From an uncultured Psychroserpens sp. (lineage in GTDB: Bacteria > Bacteroidota > Bacteroidia > Flavobacteriales > Flavobacteriaceae), in the NCBI RefSeq assembly GCF_947500255.1, contig NZ_CANMRL010000003.1, positions 124,001-188,000 of the forward strand: a DNA stretch of 64,000 bases, given 5' to 3'. Below are positions 1-64,000 of this stretch, one piece after another. The position numbers were made by a program, and so were the translations under genes. The first letter of the stretch is position 1. Every line of letters starts with the position of its first letter. Under the pieces are notes generated by a model. It saw only the letters and a program-made list of their open reading frames with translations, was not told the origin of the DNA and ran no database searches.

Positions 1-1169
1 TCATAATCTTTTTGAACTTCTTGGTATAATCTGTTACTGTCTTCATAAGTAAGTGATGGTGTTTCGGCTTCTATGGTATCTAAAAGCAAAACGGTTTCAA
101 ACGGACGCATTTTTGGATAGTCGACCATTTGCACTTTGACTTCAGCAAATCGAAAATCATAAAGCGTGATAATTGAGAAGATTTCTAAAACTTGAATGAT
201 ATCGCCATTAGCTATAAACCCAGCTTCGGTAGTCGGTTTGATCCAAAAGTAATTATTTTTCACAACCATTAAAAAATCACCAACTGTCAATTCATTTTCG
301 TTAAATAAAATCCTATTTCTAATTTGTTGATTGTAAAGATTAGCACGCTTATTACTTCTTACAATAATAGCTGTATCATCATGGCCATGCTCACTATAAG
401 AATCATTTATGGCATCCATGATTTCGTGTCCGTCAATTAACCTAACAATATCAGTAAAGCCATTAATATTAAATTTAAAAGACTCGTAAAACTCGTGTTC
501 TAAAACTTCTCGGATGCGTGTGGCATTATTTAAGATTCCTGAATCTTGGTTTTGTCTAACAACTTCATCCAACTCAATAGAAGTTACTCTTTTGTTATAA
601 TTTAAATCGAGTTTATCTTGATTTAGTGCTGGTGACAGATCCGATTTTACTGGAGGCAATTGTGCCTTATCTCCTATCAATAAGAGTTTACATTTATGTC
701 CAGAATACACATATTGAATAAGGTCATCTAGCAATGATGTACTCTCAAAGTTTTTAGAATCTGCGGGTGTATCAGGAATCATTGAAGCTTCGTCAACAAT
801 AAAGATTGTATTTCGATGCTTGTTAGGCTGCATAACAAATTTCACGCCTCCTCCTCTATCTTTCTTTGGGAAGTATATTTTTTTATGAATTGTGAATGCC
901 TCTTTTTTTGAATAATTCGAGATTACTTTTGCTGCTCTACCTGTTGGAGCCATTAAAACTGCACTTTTTTTAGTTTCCCATAAATTGGAAACTAAAGCAC
1001 CAATAATACTCGTTTTTCCGGTTCCAGCAAACCCTTTTAAAAGATATAAAGCATTGGGAGAATTATCAAAAACGAATTGTGATAATTGCTCTAATGCTAC
1101 TGTTTGTTTCATAGTAGGCTCGAAAGGAAACTTATGAATTAGTAATTTATAAAAATCTGATGCAGTCAT
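1..1169 (-). CDS. RecD-like ATP-dependent DNA helicase (C-terminus cut by window edge)
   Basis: The reading frame is open from an ATG at 1169 to the left edge, so about 389 N-terminal residues are visible and the C-terminus is missing. It shows superfamily 1 helicase motifs in order: Walker A GFAGTGKT at residues 46-53, Walker B IFIVDEAS, and motif III LIGDKAQLPPV. This matches the short RecD/Dda-like helicases of Bacteroidota, often named exodeoxyribonuclease V alpha-like or AAA ATPases, which lack RecB and RecC partners nearby. The expected role is ATP-driven DNA unwinding in repair or replication restart, which is inferred from family only. It is divergent from the 1374 gene, and this helicase is commonly found near DUF3822 and rsmD in flavobacteria. 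Confidence 0.85.
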   Translation of the reverse strand, partial: MTASDFYKLLIHKFPFEPTMKQTVALEQLSQFVFDNSPNALYLLKGFAGTGKTSIIGALVSNLWETKKSAVLMAPTGRAAKVISNYSKKEAFTIHKKIYFPKKDRGGGVKFVMQPNKHRNTIFIVDEASMIPDTPADSKNFESTSLLDDLIQYVYSGHKCKLLLIGDKAQLPPVKSDLSPALNQDKLDLNYNKRVTSIELDEVVRQNQDSGILNNATRIREVLEHEFYESFKFNINGFTDIVRLIDGHEIMDAINDSYSEHGHDDTAIIVRSNKRANLYNQQIRNRILFNENELTVGDFLMVVKNNYFWIKPTTEAGFIANGDIIQVLEIFSIITLYDFRFAEVKVQMVDYPKMRPFETVLLLDTIEAETPSLTYEDSNRLYQEVQKDY

Positions 1170-1331
1170 CTATGTAATTGAAATCCAAATAAAAACGCAA
1201 GATATGATTTAAAACATAATAATTTTATGGGATTACATGGCAAAATTTGTTATATAATATGAAAGTAATTTTATATCTTTCACCTTTAATTGAATTTTCT
1301 CTACAATATTTTAACGAACAAAAAAAAATTG

Positions 1332-1339
1332 TAGATTTG
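1332..1339 (+). promoter_or_regulatory. Putative Bacteroidota -7 box for the 1374 operon
   Basis: TAGATTTG matches the Bacteroidota consensus TAnnTTTG and lies 34 bases before the ATG at 1374. No clear TTTG -33 box stands 19 bases upstream, so the call rests on the -7 box alone. Confidence 0.4.
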
Positions 1340-1373
1340 CGTAACTCCTAAAAACAATATAAAAAAACTAACT

Positions 1374-2117
1374 ATGTTAAAAGTAATTCTTGTAGTTGTA
1401 GGCCTTATTTTACTTACAATTGGTATCGTTTGGTTAATCGATAAATTTGTACCCAAAAAATTAAAACCTATATTAAATATAGTTCTTTGGGCGTTGATCG
1501 TCTTTTTAGGGTATCTTACTTTCATGTCGGTGTACGGCGAAATTAAGTTTAACAAACTTAAAGAAGAGCGTTACAGATCAGTTATAGCAAAATTAATTGA
1601 TATTAGAGATGCACAATTAGCGCATCGAACAGTAAATAAAAATTTTGCTGGAAACTTTGATGATTTAATCAAGTTTGTAGATACAGCTCAATTTACGATT
1701 ACACAAAGACGTGACTCTACTATTTTAGATGAAGAATTAACGCGTCGTTTTGGTGGAGTTGAAACATATAAAGATATAGTTCTTATCGACACCTTAGATT
1801 TCGTATCGGTTAGAGATTCTTTATTTGGTGATGATCCTCGTTACAAGACCATGATGAATCTTCCTGAAGGTGTTGGTCCTGCTGGTGCTAAATTTAAGCT
1901 TGAAGCAGGAAAACTTGATGATACTGGTATTGCAATATTTGAAGCATCTGTAACAAAAGATGTTATTTTACATGACCAAGAAAAAAATCTAGTAGAAAAA
2001 GAAAAAGAAGTAATGTCTGTTGACGGCGTAAGAGGACCAAAATTACAAGTAGGTTCTATGCAGGAAGATGTTACCAAAGGGAACTGGCCTAAAAACCTTA
2101 TAACCAAAAAAGAGTAA
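1374..2117 (+). CDS. Conserved flavobacterial membrane protein of unknown function
   Basis: The 247-residue protein starts with two hydrophobic segments (about residues 2-22 and 31-52), followed by a charged soluble domain. A segment near residue 75 (RDAQLAHRTVNKNFAGNFDD) has the look of the helix-plus-loop region of pseudopilins or tfp-type proteins, but no cleavage motif is visible, so this is only a resemblance. It is the first gene of a compact operon with the DUF3822 protein (1 base downstream) and rsmD. That arrangement is familiar in Flavobacteriaceae, and the function is not known to me. The gene is intact, with codon usage like its neighbours. Confidence 0.75.
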   Translation: MLKVILVVVGLILLTIGIVWLIDKFVPKKLKPILNIVLWALIVFLGYLTFMSVYGEIKFNKLKEERYRSVIAKLIDIRDAQLAHRTVNKNFAGNFDDLIKFVDTAQFTITQRRDSTILDEELTRRFGGVETYKDIVLIDTLDFVSVRDSLFGDDPRYKTMMNLPEGVGPAGAKFKLEAGKLDDTGIAIFEASVTKDVILHDQEKNLVEKEKEVMSVDGVRGPKLQVGSMQEDVTKGNWPKNLITKKE

Positions 2118-2118
2118 A

Positions 2119-2925
2119 TTGAAACAAAATAGTATAAAAGCACTGTCCATTCAAATTCGTTTGAGTGGACTTTCTTTTTGCATTCTAAATCGTACAACTA
2201 ATACTATTGAGTTATTAAAACATGTTCATTTAGAAAAAAAGGCTACACCTTTTGAACTTCTTAACGATTTAAAAGTCATTATAGAGTCCAACTCTGATTT
2301 TGAACAAGCTTTTGATTCTATAACTTGCATCTATCAAAATGAACTATCCTGCCTTGTGCCAGAAGCTATATTTGACGAAAAGAATCTAGCAGACTATCTA
2401 AAATTTAATGCCAAAATATTACAAACAGATTTCATAAGTTTTGATCGTTTACCAACTAATGAGAGTGTTAATATTTATGTGCCTTTAGTAAATATTAATA
2501 ATTACATTTTTGATACATTTGGAAGCTTCGTTTATAAGCATTCTTCTACGATACTTATAGAAACTTTACTTCAACTCGCCGAATCGAATGAAGAACAAAT
2601 GCATATCAATGTAAACTCCTCTACTTTTGAAGTACTTTATATTAAAGATGGAAAGTTAAGATTCTACAATACTTTTGAGTACCATACTAAAGAAGACTTT
2701 ATTTATTATATCTTATTTAGTATTGAGCAGCTTAAACTTAACCCAGAAGTGTTGAAAACAGTGATATCTGGTCAGATTGAAAATGGAGATGATTATTATA
2801 ATATATTGTATAAGTATATTAGATTCGTGGACTTTTTGAAACCACATCATAACTATATAAATGGTGCAAACGTTGAGTCTGGCTCAGATCATAACAATCT
2901 AATCATTCTAAATAGTTTTAGCTAA
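2119..2925 (+). CDS. DUF3822 family protein
   Basis: The 268-residue protein begins at a TTG placed one base after the stop of the upstream gene; the next in-frame ATG would remove a conserved-looking N-terminus, so TTG is preferred. It has no signal peptide or membrane segment. It resembles the DUF3822 family of Bacteroidota, which has an actin/hexokinase-like ATPase fold by family knowledge and is nearly always encoded directly before rsmD. Its stop overlaps the rsmD start by one base (TAATG), indicating translational coupling. The biochemical role is unknown; the link with an rRNA methyltransferase is by position only. Confidence 0.8.
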   Translation: MKQNSIKALSIQIRLSGLSFCILNRTTNTIELLKHVHLEKKATPFELLNDLKVIIESNSDFEQAFDSITCIYQNELSCLVPEAIFDEKNLADYLKFNAKILQTDFISFDRLPTNESVNIYVPLVNINNYIFDTFGSFVYKHSSTILIETLLQLAESNEEQMHINVNSSTFEVLYIKDGKLRFYNTFEYHTKEDFIYYILFSIEQLKLNPEVLKTVISGQIENGDDYYNILYKYIRFVDFLKPHHNYINGANVESGSDHNNLIILNSFS

Positions 2926-3458
2926 TGCGAATTATATCTGGTCAATATAAAGGACGTCGAATAACTGCTCCCAAAAAGCTACCTGTAAGACCTACAACAG
3001 ATATGGCAAAAGAATCGTTGTTCAACATCTTGAATAATCAGTTTTATTTTGATGAGATATCTGTATTAGATTTGTTTGCTGGAACAGGAAACATTAGCTA
3101 CGAATTTGCTTCTCGAGGGACAGAACGCATTACAGCCGTTGATGAGAATTATGGCTGCATCAAATTCATTAATGAGACTGCTGAGAGTTTCGAAATGAAC
3201 ATTTCTACAATTAAAAGTGATGTCTTCAAATTTTTAGAAAAAAGCCAGCAACAAAACACAATTATTTTTGCCGACCCTCCATATGACTTTCCAATTGAAG
3301 CATTTGCAAATATCCCACAATTAGTTTTTCAAAATGACCTGTTAGAAGACGATGGTTTATTAATAGTTGAGCATTCAAAACATACCGATTTATCTCACCT
3401 AGAACATTACTCGCACTCAAAAAGTTATGGTGGCAACATGTTCAGTTTTTTCGAGTAA
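2925..3458 (+). CDS. rsmD: 16S rRNA (guanine(966)-N(2))-methyltransferase RsmD
   Basis: At 177 residues it has the usual RsmD length. Visible motifs are MRIISGQYKGR at the N-terminus, RPTTDMAKESLFNIL (residues 22-36), the SAM-binding loop VLDLFAGTG (47-55) and the catalytic DPPY tetrad (117-120). RsmD methylates N2 of G966 in 16S rRNA, late in 30S assembly, with S-adenosylmethionine as donor. The start overlaps the stop of the DUF3822 gene by one base. No terminator hairpin was clear downstream. Confidence 0.93.
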   Translation: MRIISGQYKGRRITAPKKLPVRPTTDMAKESLFNILNNQFYFDEISVLDLFAGTGNISYEFASRGTERITAVDENYGCIKFINETAESFEMNISTIKSDVFKFLEKSQQQNTIIFADPPYDFPIEAFANIPQLVFQNDLLEDDGLLIVEHSKHTDLSHLEHYSHSKSYGGNMFSFFE

Positions 3459-3691
3459 ATCTACCTGTTTTTGTATTTGAGTAATTCCTCTCTAGAATAT
3501 AAGCGCATTCTTACATTTATTTGTAGTATAAATCCTAATAATATTTTTTAACTATATTATATACCTCACTTCTGAGTTAAGACTCAATTTACTACTTATC
3601 TTATTGTCCTCCGATTTACAGTTGAATTACCGTGTTATGATTAATTAACGGCTATTAATGCATTCAACATATTAACTTAAATCAATTAATT

Positions 3692-4447
3692 ATGAAAACT
3701 TTAAAAAGAGGACTAGTTATCCTAATTTCTGTAGTATTTACAGTCAATTTTGCGCATTCACAAGATGCACCAACCATGTTTGTTGTTCATACAGACAATG
3801 TGAAATTTGAAAAAATACCCCAATATGAACAAGCTGCCAAAAGTCTTAAAGACAATTGTGTAAAATACAATATCAAAGATGTAAACTGGACAACCATTAG
3901 TGTTGAGGATGGTCGTTATGTCTATGTCTCTCCTATTGAAAAAATGGCAGACTTAGATAAAAACCCAATGGAACCACTTTTTGAAAAAATGGGAGATGCA
4001 GCTGGGAAGTTGTTTGAAGATATGGATCAATGTTATGATTCTCATAGTAACGCTATTGTGCATTACAACCCTGAACTTTCTTATAACCCTGAGGGTTATA
4101 GTGTTGAAGGCAAAAATCATAGAGAGTATCACTTTTTATATTATCCTCCAAAAAATGCTAAAGCTATGAAAGAAGCAATGACCAAAGTAAAAGAACTGTT
4201 TAAATCTAAAGGCATCAAAAATGGTTATGATATTTATCACAGTGGTTTTGGAAGTACTGAGAGCTACTATATGGTATCTATTGCAGGTAAAGATGATGTC
4301 GCTATAGCATTAGGAGGCAAAGAAAATGATGAGCTTTTTGGCGATGACAAAGGAGATACATTCTTTAATGTAATCAAACTTACTTCAAAATATGATCAAG
4401 TTGAAGGTGATATTAGACCAGACTTAAGTTATAATCCATCTAATTAA
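3692..4447 (+). CDS. Secreted protein of unknown function with LSYNP motifs
   Basis: A 251-residue protein with a clear Sec signal peptide (about residues 1-23, ending AHSQ). The mature part has no membrane segment or recognised catalytic motif. The pentapeptide LSYNP occurs twice, at residue 128 and at the C-terminus, and a related YNP run follows the first copy. It could be a dimeric alpha-beta barrel (ABM-like) protein judging from the repeated stretches around VHTDNVKFEKIPQYEQAAK and YYPPKNAKAMKEAMTKV, but this is a guess. It forms a probable two-gene unit with the next gene (17-base gap). Confidence 0.7.
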   Translation: MKTLKRGLVILISVVFTVNFAHSQDAPTMFVVHTDNVKFEKIPQYEQAAKSLKDNCVKYNIKDVNWTTISVEDGRYVYVSPIEKMADLDKNPMEPLFEKMGDAAGKLFEDMDQCYDSHSNAIVHYNPELSYNPEGYSVEGKNHREYHFLYYPPKNAKAMKEAMTKVKELFKSKGIKNGYDIYHSGFGSTESYYMVSIAGKDDVAIALGGKENDELFGDDKGDTFFNVIKLTSKYDQVEGDIRPDLSYNPSN

Positions 4448-4464
4448 TCCAAAACAATTCAATT

Positions 4465-4995
4465 ATGAGATCTTTAAAAAATATAGTAGCTCTATTTACA
4501 GTAGCCTTATTATTTCCAATATACACTTATGCTCAAGACACTAAACCAAAGGTTACTTTAGAATTTGAAAATGCTGAAATAGCAAATAAGCTTATTCGAA
4601 ATTACACAGATGCACTACAAGAAGGAAACGTTGACAAAATGAATGCTCAACTTCATGAAAAAGCCATGATATATGGACTTGGTGGTGGTCTAGATTCTTT
4701 AAATGTAGAACAACACAAGACTTATTTTACTCAAAGCACAAACCAATATAAACACTCTATAAGTGGTGATTTATATTTGCCTGTTAAAGTAGAAAATAAC
4801 TGGAATGAAGGCGAATGGCTTTTGTCTTGGGGAACAAATACTGTAACCGACAAAAAAACGGGAAAAACAATTGCAATTCCGTATCACACTGTATCGCTTA
4901 TCGATAATGGTAAAATTGTTTTCATACGCTATTTTTACGACATGCTAAACATTCTAGAAAGTCAAGGCTTTACGATTACGCCCCCTAAGCAATAG
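4465..4995 (+). CDS. Secreted NTF2/SnoaL-like protein
   Basis: A 176-residue protein with a signal peptide ending YAQ. The mature region opens with a long helix (AEIANKLIRNYTDALQEGNV) followed by beta-rich sequence with alternating aromatic residues. That is the pattern of NTF2-like folds, which range from enzymes such as ketosteroid isomerase to ligand-binding proteins; no catalytic residues can be assigned. It is co-directional with the preceding secreted protein and followed by a strong terminator. Confidence 0.65.
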   Translation: MRSLKNIVALFTVALLFPIYTYAQDTKPKVTLEFENAEIANKLIRNYTDALQEGNVDKMNAQLHEKAMIYGLGGGLDSLNVEQHKTYFTQSTNQYKHSISGDLYLPVKVENNWNEGEWLLSWGTNTVTDKKTGKTIAIPYHTVSLIDNGKIVFIRYFYDMLNILESQGFTITPPKQ

Positions 4996-5015
4996 TTGTT
5001 TTGAAATACATAAAA

Positions 5016-5047
5016 AACCCTTTACAACTTGTAAAGGGTTCTTTATT
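5016..5047 (+). terminator. Rho-independent terminator after the 4465 gene
   Basis: A 10-bp stem (AACCCTTTAC, 5016-5025, with GTAAAGGGTT, 5031-5040) with a 5-base loop is followed by CTTTATTT. The A-run before the stem suggests it may also serve the minus-strand gene ending at 5112. Confidence 0.85.
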
Positions 5048-5111
5048 TAAGTTTGTAGCACATAAAGCCTCTATATAATCTTAAAAATAAACTAATTAAC
5101 TATTACACATA

Positions 5112-6689
5112 CTATTGCTTAATAAGTTTAAGTGTCTTAGTAGCACTCTTGTTGTATAGCCTCATAAAGTATACACCTGCATTCAATTGATGCATATCTA
5201 CGTTCTCAAAGCTGTTATATTTTGTAATCACTAGTCGACCATTAATATCTAATATATCTAATCTTTTTAATTCATTATTAGTTGCATTGATATTCAAAAT
5301 ATCTACAACTGGATTGGGATATACAGAAATAGTATTTAACTCAAAGGTGTTTGTGCCTAACGTAGCAGCACAATCTTCAGAATATACAGTACCAGCATCT
5401 TTCATCCAACTTGAATAATTCCCTAAACCATTTGTTGCTGCTACTTCATTGTCAACTTCTACACACGATAAATTAGTATTGTTATCGGCTCTAAAAATAG
5501 TCATGATACCATTATTCCCATTCTTAACATCTAAAGAGGTTAACGCATTACTAAAAGCTAATAAGCTAACTAAATCTGGATTGTTTGATACATCAAGACT
5601 TTCAATATCATTATTCTGACATTCTATTGTAATTAATTCTGGATTACTATTAACATCCAAGTTTAATATACTATTTCCACCGCAAAAGAGTCTTTCTAAT
5701 AATGGAAAATTAGTTAAATCTATGGATGAAAAGTTATTCCCAGCGATTTGATAATATATTAATACGGTTGAATTTAATAAAAGTGTAGACAGATTATTTG
5801 AATCTACAATAAGAACCTCGAGACTTGTACTATTACTTAAATCTAAAGTAACTAAGTTATTACGAGTTGCTCTAAACGTAACTAAATTGATTAAATTGTC
5901 TAGATAAATGACCTCAAGGTTATTATCATTAACCTGTAAGGTTTCTAAAGCGACAAACTCGTTGATACCAATGGCATCTATAATGCCCAAGTTCTCTAGG
6001 TTAATTGAAGTTACTGTACTTATTAAACTCTTATCAACTCTATTGTCATTAGCAATGCCATTACCTAAACTGTTGGATTCTAAATACGCTTCAAAAGCAT
6101 CATCTGGCACATAGGTTTCGTTTACGCCTAAAACAGAATAAACAACACTAGATCCTGCGGAGTATGTTGCTGGTAAGTTTATGCTATTGTTCCAATCATC
6201 TGCTAAAGTTGAGTTATCTACCTCTACGCGCGTTAAATTTGCATTAGAAGATATATTAAGATGATTGATATTACTATTATTACCATTGGCAATATTTAAG
6301 CTGGTAAGTAAAGGACAAGCATAACTTCTTAATTCAAATAGTTGAAGATTATTAGACAGATCCAAATTAACTAGCGGATTACTATAACAACGCAATCTTT
6401 GTAGATTTAAATTCTGACTCAAATCTAGAGTCATAAGATTATTATTATTACATCTTAACTGTTCTAATGCTTCAAAATCCTGAATCCCATTAAGACTACT
6501 TATATTATTGTCTCCAACATTTAAAAAAGTTAGCGTATTTATATTGTTAGTTGGTACTTGTCCATCTCCTGGAATGTCATCATAGGCTGCTAATGCAATT
6601 TCAAAGTTCGCGTCAGGAATAACAGTGTATTGGGCATTTGCCGTGTATGTAAAGACTAGTGATATTAATAGTAGATAAAAATGTTTCAT
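5112..6689 (-). CDS. Secreted leucine-rich-repeat protein with T9SS type A sorting domain
   Basis: I place the start at 6689, giving 525 residues beginning MKHFYLLLISLVF, a good signal peptide ending NAQ. An upstream ATG at 6722 overlaps a TAnnTTTG promoter box and would bury the signal peptide, so it is rejected. The mature protein carries two tandem modules. Each opens with an (I/V)PD-x-x-FE motif and continues into LRRs of the form LDLSNN-x-L. The last 75 residues are a type A C-terminal sorting domain (VYPNPVVDILNI ... GVYFMRLYNKS ... LKLIKQ), so the product is exported by the T9SS to the cell surface or medium. Function is likely binding; no catalytic motif is seen. It shares a promoter element with the next two genes upstream. 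Confidence 0.88.
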   Translation of the reverse strand: MKHFYLLLISLVFTYTANAQYTVIPDANFEIALAAYDDIPGDGQVPTNNINTLTFLNVGDNNISSLNGIQDFEALEQLRCNNNNLMTLDLSQNLNLQRLRCYSNPLVNLDLSNNLQLFELRSYACPLLTSLNIANGNNSNINHLNISSNANLTRVEVDNSTLADDWNNSINLPATYSAGSSVVYSVLGVNETYVPDDAFEAYLESNSLGNGIANDNRVDKSLISTVTSINLENLGIIDAIGINEFVALETLQVNDNNLEVIYLDNLINLVTFRATRNNLVTLDLSNSTSLEVLIVDSNNLSTLLLNSTVLIYYQIAGNNFSSIDLTNFPLLERLFCGGNSILNLDVNSNPELITIECQNNDIESLDVSNNPDLVSLLAFSNALTSLDVKNGNNGIMTIFRADNNTNLSCVEVDNEVAATNGLGNYSSWMKDAGTVYSEDCAATLGTNTFELNTISVYPNPVVDILNINATNNELKRLDILDINGRLVITKYNSFENVDMHQLNAGVYFMRLYNKSATKTLKLIKQ

Positions 6690-6719
6690 TTGTGTAGATT
6701 TAGTGTTTTTAATTTTTTG

Positions 6720-6727
6720 CAAAAATA
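6720..6727 (-). promoter_or_regulatory. -7 box of the LRR gene
   Basis: Read on the minus strand this is TATTTTTG, an exact TAnnTTTG match, 30 bases before the ATG at 6689 and 32 bases after the GTGTC direct repeat at 6760-6774. Confidence 0.55.
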
Positions 6728-6759
6728 ATGGCTGTATTATTTTGGCTCATAAAAGATGA

Positions 6760-6774
6760 GTGTCAAAAGGTGTC
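6760..6774 (-). promoter_or_regulatory. GACAC-N5-GACAC direct-repeat element, copy 1
   Basis: On the plus strand it reads GTGTCAAAAGGTGTC, two GTGTC half-sites 10 bases apart. It is followed on the gene strand by a TTATGAG block also seen near copy 2. It sits 32 bases upstream of the -7 box of the LRR gene, where an activator would bind. Two further copies precede the 6803-7816 gene and the TPR/LuxR gene. Confidence 0.55.
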
Positions 6775-6802
6775 GCTTATCTTTGTTAATGACTTAACAG
6801 CA

Positions 6803-7816
6803 TTATTTTCTATTATTGACTATAAATTGTTTTTGGAAAGATTTGCCATCCTTAGTTTCTATTTTAATGACATAAGTGCCTGTTGATAAGGTTGAAATAT
6901 TAATATGATTAACTATTTCAACCGATTTAGATGACAATACATTCTGACCAGCGGTATTATAAATCGCATATGTTCCATTAACAGATTGGTTAAATTGTAA
7001 AATGGAATCGGTTGGATTAGGAAATAATTTAAAATCTATCTCATTGTCAATAACGGTAGTAGCAAGTGTTTGTGCTGGTACAGATTTTATAATAATACTA
7101 TAGTGTCTAACTGCATAATATTGAAAATCATCAGCATAACGACCAGTGGTATTATCGAAACAATTATCTGCTAAAGACCAAATTGTATACTCGTTAGAAT
7201 TGGAAACAATAGACGAATAAATAGTCCATTGAAGACCCGATCCTACTCCAGTAGATTGTTCAAACTCAAGGTTGACTGTGTTTCCATGAGAATTAAAAAC
7301 ACTAAACTCTGGTTGTGTGCATTCACCTCCAAGTGAGTTACTTATTCTAAATCCATTTATTACAAAATCACCCGGCTCTTTATTTAAACTACCTAAATGC
7401 GTAAATACAGGCTTTTGCCCAATGATGTTTTCAAAATCATTAAGTTTAGTATCATCTATAGTTTGCTCTACATTATTTAAAGTAAATACTGTATTTATAC
7501 CTTTTGAAAAATTTAAATCTGCAACAAATTCGGTAGTGACATCACCTAAGTAGACTATGAAAACTTTAGTCTCAAAACTAGAATCATTTAAGCTATATAC
7601 TGGCAAGCCATTAAAATTTTGTATATCAGAAACTTGAGCTGAGCTAGCATCACTAATCACCATAATCAGGGCTTTATTATTCCCTGTAGGCACAGTAATA
7701 GTAACTGGTGAGTCTGAAGGTACTAAACCACTTAATGCCGTATTATCTTGAGTGATTTGAGCATTGGTACTGTATGTTATTAAACAAAAAAGTAACAGTA
7801 AAAAAGTAGGTTTCAT
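6803..7816 (-). CDS. Secreted protein with T9SS type A sorting domain
   Basis: A 337-residue protein with a signal peptide (MKPTFLLLLFCLITYSTNAQ). The middle (about residues 25-245) is beta-rich and unrecognised, with sparse cysteines (GGECTQPEF, LADNCFD). The C-terminus from about residue 262 is a type A sorting domain: FKLFPNPTDSILQF, then YNTAGQNVL, then STGTYVIKIETKDGKSFQKQFIV. The product should therefore be exported by the T9SS. It lies between the LRR gene and the TPR/LuxR gene on the same strand but has its own promoter element, so it is probably transcribed on its own and controlled together with them. Confidence 0.82.
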   Translation of the reverse strand: MKPTFLLLLFCLITYSTNAQITQDNTALSGLVPSDSPVTITVPTGNNKALIMVISDASSAQVSDIQNFNGLPVYSLNDSSFETKVFIVYLGDVTTEFVADLNFSKGINTVFTLNNVEQTIDDTKLNDFENIIGQKPVFTHLGSLNKEPGDFVINGFRISNSLGGECTQPEFSVFNSHGNTVNLEFEQSTGVGSGLQWTIYSSIVSNSNEYTIWSLADNCFDNTTGRYADDFQYYAVRHYSIIIKSVPAQTLATTVIDNEIDFKLFPNPTDSILQFNQSVNGTYAIYNTAGQNVLSSKSVEIVNHINISTLSTGTYVIKIETKDGKSFQKQFIVNNRK

Positions 7817-7839
7817 CGATTAAAGGTTTAAAATTTCAG

Positions 7840-7847
7840 CTAAAATA
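7840..7847 (-). promoter_or_regulatory. -7 box of the 6803-7816 gene
   Basis: Reads TATTTTAG on the minus strand, one mismatch from TAnnTTTG, 23 bases before the ATG. A TTTG stands 15 bases upstream, which is shorter than the usual 19. Confidence 0.45.
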
Positions 7848-7875
7848 CATAGCTAAATGTTTCAAACCCATAAAA

Positions 7876-7895
7876 GACACGTGTCAAAACGTGTC
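7876..7895 (-). promoter_or_regulatory. GACAC-N5-GACAC direct-repeat element, copy 2, with an extra inverted half-site
   Basis: The direct repeat is GTGTCAAAACGTGTC at 7881-7895. Here a GACAC at 7876-7880 abuts it, so 7876-7885 is also a perfect 10-bp palindrome (GACACGTGTC). It lies 33 bases upstream of the -7 box of the T9SS gene starting at 7816. Confidence 0.6.
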
Positions 7896-7902
7896 AAAAG
7901 TC

Positions 7903-9531
7903 TTAATTGAGCGATTGAATAAAATCTTCTATACGTTGTGCTTTAGGAACTTGCATTTTCTTCCGAATACGACGACGCATTGATTTAACGGAGTCTTCAG
8001 AAACATTACGAATAGTCATAATTTCTTTGACACTCAAGTTTAAGCGCAATAAAGAAGCAACTTCCCGCTCCCCTTTTGTTAAGTCAGAAAAGCGTGTTTT
8101 CAAAATAGTATCGAATGCTGTATTTGTAGCGTCTATGGTATATTGCAAATTAGATAATTTACTTTCTGTTTCAATTTGAAGCCTTAAATCATTGGCCAGT
8201 TTTGAAATGAATTCTTTAGCATCTGCTGTCTCATTATCATTTCTAATGCGATCCAATAATTCCTTTTTAAAATCCAATCGCATCGTATTATCTGCAATAA
8301 GTTGTTTAACATTAACTTCTTTATTTTTAATCTCCTGATCTAAAGAAAGCGTCTCGGCTTTATGATTTATACGTGCTAATTCAATTTTATTTCTATAATT
8401 TTTTCGTACTAATAAGGTGATCACAATCGCCCCAATTAATGTTAGAATAAACAAAGCTAAATACAACCATTTTTTGGAGCGTTCATTTTCTGTAATCAAT
8501 TTAGCTTCTTGCTGTTCTTTTTCAAAAGTATATTTCAGTTCTAATTCTTGAATTTGTGATACCGTTTCTATATTAAAAATAGAATCTGAATATTTTTTAA
8601 AGCGCTTATAATCTCTATAAGCTGCTCCATAATTCTCTAATTTATCCCATAATTGCGAACGCTTTTTATAGCCTTTTGCTATACGATGAATAAATTTTTC
8701 TTTCTTTGCTAATTTTATTGAGGAATCTACATATTTACCAGCCAGTTTATAGGCTTTAAGTTTTTCATAAACTAAAGCGGTATCATAGTAATTTCCGCAC
8801 AAAGCCAATTGTTTTCCTTTGCGCTTCGAATAATCGACGTTTTTTAAACTAAGATTCAAAGCTGCATCATAGTCTTTCTGCTTTCTATAAATCGCTACTA
8901 AATTGTCATTAACCTCTTGAAGTTGTTCGTCAGCATTAAGTGTATTAAAAATGGCTTTTGCCTTGTTATAACAAATCAATGCCGAATCTAATTGTTTAGT
9001 ACTACTATAAGAGACTCCAAGCATTAGAATCGCCTGGCCCACGCCGTGATTATTATCTAAAGCCTGATTAACTACTATAGATTTTTTAAAATATTGAATT
9101 GATTTACGATACTCTTTTTGTGACCTGTAGACCATTGCGATGTTATGATACACATCTGCTATATTTTTATAGTCTTCGTCTACTTCAAATCGTTTTAAAG
9201 CTTGGAGGTAGCTATCTAAAGCCTGAACGTGTTTACCCAAACGTCTTTTAAGCACACCATATTGAACTAATACTAAAGCCTTTTCATGATTAGTGAATTT
9301 TGTAGGTGTTTTATTAATTAATTCAAATGCATCATTAATGATATACTTTGCTTTTGTAAAATTATGATCCAATTCAAGTTCTCCCAAAGCCAACATAGCC
9401 CTTAACTTTTGAGCATCTGAATTAGCTTCCTTTAAATTACTTTCTAAAATAACTCTAACACTATCTATTTCCTGAGATAAAACTGAAAGTGACAAGGAAA
9501 AAAACAGGATATATGATATAATACATTTCAT
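7903..9531 (-). CDS. TPR-repeat, membrane-anchored LuxR-type transcriptional regulator
   Basis: A 542-residue protein. It has a signal peptide or N-terminal anchor (about 1-19), a series of tetratricopeptide-like helical pairs over about residues 35-320, one transmembrane helix near 350-372 (WLYLALFILTLIGAIVITLL), a coiled coil, and a C-terminal LuxR/GerE helix-turn-helix from about 478 (LTKGEREVASLLRLNLSVKE, then SVKSMRRRIRKKM). This is the Bacteroidota architecture in which a periplasmic TPR sensor is linked through the membrane to a cytoplasmic DNA-binding domain. Its ligand is unknown. A direct-repeat element lies upstream of it and of the two neighbouring secreted genes, which suggests autoregulation and local control. 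Confidence 0.85.
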   Translation of the reverse strand: MKCIISYILFFSLSLSVLSQEIDSVRVILESNLKEANSDAQKLRAMLALGELELDHNFTKAKYIINDAFELINKTPTKFTNHEKALVLVQYGVLKRRLGKHVQALDSYLQALKRFEVDEDYKNIADVYHNIAMVYRSQKEYRKSIQYFKKSIVVNQALDNNHGVGQAILMLGVSYSSTKQLDSALICYNKAKAIFNTLNADEQLQEVNDNLVAIYRKQKDYDAALNLSLKNVDYSKRKGKQLALCGNYYDTALVYEKLKAYKLAGKYVDSSIKLAKKEKFIHRIAKGYKKRSQLWDKLENYGAAYRDYKRFKKYSDSIFNIETVSQIQELELKYTFEKEQQEAKLITENERSKKWLYLALFILTLIGAIVITLLVRKNYRNKIELARINHKAETLSLDQEIKNKEVNVKQLIADNTMRLDFKKELLDRIRNDNETADAKEFISKLANDLRLQIETESKLSNLQYTIDATNTAFDTILKTRFSDLTKGEREVASLLRLNLSVKEIMTIRNVSEDSVKSMRRRIRKKMQVPKAQRIEDFIQSLN

Positions 9532-9551
9532 GTTATAAAACTAATGATTAT

Positions 9552-9559
9552 CAAAAATC
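9552..9559 (-). promoter_or_regulatory. -7 box of the TPR/LuxR gene
   Basis: Reads GATTTTTG on the minus strand, one mismatch from TAnnTTTG, 20 bases before the ATG at 9531 and 28 bases after copy 3 of the direct repeat. Confidence 0.45.
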
Positions 9560-9587
9560 AGAACAGAAGAAAACGACCATAACTAAA

Positions 9588-9602
9588 GTGTCAAAACGTG
9601 TC
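9588..9602 (-). promoter_or_regulatory. GACAC-N5-GACAC direct-repeat element, copy 3
   Basis: GTGTCAAAACGTGTC on the plus strand is identical to the core of copy 2. It stands 57 bases upstream of the TPR/LuxR ATG and only a few bases beyond the 3' end of rnpB, so RNase P RNA transcription runs toward it. Confidence 0.6.
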
Positions 9603-9610
9603 AAAAAAGA

Positions 9611-9950
9611 AAAAAGCAGATCTATAAGCCGAATTCTGTACATTTTCTTTTTTTGAGAAAATGAATTCTCAAAAAAAGAAAAGCCCTTATCATTTATCTA
9701 CGTTTACTATTACTAGCAAACTTTAGCTGCCTACCCTCCAACAATCGCGCGTGCAGCACTCAAGCGTTGGTATACATGACATTGCACCACATAGAGTTTA
9801 CCTGATTTCACTACAGCTTAACCTGTACATTCTTTCTGTTGCACTTTTCCTCACCTTACGATGGATGGCTGTTAACCACTATGATTGCACTATGGTGTTC
9901 GGACTTTCCTCAGAGGCAATAAATGCCACTGCGATAAGGCGATCTGCTTG
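9611..9950 (-). ncRNA. rnpB: RNase P RNA (bacterial class A)
   Basis: On the minus strand the transcript opens near AAGCAGATC, which pairs with GATCTGCTT at the 3' end to form P1. Signature segments follow in order: GAGGAAAGTCCG (P4 5' strand and CR-I), GGTAAACTC, GGAGGGTAGGCAGC, AGATAAATGA, and finally ACAGAATTCGGCTTATAG (P4 3' strand and CR-V). The RNA is the catalytic subunit that removes 5' leaders from pre-tRNA. Length is about 340 bases; ends are judged from P1 pairing and may be off by several bases. An unusual AT-rich hairpin lies near the 3' end. Confidence 0.95.
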
Positions 9951-9953
9951 GTG

Positions 9954-9961
9954 CAAAAATA
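9954..9961 (-). promoter_or_regulatory. -7 box of rnpB
   Basis: TATTTTTG on the minus strand matches TAnnTTTG exactly and lies directly before the predicted 5' end of RNase P RNA, which supports that end. Confidence 0.6.
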
Positions 9962-10026
9962 CAATTAATTGTTAATAACTCCTCCTAAATTAAAGCTACA
10001 TAATTCTTAATTTTAAACTGAATTTT

Positions 10027-10034
10027 TAACTTTG
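10027..10034 (+). promoter_or_regulatory. -7 box of dnaX
   Basis: TAACTTTG matches TAnnTTTG and ends 18 bases before the dnaX ATG, implying a short untranslated leader. Confidence 0.5.
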
Positions 10035-10052
10035 TTCTTCTAAGTTTTTTTC

Positions 10053-11771
10053 ATGGAACACTTTGTAGTATCTGCACGTAAATACAGACCACAAACATTC
10101 AAGGATGTTGTTGGTCAGCAAGCTATTACAAATACTTTATTAAATGCCATTGAAAACAATCATTTAGCACAAGCCTTGCTATTTACTGGTCCGAGAGGTG
10201 TTGGCAAAACAACATGTGCTCGTATTTTAGCCAAGATGATTAATAGCGATGGATCGGAAACTGAAGATGAAGATTTTGCTTTTAATATCTTCGAATTGGA
10301 TGCGGCTTCAAATAATTCGGTAGATGATATTAGAAGCCTTACAGATCAGGTTCGTATTCCGCCTCAAGTAGGAAAATATAAGGTCTATATTATCGATGAG
10401 GTTCACATGCTTTCTCAAGCAGCTTTTAATGCCTTTCTAAAAACCTTAGAGGAACCGCCAAAACATTGCATATTTATTCTTGCAACTACTGAAAAGCATA
10501 AGATTATTCCAACGATTTTATCGCGTTGTCAAATTTTCGATTTTAAACGAATTACAGTAAAAGATGCTAAAGAGTATTTGAAATATATCGCCAAAGAGCA
10601 AGGTATAAATGCTGAGGATGATGCCTTGCATATCATAGCTCAAAAAGCTGATGGTGCCATGCGTGATGCCTTATCTATTTTTGATCGTGTGGTAAGTTTC
10701 TCTGGAAAAGAACTTACACGAGAAGCCGTTACCGAAAATCTAAATGTTCTAGACTATGAAACATACTTCAATAGTACTAACCTCATTTTAGAAAATAAAA
10801 TACCTGAATTGCTCATTCAGTTTAACCATACGCTTTCTAAAGGTTTTGATGGTCATCACTTTATAGCTGGTCTAGCCTCACATTTTAGAGATTTATTGGT
10901 TTGTCAAAATGAGCAAACCATAGAACTTCTTGAAGTTGGTGATGATACCAAAGCAAAATATCTTGAACAATCTAGAAAAGCGCCTCATGATTTCCTTATA
11001 AAAGGAATAGAGCTGGCCAACGACTGTGATTTAAAGTATAAAAGCAGTAAAAATCAACGCTTATTAGTTGAACTATGCTTAATGCAACTTGCCTCTATCA
11101 CTTTTGATGGAGAAAAAAAAAATAGCAAACATTACATAATTCCGCCATCTTACTTTAAAGCTAAGGGCATCACTCCAATTCCTGTTAGCATTCCGAAGTC
11201 TAAGGAAACTTTAGAACCACAGGCAAAGACCGTTAAAGATAACGATCAAAATGTAGTTGATAATCCTATTACTGCCGAACCTCCAAAACCAGTTTTAGAA
11301 TTAAAGAAAGACCAACGCACTTCTGGATTATCTCTAAAAAGTATTAGAGCAAAAAAAGAACATCAAATTAAACAAATGGAGGTCGTAATTGATGTTGATG
11401 ATTTACCTACTGAAGACTTTACAGAAGAACAATTTCATGAAGCCTGGAACGCTTACATTGCTCAACTTCATAAAAAGGGCGAGAAAATTATGGCATCTAT
11501 CTTGGAAATGGGCAAACCAGGATTGAAAGGAACAGATATACAGCTTGAGTTTCCTAACGATACTTTAAGAGTTGAATTAGAAAGAGCACAATATCCTTTA
11601 ATGGAATTTCTTAGAAAAACACTACAGAATTTTAATTTAAAACTCGATATTAGTGTTAATGAGGAAATTTCAAAAAAATACGCTTTTACAACTCAGGAAA
11701 AATATGAGAAGTTAAAAGAGAAAAACCCGAGTATCGAAGTGCTTAGAAAAACATTTGGTTTAGATATTTAA
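10053..11771 (+). CDS. dnaX: DNA polymerase III subunit gamma/tau
   Basis: A 572-residue AAA+ clamp-loader subunit: Walker A GPRGVGKTT (residues 46-54), Walker B VYIIDEVH (111-118), and sensor 1 and SRC motif LATTEKHKIIPTILSRCQ. It is the motor of the clamp loader that opens the beta sliding clamp and loads it onto primed DNA. The four cysteines that bind zinc in the E. coli protein, between Walker A and B, are absent; the segment NSDGSETEDEDFAF replaces them, which I recall as normal for flavobacteria. The C-terminal 170 residues after a linker are the poorly conserved tau region. It is followed at 10 bases by a lipoprotein gene. Confidence 0.95.
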   Translation: MEHFVVSARKYRPQTFKDVVGQQAITNTLLNAIENNHLAQALLFTGPRGVGKTTCARILAKMINSDGSETEDEDFAFNIFELDAASNNSVDDIRSLTDQVRIPPQVGKYKVYIIDEVHMLSQAAFNAFLKTLEEPPKHCIFILATTEKHKIIPTILSRCQIFDFKRITVKDAKEYLKYIAKEQGINAEDDALHIIAQKADGAMRDALSIFDRVVSFSGKELTREAVTENLNVLDYETYFNSTNLILENKIPELLIQFNHTLSKGFDGHHFIAGLASHFRDLLVCQNEQTIELLEVGDDTKAKYLEQSRKAPHDFLIKGIELANDCDLKYKSSKNQRLLVELCLMQLASITFDGEKKNSKHYIIPPSYFKAKGITPIPVSIPKSKETLEPQAKTVKDNDQNVVDNPITAEPPKPVLELKKDQRTSGLSLKSIRAKKEHQIKQMEVVIDVDDLPTEDFTEEQFHEAWNAYIAQLHKKGEKIMASILEMGKPGLKGTDIQLEFPNDTLRVELERAQYPLMEFLRKTLQNFNLKLDISVNEEISKKYAFTTQEKYEKLKEKNPSIEVLRKTFGLDI

Positions 11772-11781
11772 TACATATATC

Positions 11782-12345
11782 ATGAAAAAATTAGTCCTAT
11801 TAGTTCCGTGTTTATTAGTGTTAGTTTTGATGTCTTGTGATAGAAGGACTAGTAAAAAAGAGCAATTAGAAAATGCTGTTTTAGATTTCAATAAAAACTT
11901 TAAAATTGAAGCTTTAAAATCCTATTATCCTGAAACATACACAGAAATAAAAACAGATTCAGTAATTTCAAATACGTTTCTTGTGAGCATAAAAAATTAC
12001 ACATCAATGGTTAACGAAATTCCTGTGCATTCTTCATCAAAAAACAGTACAGAACTTACAATGTACCATCGTGTTTTTGAATCTGATATTCTAGTGGCTG
12101 TTTCTGATAAGATAATTTACGACAAGCATATTTCAGCAGAAGAATTTAGAGGTTATTCAAATTCAGAATTTTGGAAAAATGCGACGCTAGAACATATTTG
12201 GATAGATCAAGATGCCTCAAATACCAACACTTTGGCATTGGGTATCTCATTTGTAAATCCGAATAACAAAGCCTATAAATTCTACGAAATGCTCATCGAT
12301 AAAAACGGTAAAGAGCGTTTAACTCTAATTGAAGATCACAGTTAA
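11782..12345 (+). CDS. Putative lipoprotein of unknown function
   Basis: A 187-residue protein with a lipoprotein signal peptide; the lipobox ends LMSC, with the lipidated Cys at residue 19. The mature part is mixed alpha-beta with no recognised domain. It lies 10 bases after dnaX and 2 bases before the miaE-like gene, so the three are probably co-transcribed, although no functional link is evident. Confidence 0.7.
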   Translation: MKKLVLLVPCLLVLVLMSCDRRTSKKEQLENAVLDFNKNFKIEALKSYYPETYTEIKTDSVISNTFLVSIKNYTSMVNEIPVHSSSKNSTELTMYHRVFESDILVAVSDKIIYDKHISAEEFRGYSNSEFWKNATLEHIWIDQDASNTNTLALGISFVNPNNKAYKFYEMLIDKNGKERLTLIEDHS

Positions 12346-12347
12346 TT

Positions 12348-12929
12348 ATGCTTGGATTAAAACTACCAACAGATCCGCGTTGGGTAAACATTGTTGAAAA
12401 GAACGTAGAAGATATTCTTACAGATCACGCTTATTGTGAGCAAAAGGCGGCCAGTACAGCTATTTCATTAATTGTAAGTTTTCCTGAATATACCGATTTG
12501 GTTAAAGAGATGACTGCACTAGTCAAAGAAGAGATTAGTCATTTTAAAATGGTGCATGATCGCATTATTGCTAATGGTTGGGTTCTCGGTCGTGATAGAA
12601 AAGACGAGTACGTCTTACAATTACTCAAATTCTTCCCAAAAGGTGGCAGTAGAACCACTCAATTAATACATCGCTTATTGTATGCTGCTTTAATTGAAGC
12701 CAGAAGCTGTGAACGCTTTAGATTGCTTTCTGAAGAATTACAAGATAAAGATTTAGCTGAGTTTTACAGAAAACTCATGGTAAGCGAAGCCAATCATTAT
12801 ACGATGTTTTTAGGATTTGCTCGACAATATGGAGACCGCAAAGAGGTAGATAAAAAATGGCAACAATTGCTTGAATTTGAAGCTGATATCATGAAAGATT
12901 TAGGCAAAAGCGAAACTATTCATGGCTAA
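12348..12929 (+). CDS. miaE: tRNA-(ms2io6A)-hydroxylase (MiaE-like)
   Basis: A 193-residue all-helical protein of the ferritin-like diiron family. Candidate iron ligands are E (AYCEQKAA), E and H (VKEEISHF), E (LIEARSCERF) and E and H (MVSEANHY), the spacing expected for MiaE. MiaE uses O2 to hydroxylate the isopentenyl group of 2-methylthio-N6-isopentenyladenosine at position 37 of tRNAs. Length fits the family. The start ATG is 2 bases after the lipoprotein stop. A generic ferritin-like protein is the only alternative. Confidence 0.88.
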   Translation: MLGLKLPTDPRWVNIVEKNVEDILTDHAYCEQKAASTAISLIVSFPEYTDLVKEMTALVKEEISHFKMVHDRIIANGWVLGRDRKDEYVLQLLKFFPKGGSRTTQLIHRLLYAALIEARSCERFRLLSEELQDKDLAEFYRKLMVSEANHYTMFLGFARQYGDRKEVDKKWQQLLEFEADIMKDLGKSETIHG

Positions 12930-12957
12930 ATTTTGTAACTTGTAAGAAAAATCAATC

Positions 12958-14457
12958 TTGCTAGTTATAAAAAAGTTTTACCTACTCCTTGTTTTCATGA
13001 TAGTTCATATAAACACCAAAGCACAAACCGAAGTTTTGGGTGATTGGTATTTATACTCTATAAGTGTTGACAATACAACCAGCTATAACCAAGAGTTATA
13101 TACAATTGATTATCCTAATCTTAGAATTATTACCGAAAACGGTATTTCTACTTTTGAGGGTGGCGTCTGCAATGCTTATTTTTCTAATTATTTAACGATC
13201 AATACAAATACGATTGAAATATATGGAGTGGCTTCAACAAATGGTCCATGTAATTCTGATGCCATTCAACAATTTGAACATGCTTACTTCCAAATTTTAG
13301 CAAGTCCATTAGACTATGAAATTACTGGCACAGGTTTGGATGAAACTCTAGTGTTAACAAACATGATAACTTCAAACTATGCGGTGCTTGGAAGGCGATC
13401 TCGTCCTACAGATATTATAGGTGACTGGTATTTATATTCTACAACTGTTCAAGGCGTTAATCTGTATAATGCCCAATTTGGCAATGGTCAGCCTAAAATT
13501 GCATTTACTAATGACTATGGTTATACAAGCTTTTTATATGATGGTTTAAGTTGTAATGACTTTTTTGGAGAGTATATTTTTAATTTAGACGGAACGCTTA
13601 GAAAACTAGATTTTTCAACAACTTTGGTGTTTTGTGACAACAATAATACAGATGAATTTAAAAGCTCCTATATAAATGATGTACTTGGAGCTACAGATGA
13701 AACTACCTTTAGCTATGATATTGTGATGAATGGCGATGAACAAACACTCATTTTAACTAATACTGATAATTCCAATTACGCAACCTTTGGAAATACACAA
13801 CAAACGCCCAGTATGATTGGCGACTGGTTTTTGCACTATTTAATTGTAGATTCAAACCAAATCAATATTCCTGGATTTGCAATTCCTACGATAAACTTCT
13901 CTACGAATAGTGATAGTACTGGTTTGTTTTTTGATGGTTTTGCCATTTGCACTGGTTATGCTGGTAATTACTATTTCAATCCAGAACAAACCTTCAGCAC
14001 CGATGGAAGTTTAAGCGTAACATTGGGCGACCCTTGCGACAATGCTGAAGAAAACAACTTTGAGAATTTATATTTATATTCGGTTTTGGATACAGGAGTT
14101 AATAATGAATTTGACTATCAAATTACAGGAACTGGTGACGACGCAACGTTATCTGTAATCAACCTTTCTAATGGAAATCAAGCCTTTTTTGGAAGACAAG
14201 CCTTATCTGTTGATGATGTTGAATTGAATTTATCTCAACTTAAGATTGATCAAAACCCAGTGACAAATATCATAGATTTTTCAGAAGACTATAATGATGC
14301 CACATATGAAATATATTCTATATCTGGTAGACTCGTCATGAATGGTAACATCACGTCAAATTCACTACCTGTAATCCAATTGCAATCGGGATTGTACTTC
14401 ATAAAAGTATATAATTCAAGCATTCAATTTGAAACACTAAAATTTATCAAGGAGTAG
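12958..14457 (+). CDS. Triple-repeat secreted protein with T9SS type A sorting domain
   Basis: The start is a TTG at 12958; it is the only codon that keeps the whole signal peptide (VIKKFYLLLVFMIVHINTKAQ). The mature protein contains three tandem domains of about 130 residues, each opening with a GDW(Y/F)L signature (near residues 28, 154 and 286). Each ends with a D-Y-x-I-x-G-x-G-D-x-x-L strand pattern, a META/lipocalin-like beta arrangement. The last 75 residues are a type A sorting domain (LKIDQNPVTNIIDFSED ... GLYFIKVYNSS ... LKFIKE). Function is unknown; binding is more likely than catalysis. Confidence 0.8.
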   Translation: MLVIKKFYLLLVFMIVHINTKAQTEVLGDWYLYSISVDNTTSYNQELYTIDYPNLRIITENGISTFEGGVCNAYFSNYLTINTNTIEIYGVASTNGPCNSDAIQQFEHAYFQILASPLDYEITGTGLDETLVLTNMITSNYAVLGRRSRPTDIIGDWYLYSTTVQGVNLYNAQFGNGQPKIAFTNDYGYTSFLYDGLSCNDFFGEYIFNLDGTLRKLDFSTTLVFCDNNNTDEFKSSYINDVLGATDETTFSYDIVMNGDEQTLILTNTDNSNYATFGNTQQTPSMIGDWFLHYLIVDSNQINIPGFAIPTINFSTNSDSTGLFFDGFAICTGYAGNYYFNPEQTFSTDGSLSVTLGDPCDNAEENNFENLYLYSVLDTGVNNEFDYQITGTGDDATLSVINLSNGNQAFFGRQALSVDDVELNLSQLKIDQNPVTNIIDFSEDYNDATYEIYSISGRLVMNGNITSNSLPVIQLQSGLYFIKVYNSSIQFETLKFIKE

Positions 14458-14481
14458 ATATTTCGGTAAAGGACAAAAAGA

Positions 14482-14512
14482 AAAAGCTTCAGTTGAACTG
14501 AAGCTTTTCTAT
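14482..14512. terminator. Bidirectional terminator between convergent genes
   Basis: A near-perfect palindrome (AAAAGCTTCAGTT with AACTGAAGCTTTT) lies between the converging genes ending at 14457 and 14533. T-runs flank it on both strands. Confidence 0.8.
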
Positions 14513-14532
14513 TATATTATAATTTCTTGTTA

Positions 14533-15096
14533 TTAGATTCTAATTCCGAATCCAAACTGAAATGTTGTGTTTTGCGCTTCTAGTCCGTTAGATGTATCTT
14601 CATCCAAGATATTGCTTAACCCATAATGCACTCGAGCATCAACAAATAATTCCTCATTGATCATATACTCGATTCCTCCTACACCAGAAAATGTAAAGGT
14701 TGAAAAGGCATCTTGATTTTTCCATGTTTTTAAACTCACCATTGGTCCAACACCCAAAGCAAACTTATCGCCTAAAGAAAAACGCGCCATAATTGGCATT
14801 TGGATATAATCTGCTCTTAAGTCGTCTGCTTTTCCTCCTTCTGCAGAATATTGAATCTCCAACTGAACAGAAAAAGTCTCTGTAACTCCATAGTCAACAA
14901 ATCCACCAAAGGCAAACCCGTTTCTATGCTGATTTACAAAGGTCGCATCAGGATCAAAATCTAAATTTGAAATATTAACACCTGCTCTAACACCATAGCT
15001 TACTTCTTGTGAGAAAGACAATGTAGACATGGCAACGAATACTAACGTAAGTACAATTGATTTTATTTGCATAACAATTTTATTTAGGGTTCTCAT
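14533..15096 (-). CDS. Outer-membrane beta-barrel protein (PorT-like)
   Basis: A 187-residue protein with a signal peptide; either ATG at 15096 or the second ATG at 15072 (MQIKSIVLTLVF) is possible and the second gives the cleaner signal. The mature part shows alternating strands typical of small 8-stranded barrels: YGVRAGVNISNLDF at the N-terminus and FQFGFGIRI at the C-terminus with the terminal aromatic-x pattern. It matches the porin-family outer membrane beta-barrel (PorT-like) group, whose cargo is unknown. A TAATTTTG -7 box lies at 15113-15120 on the minus strand. Confidence 0.8.
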   Translation of the reverse strand: MRTLNKIVMQIKSIVLTLVFVAMSTLSFSQEVSYGVRAGVNISNLDFDPDATFVNQHRNGFAFGGFVDYGVTETFSVQLEIQYSAEGGKADDLRADYIQMPIMARFSLGDKFALGVGPMVSLKTWKNQDAFSTFTFSGVGGIEYMINEELFVDARVHYGLSNILDEDTSNGLEAQNTTFQFGFGIRI

Positions 15097-15226
15097 TATA
15101 TTGAGAGGGTATCAAAATTATGCTAATACGTAGCAAAGATTTGAGTAGGCTAATATATAATGAAAATTAAACATACAAAATAAATATTGGGTGTTACGCC
15201 CAAAAAAACGCTAAACGAACTTAAAT

Positions 15227-16132
15227 TTAGATGTTTACGCTAGAAACTGTATTGTAGTAAATACTCTTTATAATGCCATCGGACAGACCGATTTTTGGCA
15301 CATAAATGTCTTTGGCTCCACTCCACTTCATTGCAGAAAGATAAATACGTGTAGCAGGAATAATTACATCGGCACGATCCTGATTAAGATCTAATTCTGT
15401 GATGCGCTCCTCATAAGAATAGGTTTGAAGCTTATTGTAATAGGAAGTCAAGTAAAAATAGGTTAATGGTTTTCCCAAGGACTTCCCAGAAATCTTGAAT
15501 ATTTTATTAATATTTCCTCCAGAACCTATGAGATCTACTTTGTCATAGCCTTTAGTGTTTTGCTTAATCCAATCCTCTAAGTTTGACCATGTGTCTTTTT
15601 TTACAATATCATTCAGCAATCTCACTGTCCCAATCTTAAACGATTTGGATGCTACGGTGTTTCCGAGGTGAATTACAGAGAACTCGGTACTTCCTCCTCC
15701 AACATCAACATACAAATAGGTTTTATCTTCTTTTATATACGAATGCAAATCTGTAGCCGCAATTATAGCCGCTTCCTCTTCACCATCAATAATATCGATG
15801 TCTATATTAGCTTGTTCTAAAATTAGTTTTGCTATCTCCCTCCCATTAGTAGCTTCGCGCATTGCTGATGTAGCGCAAGCTTTATATGTGACTACTTTAT
15901 GTGATTTCATTAATAAATTAAATGCAGTCATCGTATCCAGCATACGCTTTTTATTTTCCTCGGAAATCTCGCCATTCAAAAACACATCAGAACCAAGTCT
16001 AATGGGCACACGAACTAATGAGCTTTTCTTGAACTGCACAGGCCTTCCTTTTTGCTCAATAATATTCGAAATTAAAAGTCTTACAGCATTCGAACCTATA
16101 TCTATTGCTGCATATTTTTTTATGGATAGCAT
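15227..16132 (-). CDS. ppx: Exopolyphosphatase / Ppx-GppA family phosphatase
   Basis: A 301-residue member of the sugar kinase/Hsp70/actin fold. It shows phosphate 1 motif AAIDIGSNAVRLLI (residues 8-21), the catalytic-region ATSAMREATNG, the acidic IDGEEEA and phosphate 2 motif YVDVGGGSTEFSVI. This is the short form without the HD domain of E. coli Ppx. It hydrolyses terminal phosphates of polyphosphate or pppGpp. It directly follows ppk (gap of one base), so synthesis and breakdown of polyphosphate are encoded in one operon. Confidence 0.92.
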   Translation of the reverse strand: MLSIKKYAAIDIGSNAVRLLISNIIEQKGRPVQFKKSSLVRVPIRLGSDVFLNGEISEENKKRMLDTMTAFNLLMKSHKVVTYKACATSAMREATNGREIAKLILEQANIDIDIIDGEEEAAIIAATDLHSYIKEDKTYLYVDVGGGSTEFSVIHLGNTVASKSFKIGTVRLLNDIVKKDTWSNLEDWIKQNTKGYDKVDLIGSGGNINKIFKISGKSLGKPLTYFYLTSYYNKLQTYSYEERITELDLNQDRADVIIPATRIYLSAMKWSGAKDIYVPKIGLSDGIIKSIYYNTVSSVNI

Positions 16133-16133
16133 A

Positions 16134-18185
16134 TTAAGATTTCAGTTTTTTTTCAAAATAGTCATATAGTGCGAATTGAGCTCTAACCTTATCTTGGTCA
16201 TTTCTTATATATTCATTACTCTGAGTTTCATCAATCACTCTAGCTTTAACATTGTCATTCCAACAAATATCAAAAACATCCAATAACTCTTGCTTGATAT
16301 CGCTTTGATAAATAGGGCAACTCACTTCTACTCTATTTTCTATATTACGTGTCATCCAATCTGCAGAAGAAATATAAACTTTTGGATCGCCATCGTTACA
16401 AAACACATATAGTCTTGTATGTTCAAGAAATTTATCAATGATACTAATGACTTCAATATTTTCACTCATACCTTTAACTCCTGGAATCAAACAACAAATA
16501 CCTCTAACAATCATTTGAATTTTTACACCAGCACGACTAGCTTCATAGAGCTTATCTATCATCTTATAACTCGAAATGCTGTTTAATTTCAATTTAATAA
16601 AGGCAGGCTTACCTTGTTTCACATTTTCAATTTCAATATCTATAAGCGCAAATAGTTTTGATTTAGTGTAATGAGGCGAAGTAATGATGTGTTTATATCT
16701 ATAAATGCGGTAATTAGTTTCAAAAAAGTTAAACACTTTGTTCACATCCTTTAGTACTTTTTGATTGGCGGTAAATAAGGTGAAATCTGTATATATTTTT
16801 GCTGTAGACTCATTAAAGTTACCTGTACTTATAAAACCATAACGTTTAATATCTTTTCCTTCTTCACGTTCAATAACACAAATCTTACTATGGACTTTTA
16901 AACCAGAAACTCCAAAGAGCATGTTTACTCCTTCATCCTGCATTTGCTCTGCATAATCTATATTGGCTTGTTCATCAAATCTCGCTCTTAATTCGATAAC
17001 CACAGTTACTTTTTTACCGTTCTTGGCCGCATTAATAAGAGAACTAGCAATATGTGAAATTTGTGCTAGTCTATATATGGTGATCTTTATCGTTTTTACC
17101 TTTGGATCTAATGCAGCTTCACGCAAAAATTTAACAACATATGAAAAGGTTTGGTAAGGTGTATGAAGCAGGTAATCCTTTTTGGCTATTGTGTTGAAAA
17201 TACTTCGTTCTAGGCTCAAGCCCTTGATTTGCAGCGGATTAATTTTTTGATATAACAAATCTGTTCTTCCTAAACTAGGAAAGCCCATATAATCACGTCT
17301 ATTATGGTAGCGACCACCAGGAATCACACTATCCTTTGAGTCAATTCCCATTTTGGTCATTAAATATTCAAGCGTTTCTTCATCAATGGTTTTATCATAA
17401 ACAAAACGTACCGGATCACCAATTTGCCTGTCTTTTACACTATCTGAAATTTTCTCAATAAAACTTTTACTCAAATCACTGTCAAAGTCCAATTCACCAT
17501 CACGAGTGATTTTAATCATATTAGCTGTGATATTATTATAACTGAATATATTGAAAATATCATCTAAACAATACCTAAGTAAATCATCAAGAATCATGAT
17601 ATAGCATTTGTCATTTTTCTTTGGAAGAACAACAAAGCGATTCATAGATTTTGGGATTTCGATAAGAGCGAATTGTTTTTCTGCATTGGTCAGTTCCATT
17701 TTAACAGCTAAATACGCAGCACTATCCTTGAGGTGTGGAAGGTCTACTGAATCGCTTAAAACAATGTTAACCAATGCAGGGCTAATCTGCTGAATAAAGT
17801 AATTTTTTATAAATGAGTGTTGCTCTTCATCAACTTGAGTTTCATTTATAATATAAATACCTTCGTTTTCTAATTTCTTTTGGATATTACTCAAAATGTC
17901 CAAACTTTTACTTTGCTGTTTAATTACAACTTGAGTAATGATTTCTAATAGATCAGCTGCTTTAATCCCTAACTCACTTTTCCCTCCTTTTCCAGCTTCA
18001 TCAATACGCTTAACTGTAGCATATCGCACTTTGAAGAATTCATCTAAATTGTTGGAGAAAATACCTAAAAAACGAAAGCGTTCAATCAATGGAACACTTT
18101 CATCTGCTGCTTCTTGTAAAACGCGTTCATTAAACTGAAGCCAACTTAATTCTCTATTTATGTAACTATTTTTATCTTTTGTCAT
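16134..18185 (-). CDS. ppk1: Polyphosphate kinase 1
   Basis: A 683-residue protein with all PPK1 regions: the N-terminal motif YINRELSWLQFNERVL, head domain, and two phospholipase D-like halves. The catalytic histidine pair lies at H432 (in LKVHSKICVIE) and H589 (in LEHTRLYVFC), at positions equivalent to E. coli His435 and His592. PPK1 autophosphorylates on the first His and extends polyphosphate from ATP reversibly. The start overlaps the sixA stop by one base (TAATG), so translation is coupled. Confidence 0.95.
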   Translation of the reverse strand: MTKDKNSYINRELSWLQFNERVLQEAADESVPLIERFRFLGIFSNNLDEFFKVRYATVKRIDEAGKGGKSELGIKAADLLEIITQVVIKQQSKSLDILSNIQKKLENEGIYIINETQVDEEQHSFIKNYFIQQISPALVNIVLSDSVDLPHLKDSAAYLAVKMELTNAEKQFALIEIPKSMNRFVVLPKKNDKCYIMILDDLLRYCLDDIFNIFSYNNITANMIKITRDGELDFDSDLSKSFIEKISDSVKDRQIGDPVRFVYDKTIDEETLEYLMTKMGIDSKDSVIPGGRYHNRRDYMGFPSLGRTDLLYQKINPLQIKGLSLERSIFNTIAKKDYLLHTPYQTFSYVVKFLREAALDPKVKTIKITIYRLAQISHIASSLINAAKNGKKVTVVIELRARFDEQANIDYAEQMQDEGVNMLFGVSGLKVHSKICVIEREEGKDIKRYGFISTGNFNESTAKIYTDFTLFTANQKVLKDVNKVFNFFETNYRIYRYKHIITSPHYTKSKLFALIDIEIENVKQGKPAFIKLKLNSISSYKMIDKLYEASRAGVKIQMIVRGICCLIPGVKGMSENIEVISIIDKFLEHTRLYVFCNDGDPKVYISSADWMTRNIENRVEVSCPIYQSDIKQELLDVFDICWNDNVKARVIDETQSNEYIRNDQDKVRAQFALYDYFEKKLKS

Positions 18186-18670
18186 TATTTTAAATCTCTG
18201 GGCAAAATCATAAATCGTGTTGTTCCATGGCTAATTTCCGACCATGAATTTACATCAAAATCTATAACAACTAAACCACTTGTTGGAAGGTTATCAATAA
18301 ATTTATCACCAAATATATTGCAAATAGATGTGAATGCATGATTATGTCCAAAAATCATAACTTTTTGATAATCTTCATCCAATTTTTTTATGAAATTAAT
18401 CACATTTTCCCCTCCAAAATCATAAAGATCTGGATGAATTTCTAACATATCCGTTTCAATTTTTAAAATTTTCATAAAAATCTTACAGGTGGATAAAGCA
18501 CGATTAGCCGGACTAGAATACACAATGTTTGGAACTAATAGTCTTTCTGTGAAAGCATTAGCTACTAGGTTCGCATCATTTATTCCACGTTTTTTTAATG
18601 GTCTTTCTTGGTCACTTACGTCATATTCCCAAGAAGATTTAGCATGTCTAACAAGTATTATTGTTTTCAT
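18185..18670 (-). CDS. sixA: SixA-type phosphohistidine phosphatase
   Basis: I place the start at 18670 (MKTIILVRHAKSSWEYD), giving 161 residues; a longer frame from 18763 adds 31 residues unlike the family. The RHA motif (R8-H9) is the phosphohistidine acceptor of the histidine phosphatase superfamily, with conserved downstream SSPANRALSTC and the second catalytic His in GHNHAF. SixA removes phosphate from phosphohistidine in proteins; in this operon with PPK1, whose intermediate is a phosphohistidine, a related substrate is conceivable but is inference. It is the first gene of the sixA-ppk-ppx operon. Confidence 0.88.
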   Translation of the reverse strand: MKTIILVRHAKSSWEYDVSDQERPLKKRGINDANLVANAFTERLLVPNIVYSSPANRALSTCKIFMKILKIETDMLEIHPDLYDFGGENVINFIKKLDEDYQKVMIFGHNHAFTSICNIFGDKFIDNLPTSGLVVIDFDVNSWSEISHGTTRFMILPRDLK

Positions 18671-18983
18671 AGATATTCGATTAAATGCGTTTTTTATCGA
18701 TAAAATGTTGCATATTTCCGTTTTAACGAGTATTTTGCTCCCTTTAACATTTAAATTTGTCAAAGGTACTCGTAATCAGTTCTTTTGTTTAGTAAATTAA
18801 GTGTTTAATGACCCCAAATCAAAAATATATTAATATATCCATTTACCAAACATTGGTTACCAATGTTCTTCCCTCAAAAAAAATAGAAAATTTGATTAAG
18901 GCCCGCAAAGTTCCAATCACTTCTATTTGTATTTTTTAAAACATCGCTTAGCGAAATATAACATATTGTTAATTAATTTAAAC
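18671..18983. other. Divergent intergenic region with overlapping inverted repeats
   Basis: This 313-base region separates sixA (minus) from the adhesin operon (plus). At 18845-18866 two inverted repeats overlap: ACCAA-N3-TTGGT (18845-18857) and ACATTGGT-T-ACCAATGT (18850-18866), giving three ACCAA-type half-sites. I see no convincing coding sequence or RNA gene in the rest. The inverted repeats could be an operator for one or both operons. Confidence 0.45.
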
Positions 18984-19436
18984 ATGAAAAAAATTGTAAT
19001 TACAGTTTTACTAGCATGCTTTGGCTTTCAATCATTTTTTGGTCAAGAGCAGTTGAGCTTATCCTTAAAGAAGGATTCAGACAAAACCGTCAATGAAACT
19101 GAGCATTTCTACTTAATGGAAATAACTAACAATGCAAATAAGAGCATTGAGTTTAGTATTTCAACAGAAAATGTAACATGTGAAAATGTTAGTGCTCAGA
19201 AACAAGTTGCGCTTAAGCAGAATACTTTAAACAAACAAAAAAGTAATACTGCCAAAAGCATGAGTGTTGGAGCTGGTGAGACATTAGAGTTTTACGTTAA
19301 AATATCTAGACCCAAAAACACTAAACTTAATACTTGGAACTGTTCCGAAGTTAAAGCAATATCAAAAACAGGAAAATCATTAAGTAATCCTATAATAATA
19401 AAATCATTAATTCCAGATCCCAAGAGTTTTAATTAG
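18984..19436 (+). CDS. Small secreted protein preceding the giant adhesin
   Basis: I place the start at 18984 (MKKIVITVLLACFGF), giving 150 residues with a signal peptide ending FGQ; a longer frame from 18927 would bury this signal. The mature part is a single beta-sandwich-like domain with an NEW3/Fn3-type flavour (FYLMEITNNANKSIEFSIST ... GETLEFYVKISRPKNT) and two cysteines (VTCENV, WNCSEV) that may pair. It is 37 bases before the giant adhesin gene and co-directional, so a role in the same surface complex is plausible. I do not recognise a named family. Confidence 0.65.
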   Translation: MKKIVITVLLACFGFQSFFGQEQLSLSLKKDSDKTVNETEHFYLMEITNNANKSIEFSISTENVTCENVSAQKQVALKQNTLNKQKSNTAKSMSVGAGETLEFYVKISRPKNTKLNTWNCSEVKAISKTGKSLSNPIIIKSLIPDPKSFN

Positions 19437-19473
19437 TACAATCTAATTAAGCCACAAATCAAAATTAGGACTT

Positions 19474-22400
19474 ATGAAAAATGCTATTAATCATAACAAA
19501 ATAAAGAACATACTTAGCGTGATTATGTTTGTTTCTGGAATCTATGCCTCTGCACAGGTTTTAGACCCTTTCACTCCTCGTTTTAACGAAACGGTTAAAG
19601 GAGATGTAACTATGATCGCTAATAATATGTTATCCAGAACTGCGACTGGCAACTATAATGGTGGTGATGGAAATCACGATTTTACAAATAATGTGTATGT
19701 AGATATCGATAATGATGACACTACATTTAACTCTAGTAGTGCTAATTTCATAAATCCTGAACCTCAACTATCATGCTTATCTGTCTATAAAGTGTATTTA
19801 TATTGGGCAGCAGCAGATAGGGAGCCTGATACAGATGCTAACTCAGAAAATCAACCAGATTGGAATTATAATGACATAAAACTTATGCTGCCTGGTCAAT
19901 CTTCGTATGCGACCTTAACGGCAGATGACATAATATTTAGAGGTAGAAATACCCATGTTTATAACGATCCATACATATGCGTTAAAGATATCACTAGCAT
20001 AGTAACTGGTTTAGATGACCCTTTTGGTACATATCAAGTAGCAAATGTCGAAGCCAAAACTGGTAGTGTAATTGGTCATGATGGTGGAACCATTGGTACT
20101 TCTGGTGGATGGCAAATTGTATTTGTATATGAAAGTCCTAAACTGCCATCAAAAAACATCGGTTTATTTGATGGATATGCCAATGTAACAGCTTCAACAA
20201 ATAATTTTGACATCACTTTTGGTGGTTTTCAAACTGTTCCTACTGGTGATGTTAATGCAAATGTTGTAATAGGTTCTTTAGAAGGTGATCAGGATTTAAG
20301 TGGTGATCAATTACAAATAAGAACACCATTAAATACTTTTGTTCCTATTTCTGCTCCTCAAAGATCAAGTAATAATTTTTTCAATAGTAGAATAACTCTT
20401 GGTAATTCAAATTTTACAGATAGAAACCCAGCCAGTTTAAATACATTAGGTTTTGATGCCGCTGTATTTTCACTTGACAATACTTCTAACAGCATAATTA
20501 CTAACAATCAAACGTCTGCAACTTTAAGATTAACATCTAATCAAGAAACTTATGGTTTATATTTGGTTGGACTCGCCGTTGATGTTTGGGCTCCAGATTT
20601 AGATCCTATTGAGGTTGTGATGGACTCGGGATCTAGCCCTTCCAATCCCGGAGATGTACTAGGTTTTAACTTTTCAGTTATAAATAAAGGAAATGACAAT
20701 GCCGTAAATTTATCCATTTCGGCAACATTACCGCCTCAGATAGAAGATATTACTCCAAACAATTTACCATCTGGTATTACATATACATTTGATTCAGATA
20801 CAGGAGAACTTGTGTTTGACTTTGAGAATGGAATGGTAGATGCTGGAGACCCAGAATTAACAATCGATTTTGATCTTATTATTAAGGACGAGTGTTATTT
20901 CTTAGAAGAGAACTGTGATTTATCATTTGATTTACAATTTATTGCTAATTATAATGGTGTTCAAAACCCAAATAGCCAATCAACATTAAGCTCTTCAGCT
21001 TTAGGTGATTGTAATATAGGTAATAAGCTTCCTTTAACGATAAACATTATTCAACCTGTTGTTAATTGGGAAACAGCTCCTGGTGAATTGGATAGAACTG
21101 TAGAATGTTCAGATGCCGATGCCTTAGATGATGCGCAAGATCTCGAACCTGAAACTGACAAATGTGACTTTACTATCACCAAAACGTCTGGTGCGTTTGT
21201 TGTAGACCCAGATTGTCCTTCTAATGGTACTTACACTAATACATGGACATTTACTGATGAATGTGGTGCAACTTTAGAATATGTACAAAATATTATCGTA
21301 GAAGACACTACTCCACCTACATTAACAATACCTGATGATGCTACCGTAGAATGTAACAATAGTATTGATCCTGCAAATACAGGTAATGCAACTGCTATTG
21401 ATGACTGTGGAAGTGTTACCATTACATTTGCTGATACCTCAGTTGATGCTTGTGGAAATACTGAAACAATAACTAGAACTTGGACGGCTACTGACGATTG
21501 TGGAAATTCAATTTCTGATACGCAAACTATTTCTATTGTTGATACTACAGCTCCTACTTTAACTATTCCTCAAAATAAAATTGTGGAATGTGGAGAAAGT
21601 ACAGATCCTATTAATACTGGAAATGCTACTGCTACTGATACTTGTGGAAGTGTTACCATTACATTTGCTGATACCTCAGTTGATGCTTGTGGAAATACTG
21701 AAACAATAACTAGAACTTGGACGGCTACTGATGAATGTGGAAATACAGCTTCTGAAATACAAACTATTTCTGTAGAGGATAATACACCTCCAACATTGAC
21801 AATACCAAACGACGTTTCTGTTGAATGCCCAGAAAGTATTGATCCTTCTGCTACAGGAAATGCAACTGCTACTGATACCTGCGGAAATGTTACTATAACG
21901 TTTAACGATACATCTGTAACTGGTTGTGGAAATACTCAAACAATTACTAGAACTTGGACGGCTACTGATGATTGTGGAAATGCAACATCTGATACGCAAA
22001 CCATTTCTGTAGTTGATACTACTGCTCCTACGCTAACGATTCCGGCAGACACTACAGTTGAATGTACTGAAAGTACAGATCCTGCTGCTACTGGAAATGC
22101 AACTGCTACTGATACTTGTGGAAATGTTACTATAACGTTTAACGATACATCTGTAACTAGTTGTGGAAATACTGAAATGATAACTAGAACTTGGACGGCT
22201 ACTGACGATTGTGGAAATGCAACATCTGATACGCAAACCATTTCTGTAGTAGACACTACTGCTCCTACGTTAACAATTCCAGCTGATATTACAGTAGAAT
22301 GTACTGAAAGTACAAATCCTGCTGCTACTGGAAATGCAACTGCTACTGATACTTGTGGAAATGTAACGATAACATTTACAGACACTTCTATTACTGGATG

Positions 22401-25400
22401 TGGAAATACTGAAACAATAACTAGAACTTGGACTGCCACTGATGACTGTGGAAATACAGCTTCAGATACACAAACTATAAACGTTCAGGATACTGTAGAT
22501 CCTACGTTAACGATTCCAACTGATATTACGGTAGAATGTACTGAAAGTACAGATCCTGCTGCTACTGGAAATGCAACTGCTACTGATACTTGTGGAAATG
22601 CAATTGTAACATTTAACGATGTATCCGTAACTGGTTGTGGAAATACTCAAACGATTACTAGAACATGGACAGCTACAGATGACTGTGGTAATACAACATC
22701 TGATACTCAGACAATTTCTGTAGTAGATACTACTGCTCCAATATTAAATATTCCAAATGACATTTCTGTAGAGTGTACAGAATCTATTGATCCAGCTAAT
22801 ACTGGAAACGCTACTGCTACTGATACCTGCGGAAATGCAACGGTAACCTTTACAGATGCGTCTATTGCTGGTTGTGGAAATACTCAAATAATTACTAGAA
22901 CTTGGACGGCTACTGATGATTGTGGAAATACAACATCTGATACACAAACTATTTCTGTAGTTGACACTACTGCTCCTACTTTAAACATACCGAGTGATAT
23001 TACTCAAGAGTGTACAGATAGTACTGATCCGGCAAATACTGGAAATGCAACTGCTACCGATACCTGTGGAAATGCTACTGTAACTTTTAGCGATACTGTG
23101 GTCAATGCTTGTGGTAGCACACAAACAATTACTAGAACTTGGACGGCTACTGATGATTGTGGAAATACAACATCTGATACACAAACCATTTCTGTAGTTG
23201 ATACTACTGCTCCTACTTTAACAATTCCTGCTGATATTACAGTTGAATGTACCGAAAGTACAGACCCAACTGCTACTGGAAATGCTACAACTACTGATAC
23301 TTGTGGAAATGCAACTGTAACCTATAATGATACTAGCATTAGTAATTGCGGTAACACTGAAACCATTACTAGAACTTGGACGGCTACTGATGATTGTGGA
23401 AATACTATCTCTGACACGCAAACAATCACTGTAAGAGATACTGTAGCACCTATATTGACAATACCTTCTGATGCTACTGTTGAATGTACTGAAAGTACCG
23501 ACCCAACTGCTACTGGAAATGCTACAGCTACTGATACTTGTGGAAATACAACAGTAACATTTACTGATATATCTGTTGATGCTTGTGGAAATACTGAAAC
23601 AATTACTAGAACTTGGACAGCTACTGATGACTGTGGGAATTCTGTATCTGAGACACAAACAATTACTGTGGTGGATACTATTGCACCAGATGTTTCATCT
23701 TGTACTGTAGAAAATACCACATTAGAATGCTCAGACACTAATAACGAAACACTTGCAGATGCTTGGAACGCGGCCAATATTGCAGCGCTTGAAGCTTGTG
23801 CTACAGATGCCTGTGATGCAGATCTGACAATAACTTCTGATTACGATTTTAATAACCTAAATACAACTTGTGGTCCTTGTGGAACACTAAATGTTACATA
23901 TACTATTACTGACGATTGTGGAAATGCGTCTACTGTAATCGCAACATTAACTTTTGATGACGGAACTATTCCTGATTTGTCAAACTGTACTGTTACTGAT
24001 GAGTCTATTGAGTGTTCTGGTAATGATAACGAACAATTAGCCAACGATTGGAATGCTGCTAATATTGCTGCACTTGAAACTTGTGCCGATGATCTTGGTG
24101 TTACTGTAACATCAAACTATGCATTTGCTAACTTAGTATCTACTTGTGGTCTTGGTGGAACAATCGCTGTTGTCTATACCATTACTGATGATTGTGGTAA
24201 TGCAACAACATTGAGTGCGACATTAACTTTAGAAGATACTACGCCGCCTAACCTTGATAACTGCTCGGTAACTGATCAGTCGATTGAGTGTTCTGGTGAT
24301 GATAACGAACAATTAGCCAACGATTGGAATGCAGCTAATATCGCTGCACTTGAAGCTTGTGCTACTGATTCTTGTGATACGGACTTTACTGGTCAAGTCA
24401 CTTCTGATTATGTATACACAAACTTAGTATCTACTTGTGGTCTTGGTGGAACAATAGCTGTTGTATATACCATTACTGATGACTGTGGTAATGCAACAAC
24501 ATTGAATGCAACATTAACTTTAGAAGATACAACGCCGCCTAACCTTGATAACTGCTCAGTAACTGATCAATCTATTGAGTGTTCTGGTGATGATAACGAA
24601 CAATTAGCCAACGATTGGAATGCTGCTAATATCGCTGCACTTGAAGCTTGTGCTACTGATTCATGTGATACGGACTTTACTGGTCAAGTTACTTCTGATT
24701 ATGTATACACAAACTTAGTATCTACTTGTGGTCTTGGTGGAACAATCGCTGTTGTATATACCATTACTGATGACTGTGGTAATGCAACAACATTGAATGC
24801 GACATTAACTTTAGAAGATACAACGCCTCCAAACCTTGATAACTGCTCGGTAACTGATCAGTCTATTGAGTGTTCTGGTGATGACAACGAACAATTAGCC
24901 AACGATTGGAATGCTGCTAATATCGCTGCACTTGAAGCTTGTGCTACTGATTCATGTGATACGGACTTTACTGGTCAAGTTACTTCTGATTATGTATACA
25001 CAAACTTAGTATCTACTTGTGGTCTTGGTGGAACAATCGCTGTTGTATATACCATTACTGATGACTGTGGTAATGCAACAACATTGAATGCGACATTAAC
25101 TTTAGAAGATACAACGCCTCCAAACCTTGATAACTGCTCGGTAACTGATCAGTCGATTGAGTGTTCTGGTGATGATAACGAACAATTAGCCAACGATTGG
25201 AATGCAGCTAACATTGCTGCGCTTGAAGCTTGTGCTGCTGATTCGTGTGATACAGACTTAAATACTCAGGTCACTTCTGATTATGCCTATGCAAACTTAG
25301 TATCTACTTGTGGTCTTGGTGGAACAATAGCTGTTGTATATACCATTACTGATGACTGTGGTAATGCAACAACATTGAATGCGACATTGACTTTAGAAGA

Positions 25401-28400
25401 TACAACACCTCCAAACCTGGATAACTGCTCGGTAACTGATCAGTCGATTGAGTGTTCTGGTGATGATAACGAACAATTAGCTAACGATTGGAATGCAGCT
25501 AACATTGCTGCGCTCGAAGCTTGTGCTTCTGATTCTTGTGATACGGACTTTACTGGTCAAGTCACTTCTGATTATGTATACACAAACTTAGTATCTACTT
25601 GTGGTCAAGGTGGAACAATCGCTGTTGTATATACCATTACTGATGACTGTGGTAATACAACAACATTGAATGCGATATTAACTTTAGAAGATACAACACC
25701 TCCAAACCTTGATAACTGCTCGGTTACTGATCAGTCGATTGAGTGTTCTGGTGATGACAACGAACAATTAGCTAACGATTGGAATGCAGCTAACATTGCT
25801 GCGCTTGAAGCTTGTGCTGCTGATTCGTGTGATACAGACTTAAACACGCAGGTCACTTCTGATTATGCCTATGCAAACTTAGTATCTACATGTGGTCTTG
25901 GTGGAACAATTGCTGTTGTATATACCATTACTGATGACTGTGGTAATGCAACAACATTAAATGCAACACTAACACTTGAGGATACAGTTGCGCCAGACCT
26001 TTCAAATTGTACTGTAGAAAATACGTCGTTAGAATGTTCTGATACTGAAAATGAATCACTTGCTGATGCTTGGAATGCGGCCAATATCGCAGCGCTTGAG
26101 GCTTGTGCTACTGATTCTTGTGATACTGACTTTACTGGTCAGGTGACTTCTGATTATGATTTTAATAACCTAAATACAACTTGTGGTCCTTGTGGAACAC
26201 TAAATGTTACATATACTATTACTGACGATTGTGGAAATGCGTCTACTGTAATCGCAACATTAACTTTTGATGACGGAACTATTCCTGATTTGTCAAACTG
26301 TACTGTTACTGATGAGTCGATTGAGTGTTCTGGTAATGATAACGAACAATTAGCCAACGATTGGAATGCTGCTAATATCGCTGCACTTGAAACTTGTGCC
26401 GATGATCTTGGTGTTACTGTAACATCAAACTATGTATTTACTAACTTAGTATCTACTTGTGGTCTTGGTGGAACAATCGCTGTTGTATATACCATTACTG
26501 ATGACTGTGGTAATGCAACAACATTGAATGCAACATTAACTCTTGAAGATACAACGCCTCCTAACCTTGATAACTGCTCGGTAACTGATCAGTCGATTGA
26601 GTGTTCTGGTGATGATAACGAACAATTAGCTAACGATTGGAATGCAGCTAACATTGCTGCGCTTGAAGCTTGTGCTGCTGATTCGTGTGATACAGACTTA
26701 AATACTCAGGTCACTTCTGATTATGCCTATGCAAACTTAGCATCTACTTGTGGTCTTGGCGGAACAATAGCTGTTGTCTATACCATTACTGATGACTGTG
26801 GTAATGCAACAACATTGAATGCAACATTAACTTTAGAAGATACAACGCCACCTAACCTTGATAACTGCTCGGTAACTGATCAGTCTATTGAGTGTTCTGG
26901 TGATGACAACGAACAATTAGCCAACGATTGGAATGCAGCTAACATTGCTGCGCTTGAAGCTTGTGCTGCTGATTCGTGTGATACAGACTTAAATACTCAG
27001 GTCACTTCTGATTATGCCTATGCAAACTTAGTATCTACTTGTGGTCTTGGTGGAACAATCACTGTTATATATACCATTACTGATGACTGTGGTAATGCAA
27101 CAACATTGAATGCGACATTGACTTTAGAAGATACAACGCCTCCAAACCTTGATAACTGCTCGGTAACTGATCAGTCGATTGAGTGTTCTGGTGATGATAA
27201 CGAACAATTAGCTAACGATTGGAATGCAGCTAACATTGCTGCGCTTGAAGCTTGTGCTGCTGATTCGTGTGATACAGACTTAAATACTCAGGTCACTTCT
27301 GATTATGCCTATGCAAACTTAGTATCTACATGTGGTCTTGGTGGAACAATTGCTGTTGTATATACCATTACTGATAACTGTGGTAATGCAACAACATTAA
27401 ATGCAACACTAACACTTGAGGATACAGTTGCGCCAGACCTTTCAAATTGTACTGTAGAAAATACGTCGTTAGAATGTTCTGATACTGAAAATGAATCATT
27501 TGCTGATGCTTGGAATGCGGCCAATATTGCAGCGCTTGAGGCTTGTGCTACTGATTCTTGCGATACGGACTTTACTGGTCAGGTGACTTCAGATTATGAT
27601 TTTAATAACCTTAATACGGTATGTGGTCCTTGTGGAACAATTAGTGTGACTTATACTGTTACTGATGATTGTGGTAATGCAACAACACTTACTGCAGTAT
27701 TAACTTTTGGAGATGAAACAATTCCTGATTTGTCTGATTGTGATATTCAAGATATAACATTAGAGTGTTCAGGTGATGAAAATGAAACATTAGCGAACGA
27801 TTGGAATCAAAATAACATTGTAACACTTCAAGCTTGTGCAGATGATTTAGCTGTAACTGTGACTTCAGATTATGATTATACAAATTTTGTATCATCTTGT
27901 GGATTAAGTGGAAGCATATCTGCAACCTATACAATTTCAGATGAGTGTGGAAACTCAACTACACTTCAAGCGACATTAACAATTGAAGACACAACGCCTC
28001 CAACGTTTACTGTTCCTGAGAGTATTACAATTGAATGTGATCAAGATCCATTAGATTTAACGCTTACTGGTGATGTAACAGATGAAACCGATGTTTGTTC
28101 TGGTCTTTTAGAAGCAACATTTACAGATGCCGTTGCTGATGGTTCATGTCCTAGTGAGTCTATAATTACAAGAACATGGACTTTAACTGATGACTGTGAT
28201 AATACAACTACTTTAGTTCAAACGATTACAATTCAAGATACAACGCCTCCTACGTTTACAGTACCTGAAAGCATAACCTTAGAATGTGATCAAGATAGTA
28301 CTGATTTAACATTAACTGGTGACGTGACTGATGAAGCGGATAACTGTTCTACTGGTTTAGAAGCAACATTTACTGATGCCGTTGCTGATGGTTCATGTCC

Positions 28401-30816
28401 TAATGAATCTATTATTACAAGAACATGGACATTAACTGATGAGTGTGATAATACAACTACTTTAGTTCAAACGATTACAATTCAAGATACAACGCCACCT
28501 ACATTTACAGTACCTGAAAGCATAACCTTAGAATGTGATCAAGATAGTACTGATCTAACATTAACTGGTGACGTGACTGATGAAGCGGATAACTGTTCTA
28601 CAGACTTAGAAGCAACATTTACGGATACCCTTGCTAATGGTTCATGTCCTAATGAATCTATTATTACAAGAACATGGACTTTAACTGATGACTGTGATAA
28701 TACAACTACTTTAGTTCAAACGATTACAATTCAAGATACAACACCACCTACATTTACAGTGCCTGAAAGTGTAACGCTAGAATGTGATGAAGATATTTCT
28801 GATCTAACGTTAACTGGTGACGTGACTGATGAAGCGGATAACTGTTCTACAGACTTAGAAGCAACATTTACAGATACTGTTGCTCAAGGTGATTGTCCTA
28901 ATGCTTCTATTATTACAAGAACATGGACTTTAACTGATGATTGTGACAATACAACTACTTTAGTTCAAACGATTACAGTTCAAGATACAACTCCGCCTAC
29001 GTTTACAGTACCAGAAAATGTAACGCTAGAATGTGACGAAGATAGTTCTGATCTAACGTTAACCGGTGATGTGACTGATGAAGCTGATAACTGTTCTATT
29101 GGTTTAGAAGCAACTTTTACAGATACTGTTGCTCAAGGTGATTGTCCTAATGCTTCTATTATTACAAGAACATGGACTTTAACTGATGAATGTGATAATA
29201 CGACCACTTTAGTACAAACAATTACAGTTGACGATACAATTCCGCCTACGTTTACAGTACCAGAAAATGTAACGCTAGAATGTGATGAAGATAGTTCTGA
29301 CCTAACGTTAACTGGTGATGTGACTGATGAAGCTGATAACTGTTCTACAGACTTAGAAGCAACATTTACGGATACTGTTGCTCAAGGTGATTGTCCTAAC
29401 GCATCTATCATTACTAGAGTATGGACTGTTACTGACGATTGTGGAAATGCAACTGCTTTAATACAAACAATTACAGTTGAAGATACGACTGCACCAACAT
29501 TTACTGTTCCAGCAGATGTAAGCTTAGATTGTAATGCAGATATTTCAGATATAACCTTAACTGGTGACGTGGTTGATGAAGCAGATAACTGTTCTACTGG
29601 TTTGGAAGCGACATTTACTGATGCCGTTACTGAAGGTGATTGTCCAAATTCATCTATCGTTACCAGAACATGGACTTTAACGGATGACTGTGATAATACA
29701 ACTACTTTAGTTCAAACCATTACAGTACAAGATACAACTGCGCCTACGTTTACAGTTCCTGAAAATATTACACTGGAGTGTGACCAAGATGCTACTGATA
29801 TTACTTTAACTGGTGATGTTACTGATGAAGCTGATAACTGTTCAACAGATTTAGAAGCTGTATTTACTGATGCTATTTCTGAAGGTGATTGTCCAAACGA
29901 GTCTACTATAACTAGAACATGGACATTAACAGATGAGTGTGATAATACAACAAGTCTTGTACAAACAATTAGCATTATAGATTCTACTGCTCCAACTCTA
30001 GTTGGTGAGCTAGAAGAAGTAATCAATGTGGTTTGTAGTGATATTCCTGAAGTTCCAGAGTTAGTATTTGAAGATGCATGTTCTACAAATATTACAGTAG
30101 AGTTTAATGAAACATCAACTTCTGATGGATCTGAAACGGATTACACTATCATCAGAGATTGGTTTGTAAGTGACGAATGTGGGAATGAGGCTTTATATAC
30201 ACAAACTGTAAATGTTACAGTACAAAGTGAAATTCCTACTGATGATGCAGATTTATGTATTACTGAAGATATTGATTTTGATCTATTTGATTTACTATTA
30301 GGCGATTATGACATTGATGGTGTTTGGACTGTTACTACTGGCAACGCAACTATTAATGGTAGTATTTTTAATCCATCGTCATTATTAGACTTCAATGATG
30401 ATTATACGCAAGATCAACTTGGTGATTATGTATTCACATATACTTACGAAGGCGAATGCCCTGGAATGGTATCAGTCACTATCACATTAAATGATGAATG
30501 TGTAGTATTCCCTTGTGGTGAAGATGATGTTGAAATTTCTAAAGCAGTAACTGCTAACTTCGATGGTATTAATGAATTCTTTACGATTACTGGAGTTGAA
30601 GAATGTGGATTTACATACGAACTACAGATTTTCAATCGTTGGGGAGCAAAAATATATGAGAATTTCAATTACCAAAATGATTGGAATGGTACATCATCTA
30701 AAGCTTCAATTGGAAACTCAGACTTTGTACCAACAGGAACCTATTATTACGTTATAAATATAAAGAACAGTGGACTAAAACCGTTTACGGGCCCAATCTA
30801 CGTTTCAACAAAATAA
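19474..30816 (+). CDS. Giant HYR-repeat surface adhesin with T9SS type B (CHU_C) sorting domain
   Basis: A 3780-residue protein. Order: signal peptide (1-28); an N-terminal beta-rich domain found in such adhesins (about 30-370); a DUF11-like domain (about 376-500); one divergent HYR-like unit; ten 79-residue units (612-1401); fifteen 92-97-residue units (1402-2839); eight 83-residue units (2840-3503); one divergent unit; and a type B C-terminal domain (about 3686-3780, [16 protein letters not shown] ... [13 protein letters not shown] ... GTYYYVI). Most units carry paired cysteines in E-C and D-D/E-C-G/D-N contexts. The type B domain implies export and surface retention by the T9SS with help from a PorP/SprF partner, encoded next. 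A role in adhesion or gliding is inferred. Repeats are nearly identical at DNA level, so unit number may vary between strains. Confidence 0.93.
21307..23676 (+). repeat. Repeat block 1: ten 237-bp units in the adhesin gene
   Basis: 2370 bp divide exactly into ten 79-codon units. Each unit opens with an APT(L)-x-IP-x-D-x-T-x-EC sequence and contains four cysteines (EC, DTC, CGNT, DDCGN). All unit lengths are identical, so copies have kept frame and phase. Confidence 0.92.
23677..27990 (+). repeat. Repeat block 2: fifteen units in an A-B-C super-repeat
   Basis: Unit starts are 23677, 23962, 24238, 24529, 24820, 25111, 25402, 25693, 25984, 26275, 26551, 26842, 27133, 27424 and 27715. Type A (95-97 aa, [12 protein letters not shown]) is followed by type B (92 aa, lacking the CDTD insert) and type C (97 aa, [12 protein letters not shown]). 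The order is A-B-C6, A-B-C3, A-B. Unit lengths sum to exactly 1438 residues. Confidence 0.92.
27991..29982 (+). repeat. Repeat block 3: eight 249-bp units in the adhesin gene
   Basis: 1992 bp divide exactly into eight 83-codon units of the form PPTFTVPE-x-(I/V)-T-(L/I)-EC followed by [16 protein letters not shown] and TRTWTLTD-(D/E)-CDN. The later copies (units 6-8) are more divergent. Confidence 0.92.
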
Positions 30817-30828
30817 ACCTTAACCTAT

Positions 30829-31746
30829 ATGAAATTAGTCAAGTTTAATATTATAGCATTTATACTATTCAGTAGCTGGATGGGAGTTGCACAACAGCTT
30901 CCGCAGTTTACTCAGTATATGTACAATACTATTTCTATAAATCCCGCCTATGCAGGGAGTAGAGAAACTTTGAGTGTTGTTGGTCTGCATAGAAGTCAGT
31001 GGGTTGGTCTAGAAGGAGGACCGCAAACGCAAACTCTTTCTATACATACTCCAATGAGAAATGAAAGAGTTGGTCTAGGTTTGTCATTTATTAATGACGA
31101 ACTCGGATATCAAAACTTCTCTTACCTCTATGGCGATTTTTCATATACAATCCCAACAGGTGAGAATAGCAAACTAGCATTTGGTATCAAAGCTGGATTC
31201 ACAAGTTATAGTTTAGATAGTGATTTTCAACAGTCACAAGCAAATGATCCTGTGATTTTTGGTTTTGAAGACCGCTGGAAACCCAATATTGGTACTGGTG
31301 TCTATTGGCACAGTAGTAAATGGTATGTAGGACTATCTGCTCCTCGACTTTTAAATACAGATTATACTGGTGATGCAGAATTTGAGTCTTTGGAAAGAAT
31401 TAGCTATTATTTCACTGGTGGTTATGTATTTGACTTAAGTGAAAACACAAAATTTAAGCCTGCAACACTTTTAAAAGCAACAAATGGTGCGCCTTTATCT
31501 TTTGACCTTACTGCCAACTTTTTATTTTATGAAAAATTTTGGGTTGGTGCTGGTTACAGAATAAATGAACGTGCTGCTGCTATTGGTGGTATTGCAGATT
31601 TTCAAATATCAAAACAATTACGAATTGGTTACGCATACGAATATCCAATTTCAGATCTTAGGCCTTATACAAGTGGAACTCACGAAGTGCTATTAATGTT
31701 TGAAATATTTAAAAGTAAGCGTATTAAATCACCACGATATTTCTAA
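30829..31746 (+). CDS. PorP/SprF-family T9SS outer-membrane protein
   Basis: A 305-residue protein with a signal peptide (ending GVAQ) and the PorP/SprF signature QLPQFTQYMYNTISINPAYAG, followed by a beta-barrel rich in aromatic residues. In flavobacteria such proteins are encoded right after type B cargo and are needed for secretion or surface attachment of that cargo, as SprF is for SprB. The 12-base gap from the giant adhesin supports that partnership here. It is therefore probably the dedicated partner of the 3780-residue protein. Confidence 0.92.
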   Translation: MKLVKFNIIAFILFSSWMGVAQQLPQFTQYMYNTISINPAYAGSRETLSVVGLHRSQWVGLEGGPQTQTLSIHTPMRNERVGLGLSFINDELGYQNFSYLYGDFSYTIPTGENSKLAFGIKAGFTSYSLDSDFQQSQANDPVIFGFEDRWKPNIGTGVYWHSSKWYVGLSAPRLLNTDYTGDAEFESLERISYYFTGGYVFDLSENTKFKPATLLKATNGAPLSFDLTANFLFYEKFWVGAGYRINERAAAIGGIADFQISKQLRIGYAYEYPISDLRPYTSGTHEVLLMFEIFKSKRIKSPRYF

Positions 31747-31757
31747 AAAACAAATCA

Positions 31758-33692
31758 ATGATGAAATCAAAGTTTTTAATCTTAATATTTGCGCTTAGTA
31801 GCACAATTATGATTGCCCAAGAAAAACTTGCTGATAAGTTTTTTAGCAATTTTGGGTATGTAAAAGCCACAGAACTCTATGAAGAAGTTCTGAAAAAAGG
31901 TGATACCAGTCTTCATGTCTTGACACGTTTAGGTGATTGTTATTATAACAATTCTAAATCTGAAAAAGCAGCATTTTGGTATGACAAAGCTTTAGAAAAG
32001 TATGGAAAAGATGATATCAATCCAGAATATATCTATAAGCATATACAATCTTTACGCAGTTTAGGTCAATATGAAGAAGCCGATACATGGATGAAGACAT
32101 TCATGGAAATTCAAAATAATGATACGCGTATCAAAGGTTATAATCCTGAGAATATAGCGAAGTATAATGAATTAGCTAGTGCAGATAAAAATAAAGTCGT
32201 GAAGCTTCAAAATTTACCATTTAACTCTAAGTATTCAGATTTTGGATCTTACATTCATAATGGTCAGCTTTATTTTGCGTCGTCTAGAAACACAGATGAA
32301 AAGAAATTGTATAGCTGGAATAAGGAGCCATTTTTGGATATCTATCAAGTATCTGTTGACAAAAGTGTAGATACAACAACGTATGGTACACCAGATTTTA
32401 TAGCTGCTGAAAAGTTAAATACAGATTTTCACGAAGCTTCTGTAGCTATTACCAATGATGGAAATACGATGTATTTCACAAGAGATAATGTGGGCAAGAG
32501 TACTAAAAAAGTAAAATACGATAAAAAAGGAACGACACATCTTAAATTATACAAAGCAACTTTAGTTGATAATCAATGGACCAACATAGTAGAATTGCCA
32601 TTTAATGACGATGTATTCTCTACAGGTCATCCTGCACTAAGTCCAGATAACAAGCAATTATACTTCGTTTCTGATCGTGAAGACGGATTAGGAAGTACTG
32701 ATATATATGTTGTTGATATTAAAGGCGGAAATGAATATTCTGAGCCAAGAAATTTAGGAGAACAAATTAATACGGAAGGTCGAGAAATGTTCCCTTTTAT
32801 AGCTAAAGACAGTACCTTTTATTTTTCTTCGGATGGTCACTTAAATTTAGGACTGTTAGATATTTTTAAATCTAACCTTCTAAAAGATGAATTGGCCGAA
32901 CCAGAAAATTTAGGAGCACCATATAATAGTGGCTCCGATGATTTTGCGTATTTCAAAAATACTTCTGAAGCAGAAAATGAACACACTGGATATTTCTCTT
33001 CAAATAGACCAGGCGGACAAGGAAGTGATGATATATACGGTTTTGATGCTTCAATTTGTATTCAAACCATAAAAGGAATTACTAGAGATAGAAATACTAA
33101 TGAGATACTACCAGGTGCAACTGTAAAACTTATTAATGAAGTTGGAAAAGTTATCGCCGAAATAGAATCTGGTGATGATGGAAGCTATGAATTCACTGCC
33201 GATTGTAATACTAACTATACCGTTATTGCTAGCAAAGAAGACTTTAAAGATGATCAAAAGAAAGTGACTACAGATAATGAGCATGAAAAGGTAACAGAAG
33301 CCGATTTATATTTAGAACCATTAATTACTGATAGTCAGATTGTAATTAACCCTATCTTCTTTGATTTTGACAAATGGAATATTAGAACAGATGCTCAGTA
33401 TGAACTAGAGAATATTGTAGATGTTATGCGCGCGCATCCAACTATGGTTATTAAAATTGAATCACATACAGATAGTCGTGGACGCGATAAATACAATATG
33501 AAATTATCAGATCGAAGAGCGAAATCTACAATGGAATATATTATTTCAAGAGGTATTGCTCCTGAACGCATAGAAAGTGCTATTGGATACGGAGAATCTC
33601 AATTACTAAATGAATGTTCTAATGGTGTCAAATGTAGCGAAGAAAAGCATCAATTAAATAGAAGATCATATTTCTATATATTAAAAGAATAA
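31758..33692 (+). CDS. OmpA-family protein with TPR, PD40 propeller and carboxypeptidase-regulatory domains
   Basis: A 644-residue protein with a signal peptide (ending MIAQ). In order: TPR-like helices (about 25-130), PD40/WD40-like propeller repeats (about 150-430; SPDNKQLYFVSDREDGLGST), a CarboxypepD_reg-like beta domain (about 435-520), and an OmpA C-terminal peptidoglycan-binding domain (about 527-644; IESHTDSRGRDKYNMKLSDR). It follows the SprF-like gene by 11 bases. The cargo-SprF-OmpA order is a recurring type B cassette; this protein probably anchors the complex to peptidoglycan. Two consecutive ATGs mark the start; either may be used. Confidence 0.92.
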   Translation: MMKSKFLILIFALSSTIMIAQEKLADKFFSNFGYVKATELYEEVLKKGDTSLHVLTRLGDCYYNNSKSEKAAFWYDKALEKYGKDDINPEYIYKHIQSLRSLGQYEEADTWMKTFMEIQNNDTRIKGYNPENIAKYNELASADKNKVVKLQNLPFNSKYSDFGSYIHNGQLYFASSRNTDEKKLYSWNKEPFLDIYQVSVDKSVDTTTYGTPDFIAAEKLNTDFHEASVAITNDGNTMYFTRDNVGKSTKKVKYDKKGTTHLKLYKATLVDNQWTNIVELPFNDDVFSTGHPALSPDNKQLYFVSDREDGLGSTDIYVVDIKGGNEYSEPRNLGEQINTEGREMFPFIAKDSTFYFSSDGHLNLGLLDIFKSNLLKDELAEPENLGAPYNSGSDDFAYFKNTSEAENEHTGYFSSNRPGGQGSDDIYGFDASICIQTIKGITRDRNTNEILPGATVKLINEVGKVIAEIESGDDGSYEFTADCNTNYTVIASKEDFKDDQKKVTTDNEHEKVTEADLYLEPLITDSQIVINPIFFDFDKWNIRTDAQYELENIVDVMRAHPTMVIKIESHTDSRGRDKYNMKLSDRRAKSTMEYIISRGIAPERIESAIGYGESQLLNECSNGVKCSEEKHQLNRRSYFYILKE

Positions 33693-33713
33693 TCACCCTC
33701 TAAACTAAACTTG

Positions 33714-33748
33714 AAAAAGCAGACTTATTATGAGTCTGCTTTTTTTTA
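33714..33748 (+). terminator. Terminator of the adhesin operon
   Basis: Stem AAAAAGCAGACT with AGTCTGCTTTTT, small loop, and a long T-run. It lies between convergent genes ending at 33692 and 33760 and could act in both directions. Confidence 0.85.
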
Positions 33749-33759
33749 GATATTTCAAA

Positions 33760-36700
33760 TTAAAGTTCCTTTAGGTTATCTGAATAAATACGATCTACAC
33801 GTGTTAAAAATGGATCAATTGACATTAGTTTAGGCAACTCCTCTACTCTAATCTTTAATATATTAGACTCCTTGTCTATTAAATGAGATTGTAAATAGAT
33901 TGGCAAATCATTTTTACCTAAATGTTTAGGGTGCTTACTAAATAATCCTATTTTAATTGGTTCATTAATGCCTATTGCTTTTTCTTCGCCATTTTCCATT
34001 GTTACAAAGCGTTTTGCTTTTACTTCTAATGTAATTTCGTATGCTCCATCTTCTAATTTTTCAGACGAAGAATCACCGATAGATAAATCATAACGTACTA
34101 TTTTTTTCATCCAGTCATCAACTAAATCATGATAAATTTCAGGCGTTACTTTATACAATTCTTCAATAAATTCTAATGTATGAACTTCAAATTCTTGACT
34201 TTGTGCATATCGTTCTGTAAGGATACGCAATACTTGATTTAACTTATCTTCACCTATTAAATCTCGTAATGACAACATAACTAGACTACTCTTTCCGTAG
34301 TTTAGATAATTTTCACTATCTGTAAGATACACTGGTGGTTCTTTTGTTGATGCAAACGTACGGCCTCCAAAATACCTATCATTAGAGGCTTTATTGAGTT
34401 CCCATAAAGCTCCCTTTCCATACATTTTTTCCAGAACAACACCTTCAATATATTTTGTAAAACCTTCAACTATAAACCCTCCTCCTTCTACATTTTTAGC
34501 TTTAAGAATCATTCCCCACCATTGATGAGCAACTTCGTGAACAGTACGCTTTGCAACTAAATTAAAAGTCCCAGTATTTCTAATATCTATGAGATACAAA
34601 TTATCTTCTACCATATTGATGAGTCCTGGATGTGCTGCCCCTCCAAAACTATGATATGATGGTATTTCTGCAATACGTAAATGATCAAAAGGATAATTGC
34701 CAAAATTGTCTATACAATAATCTAAAGTAGCTTTCGTGCTCGCATCTATAGCCTTATGATTCATATCATGATCTGGATGATAATAATATTCTAAAGACAC
34801 ATCCTTATAAATGTTATTTTTTGATGAATAACTTCCAGAAAAATATGCTAACGCAGGAATATTTTTATCTGGTAATTTATAATGATAATAATTTCTATTA
34901 TTGTCTTTCCATTCTTTTAATAGATTACCAACAGCCAGAGCTTTTTGATCTTCTGCAGTCGACACAATAGTTTGATATGAAACATTCCCTAAACTAGCTT
35001 CTCTAGAAAAAAGATGTTCATCTCCCTCAAATTCAACATCTTGCTTAGGAAGTTCTCTTTTTTGACGTTCGTGCGGATTAGATATTTCCATAGAACTTCG
35101 GTAACCCAATGCAGGTTCAAAACCATCATGCCTGATATATGAACCGTTTTTCACAATGGTCCTATCTACATTATATGGACTAGATTGTTTAGTAAAATTA
35201 TAACGCAATCTTACAGTTTCCTGAGGAAGAATAGGATTAAAAAATTTAAAAAGATAAGTCCCAAAAACACTGTCTTTAAATATTAATTCTGTATTATCAA
35301 CAGAGATTTCCGATAGTACTTTGCGTTCAGTAATAAATATATGTGTAACAGGAATTTCATTTTTATTAATAAGTATATAATCTGCATCTACACTATACTT
35401 TTGTTTACTGGGATATATGTCAACTTTCGTTTTCAAATCTATATAGTGAAGTCTTGGAATAGTGTCATATACTTTAAACTTTCGCTCATATTGTTCGGCA
35501 TGATCCATGAAATCGTTAGAATTCATGTAGTTATTTTTAATATTTAATTCTATAAATAATAGTGTTCCAAATACTAAAAACAAAACAATAGAACTGAGCA
35601 ATCCTACTATTTCCCAACGCTTCCATTTTTTAATACTTAAGCTTTCGAGAAAATGTTCTGTCCCTTCAATTCTACGCTTCCAGAGCTTAAAAGACAAAAA
35701 TGATAGTACAACTCCAAATGTAGTCCAAAATATAGCATAAGTATTAAACGCAGATGCGTGTATAGAATATCCTGACATATTGGAGTATAATGGAATTGGC
35801 ATATTACCAACTCTTAACATTGGGTGCTCAATCCCGATATTTGAGGCTAATGAAGATCCTAAAAAAAGAAATACAAACCCTGTAATACCCATCCCAAGGA
35901 ATTTACTATTTACTATGCTTTGAATGAATATAGCGATCATAGCATAAACAACCATTGGTGCTCCATAATAGTAAAATACTGAGAGGTATTGTTCTATCTC
36001 AAAATTGGTATATCCATTTGTCAATTGGAAACCAATACATACTAATGTCACTGTAGCTATAAGTACTAATGGAACCAATGTCAGCGCAACTAACTTTGAC
36101 AAGAAAAACACCCAATTTTGGGTAGGTGTTGTATTTAAAATGCTATCAATTTTTTTATCTCTGGCTTTCCATATAAGCTCTCCACTATAAAACACAATAA
36201 GTATGAGACTTAAGATTGGAACCAGTTCCATAACGATTTCAAGAAGTAGATTTGTAAATGGGTACCAACTATCTCCATAAGAACCACCTTCAAAAATTCT
36301 TGCATAAATTTCTAATATAGAAGCAACTAATAAGGTTCCAACAACAACTAAAAATGGTAGACTCTTAAAAATACCTTTAATATCAACATCTAATGATGAT
36401 TTAAAAGCCAGCAATTGTGATTTTGTATTGTATTGTGTTAGGACAGAAAAATATGGTTTAATCACAGCTTCATTGCTAGGTTCATGCTGTTTTCTTTTGA
36501 TCCTTTGAGTTTGTTTTCTGAATGAAAATGACCAATATGTAAAGCCTAGAACTATAAATGAAAATCCAATCCAAATTAACCTGTTCCAAAAATAAGTTCC
36601 AGTAAATGAGAACATCATGTTATTCTTTTCATAAGGCGTCCAAAAATGAGTGTATTCGAAAAATGTGGCGCCTGCAAATGGATCAACCAGAGCTGAGATG

Positions 36701-37323
36701 GTCAAACTTTCTGCAGAAGCTGGTACAGATGATGCCATAATAGGCGAATTAGAATAAAATGCTACAAGAAAGTATAATATATAAATAAGAACTGCACTAG
36801 CATAAGTAGCTAGATTACTTTTTGACAGTATACTTACCGAAAAAATAAGCGCACTACATATAAAGAAGTTTGGAATAATTATCACTAAAAATGGCCATAC
36901 ATATGTTTGTAACTGAAAAGGTGATAAACGAGTAACATCTAAATCTGAAATAGATAAACCAATAATAAATCCTGGAAGAAAAAGACAAAAAGCTAAAACA
37001 CTAAACAGGAATACTCCAATAAATCGGCTCCAAAAAAAATGTGTTTTACTTATAGATGTACTAAATATAAGGGATTCCATTTGATGCTTTTTGTCTCTAA
37101 TCACTCCACTAATAGCAAAAAACATGATGATAAAGACACATCCCAATGTAGAAATAGTAGTGTAATTGGCAATTTGATACGCCGAATTGAAATTGACTTG
37201 AGCTGGAGCTTGCCCTAAACCTCCAAGAAAGAAACCATAGATAAAAAAGAGCAAAACAAAAATTAGTAAGGCGCGTTGTTTTGATTGATATAAAACTTCA
37301 AAACGCAATAATTGTAATAACAT
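33760..37323 (-). CDS. ABC-2 type permease fused to an M1-family aminopeptidase
   Basis: A 1187-residue fusion. The first half has about a dozen membrane helices in two ABC-2-like sets (about 20-270 and 315-600), each preceded by a cytoplasmic stretch with QxxxxxxKxxxxxSxLNTTPT-type sequence. The second half (about 620-1187) is an M1 metallopeptidase: zinc motif HEVAHQWW near residue 930 with the downstream glutamate in EGFTKYIEG. A GGAAHPG stretch stands where GAMEN is usual, so substrate-end recognition may differ from classical aminopeptidases. It is one base downstream of the ATPase gene. This fusion is known in Bacteroidota; its substrate is not. Confidence 0.88.
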   Translation of the reverse strand: MLLQLLRFEVLYQSKQRALLIFVLLFFIYGFFLGGLGQAPAQVNFNSAYQIANYTTISTLGCVFIIMFFAISGVIRDKKHQMESLIFSTSISKTHFFWSRFIGVFLFSVLAFCLFLPGFIIGLSISDLDVTRLSPFQLQTYVWPFLVIIIPNFFICSALIFSVSILSKSNLATYASAVLIYILYFLVAFYSNSPIMASSVPASAESLTISALVDPFAGATFFEYTHFWTPYEKNNMMFSFTGTYFWNRLIWIGFSFIVLGFTYWSFSFRKQTQRIKRKQHEPSNEAVIKPYFSVLTQYNTKSQLLAFKSSLDVDIKGIFKSLPFLVVVGTLLVASILEIYARIFEGGSYGDSWYPFTNLLLEIVMELVPILSLILIVFYSGELIWKARDKKIDSILNTTPTQNWVFFLSKLVALTLVPLVLIATVTLVCIGFQLTNGYTNFEIEQYLSVFYYYGAPMVVYAMIAIFIQSIVNSKFLGMGITGFVFLFLGSSLASNIGIEHPMLRVGNMPIPLYSNMSGYSIHASAFNTYAIFWTTFGVVLSFLSFKLWKRRIEGTEHFLESLSIKKWKRWEIVGLLSSIVLFLVFGTLLFIELNIKNNYMNSNDFMDHAEQYERKFKVYDTIPRLHYIDLKTKVDIYPSKQKYSVDADYILINKNEIPVTHIFITERKVLSEISVDNTELIFKDSVFGTYLFKFFNPILPQETVRLRYNFTKQSSPYNVDRTIVKNGSYIRHDGFEPALGYRSSMEISNPHERQKRELPKQDVEFEGDEHLFSREASLGNVSYQTIVSTAEDQKALAVGNLLKEWKDNNRNYYHYKLPDKNIPALAYFSGSYSSKNNIYKDVSLEYYYHPDHDMNHKAIDASTKATLDYCIDNFGNYPFDHLRIAEIPSYHSFGGAAHPGLINMVEDNLYLIDIRNTGTFNLVAKRTVHEVAHQWWGMILKAKNVEGGGFIVEGFTKYIEGVVLEKMYGKGALWELNKASNDRYFGGRTFASTKEPPVYLTDSENYLNYGKSSLVMLSLRDLIGEDKLNQVLRILTERYAQSQEFEVHTLEFIEELYKVTPEIYHDLVDDWMKKIVRYDLSIGDSSSEKLEDGAYEITLEVKAKRFVTMENGEEKAIGINEPIKIGLFSKHPKHLGKNDLPIYLQSHLIDKESNILKIRVEELPKLMSIDPFLTRVDRIYSDNLKEL

Positions 37324-37324
37324 A

Positions 37325-38215
37325 TTAGTCGTTTTTTGATGATTGATTTAGAAACATTTGTGTAAAATAATAATCTTCTAATCCTGCTGTAACAGGCTTA
37401 AATTCTGGATTAGGCTGGTTATTTGATAGCACTCGTATTTGTGTTTCGCCTGCGATAAGTCGTGTTGATATGACTTGATAATTATCACTATAATCGTCTA
37501 ATTCTACTTTTGGTATAATTTTACTCCATACTTTTCCAGAAATGGATTTAACCAAATCTGATGGACGACCTTTTGAAATAATTTTGCCATCAGCTAATAC
37601 AGCCATTTGTGTACATAATTCTTGGATGTCTTCTACAATGTGTGTAGATAGTACTACAATCACATTTTCTCCTATTTCACTTAATAGATTTAAAAAACGA
37701 TAACGCTCTTCTGGATCTAGGCCAGCAGTTGGCTCATCAACTATAATAAGCTGAGGATTAGCTAATAAGGCTTGTGCAATTCCAAAACGTTGCTTCATTC
37801 CTCCTGAAAACGTGTGAACAGATTTCTTCCTATGTTGGTATAAATTAGTTTGATGTAAAAGAGCTTCAACTTGTTCCTGACGCTCTTTCTTATCTAATAT
37901 GCCTTTTAAAATGGCCAAATGATCCAATAATTTTTGAGCAGAAATTTTTGGATACACACCAAACTCTTGTGGCAAGTACCCAAGATGCTTGCGTACATCT
38001 TGAGGAGTTTCAATAATGTCTATAGCATTAAACTCCAGAGTACCATTAGAAGGTTTTTGTAATGCTGCTATAGTTCGCATTAAACTTGATTTCCCTGCTC
38101 CATTAGCTCCAAGCAAACCAAACATTCCGTTTGATATCGTCAAATTAATATTATCTAATGCTTTTACACCATTAGGATAGGTTTTAGACACATTTTGAAT
38201 TGTAAGTGTATTCAT
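37325..38215 (-). CDS. ABC transporter ATP-binding protein
   Basis: A 296-residue ATPase: Walker A GANGAGKSS (about residues 35-43), Q-loop YLPQEFGVYP, signature FSGGMKQR, Walker B LIIVDEPTAGLD and the switch His in STHIVED. It resembles ATPases of ABC-2 exporters. It immediately precedes the permease/peptidase gene, and together they should form a transporter with a periplasmic or membrane-bound peptidase module. It is divergent from the LytS/LytTR pair, which suggests that pair controls it. Confidence 0.92.
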   Translation of the reverse strand: MNTLTIQNVSKTYPNGVKALDNINLTISNGMFGLLGANGAGKSSLMRTIAALQKPSNGTLEFNAIDIIETPQDVRKHLGYLPQEFGVYPKISAQKLLDHLAILKGILDKKERQEQVEALLHQTNLYQHRKKSVHTFSGGMKQRFGIAQALLANPQLIIVDEPTAGLDPEERYRFLNLLSEIGENVIVVLSTHIVEDIQELCTQMAVLADGKIISKGRPSDLVKSISGKVWSKIIPKVELDDYSDNYQVISTRLIAGETQIRVLSNNQPNPEFKPVTAGLEDYYFTQMFLNQSSKND

Positions 38216-38402
38216 TGATTTTTGTTTTTAGCGAATTTATTTTAGACATCCTTTACCTACCAATAAAAATGACCAGTGTCGCTATTTTATAAACACACAA
38301 CCTCCTAAAGGGCTTCAATTACACTTTAAATAAAAAGCAATACCATTGATGAAAATAAACATGTCGTTTATCAATTAGTTTGTTTAGATACTTTTACTAG
38401 TG

Positions 38403-38410
38403 TAGTTTTG
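38403..38410 (+). promoter_or_regulatory. -7 box of the sensor kinase gene
   Basis: TAGTTTTG is an exact TAnnTTTG match ending four bases before the ATG at 38415. If used, the transcript would be leaderless or start at the later in-frame ATG (38427). Confidence 0.45.
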
Positions 38411-38414
38411 AAGT

Positions 38415-39530
38415 ATGATGGCATTCATGAAAAAATATAAAGCTTTTGGACTAGCAGCAATAATAGTTGCAATAGTCACGTGGTATTTTGAGTATATTGG
38501 TTTTATACGCATCCCTAAAGATGCTCCACTAGAGACAGTTGTTATTTTTGGATTCTGGTGGTTGGTAACAGGTTTTGCTCTATTTCATTTTGGACATCTT
38601 AAAAAGAAAAAAGCAGTATTATTAAAAATAGTAGTCTTGCTTATTATTGCCTTCCTAACATTTGGAACAGACAACTATTTTAATATTCCAAATCATCCTA
38701 TTGTAATTTTTCTAATTGTAGTGTTTTGGCTAGGTGTATTCTATCTGTTTTTTCCAAAGTTCTTTAAAAAATATAGTATACTCATCTTACTCGTTTATGG
38801 CTTGATACTTTGCTATTTTTTTTACTTGCGTCTTGATGAAAACTATACAGAACTATATCATGATAGAATACTAAATCTACTCATGTTCCCTATTCCTGTT
38901 CTATTCTTTATTTGGATATATGAACAATGGAAATGGTTTAATACTTTAAAATCTGAAAAAGGAAAAGCCGAACTAGAATTGTTGAAAACTCAAGTGAATC
39001 CGCATTTTCTTTTCAATACCTTAAATAATTTATATGCCCTTACAGTAAAACAATCTGAGAAAGCACCCGAAATGATTCTGAAATTGTCTGATATGATGCG
39101 TTATACTATTTATGAAGGCAAAAATGAACGAGTACTGCTTTCTGAAGAAATAGACTATTTGAAAAATTACATAGCACTTCATGAAATTAGACATAAAAAA
39201 AATGTAAGTATTGAATTTGAGCACAATATATTACCAGCTGATGAAATTGCTCCATTGTTATTCATTATCTTGTTAGAAAATGCTTTTAAACATGGTGTTG
39301 AGAAGCTTACAAGTGATGCTTATGTGATTATAGTTCTGCATAGCGATAAAAATCAAATTTACTTCTCAGTTGAAAATAATTATGAAATACCTTCAGAAAA
39401 TAATAATAATAAAGGCATTGGAATAGAGAATTTGAAACGTAGGCTATTACTTATCTATCCAGATTCTCATAAACTAACAATCAATCAAACGACTTCAACT
39501 TATAAAGTTGAATTAACGATTAATAAATAA
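38415..39530 (+). CDS. LytS-like membrane sensor histidine kinase
   Basis: A 371-residue protein with about six to seven transmembrane helices in residues 8-180 and the His_kinase domain, with phospho-acceptor H197 in VNPHFLFNTLNNLY. The ATPase half shows ILLENAFKHGVE (N box) and NNNNKGIGIENLKRRL (G box). It fits the Bacteroidota LytS/YehU group paired with LytTR regulators. The stop overlaps the regulator start by one base. Three ATGs lie near the start (38415, 38418, 38427). It is divergent from the ABC operon. Confidence 0.9.
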   Translation: MMAFMKKYKAFGLAAIIVAIVTWYFEYIGFIRIPKDAPLETVVIFGFWWLVTGFALFHFGHLKKKKAVLLKIVVLLIIAFLTFGTDNYFNIPNHPIVIFLIVVFWLGVFYLFFPKFFKKYSILILLVYGLILCYFFYLRLDENYTELYHDRILNLLMFPIPVLFFIWIYEQWKWFNTLKSEKGKAELELLKTQVNPHFLFNTLNNLYALTVKQSEKAPEMILKLSDMMRYTIYEGKNERVLLSEEIDYLKNYIALHEIRHKKNVSIEFEHNILPADEIAPLLFIILLENAFKHGVEKLTSDAYVIIVLHSDKNQIYFSVENNYEIPSENNNNKGIGIENLKRRLLLIYPDSHKLTINQTTSTYKVELTINK

Positions 39531-40225
39531 TGACATCATATATCATAATAGACGATGAACCATTGGCACATGAAATAATTGAAGAATTTTGTGGTATGTT
39601 GCCTCATCTAGAGCTTAAGAAAAACTGCTATAATGCCCTAGACGCCATGGCATTTTTGAATACTGAATCTGTAGACTTGATGTTTTTAGATTTAAACATG
39701 CCAAAGCTTAGTGGTTTCGAATTTTTAAAGACATTAACTAATCCACCAAAAGTTATAGTAACAACAGCTTATAAGGAGTTTGCATTAGAAGGTTATGAGT
39801 TAAATATTTCAGACTATCTGGTAAAGCCGTTTAGTTTTGAACGCTTTGTTAAGGCCATCAACAAAACTATTGGTTCTGAATCGCCAACAATTATTAGTAA
39901 TAGTCTATCACCTGAGCATATAAATTTTTTTGTTAAAGGCGATAAAAAATATCACCAAATAAAATCTGAGGATATTTTATATATTGAAGCCTATGGCAAT
40001 TACACTAAACTTTATTTTGAAGATAGTTATATCGTTAGCCATGAAAGTATATCTCATTATATCAACTTATTATCTACCAATCATTTTTTAAGAGTACATA
40101 AGTCATTCATCATTGCATTAGATAGAATAAATCAAATCGAAGGGAATATTATTTGGATTTCTGGACATAAAGTACCTATTGGACGTACCTACAAAAGTCT
40201 AGTAACTAAGCTTTATAATACCTAA
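39530..40225 (+). CDS. LytTR-family response regulator
   Basis: A 231-residue protein: receiver domain with acidic D8-D9, phospho-acceptor D54 (LMFLDLNMPKLSG), T85-region and K in YLVKPFSF, then a LytTR DNA-binding domain from about residue 130 (ILYIEAYGNYTKLYFED ... FLRVHKSFII ... VPIGRTYK). It is translationally coupled to the kinase gene. LytTR domains bind direct repeats; a likely target is the adjacent divergent promoter of the ABC/peptidase operon, which is inference. Confidence 0.93.
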   Translation: MTSYIIIDDEPLAHEIIEEFCGMLPHLELKKNCYNALDAMAFLNTESVDLMFLDLNMPKLSGFEFLKTLTNPPKVIVTTAYKEFALEGYELNISDYLVKPFSFERFVKAINKTIGSESPTIISNSLSPEHINFFVKGDKKYHQIKSEDILYIEAYGNYTKLYFEDSYIVSHESISHYINLLSTNHFLRVHKSFIIALDRINQIEGNIIWISGHKVPIGRTYKSLVTKLYNT

Positions 40226-40272
40226 CTTTAAAACTAGTATTTACAATTTTTCAAAATTTGAAATTAAAAAAG

Positions 40273-40298
40273 CCACAGTTAAAAACTGTGGCCTAAAA
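40273..40298. terminator. Bidirectional terminator
   Basis: A 9-bp stem GCCACAGTT with AACTGTGGC and loop AAA, with A/T runs on both sides, separates converging genes ending at 40225 and 40332. Confidence 0.8.
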
Positions 40299-40331
40299 AT
40301 AACGATTTGCTATTAATCAATTTTTAAGTCA

Positions 40332-40826
40332 TTATCTTTTAATAAAGATATTGGTGAAATACCATTTACCTTCATCGTTTTGTTCTGCTGAAATATCAAA
40401 GTCGGTAAAATCGCCTTCAATATTGTCTCTATGTCCGTCACTATTGATCCATGCATTGACTACAGATTCTGCAGAGCTATATGCATAAGCAACATTTTCT
40501 GATACTCTTGTAGCAGATGCATTTTGCATTAAACTGTTTTTACGTTGGAAAAAATTATCGTGACCTACATTATTAGATTCAACCATGTAATCTGTATGTG
40601 TATAAGCAACAGCTTTGATGGTGTTGTGATTATTTAATGGTGTAAGGCCTTCATTAATTCTATGAGCATTGATAAGCTCTAAAATTTCTATTTCGATTGT
40701 TTTAGCAGCTGGTGGGACTGGTAATGCCATTGTATCAATGGTCTCATCAGGAATACTTTCTGTAGAGCATGAAAACGATAGCAGAGCTACTAATGCCATA
40801 ATTGGCAAGTGTTTAAAGGGTCTCAT
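40332..40826 (-). CDS. CAP (SCP/PR1) domain lipoprotein
   Basis: A 164-residue protein with a lipoprotein signal peptide (lipobox SFSC, Cys about 20). The mature part is a CAP domain: LINAHRINEGLTPL, AYTHTDYM, VGHDNFFQR, SENVAYA and INSDGHRDNI give the expected His-Glu-Glu-His set. Family roles range from proteolysis to lipid binding; bacterial YkwD-like members are mostly uncharacterised. A large inverted repeat lies 88 bases upstream of the start. Confidence 0.85.
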   Translation of the reverse strand: MRPFKHLPIMALVALLSFSCSTESIPDETIDTMALPVPPAAKTIEIEILELINAHRINEGLTPLNNHNTIKAVAYTHTDYMVESNNVGHDNFFQRKNSLMQNASATRVSENVAYAYSSAESVVNAWINSDGHRDNIEGDFTDFDISAEQNDEGKWYFTNIFIKR

Positions 40827-40913
40827 AAGCGGTTATTATAGATTTGGGATTACTAAAATAGAGACCTGATTATATAAAAAATGTTAATGAATTGTTAAAA
40901 TCGATAAAAAGCA

Positions 40914-40955
40914 TGCATTTCATCGAAAAATTATGCAAAACATCGATGAAATGCA
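40914..40955. repeat. Inverted repeat upstream of the CAP gene
   Basis: 12-bp perfect arms (TGCATTTCATCG, 40914-40925, and CGATGAAATGCA, 40944-40955) are separated by 18 bases. It lies between the pdxH terminator and the CAP gene. No T-run follows, so a simple terminator role is unlikely; it might be an operator or a leader hairpin. Confidence 0.6.
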
Positions 40956-40962
40956 CATTTGA

Positions 40963-41002
40963 AAACAAAAAAAATGCATTTAAACGTTATTTAAATGCAT
41001 TT
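40963..41002 (-). terminator. Terminator of pdxH
   Basis: Arms AAATGCATTTAA (40972-40983) and TTAAATGCATTT (40991-41002), with the T-run on the minus strand (A-run on the plus strand from about 40966). It lies 24 bases past the pdxH stop. Confidence 0.75.
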
Positions 41003-41025
41003 AATCGATTTTTTTAATTATAGTG

Positions 41026-41673
41026 TTAAGGAGATAATCGGTCCATATTCCAATTAAATTCATCATCCAATTGATAGCGCAATCTATCGTGAAGTCTATT
41101 TGGACGACCTTGCCAAAATTCAATTTCTTGAGGTTTAACTATAAATCCTCCCCAAAACTCAGGTCTTGGGATATCTTTACCTTCATATTTCTTTTCTAAT
41201 GCTTTAAGACGTTTTTCTAAAACTGTTCTGTCTGCTATAGTTTCACTTTGATTTGAGACCAAAGCTCCTAATTGACTTCCGCGAGGTCGAGATTCAAAGT
41301 AACCATCACTTAAATTATCAGCTATTTTTTCGGCTTTTCCTTTAATTATGATTTGACGTTCGGCGGCTGGCCAAAAGAATGACAAGCAAACTTTAGGGTT
41401 ATTAAGTATGGCTTTACCTTTTTCACTATCATAGTTCGTGTAGAAAATAAAACCTTCATAAGTATATTTTTTAAGGAGTACTACTCTACTTTTTGGAAAG
41501 CCATCCAATCCCAGAGTGCTTATTGTCATCGCATTTGTTTCCGCAATATCAAAATTATGATCAACCTCATGAAACCATTTTTGAAACAATTCCATCGGAT
41601 TGTCACTCACGTTTTCTTCAAGTAATTCTTGCTTTTCATATGACTTTCTGTAACTCCCTAAGTCTGTATTCAT
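41026..41673 (-). CDS. pdxH: Pyridoxamine 5'-phosphate oxidase
   Basis: I place the start at the ATG at 41673 (MNTDLGSYRKSYEKQ), giving 215 residues; a TTG at 41682 is less likely. The protein shows the PdxH pattern: NAMTISTLGLDGFPKSRVVLLK, YTNYDSEKGKAI for FMN binding, FFWPAAERQIIIKG, and the C-terminal PEFWGGFIVKPQEIEFWQGRPNRLHDR with the final LSP. The enzyme oxidises pyridoxamine/pyridoxine 5'-phosphate to PLP with FMN and O2. A TATATTTG -7 box (41680-41687 on the minus strand) ends six bases before this ATG, suggesting a leaderless transcript. Confidence 0.95.
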   Translation of the reverse strand: MNTDLGSYRKSYEKQELLEENVSDNPMELFQKWFHEVDHNFDIAETNAMTISTLGLDGFPKSRVVLLKKYTYEGFIFYTNYDSEKGKAILNNPKVCLSFFWPAAERQIIIKGKAEKIADNLSDGYFESRPRGSQLGALVSNQSETIADRTVLEKRLKALEKKYEGKDIPRPEFWGGFIVKPQEIEFWQGRPNRLHDRLRYQLDDEFNWNMDRLSP

Positions 41674-41755
41674 TAGATTCAAATATAAAATTTAACATGG
41701 CTTTTCTTTTCTAGCCTTAGATATTTAGTATAAATTTAAGCAATAATCCCTACTA

Positions 41756-42187
41756 ATGAAATTTGAAAACAGTAAATATTCTAAACTTTTAGAATACAAA
41801 AAAATTGAGTTTCCGTTCGGAACAATCTATACCACTAAGCATTTTGTAGTGTCAGAACTAAACGAAGGTATTCATGTTGACTATACTATAGTAAGTGAAC
41901 TGATTAGTAAATTTTCAGAGTATATAAGAAAAGGTATTAAAATTGGATACATCGCCAATCGTATTAACTCTTATTCTTTTGAACCACAATTATGGTTAGA
42001 CTTTAATAATGAATACGATTTCATGATAGCTAGTGCTATTGTCTCTTATAGTGACTTTAGTTATCTCAATTCTTCATTAGAAAAACATTTCTTCCAAAAA
42101 AGTTTAAAACGCTGTCATAGTCTCGATGAAGCTATCGAATGGATGACCAATCTCGATGAATTTAAAAAGGAAACCAAACTTAAATAG
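41756..42187 (+). CDS. Conserved hypothetical protein, possibly STAS/SpoIIAA-like
   Basis: A 143-residue cytoplasmic protein without signal or membrane segments. Alternating strands and helices (IEFPFGTIYTTKHFVVSE, KIGYIANRINSYSFEP, DFMIASAIVSY, then SLDEAIEWMTN) are compatible with the SpoIIAA/STAS-like fold seen in many flavobacterial small proteins. No active-site Ser/Thr can be named. It stands alone, divergent from pdxH. Confidence 0.6.
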   Translation: MKFENSKYSKLLEYKKIEFPFGTIYTTKHFVVSELNEGIHVDYTIVSELISKFSEYIRKGIKIGYIANRINSYSFEPQLWLDFNNEYDFMIASAIVSYSDFSYLNSSLEKHFFQKSLKRCHSLDEAIEWMTNLDEFKKETKLK

Positions 42188-42269
42188 TTTATTATTTTTC
42201 TTCTTTCTTAAAGCCTTAAAGTAGTTGAGTTAGATTTCTGTATTTTTATAGGAATAAAAACTACGACTT

Positions 42270-42704
42270 ATGAAGTTTAGCTGCGAAATTATTATAAATG
42301 CACCTATAGATCATACTGCAGCCGTTTTTGAAAATCCAGACAATCTAAAGCATTTTCAAGATGGTTTTATTTCTAAAGAACTTATTAGCGGAACTGAAGG
42401 ATCAGAGGGAGCTATTTCAAAAATGACATATGAAAAACTTGAACTCAAAGAAACAATAATCACCAATAATCTACCAGCAGAGTTTAAAGCGCTTTATGAG
42501 CACAAGCATATGACCAATACTATGAGAGTACAGTTTAAAGCTCTTGCTGACGATAAAACACAATATATATCTGAGATAGATTACACTAAATTTAATGGAC
42601 TGTTCATCAAAATCATGGCAACTTTATTTCCAGGTATGTTTAAGAAGCAAGTCTATAAATGGATGAAACAGTTTAAGAGCTATACCGAGTCTCTTCTACA
42701 TTAA
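42270..42704 (+). CDS. SRPBCC (START-like) family protein
   Basis: A 144-residue protein with the pattern of the SRPBCC fold: FSCEIIINAPIDHTAAVFENPDNLKHFQDGF at the N-terminus, central antiparallel strands and a long C-terminal helix (FKKQVYKWMKQFKSY). Such proteins bind hydrophobic ligands; the ligand is unknown. Its 3' end overlaps the converging rnz gene by 4 bases. Confidence 0.75.
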   Translation: MKFSCEIIINAPIDHTAAVFENPDNLKHFQDGFISKELISGTEGSEGAISKMTYEKLELKETIITNNLPAEFKALYEHKHMTNTMRVQFKALADDKTQYISEIDYTKFNGLFIKIMATLFPGMFKKQVYKWMKQFKSYTESLLH

Positions 42705-43606
42705 AATTCAAAGGTCTTTCCATCTTTAGCTAATTCTACCTTAGGAAAAATTGTTTCTGCTTCTGTTTTAAATGGAGTCAAATCATCATAACGCGTAGAG
42801 TAATGCCCCAAAATTAACTGACCAACATCTGCCTTTTTTGCAATAGTGGCAGCCTGTTTGGCAGTAGAATGCTTTGTCGGTAAGGCTAGAGCTTCGTTCT
42901 TTTCAATAAATGTAGATTCGTGATATAGAGCGTTTACACCTTTTATGATGGGCACAATGGATTCGTTATATGCTGTGTCACTACAAAATGCATAACTCTT
43001 CGGCGGTTTTGGATCCAGTGTAACTGAGGCATTGTTTACTATATTTCCATTATTATCAGGAACATCGGCACCTTGCTTTAACTTTCGGTAATATGCAACA
43101 TCGATATCGGCATTTAATACTGCATTCATATCTAATTTGCGTTCTCCAAGTTTCTCTTTAAATAGAAATCCGTTAGTATAAATACGATGATCTAAAGGAA
43201 TAGTGTACACTTCAACTTTATCATCTTCAAATATCAATTCTGATGACTTCGAAGACAATTCATGAAAGATCAATTTGTAATTGGTCCAAGACTCTGAAAG
43301 TTTCATTTGCATTGTTATGACGTCCTTTAGCCCTTTTGGTGCATAAATATGTAAATCTGCCTCACGCGTTAACAATCTAAATGTTGAAATCAAACCAGCA
43401 AGACCAAAGCAATGATCACCATGTAAATGCGAAATAAAAATGTGTTTTATACGACCAAACTTTACTTTGTTTCTACGTAACTCAACCTGAGTTCCCTCTC
43501 CACAATCTATTAAAAAGGTATGGTTCTTTATATCAAGAACTTGAGCAGTGGGATTGGTGTGTATTAATGGTGTAGCGCTGTAGCAACCTAGTATTGTTAG
43601 TTTCAA
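42701..43606 (-). CDS. rnz: Ribonuclease Z
   Basis: A 301-residue metallo-beta-lactamase protein. The zinc motif is SHLHGDHCFGL (HLHGDH, residues 60-65), with further ligands in FCSDTAYNE (Asp) and GHYSTRYDD (His), and the PTKHSTA His box of tRNase Z. The enzyme cleaves the 3' trailer of tRNA precursors, complementing RNase P encoded elsewhere in the window. It is the last gene of a cluster with the 43608 and 44040 genes. Confidence 0.94.
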   Translation of the reverse strand: MKLTILGCYSATPLIHTNPTAQVLDIKNHTFLIDCGEGTQVELRRNKVKFGRIKHIFISHLHGDHCFGLAGLISTFRLLTREADLHIYAPKGLKDVITMQMKLSESWTNYKLIFHELSSKSSELIFEDDKVEVYTIPLDHRIYTNGFLFKEKLGERKLDMNAVLNADIDVAYYRKLKQGADVPDNNGNIVNNASVTLDPKPPKSYAFCSDTAYNESIVPIIKGVNALYHESTFIEKNEALALPTKHSTAKQAATIAKKADVGQLILGHYSTRYDDLTPFKTEAETIFPKVELAKDGKTFEF

Positions 43607-43607
43607 A

Positions 43608-44039
43608 TTATTGTATTCTTAAATGACTTTTTATTAATTCCAATTCTTTCAAAGCAGGGTTTTTATTAGGCAATGTTTTAAAAATAAAATCTGTGCCATT
43701 TTTTCTTTTGGCTGTAATTTCGAAATAAAGTTCCTCATTTTGGTTTAAGACAATATCCCCTATTTCTGAAATAGGAAAATGTGCCATTTTTTTTATAGAC
43801 CCTAAGAATAAAGTATGCAAATCTTTTACGACAAAACCATTATGAATAGAAACTCGTTTTGATATTTTAATAGCAGAAATGACTACTAATATTAGGATGT
43901 AATATATAGCTTTATTTAGAATTTCGTTCTCAACTAGATCTTCAAACAAAAATAAAGGAATGAACGACAAGAAGAAAAACAGTGTTTGATAAATAGCATC
44001 AAATAATTGTTCATCAGAAAGAACTATTCTTTTATTCAT
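43608..44039 (-). CDS. Small membrane protein of unknown function
   Basis: A 143-residue protein with two hydrophobic helices (about 15-32 and 40-58), then a soluble beta-rich region (VSIHNGFVVKDLHTLFLGSIKKMAHFPISEI) that resembles a PH-like domain. It sits one base from rnz and abuts the STAS-like gene, so the three are probably co-transcribed. No function can be assigned. Confidence 0.65.
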   Translation of the reverse strand: MNKRIVLSDEQLFDAIYQTLFFFLSFIPLFLFEDLVENEILNKAIYYILILVVISAIKISKRVSIHNGFVVKDLHTLFLGSIKKMAHFPISEIGDIVLNQNEELYFEITAKRKNGTDFIFKTLPNKNPALKELELIKSHLRIQ

Positions 44040-44372
44040 TTAAAACCCTAAATCGCGCTCAATTTCCTCCATTTCGATAATATCACGAGCTTCTTGCATC
44101 GTTGGGACCACTATGATTTCATCTGGAGTTTCATTAAGATTAGCTTTAGAAGTGACAATAACAAACGAATGTTTCGCTCTTCGATGTTTATTAGATAACT
44201 GCAAAAACTCTACAATGTCTTGGAGAGACACCTTGTTTAATGTTGTAAGGTTAACGATGATGTTGTCATTTTTAAAACGTTCGTATAATACACCAATTTT
44301 TTTTACAAGTTCAATTATAGACGCTTTTTCCTGTGTGATTATGGATGTATTTCCATCTTTATCAAAAATCAT
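44040..44372 (-). CDS. Short STAS-like protein
   Basis: A 110-residue protein with strand-helix alternation: ASIIELVKKIGVLYERFKND, NIIVNLTTLNKVSLQDIVEFL, SFVIVTSKANLNETPDEIIVVPTMQEARDII. This looks like a STAS fold, related to anti-sigma antagonists, but the usual phospho-acceptor Ser is not obvious (a Ser follows NKV). It lies between pyrB and the membrane protein gene; the arrangement before rnz recurs in flavobacteria as I recall. Confidence 0.65.
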   Translation of the reverse strand: MIFDKDGNTSIITQEKASIIELVKKIGVLYERFKNDNIIVNLTTLNKVSLQDIVEFLQLSNKHRRAKHSFVIVTSKANLNETPDEIIVVPTMQEARDIIEMEEIERDLGF

Positions 44373-44376
44373 AATC

Positions 44377-45306
44377 CTAGTGTTTTATTTTTGAAGCTAA
44401 TAAATAAATTACTGCCATTCTAATTGCTACACCATTTTGAACTTGGTCCAAAATAATAGCTTGATCAGAATCGGCAACATCACTCGTAATTTCTACACCT
44501 CTATTGATAGGTCCTGGATGCATAATCGTGATGTCTTTATCTAATGAATTTAGCAATGCTTTATTAACTCCGTATTGTTGTGTATATTCTCGTGTTGATG
44601 GGAAATAACTAATATCCATTCGCTCGTTTTGAACACGTAACATATTAGCAACATCGCACCAATTTAAAGCTTTTCGCAAATTGGTTTCAACCTTAACCCC
44701 TAAATCTTTTATATACTTCGGAAGTAAGGTCTTTGGTCCGCAAACCATCACATTTGCACCTTGTAATTGCAAGGCATAAATGTTTGATAGAGCTACTCTA
44801 CTATGTAGAATATCGCCAACGATAACTACATTTTTACCTTTGACGTCACCTAAACGTTCTCTAATAGAGTAACTATCCAATAATGCTTGTGTAGGATGCT
44901 CATGAGCACCATCACCAGCATTAATAATACTAGCATCTACATGCTGTGACAAAAACACACCTGCTCCTGGGTTTGGATGCCTCATCACAACCATATCTAC
45001 TTTCATAGACAAGATATTATTTACTGTATCAATAAGTGTTTCCCCTTTTTTAACTGAAGATTGGGAAGCCGAAAAATTGATTACGTCTGCAGATAGTCGC
45101 TTTTCTGCAAGCTCGAAAGATAACTTGGTACGTGTTGAGTTTTCAAAGAATAAATTAGCTATAGTAATATCTCTAAGCGAAGGCACTTTTTTAATTGGCC
45201 TATTAATCACCTCTTTGAAATGATCGGCTGTTTCAAAAATTAATTGAATATCCTTTTTATTAAGGTATTTAATTCCCAATAAGTGATTAACACTTAATTC
45301 GCTCAT
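44377..45306 (-). CDS. pyrB: Aspartate carbamoyltransferase catalytic subunit
   Basis: A 309-residue protein. The carbamoyl phosphate motif FFENSTRTKLSFE (STRTK at 57-61), GAHEHPTQALLDS, and the C-terminal MHPGPINRGVEI are diagnostic. The enzyme condenses carbamoyl phosphate with aspartate, the first committed step of pyrimidine synthesis. It follows pyrR at 5 bases and probably forms a pyrR-pyrB unit with the downstream STAS-like gene. Confidence 0.96.
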   Translation of the reverse strand: MSELSVNHLLGIKYLNKKDIQLIFETADHFKEVINRPIKKVPSLRDITIANLFFENSTRTKLSFELAEKRLSADVINFSASQSSVKKGETLIDTVNNILSMKVDMVVMRHPNPGAGVFLSQHVDASIINAGDGAHEHPTQALLDSYSIRERLGDVKGKNVVIVGDILHSRVALSNIYALQLQGANVMVCGPKTLLPKYIKDLGVKVETNLRKALNWCDVANMLRVQNERMDISYFPSTREYTQQYGVNKALLNSLDKDITIMHPGPINRGVEITSDVADSDQAIILDQVQNGVAIRMAVIYLLASKIKH

Positions 45307-45311
45307 AACTA

Positions 45312-45851
45312 TTAATTATTTATCAAGTACACTGAGTCTTCACCTTCATTCTCAACCCAATTAACTTTTACTTTTTCTTTATTTATAGCATCAACCTGAC
45401 GACCTCTATAATTTGGTTGGATAGGTAAATGTCTACTAAAACGTCTGTCTATTAATGTCAATAGTTCAATTTCATTTGGTCTACCAAAAGATTGAATCGC
45501 TGTTAATGCTGCTCTAATACTTCGCCCAGTATGCAGCACATCATCAATAAAAACGATGTTCTTGTTTTCTACAATAAAATCAATTTCGGTAGTATTGGCT
45601 TCCAATATCTTTTCACCACGTCTAAAATCGTCTCTAAAAAACGTGATATCTAAATGGCCCAATTGGATGTTTTTAATCTTATAATCGTTTTTTAGCATGA
45701 CCGCTAAACGATTGGCAAGAAATTTACCTCTTGGTTGTAATCCGATAAGTACTGTATTAGAAAAATCGTTGTGATTTTCAATAAGTTGACAAGCCAGTCT
45801 ATGAAGAATGATGTTTACCTCTTTAGCATTAAGTAAAACTTTTTGACTCAT
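45312..45851 (-). CDS. pyrR: PyrR bifunctional regulator / uracil phosphoribosyltransferase
   Basis: A 179-residue phosphoribosyltransferase-fold protein with the PRPP motif NIVFIDDVLHTGRS (99-111), QLGHLDITFFRDDF and IGLQPRGKFLA. In Firmicutes PyrR binds pyr mRNA to cause attenuation; whether it does so here is not shown, and no antiterminator/terminator pair is visible upstream. It is the first gene before pyrB. A CCAAAC/GTTTGG repeat at 45859-45872 overlaps the region 8-21 bases upstream of the start. Confidence 0.9.
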   Translation of the reverse strand: MSQKVLLNAKEVNIILHRLACQLIENHNDFSNTVLIGLQPRGKFLANRLAVMLKNDYKIKNIQLGHLDITFFRDDFRRGEKILEANTTEIDFIVENKNIVFIDDVLHTGRSIRAALTAIQSFGRPNEIELLTLIDRRFSRHLPIQPNYRGRQVDAINKEKVKVNWVENEGEDSVYLINN

Positions 45852-45922
45852 ATGGTTTCCAAACGTGTTTGGTTGGCAAAGTTAAGTTAAAAAATCAGGG
45901 TTTGCAATCGTTTTATATATCA

Positions 45923-45955
45923 ATAAAAAAAGCCTCTCATATCTGAGAGGCTTTT
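45923..45955 (-). terminator. Terminator of rpsA
   Basis: Stem AAAAGCCTCTCA with TGAGAGGCTTTT, loop TATC; the minus-strand T-run corresponds to the A-run at 45923-45930. It lies 22 bases after the rpsA stop. Confidence 0.88.
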
Positions 45956-45976
45956 CAATGTCAAAAATTCAAGGAA

Positions 45977-47812
45977 TTATTTCTTCCCGTCCATTTTATC
46001 TTTAAGCGCTTGTAAAGCGTCATTAGCATCACCTAAAGTTGGTTTAGCTTCTGCTGCTTGAGCTTCTTGCTTCTTAACAGCTGCTTTTACATTTGCCATT
46101 TCTTCTTCTTTAAAGATAGCAGTATGAGAGGCTACAACTCTTTTGAATTCTTTATTGAATTCAATAATTTTAAAGTCTGCTCCTTCACCTTTCTTAAGTT
46201 TGCTTCCGTCTTCTTTTTCTAAGTGACGAGATGGTACAAATGCAACGATATCATCGTTGAAATTGATTGTAGCACCTTTGTCTACGATTTCAGCAATCTC
46301 AGCAGTATGTGTTGTTCCTAAAGCGAATTCAGTTTCATACTTATCCCAAGGATTATCAGTAGTTTGTTTGTGACCTAAAGATAATTTACGTCCTTCAACA
46401 TCTAATTCTAATACCACTACATCTAACTTATCGCCTACATTAGTAAACTCACTTGGATGCTTAATTTTCTTAGTCCAAGATAAATCAGAGATATAAATCA
46501 ATCCGTCGATACCTTCTTCTAATTCAACAAAAACACCAAAGTTTGTGAAGTTACGTACAATACCTGAATGTTTAGAACCTACAGGATATTTAGATGTAAT
46601 ATCAGTCCATGGGTCTGGAGTTAATTGTTTGATACCAAGAGACATTTTACGATCTTCTCTATCAAGAGTTAAGATTACAGCTTCGATTTCATCTCCTACA
46701 GATACGAAATCTTGAGCTGAGCGTAAATGAGTTGACCAAGACATTTCACTAACGTGAACTAATCCTTCTACACCTTCTTCTACTTCAACAAATGCACCGT
46801 AATCAGCAATAACAACAACTTTACCTTTCACTTTATCGCCAACTTTTACAGTTTCACCTAAAGCTTCCCAAGGATGCTTGCTTAATTGCTTAAGACCTAA
46901 TTGGATTCTAGACTTATCTTCATCGAAGTCTAAGATTACAACGTTTAGTTTTTGGTCTAATTCTACGATTTCATTTGGATGATTAATTCTAGACCAAGAT
47001 AAATCTGTGATATGAACTAAACCGTCAACACCTCCAAGATCAATAAACACACCGTAAGACGTAATGTTCTTCACGATACCTTCTAATACTTGACCTTTTT
47101 CTAATTGACCAATGATTTCTTTCTTTTGTTCCTCAATATCAGCTTCAATAAGCGCTTTATGAGATACAACAATGTTTTTGAATTCGTGGTTGATTTTCAC
47201 CACTTTAAATTCCATTGTTTTATTTACGTACTGATCGTAATCTCTAATTGGTTTTACATCGATTTGAGAACCTGGTAAGAATGCTTCAATACCAAATACG
47301 TCAACGATCATACCACCTTTAGTTCTGCATTTTACAAAACCATTAACGATTTCACCAGTTTCGTGTGCATTGTTTACACGATCCCATGCCTTGATTACAC
47401 GAGCTTTTCTGTGAGATAATACTAATTGACCAGTTGCATCTTCACGAACATCAATTAATACTTCTACTTTGTCACCAACTTTTAAATCTGGATTGTAACG
47501 AAACTCATTAAGAGATATTACACCTTCAGATTTAGCATTGATGTCAATGATAGCATCGCGATCTGTAATATGGATAACTTCACCTTCTACAACTTCATCA
47601 TCTAAAGTATCTACAAAATTTTCTGATACTAATTTTTCAAATTCTTCTAATTGCTTGTCATCAACAGGATCAATTCCTTCTTCGTAATTGTGCCAATTGA
47701 AATCTTTTAAGAATTTTTCTGGGTTTGCCTGAGCCTCAGAGACTTGAGGAGCTTCAGTTTGAGGAGCTTCAGTAGTTGCTACTTCAGCTTGTTTTGTTTC
47801 TTTTTCAGACAT
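45977..47812 (-). CDS. rpsA: 30S ribosomal protein S1
   Basis: A 611-residue protein with six S1 OB-fold domains: (1) GEVIHITDRDAIIDI, (2) GEIVNGFVKCRTKGG, (3) GIVKNITSYGVFIDLGG, (4) GKVVVIADYGAFVEVEEG, (5) GIVRNFTNFGVFVELEEG and (6) EIAEIVDKGATINFND. The N-terminus is rich in Glu, Ala and Pro and the C-terminus in Ala and Lys. It binds mRNA at the 30S platform; because Bacteroidota use weak Shine-Dalgarno signals, S1 likely matters for start selection. A strong promoter precedes a leader of about 112 bases. Confidence 0.96.
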   Translation of the reverse strand: MSEKETKQAEVATTEAPQTEAPQVSEAQANPEKFLKDFNWHNYEEGIDPVDDKQLEEFEKLVSENFVDTLDDEVVEGEVIHITDRDAIIDINAKSEGVISLNEFRYNPDLKVGDKVEVLIDVREDATGQLVLSHRKARVIKAWDRVNNAHETGEIVNGFVKCRTKGGMIVDVFGIEAFLPGSQIDVKPIRDYDQYVNKTMEFKVVKINHEFKNIVVSHKALIEADIEEQKKEIIGQLEKGQVLEGIVKNITSYGVFIDLGGVDGLVHITDLSWSRINHPNEIVELDQKLNVVILDFDEDKSRIQLGLKQLSKHPWEALGETVKVGDKVKGKVVVIADYGAFVEVEEGVEGLVHVSEMSWSTHLRSAQDFVSVGDEIEAVILTLDREDRKMSLGIKQLTPDPWTDITSKYPVGSKHSGIVRNFTNFGVFVELEEGIDGLIYISDLSWTKKIKHPSEFTNVGDKLDVVVLELDVEGRKLSLGHKQTTDNPWDKYETEFALGTTHTAEIAEIVDKGATINFNDDIVAFVPSRHLEKEDGSKLKKGEGADFKIIEFNKEFKRVVASHTAIFKEEEMANVKAAVKKQEAQAAEAKPTLGDANDALQALKDKMDGKK

Positions 47813-47930
47813 GTGCTGAATAAAATTTGTATTCTGTATGTTTAGAAAGAATTAAGCGCTAACACACAGAAGCGTTATTGTTTGTGATTGTTTGTCCCTT
47901 TTATCTTTCTTTATTTCGCTAAAAGGAGTG

Positions 47931-47961
47931 CAAAAATACGTTTTATTTACAATAAAACAAA
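47931..47961 (-). promoter_or_regulatory. rpsA promoter, perfect Bacteroidota consensus
   Basis: On the minus strand TTTG (47958-47961) is separated by exactly 19 bases from TATTTTTG (47931-47938), the ideal TTTG-N19-TAnnTTTG arrangement. Transcription should begin near 47925, giving a leader of about 112 bases. Confidence 0.8.
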
Positions 47962-48096
47962 ATAAATACAACATTGTCTAATCATTTGAGTTTCAGAAAC
48001 TAAAAATGTTAAAAATTCTTACTTAGCATGTTTAATTTTTGGCACATAAATTGGTATATTTACAATAGTATTAACACTAAATTAAAAACAAAAATT

Positions 48097-48474
48097 ATGG
48101 TAAGATCAAAATACCAAAGTGTATTAGACTTAGGAGAATCGTTGAACATCGAAAATGGTGATGTAAAAGAAGAGAATGGCGTATTAAAAGTAACAGGAAC
48201 TGCAAAAACTCAATACGAAAAGAATCTTTTATGGGATGCAATAAAAGCAGCTGGTGGTGATAACCCAAGCGATATTATGGCAGATATTCAAGTAGCAGAC
48301 ACGTCTGTTTATGCAAGACACACAGTAAAAAGTGGAGAGACATTAGGAAAGATTGCTAAGCACTATTATGGTGATGCAATGAAATACAAAGATATTTTTG
48401 CTGCAAACAATGACATCTTAAAGAATCCTGATTTAATTCATCCAGATCAAGAATTAATTATACCAAATTTATAA
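48097..48474 (+). CDS. BON-LysM protein (Kbp/YgaU-like)
   Basis: I place the start at 48097 (MVRSKYQSVLDLGESL), giving 125 residues; a frame from 48028 adds an unlikely N-terminus. The N-terminal half is BON-like (VKEENGVLKVTGTAKTQYEK), and the C-terminal half is a LysM domain (ARHTVKSGETLGKIAKHYYG ... LIHPDQELIIPNL). This is the architecture of E. coli Kbp (YgaU), a cytoplasmic potassium-binding protein. A potassium role here is inferred from that homology. No signal peptide is present. Confidence 0.82.
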   Translation: MVRSKYQSVLDLGESLNIENGDVKEENGVLKVTGTAKTQYEKNLLWDAIKAAGGDNPSDIMADIQVADTSVYARHTVKSGETLGKIAKHYYGDAMKYKDIFAANNDILKNPDLIHPDQELIIPNL

Positions 48475-48494
48475 AAGTGGTATATTAAAAAAGT

Positions 48495-48520
48495 AAAAGC
48501 GACCTAGTGTCGCTTTTTTT
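48495..48520 (+). terminator. Terminator of the BON-LysM gene
   Basis: Stem AAAAGCGAC with GTCGCTTTT, loop CTAGT, then a T-run. It overlaps the 3' end of the converging cmk gene and could serve both. Confidence 0.8.
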
Positions 48521-49214
48521 TATGAAGTGAATTTATCTTGTTCTTTGCAAGTGACACTATAAATTCGAATTGCTCGTCTAGAGTCATATTTGAATTATCA
48601 ACCTCAATAGCATCTTCAGCCATGGTTAAAGGCGAATCTTCTCTTGTAGAATCAATATGATCTCGAGACTGTACATTTGCTAAAACCTCTTCGTAACAAA
48701 CATCATCTCCCCTTTCTAGAAGTTCATCATAACGACGTTGGGCTCTTTTTTCTGCGGAAGCTGTCATGAATAATTTTAATTCGGCTTCAGGAAATACCAC
48801 AGTGCCAATATCACGACCATCCATAACCACTCCTTTATCTTTTCCAAAACTTTGCTGTTGCTTAACTAGCTGCTCTCGTACTTCAGATATAGTTGCTACC
48901 TGACTCACAAACTGTGAGACTTCAAGTGTTCTAATCTCTTTTTCAACATTTTCTCCATTTAGAAACACTTCGGCAAACCCTAAATCTTCATTGAGTTTAA
49001 AACTAATTTCGATATGCTCCAATTGAGAAATAAGACCTTCAACATCAAAACAATCACTTTCGATAAATCCATTTTGCATCGTATATAATGTAACCGCACG
49101 ATACATTGCTCCTGAATCTACATACACATAGCCTAATGCTTTAGCTAATCGTTTGGCCACAGTACTTTTCCCTGTAGATGAAAATCCGTCAATTGCAATG
49201 GTAATTTTGGTCAT
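48504..49214 (-). CDS. cmk: Cytidylate kinase
   Basis: A 236-residue P-loop kinase: Walker A IDGFSSTGKST (about residues 7-17), YVDSGAMYRAVTLY, VVMDGRDIGTVVFPEAELK, and the LID region RAQRRYDELLERG. It phosphorylates CMP and dCMP. The start overlaps the porQ stop by one base. The C-terminal end overlaps the terminator hairpin of the opposite gene. Confidence 0.95.
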   Translation of the reverse strand: MTKITIAIDGFSSTGKSTVAKRLAKALGYVYVDSGAMYRAVTLYTMQNGFIESDCFDVEGLISQLEHIEISFKLNEDLGFAEVFLNGENVEKEIRTLEVSQFVSQVATISEVREQLVKQQQSFGKDKGVVMDGRDIGTVVFPEAELKLFMTASAEKRAQRRYDELLERGDDVCYEEVLANVQSRDHIDSTREDSPLTMAEDAIEVDNSNMTLDEQFEFIVSLAKNKINSLHKKKRH

Positions 49215-50233
49215 TATCTTAAATCTATTTGTACACCAAAGAAATTGGCATTACTTGCGCCAGAGTATCTAGCATGTGTATAACTAAATCGTGTTTTATT
49301 AAGTTTAATACCGACACCAAACGATAGTCCTGAAAAATTTCGTTGTTCTAAGATACGTAATTCTTCAGCTCGTCTAAAGTTATAAGCCATTCTTATATTG
49401 AAACCTTTGTCTGGAAACAATTCTGCACCTATAATGGTATGGCGTAACAATTCGCCTAAAAAACCAACCTTTTCTTGAGTTTGATTGCCATCTAAGTCTG
49501 TTGTAGCTCTTGCAGGATTAGAAAACCGAATTGGCCAAGCTTGTAAATTCTCAAAGGTTAAATGCCAACGTAATGGCATATTTTCTAGAGTTTGTGATAA
49601 TCCTAAATTAATTTCTAATGGGAGTTTTTCATTTTGACCAGCATAGGTTACTATTTGAGTACCAAGATTTCTAACTACTAATGCCATTTGAAACTCTAGA
49701 CGTTCATTAATGTACATCGCTCCTAGATCTGTAGCCACACCAATAGAATTGTATTGTTCTAATTTGGAAGTGATTAATTTTAAGTTAGCACCTAAATAAA
49801 AATCGGTAAACGGAATTTGATAAGCATAACCAGCAGAAAGTGCCGCTTCATTGCCTGTGAATGATCCCGTAGAAACACCATTAAGATCGTACCCTTCAAA
49901 ACTTCCGTAGTTGATATAGGTCATTCCAACATGCAAGGTTTGCACATGTCTATCCCATGTATAAGCATATGCCGCCGAACCATAACTTATACCACCTAAG
50001 TAACTTGAATAGTTAATCGCTAGTTGGTTATCCATTTCCGAATTGATAGTAGCAGGGTTAAACAAACCGCCAGTAACGTCATAATCGTAATTGGTGATTA
50101 CTTTTCCTCCCAAAGCAGCTTGCCTAGGTGATGCAATTAAGTTTAGAAATTGATATGTAGACTCACCACCAACTTGGGCATAAAAAGTTGTTGTCAAGAA
50201 TAGACAAAAAATAGTGGCAATTTTCTTTAGCAT
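49214..50233 (-). CDS. porQ: Type IX secretion system protein PorQ
   Basis: I place the start at the ATG at 50233 (MLKKIATIFCLFLTT), giving 339 residues; a TTG at 50245 is less likely. After the signal peptide comes GGESTYQFLNLIASPRQAAL, the hallmark of PorQ, and an outer-membrane beta-barrel with aromatic-rich strands. PorQ is the barrel of the T9SS attachment complex that includes PorU, PorV and PorZ. It lies between lon/LysM and cmk, a known flavobacterial neighbourhood. The gene is intact, implying that this organism has an active T9SS. Confidence 0.92.
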   Translation of the reverse strand: MLKKIATIFCLFLTTTFYAQVGGESTYQFLNLIASPRQAALGGKVITNYDYDVTGGLFNPATINSEMDNQLAINYSSYLGGISYGSAAYAYTWDRHVQTLHVGMTYINYGSFEGYDLNGVSTGSFTGNEAALSAGYAYQIPFTDFYLGANLKLITSKLEQYNSIGVATDLGAMYINERLEFQMALVVRNLGTQIVTYAGQNEKLPLEINLGLSQTLENMPLRWHLTFENLQAWPIRFSNPARATTDLDGNQTQEKVGFLGELLRHTIIGAELFPDKGFNIRMAYNFRRAEELRILEQRNFSGLSFGVGIKLNKTRFSYTHARYSGASNANFFGVQIDLR

Positions 50234-50307
50234 ATAAGTGTGCAAAGTAACTAAATCTATCTTAAAACGACTATATGTGTATTTTATTTTTTTAAAAGGA
50301 ACGAATT

Positions 50308-51057
50308 CTATTTTAATTGAAGTTTTTGTCCAATCTTAATCAAGTTACTTGTTAAACCATTTAAAGCTTTTATTTCTGCAACTGTAGTATTCGATTTTTT
50401 GGCAATACTATATAGGGTATCTCCCTTTACTACAATCCAAACGTCAGAATTGTAAAGGTCTTCGAAGTTTCTCACCCTTAACTCTTGCCCTATTTTTATA
50501 AGTGTTGTATCTAAATTATTGGCGCGCTTGAGTTCATCTAAGTCCGTATTATAACGCTTAGATAACGCATATAAGGTTTCTCCTTTTTTTACTGTATGAT
50601 AATTAGAATCATTAGTTTCTGTGGCAACTGGTTGAGAAATATCATAAACCAAAGTGGTTGCCTTTTTTGCTTTTTCTGATAGTTTTGGCTCTCGCTGTTC
50701 AGGAATAGATTGTGTCTGTAATGAATCTGTAGTTGCAGTAGCTAGTACATTTTTCTTTTTAAAATAGTTTGTAAGTGTATCAGGTCTATTTGTTACAATT
50801 ACTAATGTGCTATCTTTTTTATTAGCATTAGGTGTGTTAGTAATTAGATTAGCTTGTATTTCTGTTTTACCAACTATACTATCTTTTGTTTTTATAGATG
50901 ATGCATCTACTAAAACTATTTCTCCTGTCTTTATGTTGAGTTTTGCTGGCTTTCCGTTGAGAAGTACATCTTTATAAGTGTCCGTTTGTGCAACAGCTCC
51001 AAAACTTGAAGCTGTTAACACTAAGACTGACACTATTAATTTAAAGCTTTTTAGCAT
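50308..51057 (-). CDS. Secreted protein with two LysM domains
   Basis: A 249-residue protein with a signal peptide (ending AVAQ), a low-complexity linker, then two LysM domains: [20 protein letters not shown] (about 155-197) and [18 protein letters not shown] (about 207-249). It should bind peptidoglycan in the periplasm. Its first 17 bases overlap the 3' end of lon in another frame, so it is probably translated with lon. A link with envelope quality control or PorQ is possible but only positional. Confidence 0.85.
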
Positions 51058-53494
51058 TTTTAACTTTTTGATTTGTTAGTGCAAGCTTTAAGACATCACT
51101 CATGTCCTTAACATAATGAAACGTAAGTCCTTTTAAATATTCTGGCTTAATCTCATCTATATCACGCTTGTTATCTTCACATAACAAAATCTCTTTAATT
51201 CTTGCACGTTTAGCAGCTAATATCTTTTCTTTGATACCACCAACGGGTAATACTTTACCTCTTAATGTAATCTCACCAGTCATTGCCAAACTATTTTTGA
51301 CTTTGCGTTGTGTAAACAAAGATACTAAAGAAGTTAACATAGTCACACCTGCACTTGGACCATCTTTTGGAGTTGCTCCTTCAGGGACATGAATATGTAC
51401 ATTGTATTTTCCGAAAACATCAGAGTCAATTCCAAATTCATCTGCATTTGCCTTAATGTATTCCATGGCAATGGTAGCCGACTCCTTCATCACTTTGCCC
51501 AAGTTACCTGTAATGGTCAAATTACCTTTACCTTTAGACAATATCGATTCAATAAATAAAATATCTCCACCTACTCTTGTCCATGCCAATCCAGTAACAA
51601 CACCTGCAACATTGTTGTTTTCATATTTATCGCGCTCAAGTCTAGGTGCGCCTAAAACCTCTATAACATCTTCATTAGTAACTTTAAGGTTATAGTCTTC
51701 TTCCATCGCAATATTCTTAGCTGCGTGGCGCACTAATTTGGCGATTTGTTTTTCTAATCCTCTAACACCAGATTCTCGGGTATATCCTTCAACAACTTTC
51801 TCCAGTTGTGGTTTAGCAACTTTGAGGTGCTTATCAGATAAACCATGTTCCTTTAATTGCTTAGGTAATAAGTGACGCTTACCTATTTCTACTTTTTCTT
51901 CAATAGTATATCCAGTCACATTAATAATTTCCATACGGTCTCTTAACGCAGGCTGAATTGTATTCAAACTATTAGATGTTGCGATGAACATCACTTTAGA
52001 CAAATCAAACCCCATTTCTAGGAAATTATCATAGAATTCGCTGTTTTGCTCTGGATCTAAAACTTCTAGCAACGCAGAAGAAGGATCGCCTTGATGTGTA
52101 TTAGATAATTTATCTATTTCGTCTAAAACAAAAACAGGATTGGATGTACCTGCTTTTTTCAAACTTTGAATAATTCGTCCAGGCATAGCACCAATGTAGG
52201 TTTTTCTATGTCCGCGAATTTCAGCTTCGTCACGTAAACCACCTAAAGACATACGTACATATTCTCTACCTAAAGCTTCGGCAATTGATTTTCCTAAAGA
52301 TGTTTTACCAACACCTGGAGGTCCGTACAAACAAAGAATTGGTGACTTCATATCATTACGCAATTTTAGAACGGCTAGATACTCAATGATACGCTTCTTT
52401 ACATCATCTAGACCATAATGGTCACGATCTAAGATTTTCATTGCACGCTTTAGATCAAATTTATCTTCGCTAAATTCATTCCAAGGTAAATCTAAGAACA
52501 GGTCAAGGTAATTACGTTGTATGGAGTATTCTGCAACTTGCGGATTCATACGTTGCATTTTGGCTAATTCTTTGTCAAAATGCTCGGCAACTTTATCATC
52601 CCATTTTTTAGTCTTTGCACGTTGTCGCATATCTTCAATCTCTTCTCCAGAAGACACACCACCACCAAGTTCTTCCTGAATGGTTTTCATTTGCTGGTGC
52701 AAGAAATACTCACGTTGCTGTTGGTTCATATCACTTTGAACCTTAGACTGAATATCATTTTTAAGCTCCAGTTTTTGAAGCTCAGTATTCATGTATTTTA
52801 AAGTAGTTAATGCACGCTCTTTTAGATCGTTGATCTCTAATAATTGCTGCTTTTCTTTTACGGAAAGATTCATATTAGACGATACAAAATTCACCAAAAA
52901 TGAGTTGCTTTCAATATTCTTAATCGCAAAAGACGCTTCTGTCGGAATATTTGGACTATCCTTTATAATTTGCAACGACAGGTCCTTTATGGAATCAATG
53001 ATCGCTGTAAATTCTTCATTATCGATTGCTGGTTTTGCTTCAGGAACATCTTTTACTGTAGCTGTCAAATAGGGTTGTTCTGTAACCACATCTTGAATTT
53101 CAAAACGTTTTTTACCTTGAATAATAATCGTAGTATTACCATCAGGCATTTTAAGAACTTTCAAAATTCGAGCTACCGTTCCTTTTTTGAAAATATCCTT
53201 AGCAGAAGGATCTTCTACCGTTTCATCTTTTTGAGATACAACTCCAATAACCTTACTTCCATTATTAGCATCATTTATAAGCTTAATAGATTTATCTCTA
53301 CCAGCGGTAATCGGAATCACCACACCAGGAAACAAAACGGTGTTACGCAATGGTAAAATAGGTAATGATTCGGGAAGGAGTTCGTTATTTATTTCTGCTT
53401 CATCTTCAGGTGTCATTAAAGGAATTAATTCTGAGTTTTCATCAAAATCCTGAAATGACAAACTGTCAAGCTTTAAAAATTTAGACTTTGCCAT
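51041..53494 (-). CDS. lon: Lon ATP-dependent protease
   Basis: An 817-residue LonA: N-terminal LAN domain ([18 protein letters not shown] at 44-61), coiled-coil region, AAA+ domain with Walker [10 protein letters not shown] (391-399) and Walker [12 protein letters not shown], and a protease domain with the catalytic Ser in [11 protein letters not shown] and Lys in [13 protein letters not shown]. It degrades misfolded and regulatory proteins. A TAGTTTTG -7 box is present upstream. It heads the lon-LysM-porQ-cmk series. Confidence 0.96.
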
Positions 53495-53528
53495 ATTATT
53501 TTTTTAGTCATTCTGTCATTAAAAACAA

Positions 53529-53536
53529 CAAAACTA
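53529..53536 (-). promoter_or_regulatory. -7 box of lon
   Basis: TAGTTTTG on the minus strand, an exact TAnnTTTG match, 34 bases before the lon ATG. No clear TTTG -33 box is seen. Confidence 0.5.
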
Positions 53537-53672
53537 TAGATTTATAATTATTTAAATAATCGCTAAATACATTTAAAATCAAATACTTACAATGTCAAAG
53601 CAATTATATACCTTTATATAATTTCAATAGTTATGCCATTACACGTCTTCAGATTAAAAACTTTTTTCACTA

Positions 53673-53698
53673 AAAGTGTAACAAACATAATACACTTT
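53673..53698. promoter_or_regulatory. Inverted repeat before the sigma factor gene
   Basis: Perfect 8-bp arms AAAGTGTA and TACACTTT separated by 10 bases, ending 26 bases before the TTG start of the sigma gene. It contains GTAAC, which resembles the AAC core of ECF -35 elements. Confidence 0.5.
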
Positions 53699-53724
53699 CA
53701 TCTTTACATTAAAGCATTTGTTTT

Positions 53725-54285
53725 TTGACACTAACCAATCAAAATATAGAGCAGTTATTGCAGCTTTGTAAATCAGGCAACCAACATGCGCAAATGGAAG
53801 TCTATAATAGGTATTACAAAGCGATGTATAATACGGCACACAGAATTGTAAAAGACAATTTTGAAGCTGAAGACATCATGCAAGATTCATTTTTAACCGC
53901 TTTCACAAAGTTGGATAGTCTTAAAGAGATTAAAACATTTGGTTCATGGTTAAAACGAATTGTAATCAATAACAGTATACATCATTACAAGAAAAATAGT
54001 AAGTATCAAGATTTACCTTTAGATGATGTGTTATATAAAATTGAAGACTGTTCAGGAATAACTGAAGATTATGAATTTAATAATCTTAAAGCGAATCAAG
54101 TTCTGGAGACAATGAAAACGCTTAAAGATAATTATCGTATGAGCTTAACGCTCCATTTAATTGAAGGTTATGATTATGATGAGATCTGTGAAATTATGAA
54201 TATTTCACCTGCAAATTGTAGAACAATGATCTCTCGCGCAAAAGACAGTTTAAGAAAAAAGCTTGAACCTTTAGCGCACTATTAA
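53725..54285 (+). CDS. ECF-type RNA polymerase sigma factor
   Basis: A 186-residue sigma-70 family protein: region 2 (about residues 12-90; YNTAHRIVKDNFEAEDIMQD and TFGSWLKRIVINNSIHHYKK) and region 4 (about 125-183; LTLHLIEGYDYDEICEIMNI and CRTMISRAKDSLRKKL). The TTG at 53725 is used because the next ATG (codon 24) would cut region 2. It should direct transcription of a small regulon, probably including its own cluster. The putative anti-sigma gene follows at 38 bases. Confidence 0.88.
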   Translation: MTLTNQNIEQLLQLCKSGNQHAQMEVYNRYYKAMYNTAHRIVKDNFEAEDIMQDSFLTAFTKLDSLKEIKTFGSWLKRIVINNSIHHYKKNSKYQDLPLDDVLYKIEDCSGITEDYEFNNLKANQVLETMKTLKDNYRMSLTLHLIEGYDYDEICEIMNISPANCRTMISRAKDSLRKKLEPLAHY

Positions 54286-54323
54286 ATAATAACAGTCTAA
54301 ACCATAGACTATAAGTAAAGCTT

Positions 54324-54890
54324 ATGAAAAAAGATACTATAAATGAATTATTCCAATCACTAGAAGGCGGCTTCGATACCGAAATGCCAAACTCTGGTCA
54401 TGAGAATAGGTTTTTGGACAAGCTTAAACAGCAAAATAATCCTGTTGTTTTAAGTGAATCTAAGAAGCGAAGTTACTGGAAACCGTTTTTAGCGGTTGCA
54501 GCATCCATAGTATTATGCTTTAGTGTATTTACTATGATGCAACAACAAGAACCAGAATTAATGGATTTAGCGAGTGTGTCTCCAGAATTATCACAAACAC
54601 AATCCTTTTTTACTGCTGCTATCCAACAAGAAATAACACTGTTAGAAGCTGAGCGTTCTCCAGAAACCGAACAAATGATTTATTCAGCTATGAGAGAACT
54701 AAATATTCTCGAAGATGAATACGAATCACTTAAAATAGATTTAACCGAAAGTGGTAATGATCAACGCGTTATTTATGCAATGATTACCAATTTTCAAAAT
54801 AGAGTAAACGTATTAAAAACCGTTTTAGAACACATTGAAGAAGTCAAAAATTTTAAAAACAACCAAAATGAAAACACAACTACTATATAA
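54324..54890 (+). CDS. Putative anti-sigma factor (single-pass membrane protein)
   Basis: A 188-residue protein with a cytoplasmic N-terminus, one membrane helix at about residues 52-70 (WKPFLAVAASIVLCFSVFTM) and a helical periplasmic part. No zinc motif is visible, so it is not a classical ZAS anti-sigma factor. The assignment rests on position directly after an ECF sigma gene and on topology. Its 3' end overlaps the next gene by 23 bases. Confidence 0.6.
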   Translation: MKKDTINELFQSLEGGFDTEMPNSGHENRFLDKLKQQNNPVVLSESKKRSYWKPFLAVAASIVLCFSVFTMMQQQEPELMDLASVSPELSQTQSFFTAAIQQEITLLEAERSPETEQMIYSAMRELNILEDEYESLKIDLTESGNDQRVIYAMITNFQNRVNVLKTVLEHIEEVKNFKNNQNENTTTI

Positions 54891-55965
54891 GCTAATTTTT
54901 GCTTTTATTTTAATTCCTTCAATATCATGTGCAAATGGAGTACACGATAAATGGAATGGCAAACACACTAAAGAAAAAACTATAAAAAAGGAATTTTCTG
55001 TAAGTTCTGATGCCACATTAAAAGTTAATAATAGCTACGGAAATATTAATATTACTACTTATGAAGGCTCTACCATTACGTTTGAAATAAAAATAAAAAC
55101 CAATGGTAACAACCTTGAGAAAGTTCAGAAAAAACTAGACAACATCGATGTAGAGTTTAATGCATCAAGCTCTATGGTATCGGCAAAAACACTCTTTAGT
55201 AAGAATAAGTCAAAGTCGATATGGAATTGGGGCAAAAACAATAATGTGAACATGGAAATCAATTACATTATTAAAATGCCGATAACCAACAATGTAGATT
55301 TAAACAACGACTACGGAAGTATTGATCTCGATAAACTTGAAGGTCGTGCAACGATTAATTGTGACTACGGAAAAATCACCACTAAGGAATTAATGGCGAG
55401 TAATAACTACCTCTCTTTTGATTACACAAACAAGTGCTATTTTGAATTTATCAATAGTGGAAAAATCAATGCAGATTACAGCAGTTATACTATTGGAAAA
55501 ACAAAAAACCTAGACATCAATGCAGATTATACAACATCTGAAATTGAGATAGCTGAAGACATTAATTACAACTGTGATTATGGTACTTTAAAAGTTGGTA
55601 ACGCTAACAATGTTGTAGGTAATGGCGATTATTTGACCTTAAGATTGGGGACGATTTATAAAAATGTTGGTATTAAAGCCGATTATGGATCAATTAAAAT
55701 AGAAAAGATGGCTGCGAATGCAGGAAACATTGACATAGAATCAGATTATAATGGGATTACAATTGGTTACGACTCTGGGTATCAATTTAGTTTTGACATT
55801 GATTTAGAACATGCATCATTACGAGATGCCGATGCCTTTGAATTTACGAAGAGACGTATCGAATCATCAGATAAGTATTACCAAGGTTACCAAGGAAATG
55901 CCAATAGCGGAAACATGATTAGAATCAAATCTGAGTATGGCAGCGTAACATTCAAAAGAAAATAA
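54868..55965 (+). CDS. DUF4097-family secreted beta-repeat protein
   Basis: I place the start at 54868 (MKTQLLYKLIFAFIL), giving 365 residues with a lipoprotein-like or Sec signal (ISCANG, a possible lipidated Cys). The mature part is a run of short beta strands with the repeated pattern N/D-x-D-Y-G-x-I/L, typical of right-handed beta-helix-like DUF4097 proteins. It is co-transcribed with the anti-sigma gene (overlap) and the GIN protein that follows, so it is a likely target or effector of the sigma factor. Function is unknown. Confidence 0.82.
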   Translation: MKTQLLYKLIFAFILIPSISCANGVHDKWNGKHTKEKTIKKEFSVSSDATLKVNNSYGNINITTYEGSTITFEIKIKTNGNNLEKVQKKLDNIDVEFNASSSMVSAKTLFSKNKSKSIWNWGKNNNVNMEINYIIKMPITNNVDLNNDYGSIDLDKLEGRATINCDYGKITTKELMASNNYLSFDYTNKCYFEFINSGKINADYSSYTIGKTKNLDINADYTTSEIEIAEDINYNCDYGTLKVGNANNVVGNGDYLTLRLGTIYKNVGIKADYGSIKIEKMAANAGNIDIESDYNGITIGYDSGYQFSFDIDLEHASLRDADAFEFTKRRIESSDKYYQGYQGNANSGNMIRIKSEYGSVTFKRK

Positions 55966-55994
55966 TATAATAACACACAATAAAATTTAAGACA

Positions 55995-56711
55995 ATGAAA
56001 CATTCAATATTATTAATAGTTGCTTTGCTAAGCTTTACGGTTTCTCAAGCACAATGGAAGAAAATAAAAGGTAACGGAAATATGACTACAGTCACGAGAT
56101 CGACTTCAGATTATGACACCGTTAAATGCGCAGGGAGTTTTGATTATATCCTCGTTGCAGGAACTGAAGGTCAAATTACATTAGAAGGTGAATCAAATCT
56201 TTTAGAATATGTGGTAACCGAAGTCAAAAATGGAAGCTTACACATCAAAACAAAAAAAGGTAAAAATATAAGTCCGAGTAGAAATAAAACGATAAAAGTA
56301 ACAATTCCTTTTAAAGACCTTGATAAAGTATCATTATCAGGTTCGGGAGATTTATGGAATGAAGATTTAATTACATCAGATAATCTCGAAGTATCATTAT
56401 CAGGTTCCGGAGATGTTGTTTTAGACGTACAAACAAGAAGTGTATCAGGAAAAGTAACAGGATCTGGTGATTTAACATTGAAAGGAGCAACAACCGATTT
56501 AAGAGCTGGTGTTACTGGATCTGGTGACTTTCATGGCTTTAACCTAAAATCAACAAATACTGACGTTTCTGTAACAGGATCTGGTGATGCTGAAGTGGTT
56601 TGTAACGGAAAGTTTAAGGCACGAGTTACGGGTTCTGGAGATATCGAATATAGAGGAAATCCAACAAATTCTGACACTAAAGTGTCAGGTTCTGGAAGTA
56701 TAGAGAATTAA
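55995..56711 (+). CDS. Head GIN domain (DUF2807) secreted protein
   Basis: A 238-residue protein with a signal peptide (ending SQAQ). It shows repeated GSGD motifs (SGSGDLW, SGSGDVV, TGSGDLT, TGSGDFH, TGSGDAE, TGSGDIE and final SGSGSIEN), the mark of the head GIN domain (DUF2807), which forms a beta-helix-like structure. It closes the sigma/anti-sigma/DUF4097 cluster and is followed by a terminator. Function is unknown; an envelope or adhesive role is inferred. Confidence 0.9.
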   Translation: MKHSILLIVALLSFTVSQAQWKKIKGNGNMTTVTRSTSDYDTVKCAGSFDYILVAGTEGQITLEGESNLLEYVVTEVKNGSLHIKTKKGKNISPSRNKTIKVTIPFKDLDKVSLSGSGDLWNEDLITSDNLEVSLSGSGDVVLDVQTRSVSGKVTGSGDLTLKGATTDLRAGVTGSGDFHGFNLKSTNTDVSVTGSGDAEVVCNGKFKARVTGSGDIEYRGNPTNSDTKVSGSGSIEN

Positions 56712-56728
56712 ACTTATCACATCTAATT

Positions 56729-56767
56729 AAAAAGCCACTAGTAATTGCTTACCAGTGGCTTTTTTTG
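56729..56767 (+). terminator. Terminator after the GIN-domain gene
   Basis: Arms AAAAGCCACT and AGTGGCTTTT with a 14-base loop and a T-run. It lies between converging genes ending at 56711 and 56783. Confidence 0.78.
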
Positions 56768-56782
56768 TAGTTAGATAGTTAT

Positions 56783-57511
56783 TTATTGTTTTGTATAAAC
56801 AAAAGTTAAATCTTGAGTTATAATAATACTTCCGTCTTCATTTGACGAACTAAAACCATCAGGAATTGTAATAGATAATTCGTTACCGTTTAAGGTCCAA
56901 TCTGTAGTTCCGAAATCATCAGTAATTGAGACAGTATTTCCAGACTGCGTCCAAGTTACATCTGTATTTTCTATTTCATCAATACATTCGATGGTATAAT
57001 TATATTCATCTGTGGTACCAACAACAATTTCAAAAGTGAATTCGGCATATGACGTACTCATCACTGTTCCAGATCCATCATTATTAAACACAATAGTTTC
57101 ATTGTTATAGCAATCCATTTCATCTAAAAAGTTAGCACTCTCAGTGTCATCATTATTTAAATCAATAGGTTCTTCACCAATCCATGCCGTTAATAACCAT
57201 GTCCCTTCAACTTCAGTAGGTTCAACATCATTTGTACAATCGCCAAGAGTATCAACTAGAGCTTGGAGCGTTCCGTCGTCATCTCCACAAGCTTGTATTT
57301 GTGCTTCAAGAGCATTACGATAAGCAATACATAATTGTGTATAATTATCAACATTTACACCTAAAAAATTTAAAGCAGCTTGAGCTGTATTGGCAGTAGC
57401 TGTCTCACAAGTCAATCCTCCTTGAACAAAGTCTCCTTCTAAAGGTTCATCCTCACAGGACACAAAACTAAAGATAGCTGCGCAGGTTAAGATCGTCAGA
57501 ATTTTTTTCAT
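56783..57511 (-). CDS. Lipocalin-like lipoprotein, CEDEPLEGDF family
   Basis: A 242-residue lipoprotein (lipobox FVSC, Cys 19) whose mature start CEDEPLEGDF is shared with the next gene. Residues 35-95 contain four cysteines in a helical stretch (GLTCETA, LCIAYRNALEAQIQACG, LGDCTN). The C-terminal half (from about 103, VEGTWLLTAWIG) is a lipocalin-like beta domain ending VYTKQ. Cargo is unknown. Its sister gene at 57634 lacks the cysteine-rich insertion. Confidence 0.78.
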   Translation of the reverse strand: MKKILTILTCAAIFSFVSCEDEPLEGDFVQGGLTCETATANTAQAALNFLGVNVDNYTQLCIAYRNALEAQIQACGDDDGTLQALVDTLGDCTNDVEPTEVEGTWLLTAWIGEEPIDLNNDDTESANFLDEMDCYNNETIVFNNDGSGTVMSTSYAEFTFEIVVGTTDEYNYTIECIDEIENTDVTWTQSGNTVSITDDFGTTDWTLNGNELSITIPDGFSSSNEDGSIIITQDLTFVYTKQ

Positions 57512-57582
57512 AATAAACTAAATTGGGTTTATACAAACATACTAATTTCTTGCATAATAGATTTTTAGATGCTCTATAAAAC

Positions 57583-57609
57583 AAAAAAGACCAGAGTAAA
57601 CTCTGGTCT
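57583..57609 (-). terminator. Terminator of the 57634 gene
   Basis: Arms AGACCAGAG and CTCTGGTCT, loop TAAA; the minus-strand T-run matches the A-run at 57583-57588. Confidence 0.8.
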
Positions 57610-57633
57610 ATATATTTATTTAGAGTGTATTCT

Positions 57634-58215
57634 CTATTCAACTTTTTGCCAAACCGAAGTGGCAACGGTTGATACTGTAACGTTTGCTCCTCCTCCATTT
57701 TCAGTCTGAACTATATCTTGGAAAAAAGTTAATGTTTGTCCGTCTGCACTTAACGAAAACTCTGCCATTTGCTCGCCTTGATCAACTTCCATTGGCATGT
57801 CTTCAAAATCAAATTCAACAAATGAACCATCAACAGTCATAATGTTTCCGTTAGTAGAATAAGTTCCAGAACCATTCACATTGGTATAGGCATCTGAATA
57901 ACTTGTTGTTTCTCCTTCAAATGTTGTTGATACTTGTAATTCATAATCTCCAGAAACCGTATAATCAGATTCTGCAAAAACTAATTCATAATCTGCCTCA
58001 ACCATTTCAGCTGTAAAATCAACAACAAAGTCTATGCCTCCAAAACTTGATTCCGAAGTAATATCTGCATTAAAATCAATTAAAGACCATGTACCAACTA
58101 ATGTTGCATTGTTGTTTGAATTCTCATTTTGAAAGTCTCCTTCTAACGGTTCGTCTTCACAAGTAAATGCTGTTAATAATATAAATAAGGCAAAAAGAAA
58201 GCTAAGTTTTTTCAT
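57634..58215 (-). CDS. Lipocalin-like lipoprotein, sister of the 56783 gene
   Basis: A 193-residue lipoprotein (lipobox AFTC, Cys 19) with the same mature start CEDEPLEGDF as its neighbour. It continues into a lipocalin-like domain (LVGTWSLIDFNADI ... YELVFAESDYTVSGDYEL ... TLTFFQDI). No cysteine-rich segment is present. It is likely a tandem duplicate that diverged; function is unknown. Confidence 0.78.
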   Translation of the reverse strand: MKKLSFLFALFILLTAFTCEDEPLEGDFQNENSNNNATLVGTWSLIDFNADITSESSFGGIDFVVDFTAEMVEADYELVFAESDYTVSGDYELQVSTTFEGETTSYSDAYTNVNGSGTYSTNGNIMTVDGSFVEFDFEDMPMEVDQGEQMAEFSLSADGQTLTFFQDIVQTENGGGANVTVSTVATSVWQKVE

Positions 58216-58248
58216 TATAAATTAATTTAGTTTTAACAAACATAGTAA

Positions 58249-59583
58249 TTATTTACTTTCCTTAGGTACTCTATACAATAAAACTATTCCTACAAAAAAG
58301 AAAATGAATAAAAACAAGATTGCATTACGCATACTACCTGTTATTTGATCTATGGTTGCAAAAATTACCATCCCTATAACGATTCCTATTTTTTCAGCAA
58401 CATCGTAAAAACTGAAATAAGATGTAGTATCATCTGTTTCGGGTAAAAATTTAGAATAGGTCGAACGTGCTAATGCTTGAATTCCACCCATCACCAAACC
58501 AACTAAAGAAGCAGCTATATAAAACTGCATAGGTGTTTTCATGAAATAGGCATAAATACAAAGCGACATCCATATAAAGTTGATGACGATTAATGTTTTT
58601 ATATTTCCAAATTTGGACGATGCTCTAGATGTTAAGATAGCACCTAAAACAGCAACTAATTGAATGACCAAGATACTTACAATCAATCCTTGTGTTTTAG
58701 CATCAGAATCGCCCCATAAAATTTCTTCTTCTCCAAAGTAGACTGCTACTAACATAATAGTTTGTACAGCCATACTAAATACGAAAAAGGCGACGAGATA
58801 GCGTTTTAAACGTAGGTTTTGTTTAAGTTGACTCCAAACTAGCTTTAATTCTTTTAGACCATTAAATACTACAGCTTTTGTCACTTTATGACCATTAGAG
58901 ACGCCCTTTGGCAGGATGTAAAAGGTATATTGACTAAAGAGAATCCACCATAAACCAACAGTGATAAATGCAACACGCATAGCCTCAAGTGAAGCCAAAT
59001 CTTTATCCTCCTGAGTTGTACCAACATCAAAGCCAAACCAGCTAGGTTTCATTACCATAGCGAGGTTTAGAAGCAATAAAATCACACTTCCTATATAACC
59101 TAAACTAAAGCCTTTAGCACTTATACTATCTTGTTGTTCGGGATAAGCAATATCTGGTAAATAAGAATTATAGAATACTAGACTGCCCCAATATCCAATT
59201 AATCCCATGAAATAAAATAATAAACTTAAATGAATATGCTCTAAACTAAAATAATAGAGACCAATACATCCAATACCACCAACATAACAGAAGAATTTCA
59301 TAAAGCTCTTTTTATTTCCTACATAATCAGCAATACCTGAAAGTATAGGTGATGTAAATGCTACTACCAAGAAGGTAAATGCGGTCACATAAGTAATGAG
59401 AGCAGTACTTTTAAAAACCATTCCAAAGGCTGGAACCGTTTTTTCTACCTGAGAAATAAATAAAGCGGAATAAAATATTGGAAATATTGATGAAGCAATG
59501 GTAAGCGTATAAACAGAATTAGCCCAATCATAAAATGCCCAAGCATTCAGCAGTTTTTTACTGCCTTTTTCTAGGTTTGCCAT
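58249..59583 (-). CDS. MFS transporter (UMF1/Atg22-like)
   Basis: A 444-residue integral membrane protein with about 12 transmembrane helices. It resembles the UMF1/Atg22-like group of major facilitator proteins: N-terminal LNAWAFYDWANSVYTLTI, FTSPILSGIADYVGNKKSFMK, GGIQALARSTYSKFLPETDD in the second half. Atg22-type proteins export amino acids in yeast, but bacterial substrates are unknown. It lies between the lipoprotein pair and the M48 peptidase with independent spacing. Confidence 0.88.
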   Translation of the reverse strand: MANLEKGSKKLLNAWAFYDWANSVYTLTIASSIFPIFYSALFISQVEKTVPAFGMVFKSTALITYVTAFTFLVVAFTSPILSGIADYVGNKKSFMKFFCYVGGIGCIGLYYFSLEHIHLSLLFYFMGLIGYWGSLVFYNSYLPDIAYPEQQDSISAKGFSLGYIGSVILLLLNLAMVMKPSWFGFDVGTTQEDKDLASLEAMRVAFITVGLWWILFSQYTFYILPKGVSNGHKVTKAVVFNGLKELKLVWSQLKQNLRLKRYLVAFFVFSMAVQTIMLVAVYFGEEEILWGDSDAKTQGLIVSILVIQLVAVLGAILTSRASSKFGNIKTLIVINFIWMSLCIYAYFMKTPMQFYIAASLVGLVMGGIQALARSTYSKFLPETDDTTSYFSFYDVAEKIGIVIGMVIFATIDQITGSMRNAILFLFIFFFVGIVLLYRVPKESK

Positions 59584-59593
59584 ATAGTTAAGT

Positions 59594-59622
59594 TAAAAAA
59601 GCTGCCCTTTAGTGGACAGCTT
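59594..59622 (-). terminator. Terminator of the M48 protease gene
   Basis: Arms AAGCTGCCC and GGACAGCTT (one G-T pair), loop TTTAGT; a T-run on the minus strand (A-run at 59595-59600). Confidence 0.7.
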
Positions 59623-59652
59623 CTAAATTACTATAATTTTTAATCTTTACAA

Positions 59653-60483
59653 TTAAAAGTTACCTAAAGGTCTAAATGAATCTACGCCAAACTTTTTTGC
59701 TTCAGCTTTAGCCTTTGGAGCCCATTGCTGTAAATTACTGATTCTGGTATCATTAGACGGATGCGTACTTAAGAATTCTGGCGGAGCTTGTCCTCCACTA
59801 TTTGCTTTCATACGTTTCCACAATTCGGCAGCTTCATCCGGATTATATCCTGCTATCGCCATTAAATACAATCCAATTTCATCAGATTGTGTTTCATGGC
59901 CCCTGCTAAAAGGTAGCATCACTCCTACTGTGCTTCCAACACCATAGGCTTGATTAAATATGTTACGTGTTTGTTCGTCTTTAATTGCTACATTTCCTGC
60001 TACAGCACCTAACTGTTGCAACATTCCTGCACTCATACGCTGTTGACCATGATTTGCTAGTGCATGAGCTACCTCATGTCCCATAATTGCAGCAATTCCT
60101 GTTTCGTTTTGTGCTATAGGTAAGATTCCCGTATAGAATACTATTTTACCGCCAGGCATACACCAAGCGTTCACCGTTTTATCATTTACTAAATTGTATT
60201 CCCATTTATAGTCTTCTAAATAGCCTTGATGTCCATTGGCATTTAGCCAACGTTCGGCAGCCACAGCAATACGTTGACCAACTCGCTTTATCATTTCGGC
60301 ATCGGCTGTTCCAGTAATGACATTATTTTCAGTTAAAAATTGATTATACTGAGCAAAAGCTGTCGGGAATAATTGGGAATTTGGTACTAATGCTAACGTT
60401 TTTTTTCCTGTAAAAGGATTTGTTGTGCACGATAGAAATAGAGCTATTGTACCTATGAGAACTATGTTATTTTTTATACGCAT
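59653..60483 (-). CDS. M48-family metallopeptidase lipoprotein
   Basis: A 276-residue lipoprotein (lipobox FLSC, Cys 19). The zinc motif is HEVAH at residues 136-140 (GHEVAHALANHG), with the third ligand Glu in ETQSDEIG. It resembles the BepA/LoiP/YcaL group, which checks outer-membrane protein assembly. Substrate is inferred. It is transcribed alone, with its own terminator. Confidence 0.92.
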   Translation of the reverse strand: MRIKNNIVLIGTIALFLSCTTNPFTGKKTLALVPNSQLFPTAFAQYNQFLTENNVITGTADAEMIKRVGQRIAVAAERWLNANGHQGYLEDYKWEYNLVNDKTVNAWCMPGGKIVFYTGILPIAQNETGIAAIMGHEVAHALANHGQQRMSAGMLQQLGAVAGNVAIKDEQTRNIFNQAYGVGSTVGVMLPFSRGHETQSDEIGLYLMAIAGYNPDEAAELWKRMKANSGGQAPPEFLSTHPSNDTRISNLQQWAPKAKAEAKKFGVDSFRPLGNF

Positions 60484-60533
60484 TGTTAATGGGTTTTAAG
60501 TGTAAGCTAAATTTACAAAATGATTCTATTTAT

Positions 60534-60890
60534 TTAGACACAAAACAATAGAATTTTGTCACATTCAAGCACAAAAAAATATTCTCCTATAAAATACAAC
60601 TCAGTAAATTCCTTGTGTATAATCATATTAGAAATACCATTTGTTTTTACATGATCTAAAGGAACTATCACATTATCCCATTGGATTTCTTTAATTTATC
60701 GAAAAATTGTGAACGCTCCTTCTCCTTTTTATAATATACGTCCAAAATAACAGAATCGATCTTTTTTTTACCAACATATTGTTGTTTTGTGTACTTTGGA
60801 ATAATAGCACCTTCTTTAATATAGATTGGCATACTATCAATAATGCCGTAATAAAAGTCGATTATTAAATTTACAACATTTGCGTAAGTT
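60534..60890 (-). pseudogene. Decayed coding remnants: GH31-like C-terminus plus an unidentified fragment
   Basis: This 458-base gap between genes (60484-60941) is not empty. On the minus strand, 60890-60668 encodes, without its own start, a stretch with DSMPIYIKEGAIIPKY, the pattern that closes the catalytic barrel of GH31 alpha-glucosidases, followed by KKIDSVILDVYY and a stop at 60668. In another frame, 60695-60534 encodes QWDNVIVPLDHVKTNGISN and LYFIGEYFFVLECDK before a stop; I do not recognise it. Both look protein-like but lack a start and context, so they are probably remnants of deleted genes. Confidence 0.45.
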
Positions 60891-60941
60891 CAAGTTTTTA
60901 ATTTCGACAGAAGAAAACATAAAAAACCATATTTTTACTCT

Positions 60942-61424
60942 ATGAAAAAGATTATCACACTACTTACAATTATGTTATTTTTTAGTTGTAATTCTTCAGC
61001 ACAAAAAACAGAAGCCAAAGAAGAAAAAGTGTATCCAGTTACAAAAACTGATGCCGAATGGAAAAAAGAACTCACTAGTGAGCAATATTATGTATTAAGA
61101 GAAGCCGGAACAGAACGACGATACTCTAGTTCACTAAATAAAGAAAGTCGCAAAGGTATCTATCACTGCGCTGCATGTGATACACCGTTATTTAAAAGTG
61201 AACACAAATTTGATTCGGGTACAGGTTGGCCAAGTTTCGATAGAGAAATTGAGGGTAATGTAGACTATTCTGTAGATTATAATTTAGGTTATGCCAGAAA
61301 TGAGGAACATTGTGCAACTTGTGGAGGGCATCTTGGACATGTTTTCAATGATGGACCTAGAAAAACAACTGGAAAACGCCACTGCATTAATGGTGTGGCT
61401 TTAAAATTTGTTCCAGAAAAATAA
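60942..61424 (+). CDS. msrB: Peptide-methionine (R)-S-oxide reductase, envelope-targeted
   Basis: A 160-residue protein with a lipoprotein-type signal (LFFSC, Cys about 16) and a complete MsrB domain: zinc CxxC pairs CAACDTPLF and CATCGGHLGHVF, the substrate motif GTGWPSF, and the catalytic Cys in RHCINGVALKF. It reduces methionine-R-sulfoxide in proteins. The envelope targeting suggests repair of oxidised surface or periplasmic proteins. A terminator follows. Confidence 0.95.
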   Translation: MKKIITLLTIMLFFSCNSSAQKTEAKEEKVYPVTKTDAEWKKELTSEQYYVLREAGTERRYSSSLNKESRKGIYHCAACDTPLFKSEHKFDSGTGWPSFDREIEGNVDYSVDYNLGYARNEEHCATCGGHLGHVFNDGPRKTTGKRHCINGVALKFVPEK

Positions 61425-61444
61425 ATTAATAGTACCCATTACTT

Positions 61445-61507
61445 ATAGCGATATAAAATCTAACTATGACTATTTATAGTTATAGCCATTTTGTATCGCT
61501 ATTTTTA
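61445..61507 (+). terminator. Long hairpin terminator of msrB
   Basis: Outer arms ATAGCGATA (61445-61453) and TATCGCTAT (61494-61502) enclose an inner AACTAT/ATAGTT stem, then a T-run. The size is larger than usual but the layout fits a terminator. Confidence 0.65.
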
Positions 61508-61525
61508 TAGTACTAATTAAATATA

Positions 61526-62080
61526 ATGGAGCACTCATATCTAAGTAGTATTCTCAAACAATTTGAGTATTACAAATCTCTAGGCGATAAGACCTTAAAT
61601 CAATTAACTCTAACAGAGCTTAAACACGAATTTGTTGAGGATACAAATTCTGTTGCTATCATTACAAAACATATTGCGGGAAATATGCTTAGTCGTTGGA
61701 CTAATTTCTTAACTGAAGATGGCGAAAAAGAATGGAGACATCGCGATAGTGAATTTGAGGACACGTTTCAATCTAAAGAAGAGCTATTCAATTATTGGAA
61801 CAAAGGATGGGAATGTTTATTTAATGCCATAAGACCATTAACTTCAGACGATCTAGAGCGTATAATTTACATAAGAAATCAAGGTCATACAGTAACAGAA
61901 GCTATTAATAGGCAATTGGCACATTACGCTTATCACATAGGACAGTTGGTCTTTTTAGGAAAACTATCCAAAGGGCAAAACTGGGTATCTTTATCCATCC
62001 CAAAGGGAAAATCCACTACATATAACAAAGAAAAATTCAGTAAAGAAAAAGGTCGTAGACATTTTACAGATGACCTTTAA
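61526..62080 (+). CDS. DUF1572 (DinB-like) protein
   Basis: A 184-residue helical protein with the DinB/YfiT-like pattern. Candidate metal ligands are His in ITKHIAGNMLSRW, and His residues in NRQLAHYAYHIGQLVFLGK. This matches DUF1572 of Bacteroidota. DinB-like proteins are often metal-dependent thiol transferases or of unknown role. No signal peptide is present. Confidence 0.82.
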   Translation: MEHSYLSSILKQFEYYKSLGDKTLNQLTLTELKHEFVEDTNSVAIITKHIAGNMLSRWTNFLTEDGEKEWRHRDSEFEDTFQSKEELFNYWNKGWECLFNAIRPLTSDDLERIIYIRNQGHTVTEAINRQLAHYAYHIGQLVFLGKLSKGQNWVSLSIPKGKSTTYNKEKFSKEKGRRHFTDDL

Positions 62081-62136
62081 TATTACAATAAGGTTTTGTA
62101 ACTTCGTAACCTTAAAAATTAGACAAAAATAGACTC

Positions 62137-63513
62137 ATGAGTAAATACGATATTATAGTACTTGGAAGTGGTCCTGGAGGCTACGTAACAGCAATTAGAG
62201 CATCTCAATTAGGCTTTAAGACTGCTATTGTGGAAAAAGAAAGCTTAGGTGGTGTTTGCCTAAATTGGGGATGTATACCAACAAAAGCATTACTTAAATC
62301 TGCTCAAGTTTTTGAATATTTAAAACATGCAGAAGATTACGGTCTTAATGTAAAAGATGCTAGTCACGATTTTGGTGCTGTTGTGAAACGTAGTCGTGGT
62401 GTTGCAGATGGCATGAGTAAAGGTGTTCAATTTTTAATGAAGAAAAATAAAATTGATGTCATTGAAGGTTATGGTACCTTAAAAACAGGGAAGAAAGTTG
62501 AAGTAGACGGAAAAGAATATAGCGCAGACCATATTATTATAGCTACTGGAGCACGCTCACGCGAGTTGCCAAGCTTACCTCAAGATGGCAAAAAAGTGAT
62601 TGGATATAGAGAGGCCATGACTTTAGATAAACAACCAAAGAAAATGATTGTCGTTGGATCTGGAGCTATTGGTGTAGAGTTTGCGTATTTCTATAACTCT
62701 ATGGGAACAGAAGTTACTATTGTAGAGTATTTACCAAATGTAGTACCTGTAGAAGATGAAGATGTTTCTAAGCAATTAGAGCGTTCATTTAAGAAAAGTG
62801 GTATTAAGATTATGACCTCTTCGGAAGTAACTAAAGTAGATACATCTGGAAAAGGTGTAAAAGCTACCGTAAAAACTAAAAAAGGTGAAGAAGTATTAGA
62901 GGCTGATTTAGTATTATCTGCAGTTGGTATTAAATCTAATATTGAGAATATTGGATTAGAAGATGTTGGTATTGCTGTTGATAGAGATAAAATATTAGTG
63001 AATGATTACTATCAAACAAACATTCCTGGTTATTATGCTATTGGGGATGTTACTCCTGGTCAAGCTTTAGCGCACGTTGCTTCTGCGGAAGGTATTTTAT
63101 GCGTAGAAAAAATTGCAGGACATCATGTCGAAGCAATAGACTACGGAAATGTGCCTGGTTGTACCTATTGTTCACCAGAAATTGCAAGTGTAGGATTAAC
63201 AGAAAAGCAGGCTAAAGAGCAAGGTATAGATATTAAAGTGGGTAAATTTCCTTTCTCTGCATCTGGAAAAGCCAGTGCAGGAGGAAACAAAGACGGTTTC
63301 GTAAAAGTAATTTTTGATGCAAAATATGGAGAATGGTTAGGTTGTCATATGATTGGCGCTGGAGTTACTGATATGATTGCTGAAGCTGTGCTTGGACGTA
63401 AACTTGAAACGACTGGACATGAAGTATTAAAAGCCATTCACCCTCACCCAACCATGAGTGAAGCGGTTATGGAAGCAGTTGCAGATGCTTACGATGAAGT
63501 GATTCATCTTTAA
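62137..63513 (+). CDS. lpdA: Dihydrolipoyl dehydrogenase
   Basis: A 458-residue flavoprotein disulfide reductase: FAD motif IIVLGSGPGGYVTAIRA (6-22), redox-active CLNWGCIPTK (C41 and C46), NAD motif VVGSGAIGVEFAYFY, FAD-binding YAIGDVTPGQALAHVA and the active-site His-Glu in AIHPHPTMSEAVMEA. It reoxidises lipoamide in 2-oxoacid dehydrogenase or glycine cleavage complexes. It stands alone here, away from E1/E2 genes. Confidence 0.96.
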   Translation: MSKYDIIVLGSGPGGYVTAIRASQLGFKTAIVEKESLGGVCLNWGCIPTKALLKSAQVFEYLKHAEDYGLNVKDASHDFGAVVKRSRGVADGMSKGVQFLMKKNKIDVIEGYGTLKTGKKVEVDGKEYSADHIIIATGARSRELPSLPQDGKKVIGYREAMTLDKQPKKMIVVGSGAIGVEFAYFYNSMGTEVTIVEYLPNVVPVEDEDVSKQLERSFKKSGIKIMTSSEVTKVDTSGKGVKATVKTKKGEEVLEADLVLSAVGIKSNIENIGLEDVGIAVDRDKILVNDYYQTNIPGYYAIGDVTPGQALAHVASAEGILCVEKIAGHHVEAIDYGNVPGCTYCSPEIASVGLTEKQAKEQGIDIKVGKFPFSASGKASAGGNKDGFVKVIFDAKYGEWLGCHMIGAGVTDMIAEAVLGRKLETTGHEVLKAIHPHPTMSEAVMEAVADAYDEVIHL

Positions 63514-63534
63514 ACTTCATAAATGAATATATAA

Positions 63535-63566
63535 AAAAAGCGATTCTAAAAGAATCGCTTTTTTTA
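63535..63566. terminator. Bidirectional terminator after lpdA
   Basis: 13-bp arms AAAAAGCGATTCT and AGAATCGCTTTTT, loop AAA, with T-runs on both strands, between converging genes ending at 63513 and 63564. Confidence 0.88.
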
Positions 63567-64000
63567 TAATCTATACCCTAACCCTATAAAGAGTCCATTG
63601 GGAGAAATCTCTTCAAAGCCAATAGTGTATTTCATATGTATATCTAAGGGTTTTATAATATGATAAGCGACACTCACATCACCTCTTACTTTAAATTTAT
63701 TCGAAAAAAAATCAAAAAAATAATTTAGACTTGGTCCAACAAGAATATCAAAATTGTTTGCCACTTCATATTTTGCATAAATTGGTGCATTCAAAAACTC
63801 AAAGTCACCAAGACCAATATAGAGTAATTCTGGTTGTATCGAAAGGGACTCATCAATATGCACATCAACAAAAATGCCACCATAATAACCAACTTCAGTT
63901 TCAGCGTTTGGGCCAAAGTTAGCTTGTTCGACATTAAAAAAAGTAAGGTTTAATCCGCCTTTAATACCAAATTCGGCATTAGACTGTGCAAATACATAAA
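63564..64000 (-). CDS. Outer-membrane beta-barrel protein (5' end cut by window edge)
   Basis: The frame is open from the stop at 63564 to the right edge, giving about 145 residues; only the beginning of the signal peptide is missing because FAQSNAEFGIKGGLN looks like the cleavage site and first strand. A GTG within the gene at 63863 is not the start. Strands such as IDESLSIQPELLYIGLGDFEF and the end FIGLGYRL suit a PorT-like 8-stranded barrel, similar in style to the 14533 gene. Function is unknown. Confidence 0.75.
   Translation of the reverse strand, partial: YVFAQSNAEFGIKGGLNLTFFNVEQANFGPNAETEVGYYGGIFVDVHIDESLSIQPELLYIGLGDFEFLNAPIYAKYEVANNFDILVGPSLNYFFDFFSNKFKVRGDVSVAYHIIKPLDIHMKYTIGFEEISPNGLFIGLGYRL

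Follow-up and report, generated by a model that had tools for sequence, protein, structure and literature searches.

The window, meaning the whole stretch of 64,000 nucleotides that was analyzed, holds three consecutive minus-strand genes, one for a TPR-LuxR regulator and two for T9SS-secreted proteins, each of them preceded by one copy of a GACAC-N5-GACAC element:

5112..6689, minus strand: secreted protein 2, 525 aa from ATG, with leucine-rich repeats and a T9SS sorting domain
6720..6727, minus strand: -7 box TATTTTTG of secreted gene 2, starting 32 nt after the element (script match)
6760..6774, minus strand: element copy 3, GACACCTTTTGACAC, 5' of secreted gene 2
6803..7816, minus strand: secreted protein 1, 337 aa, with a T9SS type A sorting domain
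7840..7847, minus strand: -7 box TATTTTAG of secreted gene 1, starting 33 nt after the element (script match)
7881..7895, minus strand: element copy 2, GACACGTTTTGACAC, immediately beyond the regulator stop codon
7903..9531, minus strand: regulator, 542 aa, with TPRs, one transmembrane segment (residues ~353-379) and a LuxR/GerE HTH (484-530)
9552..9559, minus strand: weak -7-like box GATTTTTG in the regulator promoter, ~28 nt beyond the element (by eye)
9588..9602, minus strand: element copy 1, GACACGTTTTGACAC, 5' of the regulator gene
9609..9950, minus strand: RNase P RNA (rnpB), its end adjoining the 5' side of element copy 1; context, outside the switch

The first-pass annotation had described the repeat upstream of these genes, and it was found exactly at all three places, with 0 further sites in the window at up to two mismatches, as had also been claimed. 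A search of the window at three mismatches led to 10 matches against a shuffle mean of 7.1, a total not above the shuffles, and the signal of the window is therefore the three exact copies. The distance from element to ATG, previously given as 57-71 nt, is 56, 64 and 70 nt (ascending) by script, so that the approximate range stands and its exact limits do not. A TTATGRG-like block had been reported as a further shared feature, but it reads TTACGGT, TTGTCGG and TTGTGGG in close relatives; since it varies in this way within the genus, it does not belong to the element and was rejected as a second motif. The rnpB gene was also confirmed in locus L089, and the palindrome GACACGTGTC at copy 2 has GTGTT in place of GTGTC in L159.

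Copy 1 is identical at 15/15 positions in L159, L160, L162 and L163, and over the 50 nt that follow it identity goes down to 30 in L162 and 18 in L163. The two secreted-protein genes agree at 14/15 positions of the element, 17/40 of the left flank and 28/50 of the following nucleotides. The three copies might be read as leftovers of a promoter duplication that share no regulator, as the genes are adjacent, two of them encode proteins of one secretion type and the stretch after the element is partly alike; this has hardly any probability, however, because the left flank does not share the agreement of the element, which is moreover kept across genera.

The N-terminus of the regulator is hydrophobic and signal-like, and the recognition helix of its HTH is SEDSVKSMRRRIRKK. 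It belongs to the GerE family by the narrowest of scores (PF00196, 23.6 bits against a curated cut-off of 23.5, residues 484-530). Its Pfam matches at E 0.01 include neither the receiver domain of two-component NarL/FixJ proteins, nor the autoinducer-binding domain of quorum-sensing LuxR proteins, nor the ATP-binding module of MalT/LAL proteins, and a PDB sequence search with the HTH alone gave no match at E 0.01. NCBIfam matches to the FimS-type TPR histidine kinases and the BT3442 family are far below threshold (57.6 bits against 600 and 35 against 940). TPRs, hydrophobic segment and HTH stand in one chain, as in a membrane one-component regulator of predicted topology. Concerning the neighbors, both were rightly described as T9SS-secreted, since they contain PF18962 and reach 47.5 and 50.3 bits with TIGR04183 (cut-off 23); the LRR_4 match of secreted protein 2 is under its cut-off (24.0 bits against 27, E 4e-5). 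Por_Secre_tail was detected in 30 of the 46 C-termini scanned among the 51 complete non-regulator targets (minus-strand or N-containing ones were omitted, and 14 targets running off a locus lay outside the scan), the 46 including small proteins that resemble regulators but have decayed helices, and also genes that follow an RNA unit (L203, L226).

The promoters share a geometry as well. A box at 28-33 nt from the element, as originally proposed, fits all three genes, although that of the regulator is weaker and a by-eye reading only, the box-pattern script giving no match at its promoter. Across 107 elements, a strict Bacteroidota -7 box lies 32-34 nt downstream in 80 (shuffled mean 1.7), and 27 have no strict -7 box in the 28-42 nt range. 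Such a fixed distance to the core promoter is that of an activator-type operator, and the start site expected from the -7 box lies ~45 nt downstream of the end of the element, which places the element upstream of the core promoter. The near-constant distance would be typical of activators, which argues against the alternative that the same regulator and element repress the targets, or that the regulator represses itself and activates the others. We consider this alternative unlikely, although NarL-type proteins can act as repressors and the element-box spacing at the regulator promoter is ~5 bp (roughly half a turn) shorter than in the secreted-protein genes; at such an offset from the usual spacing, this one promoter might be under repression.

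The element is rare and follows the regulator. In the source genome (4.0 Mb), exact GTGTCAAAANGTGTC is limited to the three copies of the window. Exact GACACNNTTTGACAC has 37 matches in 20 genomes (100.4 Mb), 36 of them within fetched regulator loci and the remaining one ~10 kb downstream of a regulator, and its reversed-pattern control has one match in the same 20 genomes and one in 57 genomes (179 Mb by rounded sizes). These 57 relatives have the element in all three that carry the regulator, plus one stray, and the exact element is missing from 53/54 relatives without a close regulator homologue. G024, with one exact GACAC element, and G216, with one GCCAC element, have no such regulator within ~7-8 kb. 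Random scatter and absence from orthologous loci were the two sequence-level outcomes that the first-pass annotation had set against its own reading; the element is not scattered in the source genome or the 20 genomes, and orthologous loci carry it. The loose pattern GNNACNTTTTGNNAC shows no genome-wide enrichment (66 matches against 60 in the control, five genomes); what distinguishes the element is the match between half-sites, the A/T linker, the intergenic position and the spacing. The initial 16-mer word search missed the elements of the G140 loci, which were recognized by eye, then by pattern. The count of 128 element words exceeds the number of places, as near-palindromic words are counted on both strands.

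Where a paralogue has a different recognition helix, the half-sites next to its secreted-protein genes differ too, evidence that each element is read by the regulator beside it. The paralogue in the source genome, 49% identical to the window regulator and with V-R-Y at the helix positions where the latter has M-R-R, goes with the word GCCACTTTTTGTCAC, which stands 5' of the paralogue gene and of that of a giant secreted neighbor, and separate words for paralogues sharing a genome were also seen in L164, L170 and L174. Among 54 genomes, GCCACTTTTTGYCAC is present in one, the source genome, which has an RYR paralogue. The comparison was extended to 91 regulators whose helix region carries a signature of the family, proteins with identical last 150 aa being counted once. 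They come from 73 loci, taken from the highest-ranking 80 of 104 matching stretches, together with the window, L057, L060, L094 and L095; G159, L061, L062 and other distant members lie outside this set. Taking the nearest element within 1 kb, it is GACAC for 30/30 RRR/RKR helices, G[ACT]AAC for 11/14 RHR helices and G[CT][CT]AC for 30/46 RYR helices (GACAC or GNAAC for none of these), while the single MARLR regulator has GTTAC and 19 of the 91 (13 S.RYR, 3 A.RYR, 3 RHR) have no element within 1 kb. For 71 of the 72 element-bearing regulators, the share of half-site-class information is 0.85 for the residue before RxR and 0.80 for its x, with K, R and R of the helix invariant. This link reflects few independent events, as helix classes need four changes and element classes three, and the GACAC class is one clade, leaving just one independent pair usable for a test. 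Serine or alanine after the helix K was tried as the sole determinant of GCCAC versus GT[CT]AC and dropped as not clean, two S.RYR regulators having GTCAC. No common word was seen for two further G010 regulators (L061, L062), and the neighbor of the G159 homologue has a period-11 repeat, GCTACC-N5-GCTACC.

Among the 23 full-length RRR/RKR regulators, an element stands 5' of the regulator's own full-length gene in only five (window, L159, L160, L162, L163); a few regulators of other helix classes also have one there, and the predicted autoregulation is lineage-limited. The other 18, and the few elements with no regulator nearby, could favor a regulator encoded elsewhere, of which the TPR-LuxR gene would be merely one target. 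That explanation is quite improbable given the absence of the exact element from nearly all relatives without a close homologue and the different words beside paralogues of one genome. Judging from sequence, we regard it as highly probable that the TPR-TM-LuxR protein has the element beside it as its private operator and is a membrane one-component activator of neighboring T9SS surface-protein genes, and the earlier reading, in which the regulator would use a shared element for itself and its exported neighbors, is supported. The regulator would sit in the inner membrane with its TPR part outside the cytoplasm sensing a signal, and its cytoplasmic HTH would bind as a tandem dimer to two G-N-N-A-C half-sites, which, spaced exactly 10 bp, would present one DNA face just upstream of the -33 region. 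Once bound, it would recruit RNA polymerase to the adjoining surface-protein genes. The residue before R-x-R and its x may set the two variable bases, and as these residues differ between paralogues, each paralogue would have its own word.

In Tenacibaculum and strain Hp32, the predicted operator precedes a terminator-ended RNA unit, the RNA predicted for Tenacibaculum being ~100-140 nt long. Compensatory changes conserve the intrinsic terminator of the unit, with 5/8 pairs changed on both sides and 97% of cells paired against at most 53.4% when slid, and RNAalifold gave support for the terminator helix only. In 4 of 17 units a regulator gene begins 163-176 nt downstream of the element, and here the RNA could be a terminator-bearing leader. 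The RNA-model genome search scored 150 candidates per genome, and in the 25-locus search matches under 53 bits (the next at 34.5) were treated as noise; matches at 38-44 bits (L250-L253) resemble ordinary terminators, lack the element and were dropped.

It is about an even chance that Flavobacteriaceae TPR-LuxR switches carry a readable regulator-operator code, in which two helix residues would set the two variable G-N-N-A-C bases, with several mutually insulated switches per cell, each governing a surface-protein cluster of its own, and that Tenacibaculum has exchanged the surface-protein output for an undescribed small RNA, at least one per regulator. TPR-LuxR membrane proteins recur across the genomes examined, and targeted searches in an open-access collection brought up no operator for them, judged by titles and the starts of abstracts. 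As predicted operator, promoter distance, likely specificity residues and target genes are all readable from sequence, experiments can be aimed directly at binding, at exchange of the code and at the signal sensed. The regulon of each paralogue could be listed in the same way, who controls what among related regulators may be legible from the word variant of each, and a candidate small-RNA family would be under the same kind of switch.

Among known systems, the Porphyromonas FimS type and the BT3442 family are TPR proteins like the window regulator, neither being a match by score; the part of PMC2954219 consulted names no operator for them and places BT_3442 in a cluster with a MACPF protein. 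FimS is a kinase, unlike the window regulator. SARP-LAL regulators are not known to have a membrane segment. As far as the portion of PMC5930380 consulted describes them, they resemble the present proposal in being cluster-situated LuxR-family regulators with a direct-repeat operator, and differ from it in being large, ATP-binding proteins of Streptomyces. NarL/FixJ-type (GerE, PF00196) response regulators, such as StyR (1yio) and NarL, have the HTH family in common with the regulator, whose profile match to StyR is weak (E 0.08), but they have a receiver domain where the window regulator has TPRs and a transmembrane segment. In NarL, base contacts are made by residues of the same helix. ToxR and CadC are membrane one-component activators with sensor and DNA-binding domain on opposite sides of the membrane and with local targets. 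The window regulator would resemble them in this predicted topology and in its local targets, and it differs in its C-terminal LuxR-type HTH after the membrane segment, its TPR sensor and its direct-repeat candidate operator.

The element GACAC-N5-GACAC, candidate operator of the adjacent TPR-TM-LuxR regulator, occurs in the window as three exact copies of GTGTCAAAANGTGTC (plus strand; GACAC-N-TTTT-GACAC on the gene strand), each standing before a minus-strand gene as the first-pass annotation had described, and the window scan gave no further site at up to two mismatches. The products of two of the genes, a leucine-rich protein of 525 aa and another protein of 337 aa, each carry a T9SS sorting domain; the third gene encodes the regulator, a 542-aa TPR-TM-LuxR protein.

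Element copies (pattern scan of the window) and the neighboring RNA gene
6760-6774, element before a minus-strand gene, 70 nt to the ATG
7881-7895, element before a minus-strand gene, 64 nt to the ATG
9588-9602, element before a minus-strand gene, 56 nt to the ATG
9609-9950, RNase P RNA gene (rnpB); the regulator gene comes next after it

An inverted repeat is located at 9644-9681, within rnpB, and a META-domain T9SS protein without the element is encoded nearby (12958-14457, plus strand). Genome-wide (4.0 Mb in 13 contigs) there is no fourth exact copy; the rarity noticed at first holds up, and the element is not scattered at random.

The proposed link between element and regulator holds among relatives. 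Within a set of 57 genomes, the window's own included, regulator homologues (E-value of 1e-30 or better) were detected in three, namely that of the window and two others of its genus, whose homologues share 97-98% identity. The exact GACACNNTTTGACAC is present in these three and once in genome G024, where no regulator signature was found within the 15 kb fetched. This locus (L232, 6911-6925) carries a lone exact GACACATTTTGACAC close to integrase-like genes. At orthologous loci, G010 retains all three copies and G004 two, the third being lost and the second intergenic region reduced to ~35 nt. In G004 the first secreted protein ends in a different C-terminal sorting domain (L058, 8598-9640). 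In the Winogradskyella loci L162 and L163 the copy preceding the regulator matches that of the window at 15/15 positions, with 30 and 18, respectively, of the following 50 nt identical to the window. The TTATGRG block, said to follow each copy, varies inside the genus and was not retained as part of the element.

Selecting regulators by protein and not by element led to 73 loci from Psychroserpens, Lacinutrix, Winogradskyella, Kordia, Aquimarina, Tenacibaculum, Polaribacter, Aureisphaera and others. There, G..AC.{5}G..AC with an A/T linker was counted 128 times in intergenic DNA (143 of 1282 kb) against 9 for the reversed pattern, and 37 against 22 inside genes, near-palindromic words being counted twice. 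By itself, the loose pattern showed no enrichment over the control in five whole genomes (66 vs. 60). An element lies at most 1 kb from 72 of 91 distinct regulators, and its half-site class tends to go with the class of the recognition helix.

Recognition-helix class and half-site
RRR/RKR: 30/30 GACAC (29 GACAC/GACAC, 1 GACAC/GCCAC)
RHR: 11/14 G[ACT]AAC, opposite strand, upstream of the regulator
S.RYR: 12/25 with element (10 GCCAC, 2 GTCAC), 13 with none
A.RYR: 14/17 GT[CT]AC
T.RYR: 2/2 GTCAC
M.RYR, V.RYR, MARLR: GTTAC, one regulator each

For some of the 13 S.RYR regulators an element is found farther after the gene (2.1 kb in L182, 3.2 kb in L184). Among 71 of the regulators that have an element, the residue before R-x-R and x itself account for 0.85 and 0.80 of the information on half-site class. 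The K, R and R of this helix are invariant, and so, by the search pattern, are G and AC of the half-site. In a regulator tree (short search, helix columns excluded) all 30 GACAC regulators form one clade; the helix classes call for four changes and the element classes for three, and only one independent pair was usable for a test. The correlation is suggestive of a specificity code, without proving it.

A second regulator, 49% identical to the first, is encoded on a different contig of the window's genome. GCCACTTTTTGTCAC precedes it and its 2142-aa secreted neighbor; 22 bp before the latter site there is a near-copy. In G140, of another genus, the place directly after rnpB, with dnaX beyond, is occupied by a regulator of this other (GCCAC) class (L089, 6110-8109), and both secreted neighbors bear a word identical to GCCACTTTTTGTCAC; GTTACTTTTTGTTAC occurs at two other G140 loci. 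GCCACTTTTTGYCAC was found in 1 of 54 genomes, solely the window's own. No common word was found at L061 and L062, which hold further regulators of G010, and the neighbor of the G159 homologue has a repeat of period 11, both at odds with the rule.

The exact RRR/RKR-class pattern gave 37 matches in 20 genomes with that class (1-4 per genome). Of these, 36 fall within the fetched regulator locus, and the remaining one is ~10 kb away on the downstream side of the regulator, ahead of a gene for a 2180-aa T9SS protein. GCCACTTTTTGYCAC gave 22 matches (control 0) across 16 of 21 genomes, five having none; 18 lie inside a fetched regulator locus and three on the same contig 12-25 kb off. The remaining one is in G216, where the surrounding 16 kb that were fetched showed no regulator signature. 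The regulons are thus small and local, and a few members lie at a distance.

Apart from regulators, most targets are long proteins whose starts look signal-like, and Por_Secre_tail matched 30 of 46 scanned C-termini. Some are LRR proteins in which a common end block (NMDG or NLDG plus HP-x-N) replaces the usual sorting domain (L057 8509-14934; L089 8323-14461; L091; L092; L164 9820-11649). In Aquimarina the full-length regulator is often followed directly by a short TM-HTH protein that lacks TPRs, possibly an amplifier or antagonist, whose gene bears the element itself.

Short TM-HTH relatives preceded by a GACAC element
L165 3410-4030
L169 9789-10409
L171 9728-10348
L177 9827-10447
L166, L167 9867-10571

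The small protein at L170 9853-10443 and its counterparts in L174 and L175 have a decayed-looking recognition helix.

For 15 GT[CT]AC-class regulators (Tenacibaculum, strain Hp32), a terminator-ended unit comes first after the element, 17 units in total. Their length is 97-140 nt if the start is assumed from the -7 box; AATCCCT (TTTCCCT in L217) is conserved in them, and the helix of their intrinsic terminator shows compensatory changes in 5/8 pairs.

RNA units downstream of a GT[CT]AC element
L199, L200, L202, L203, L206, L208
L209, L213, L217, L218, L220
Further RNA units
L248 9252-9762
L249 137-252

In four of the 17, only 163-176 nt separate the element from the start of the next regulator gene, and these units may instead be terminated leaders. 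The RNA unit of ~100-140 nt is undescribed, and Rfam gave no family at gathering score for the seven loci searched. An RNA model recovered a third copy in L202 (GTCACTTTTTATCAC in front), one in T. agarivorans (GTCACTTTTTGTTAC in front) and two in strain Hp32 (GTTACTTTTTGTTAC before one, a degenerate form before the other), neither of the latter two having a regulator signature within the 18 kb fetched; no copy appeared among the 150 candidates scored in each of G000, G004 and G010.

The first-pass annotation was correct in substance: element, rarity and regulator link held up, and neither of its refuting conditions open to computation, random scatter and absence from orthologous loci, was borne out. 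DNA binding, activation and a sensed signal are putative roles of the regulator. The family-wide rule, paralogue-specific words, promoter geometry, candidate specificity residues and small-RNA branch are added here. Aimed searches of an open-access library brought up no account of the element, and one may exist elsewhere. Concerning promoter geometry, a strict TAnn[AT]TTG box begins 32-34 nt after 80 of 107 different elements with flanks (62 at 33, 16 at 32, 2 at 34), against 1.7 in shuffled flanks; for 27 elements a strict box is missing from the 28-42 nt range. The box lies about half a turn closer than usual in the window regulator's own promoter and one turn farther, at 44 (counted by eye), in the paralogue's. 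Numbering the -7 element from T-12 to G-5, after PMC6847099, places the GACAC-type element at about -59 to -45, adjoining the -33 region on its upstream side.
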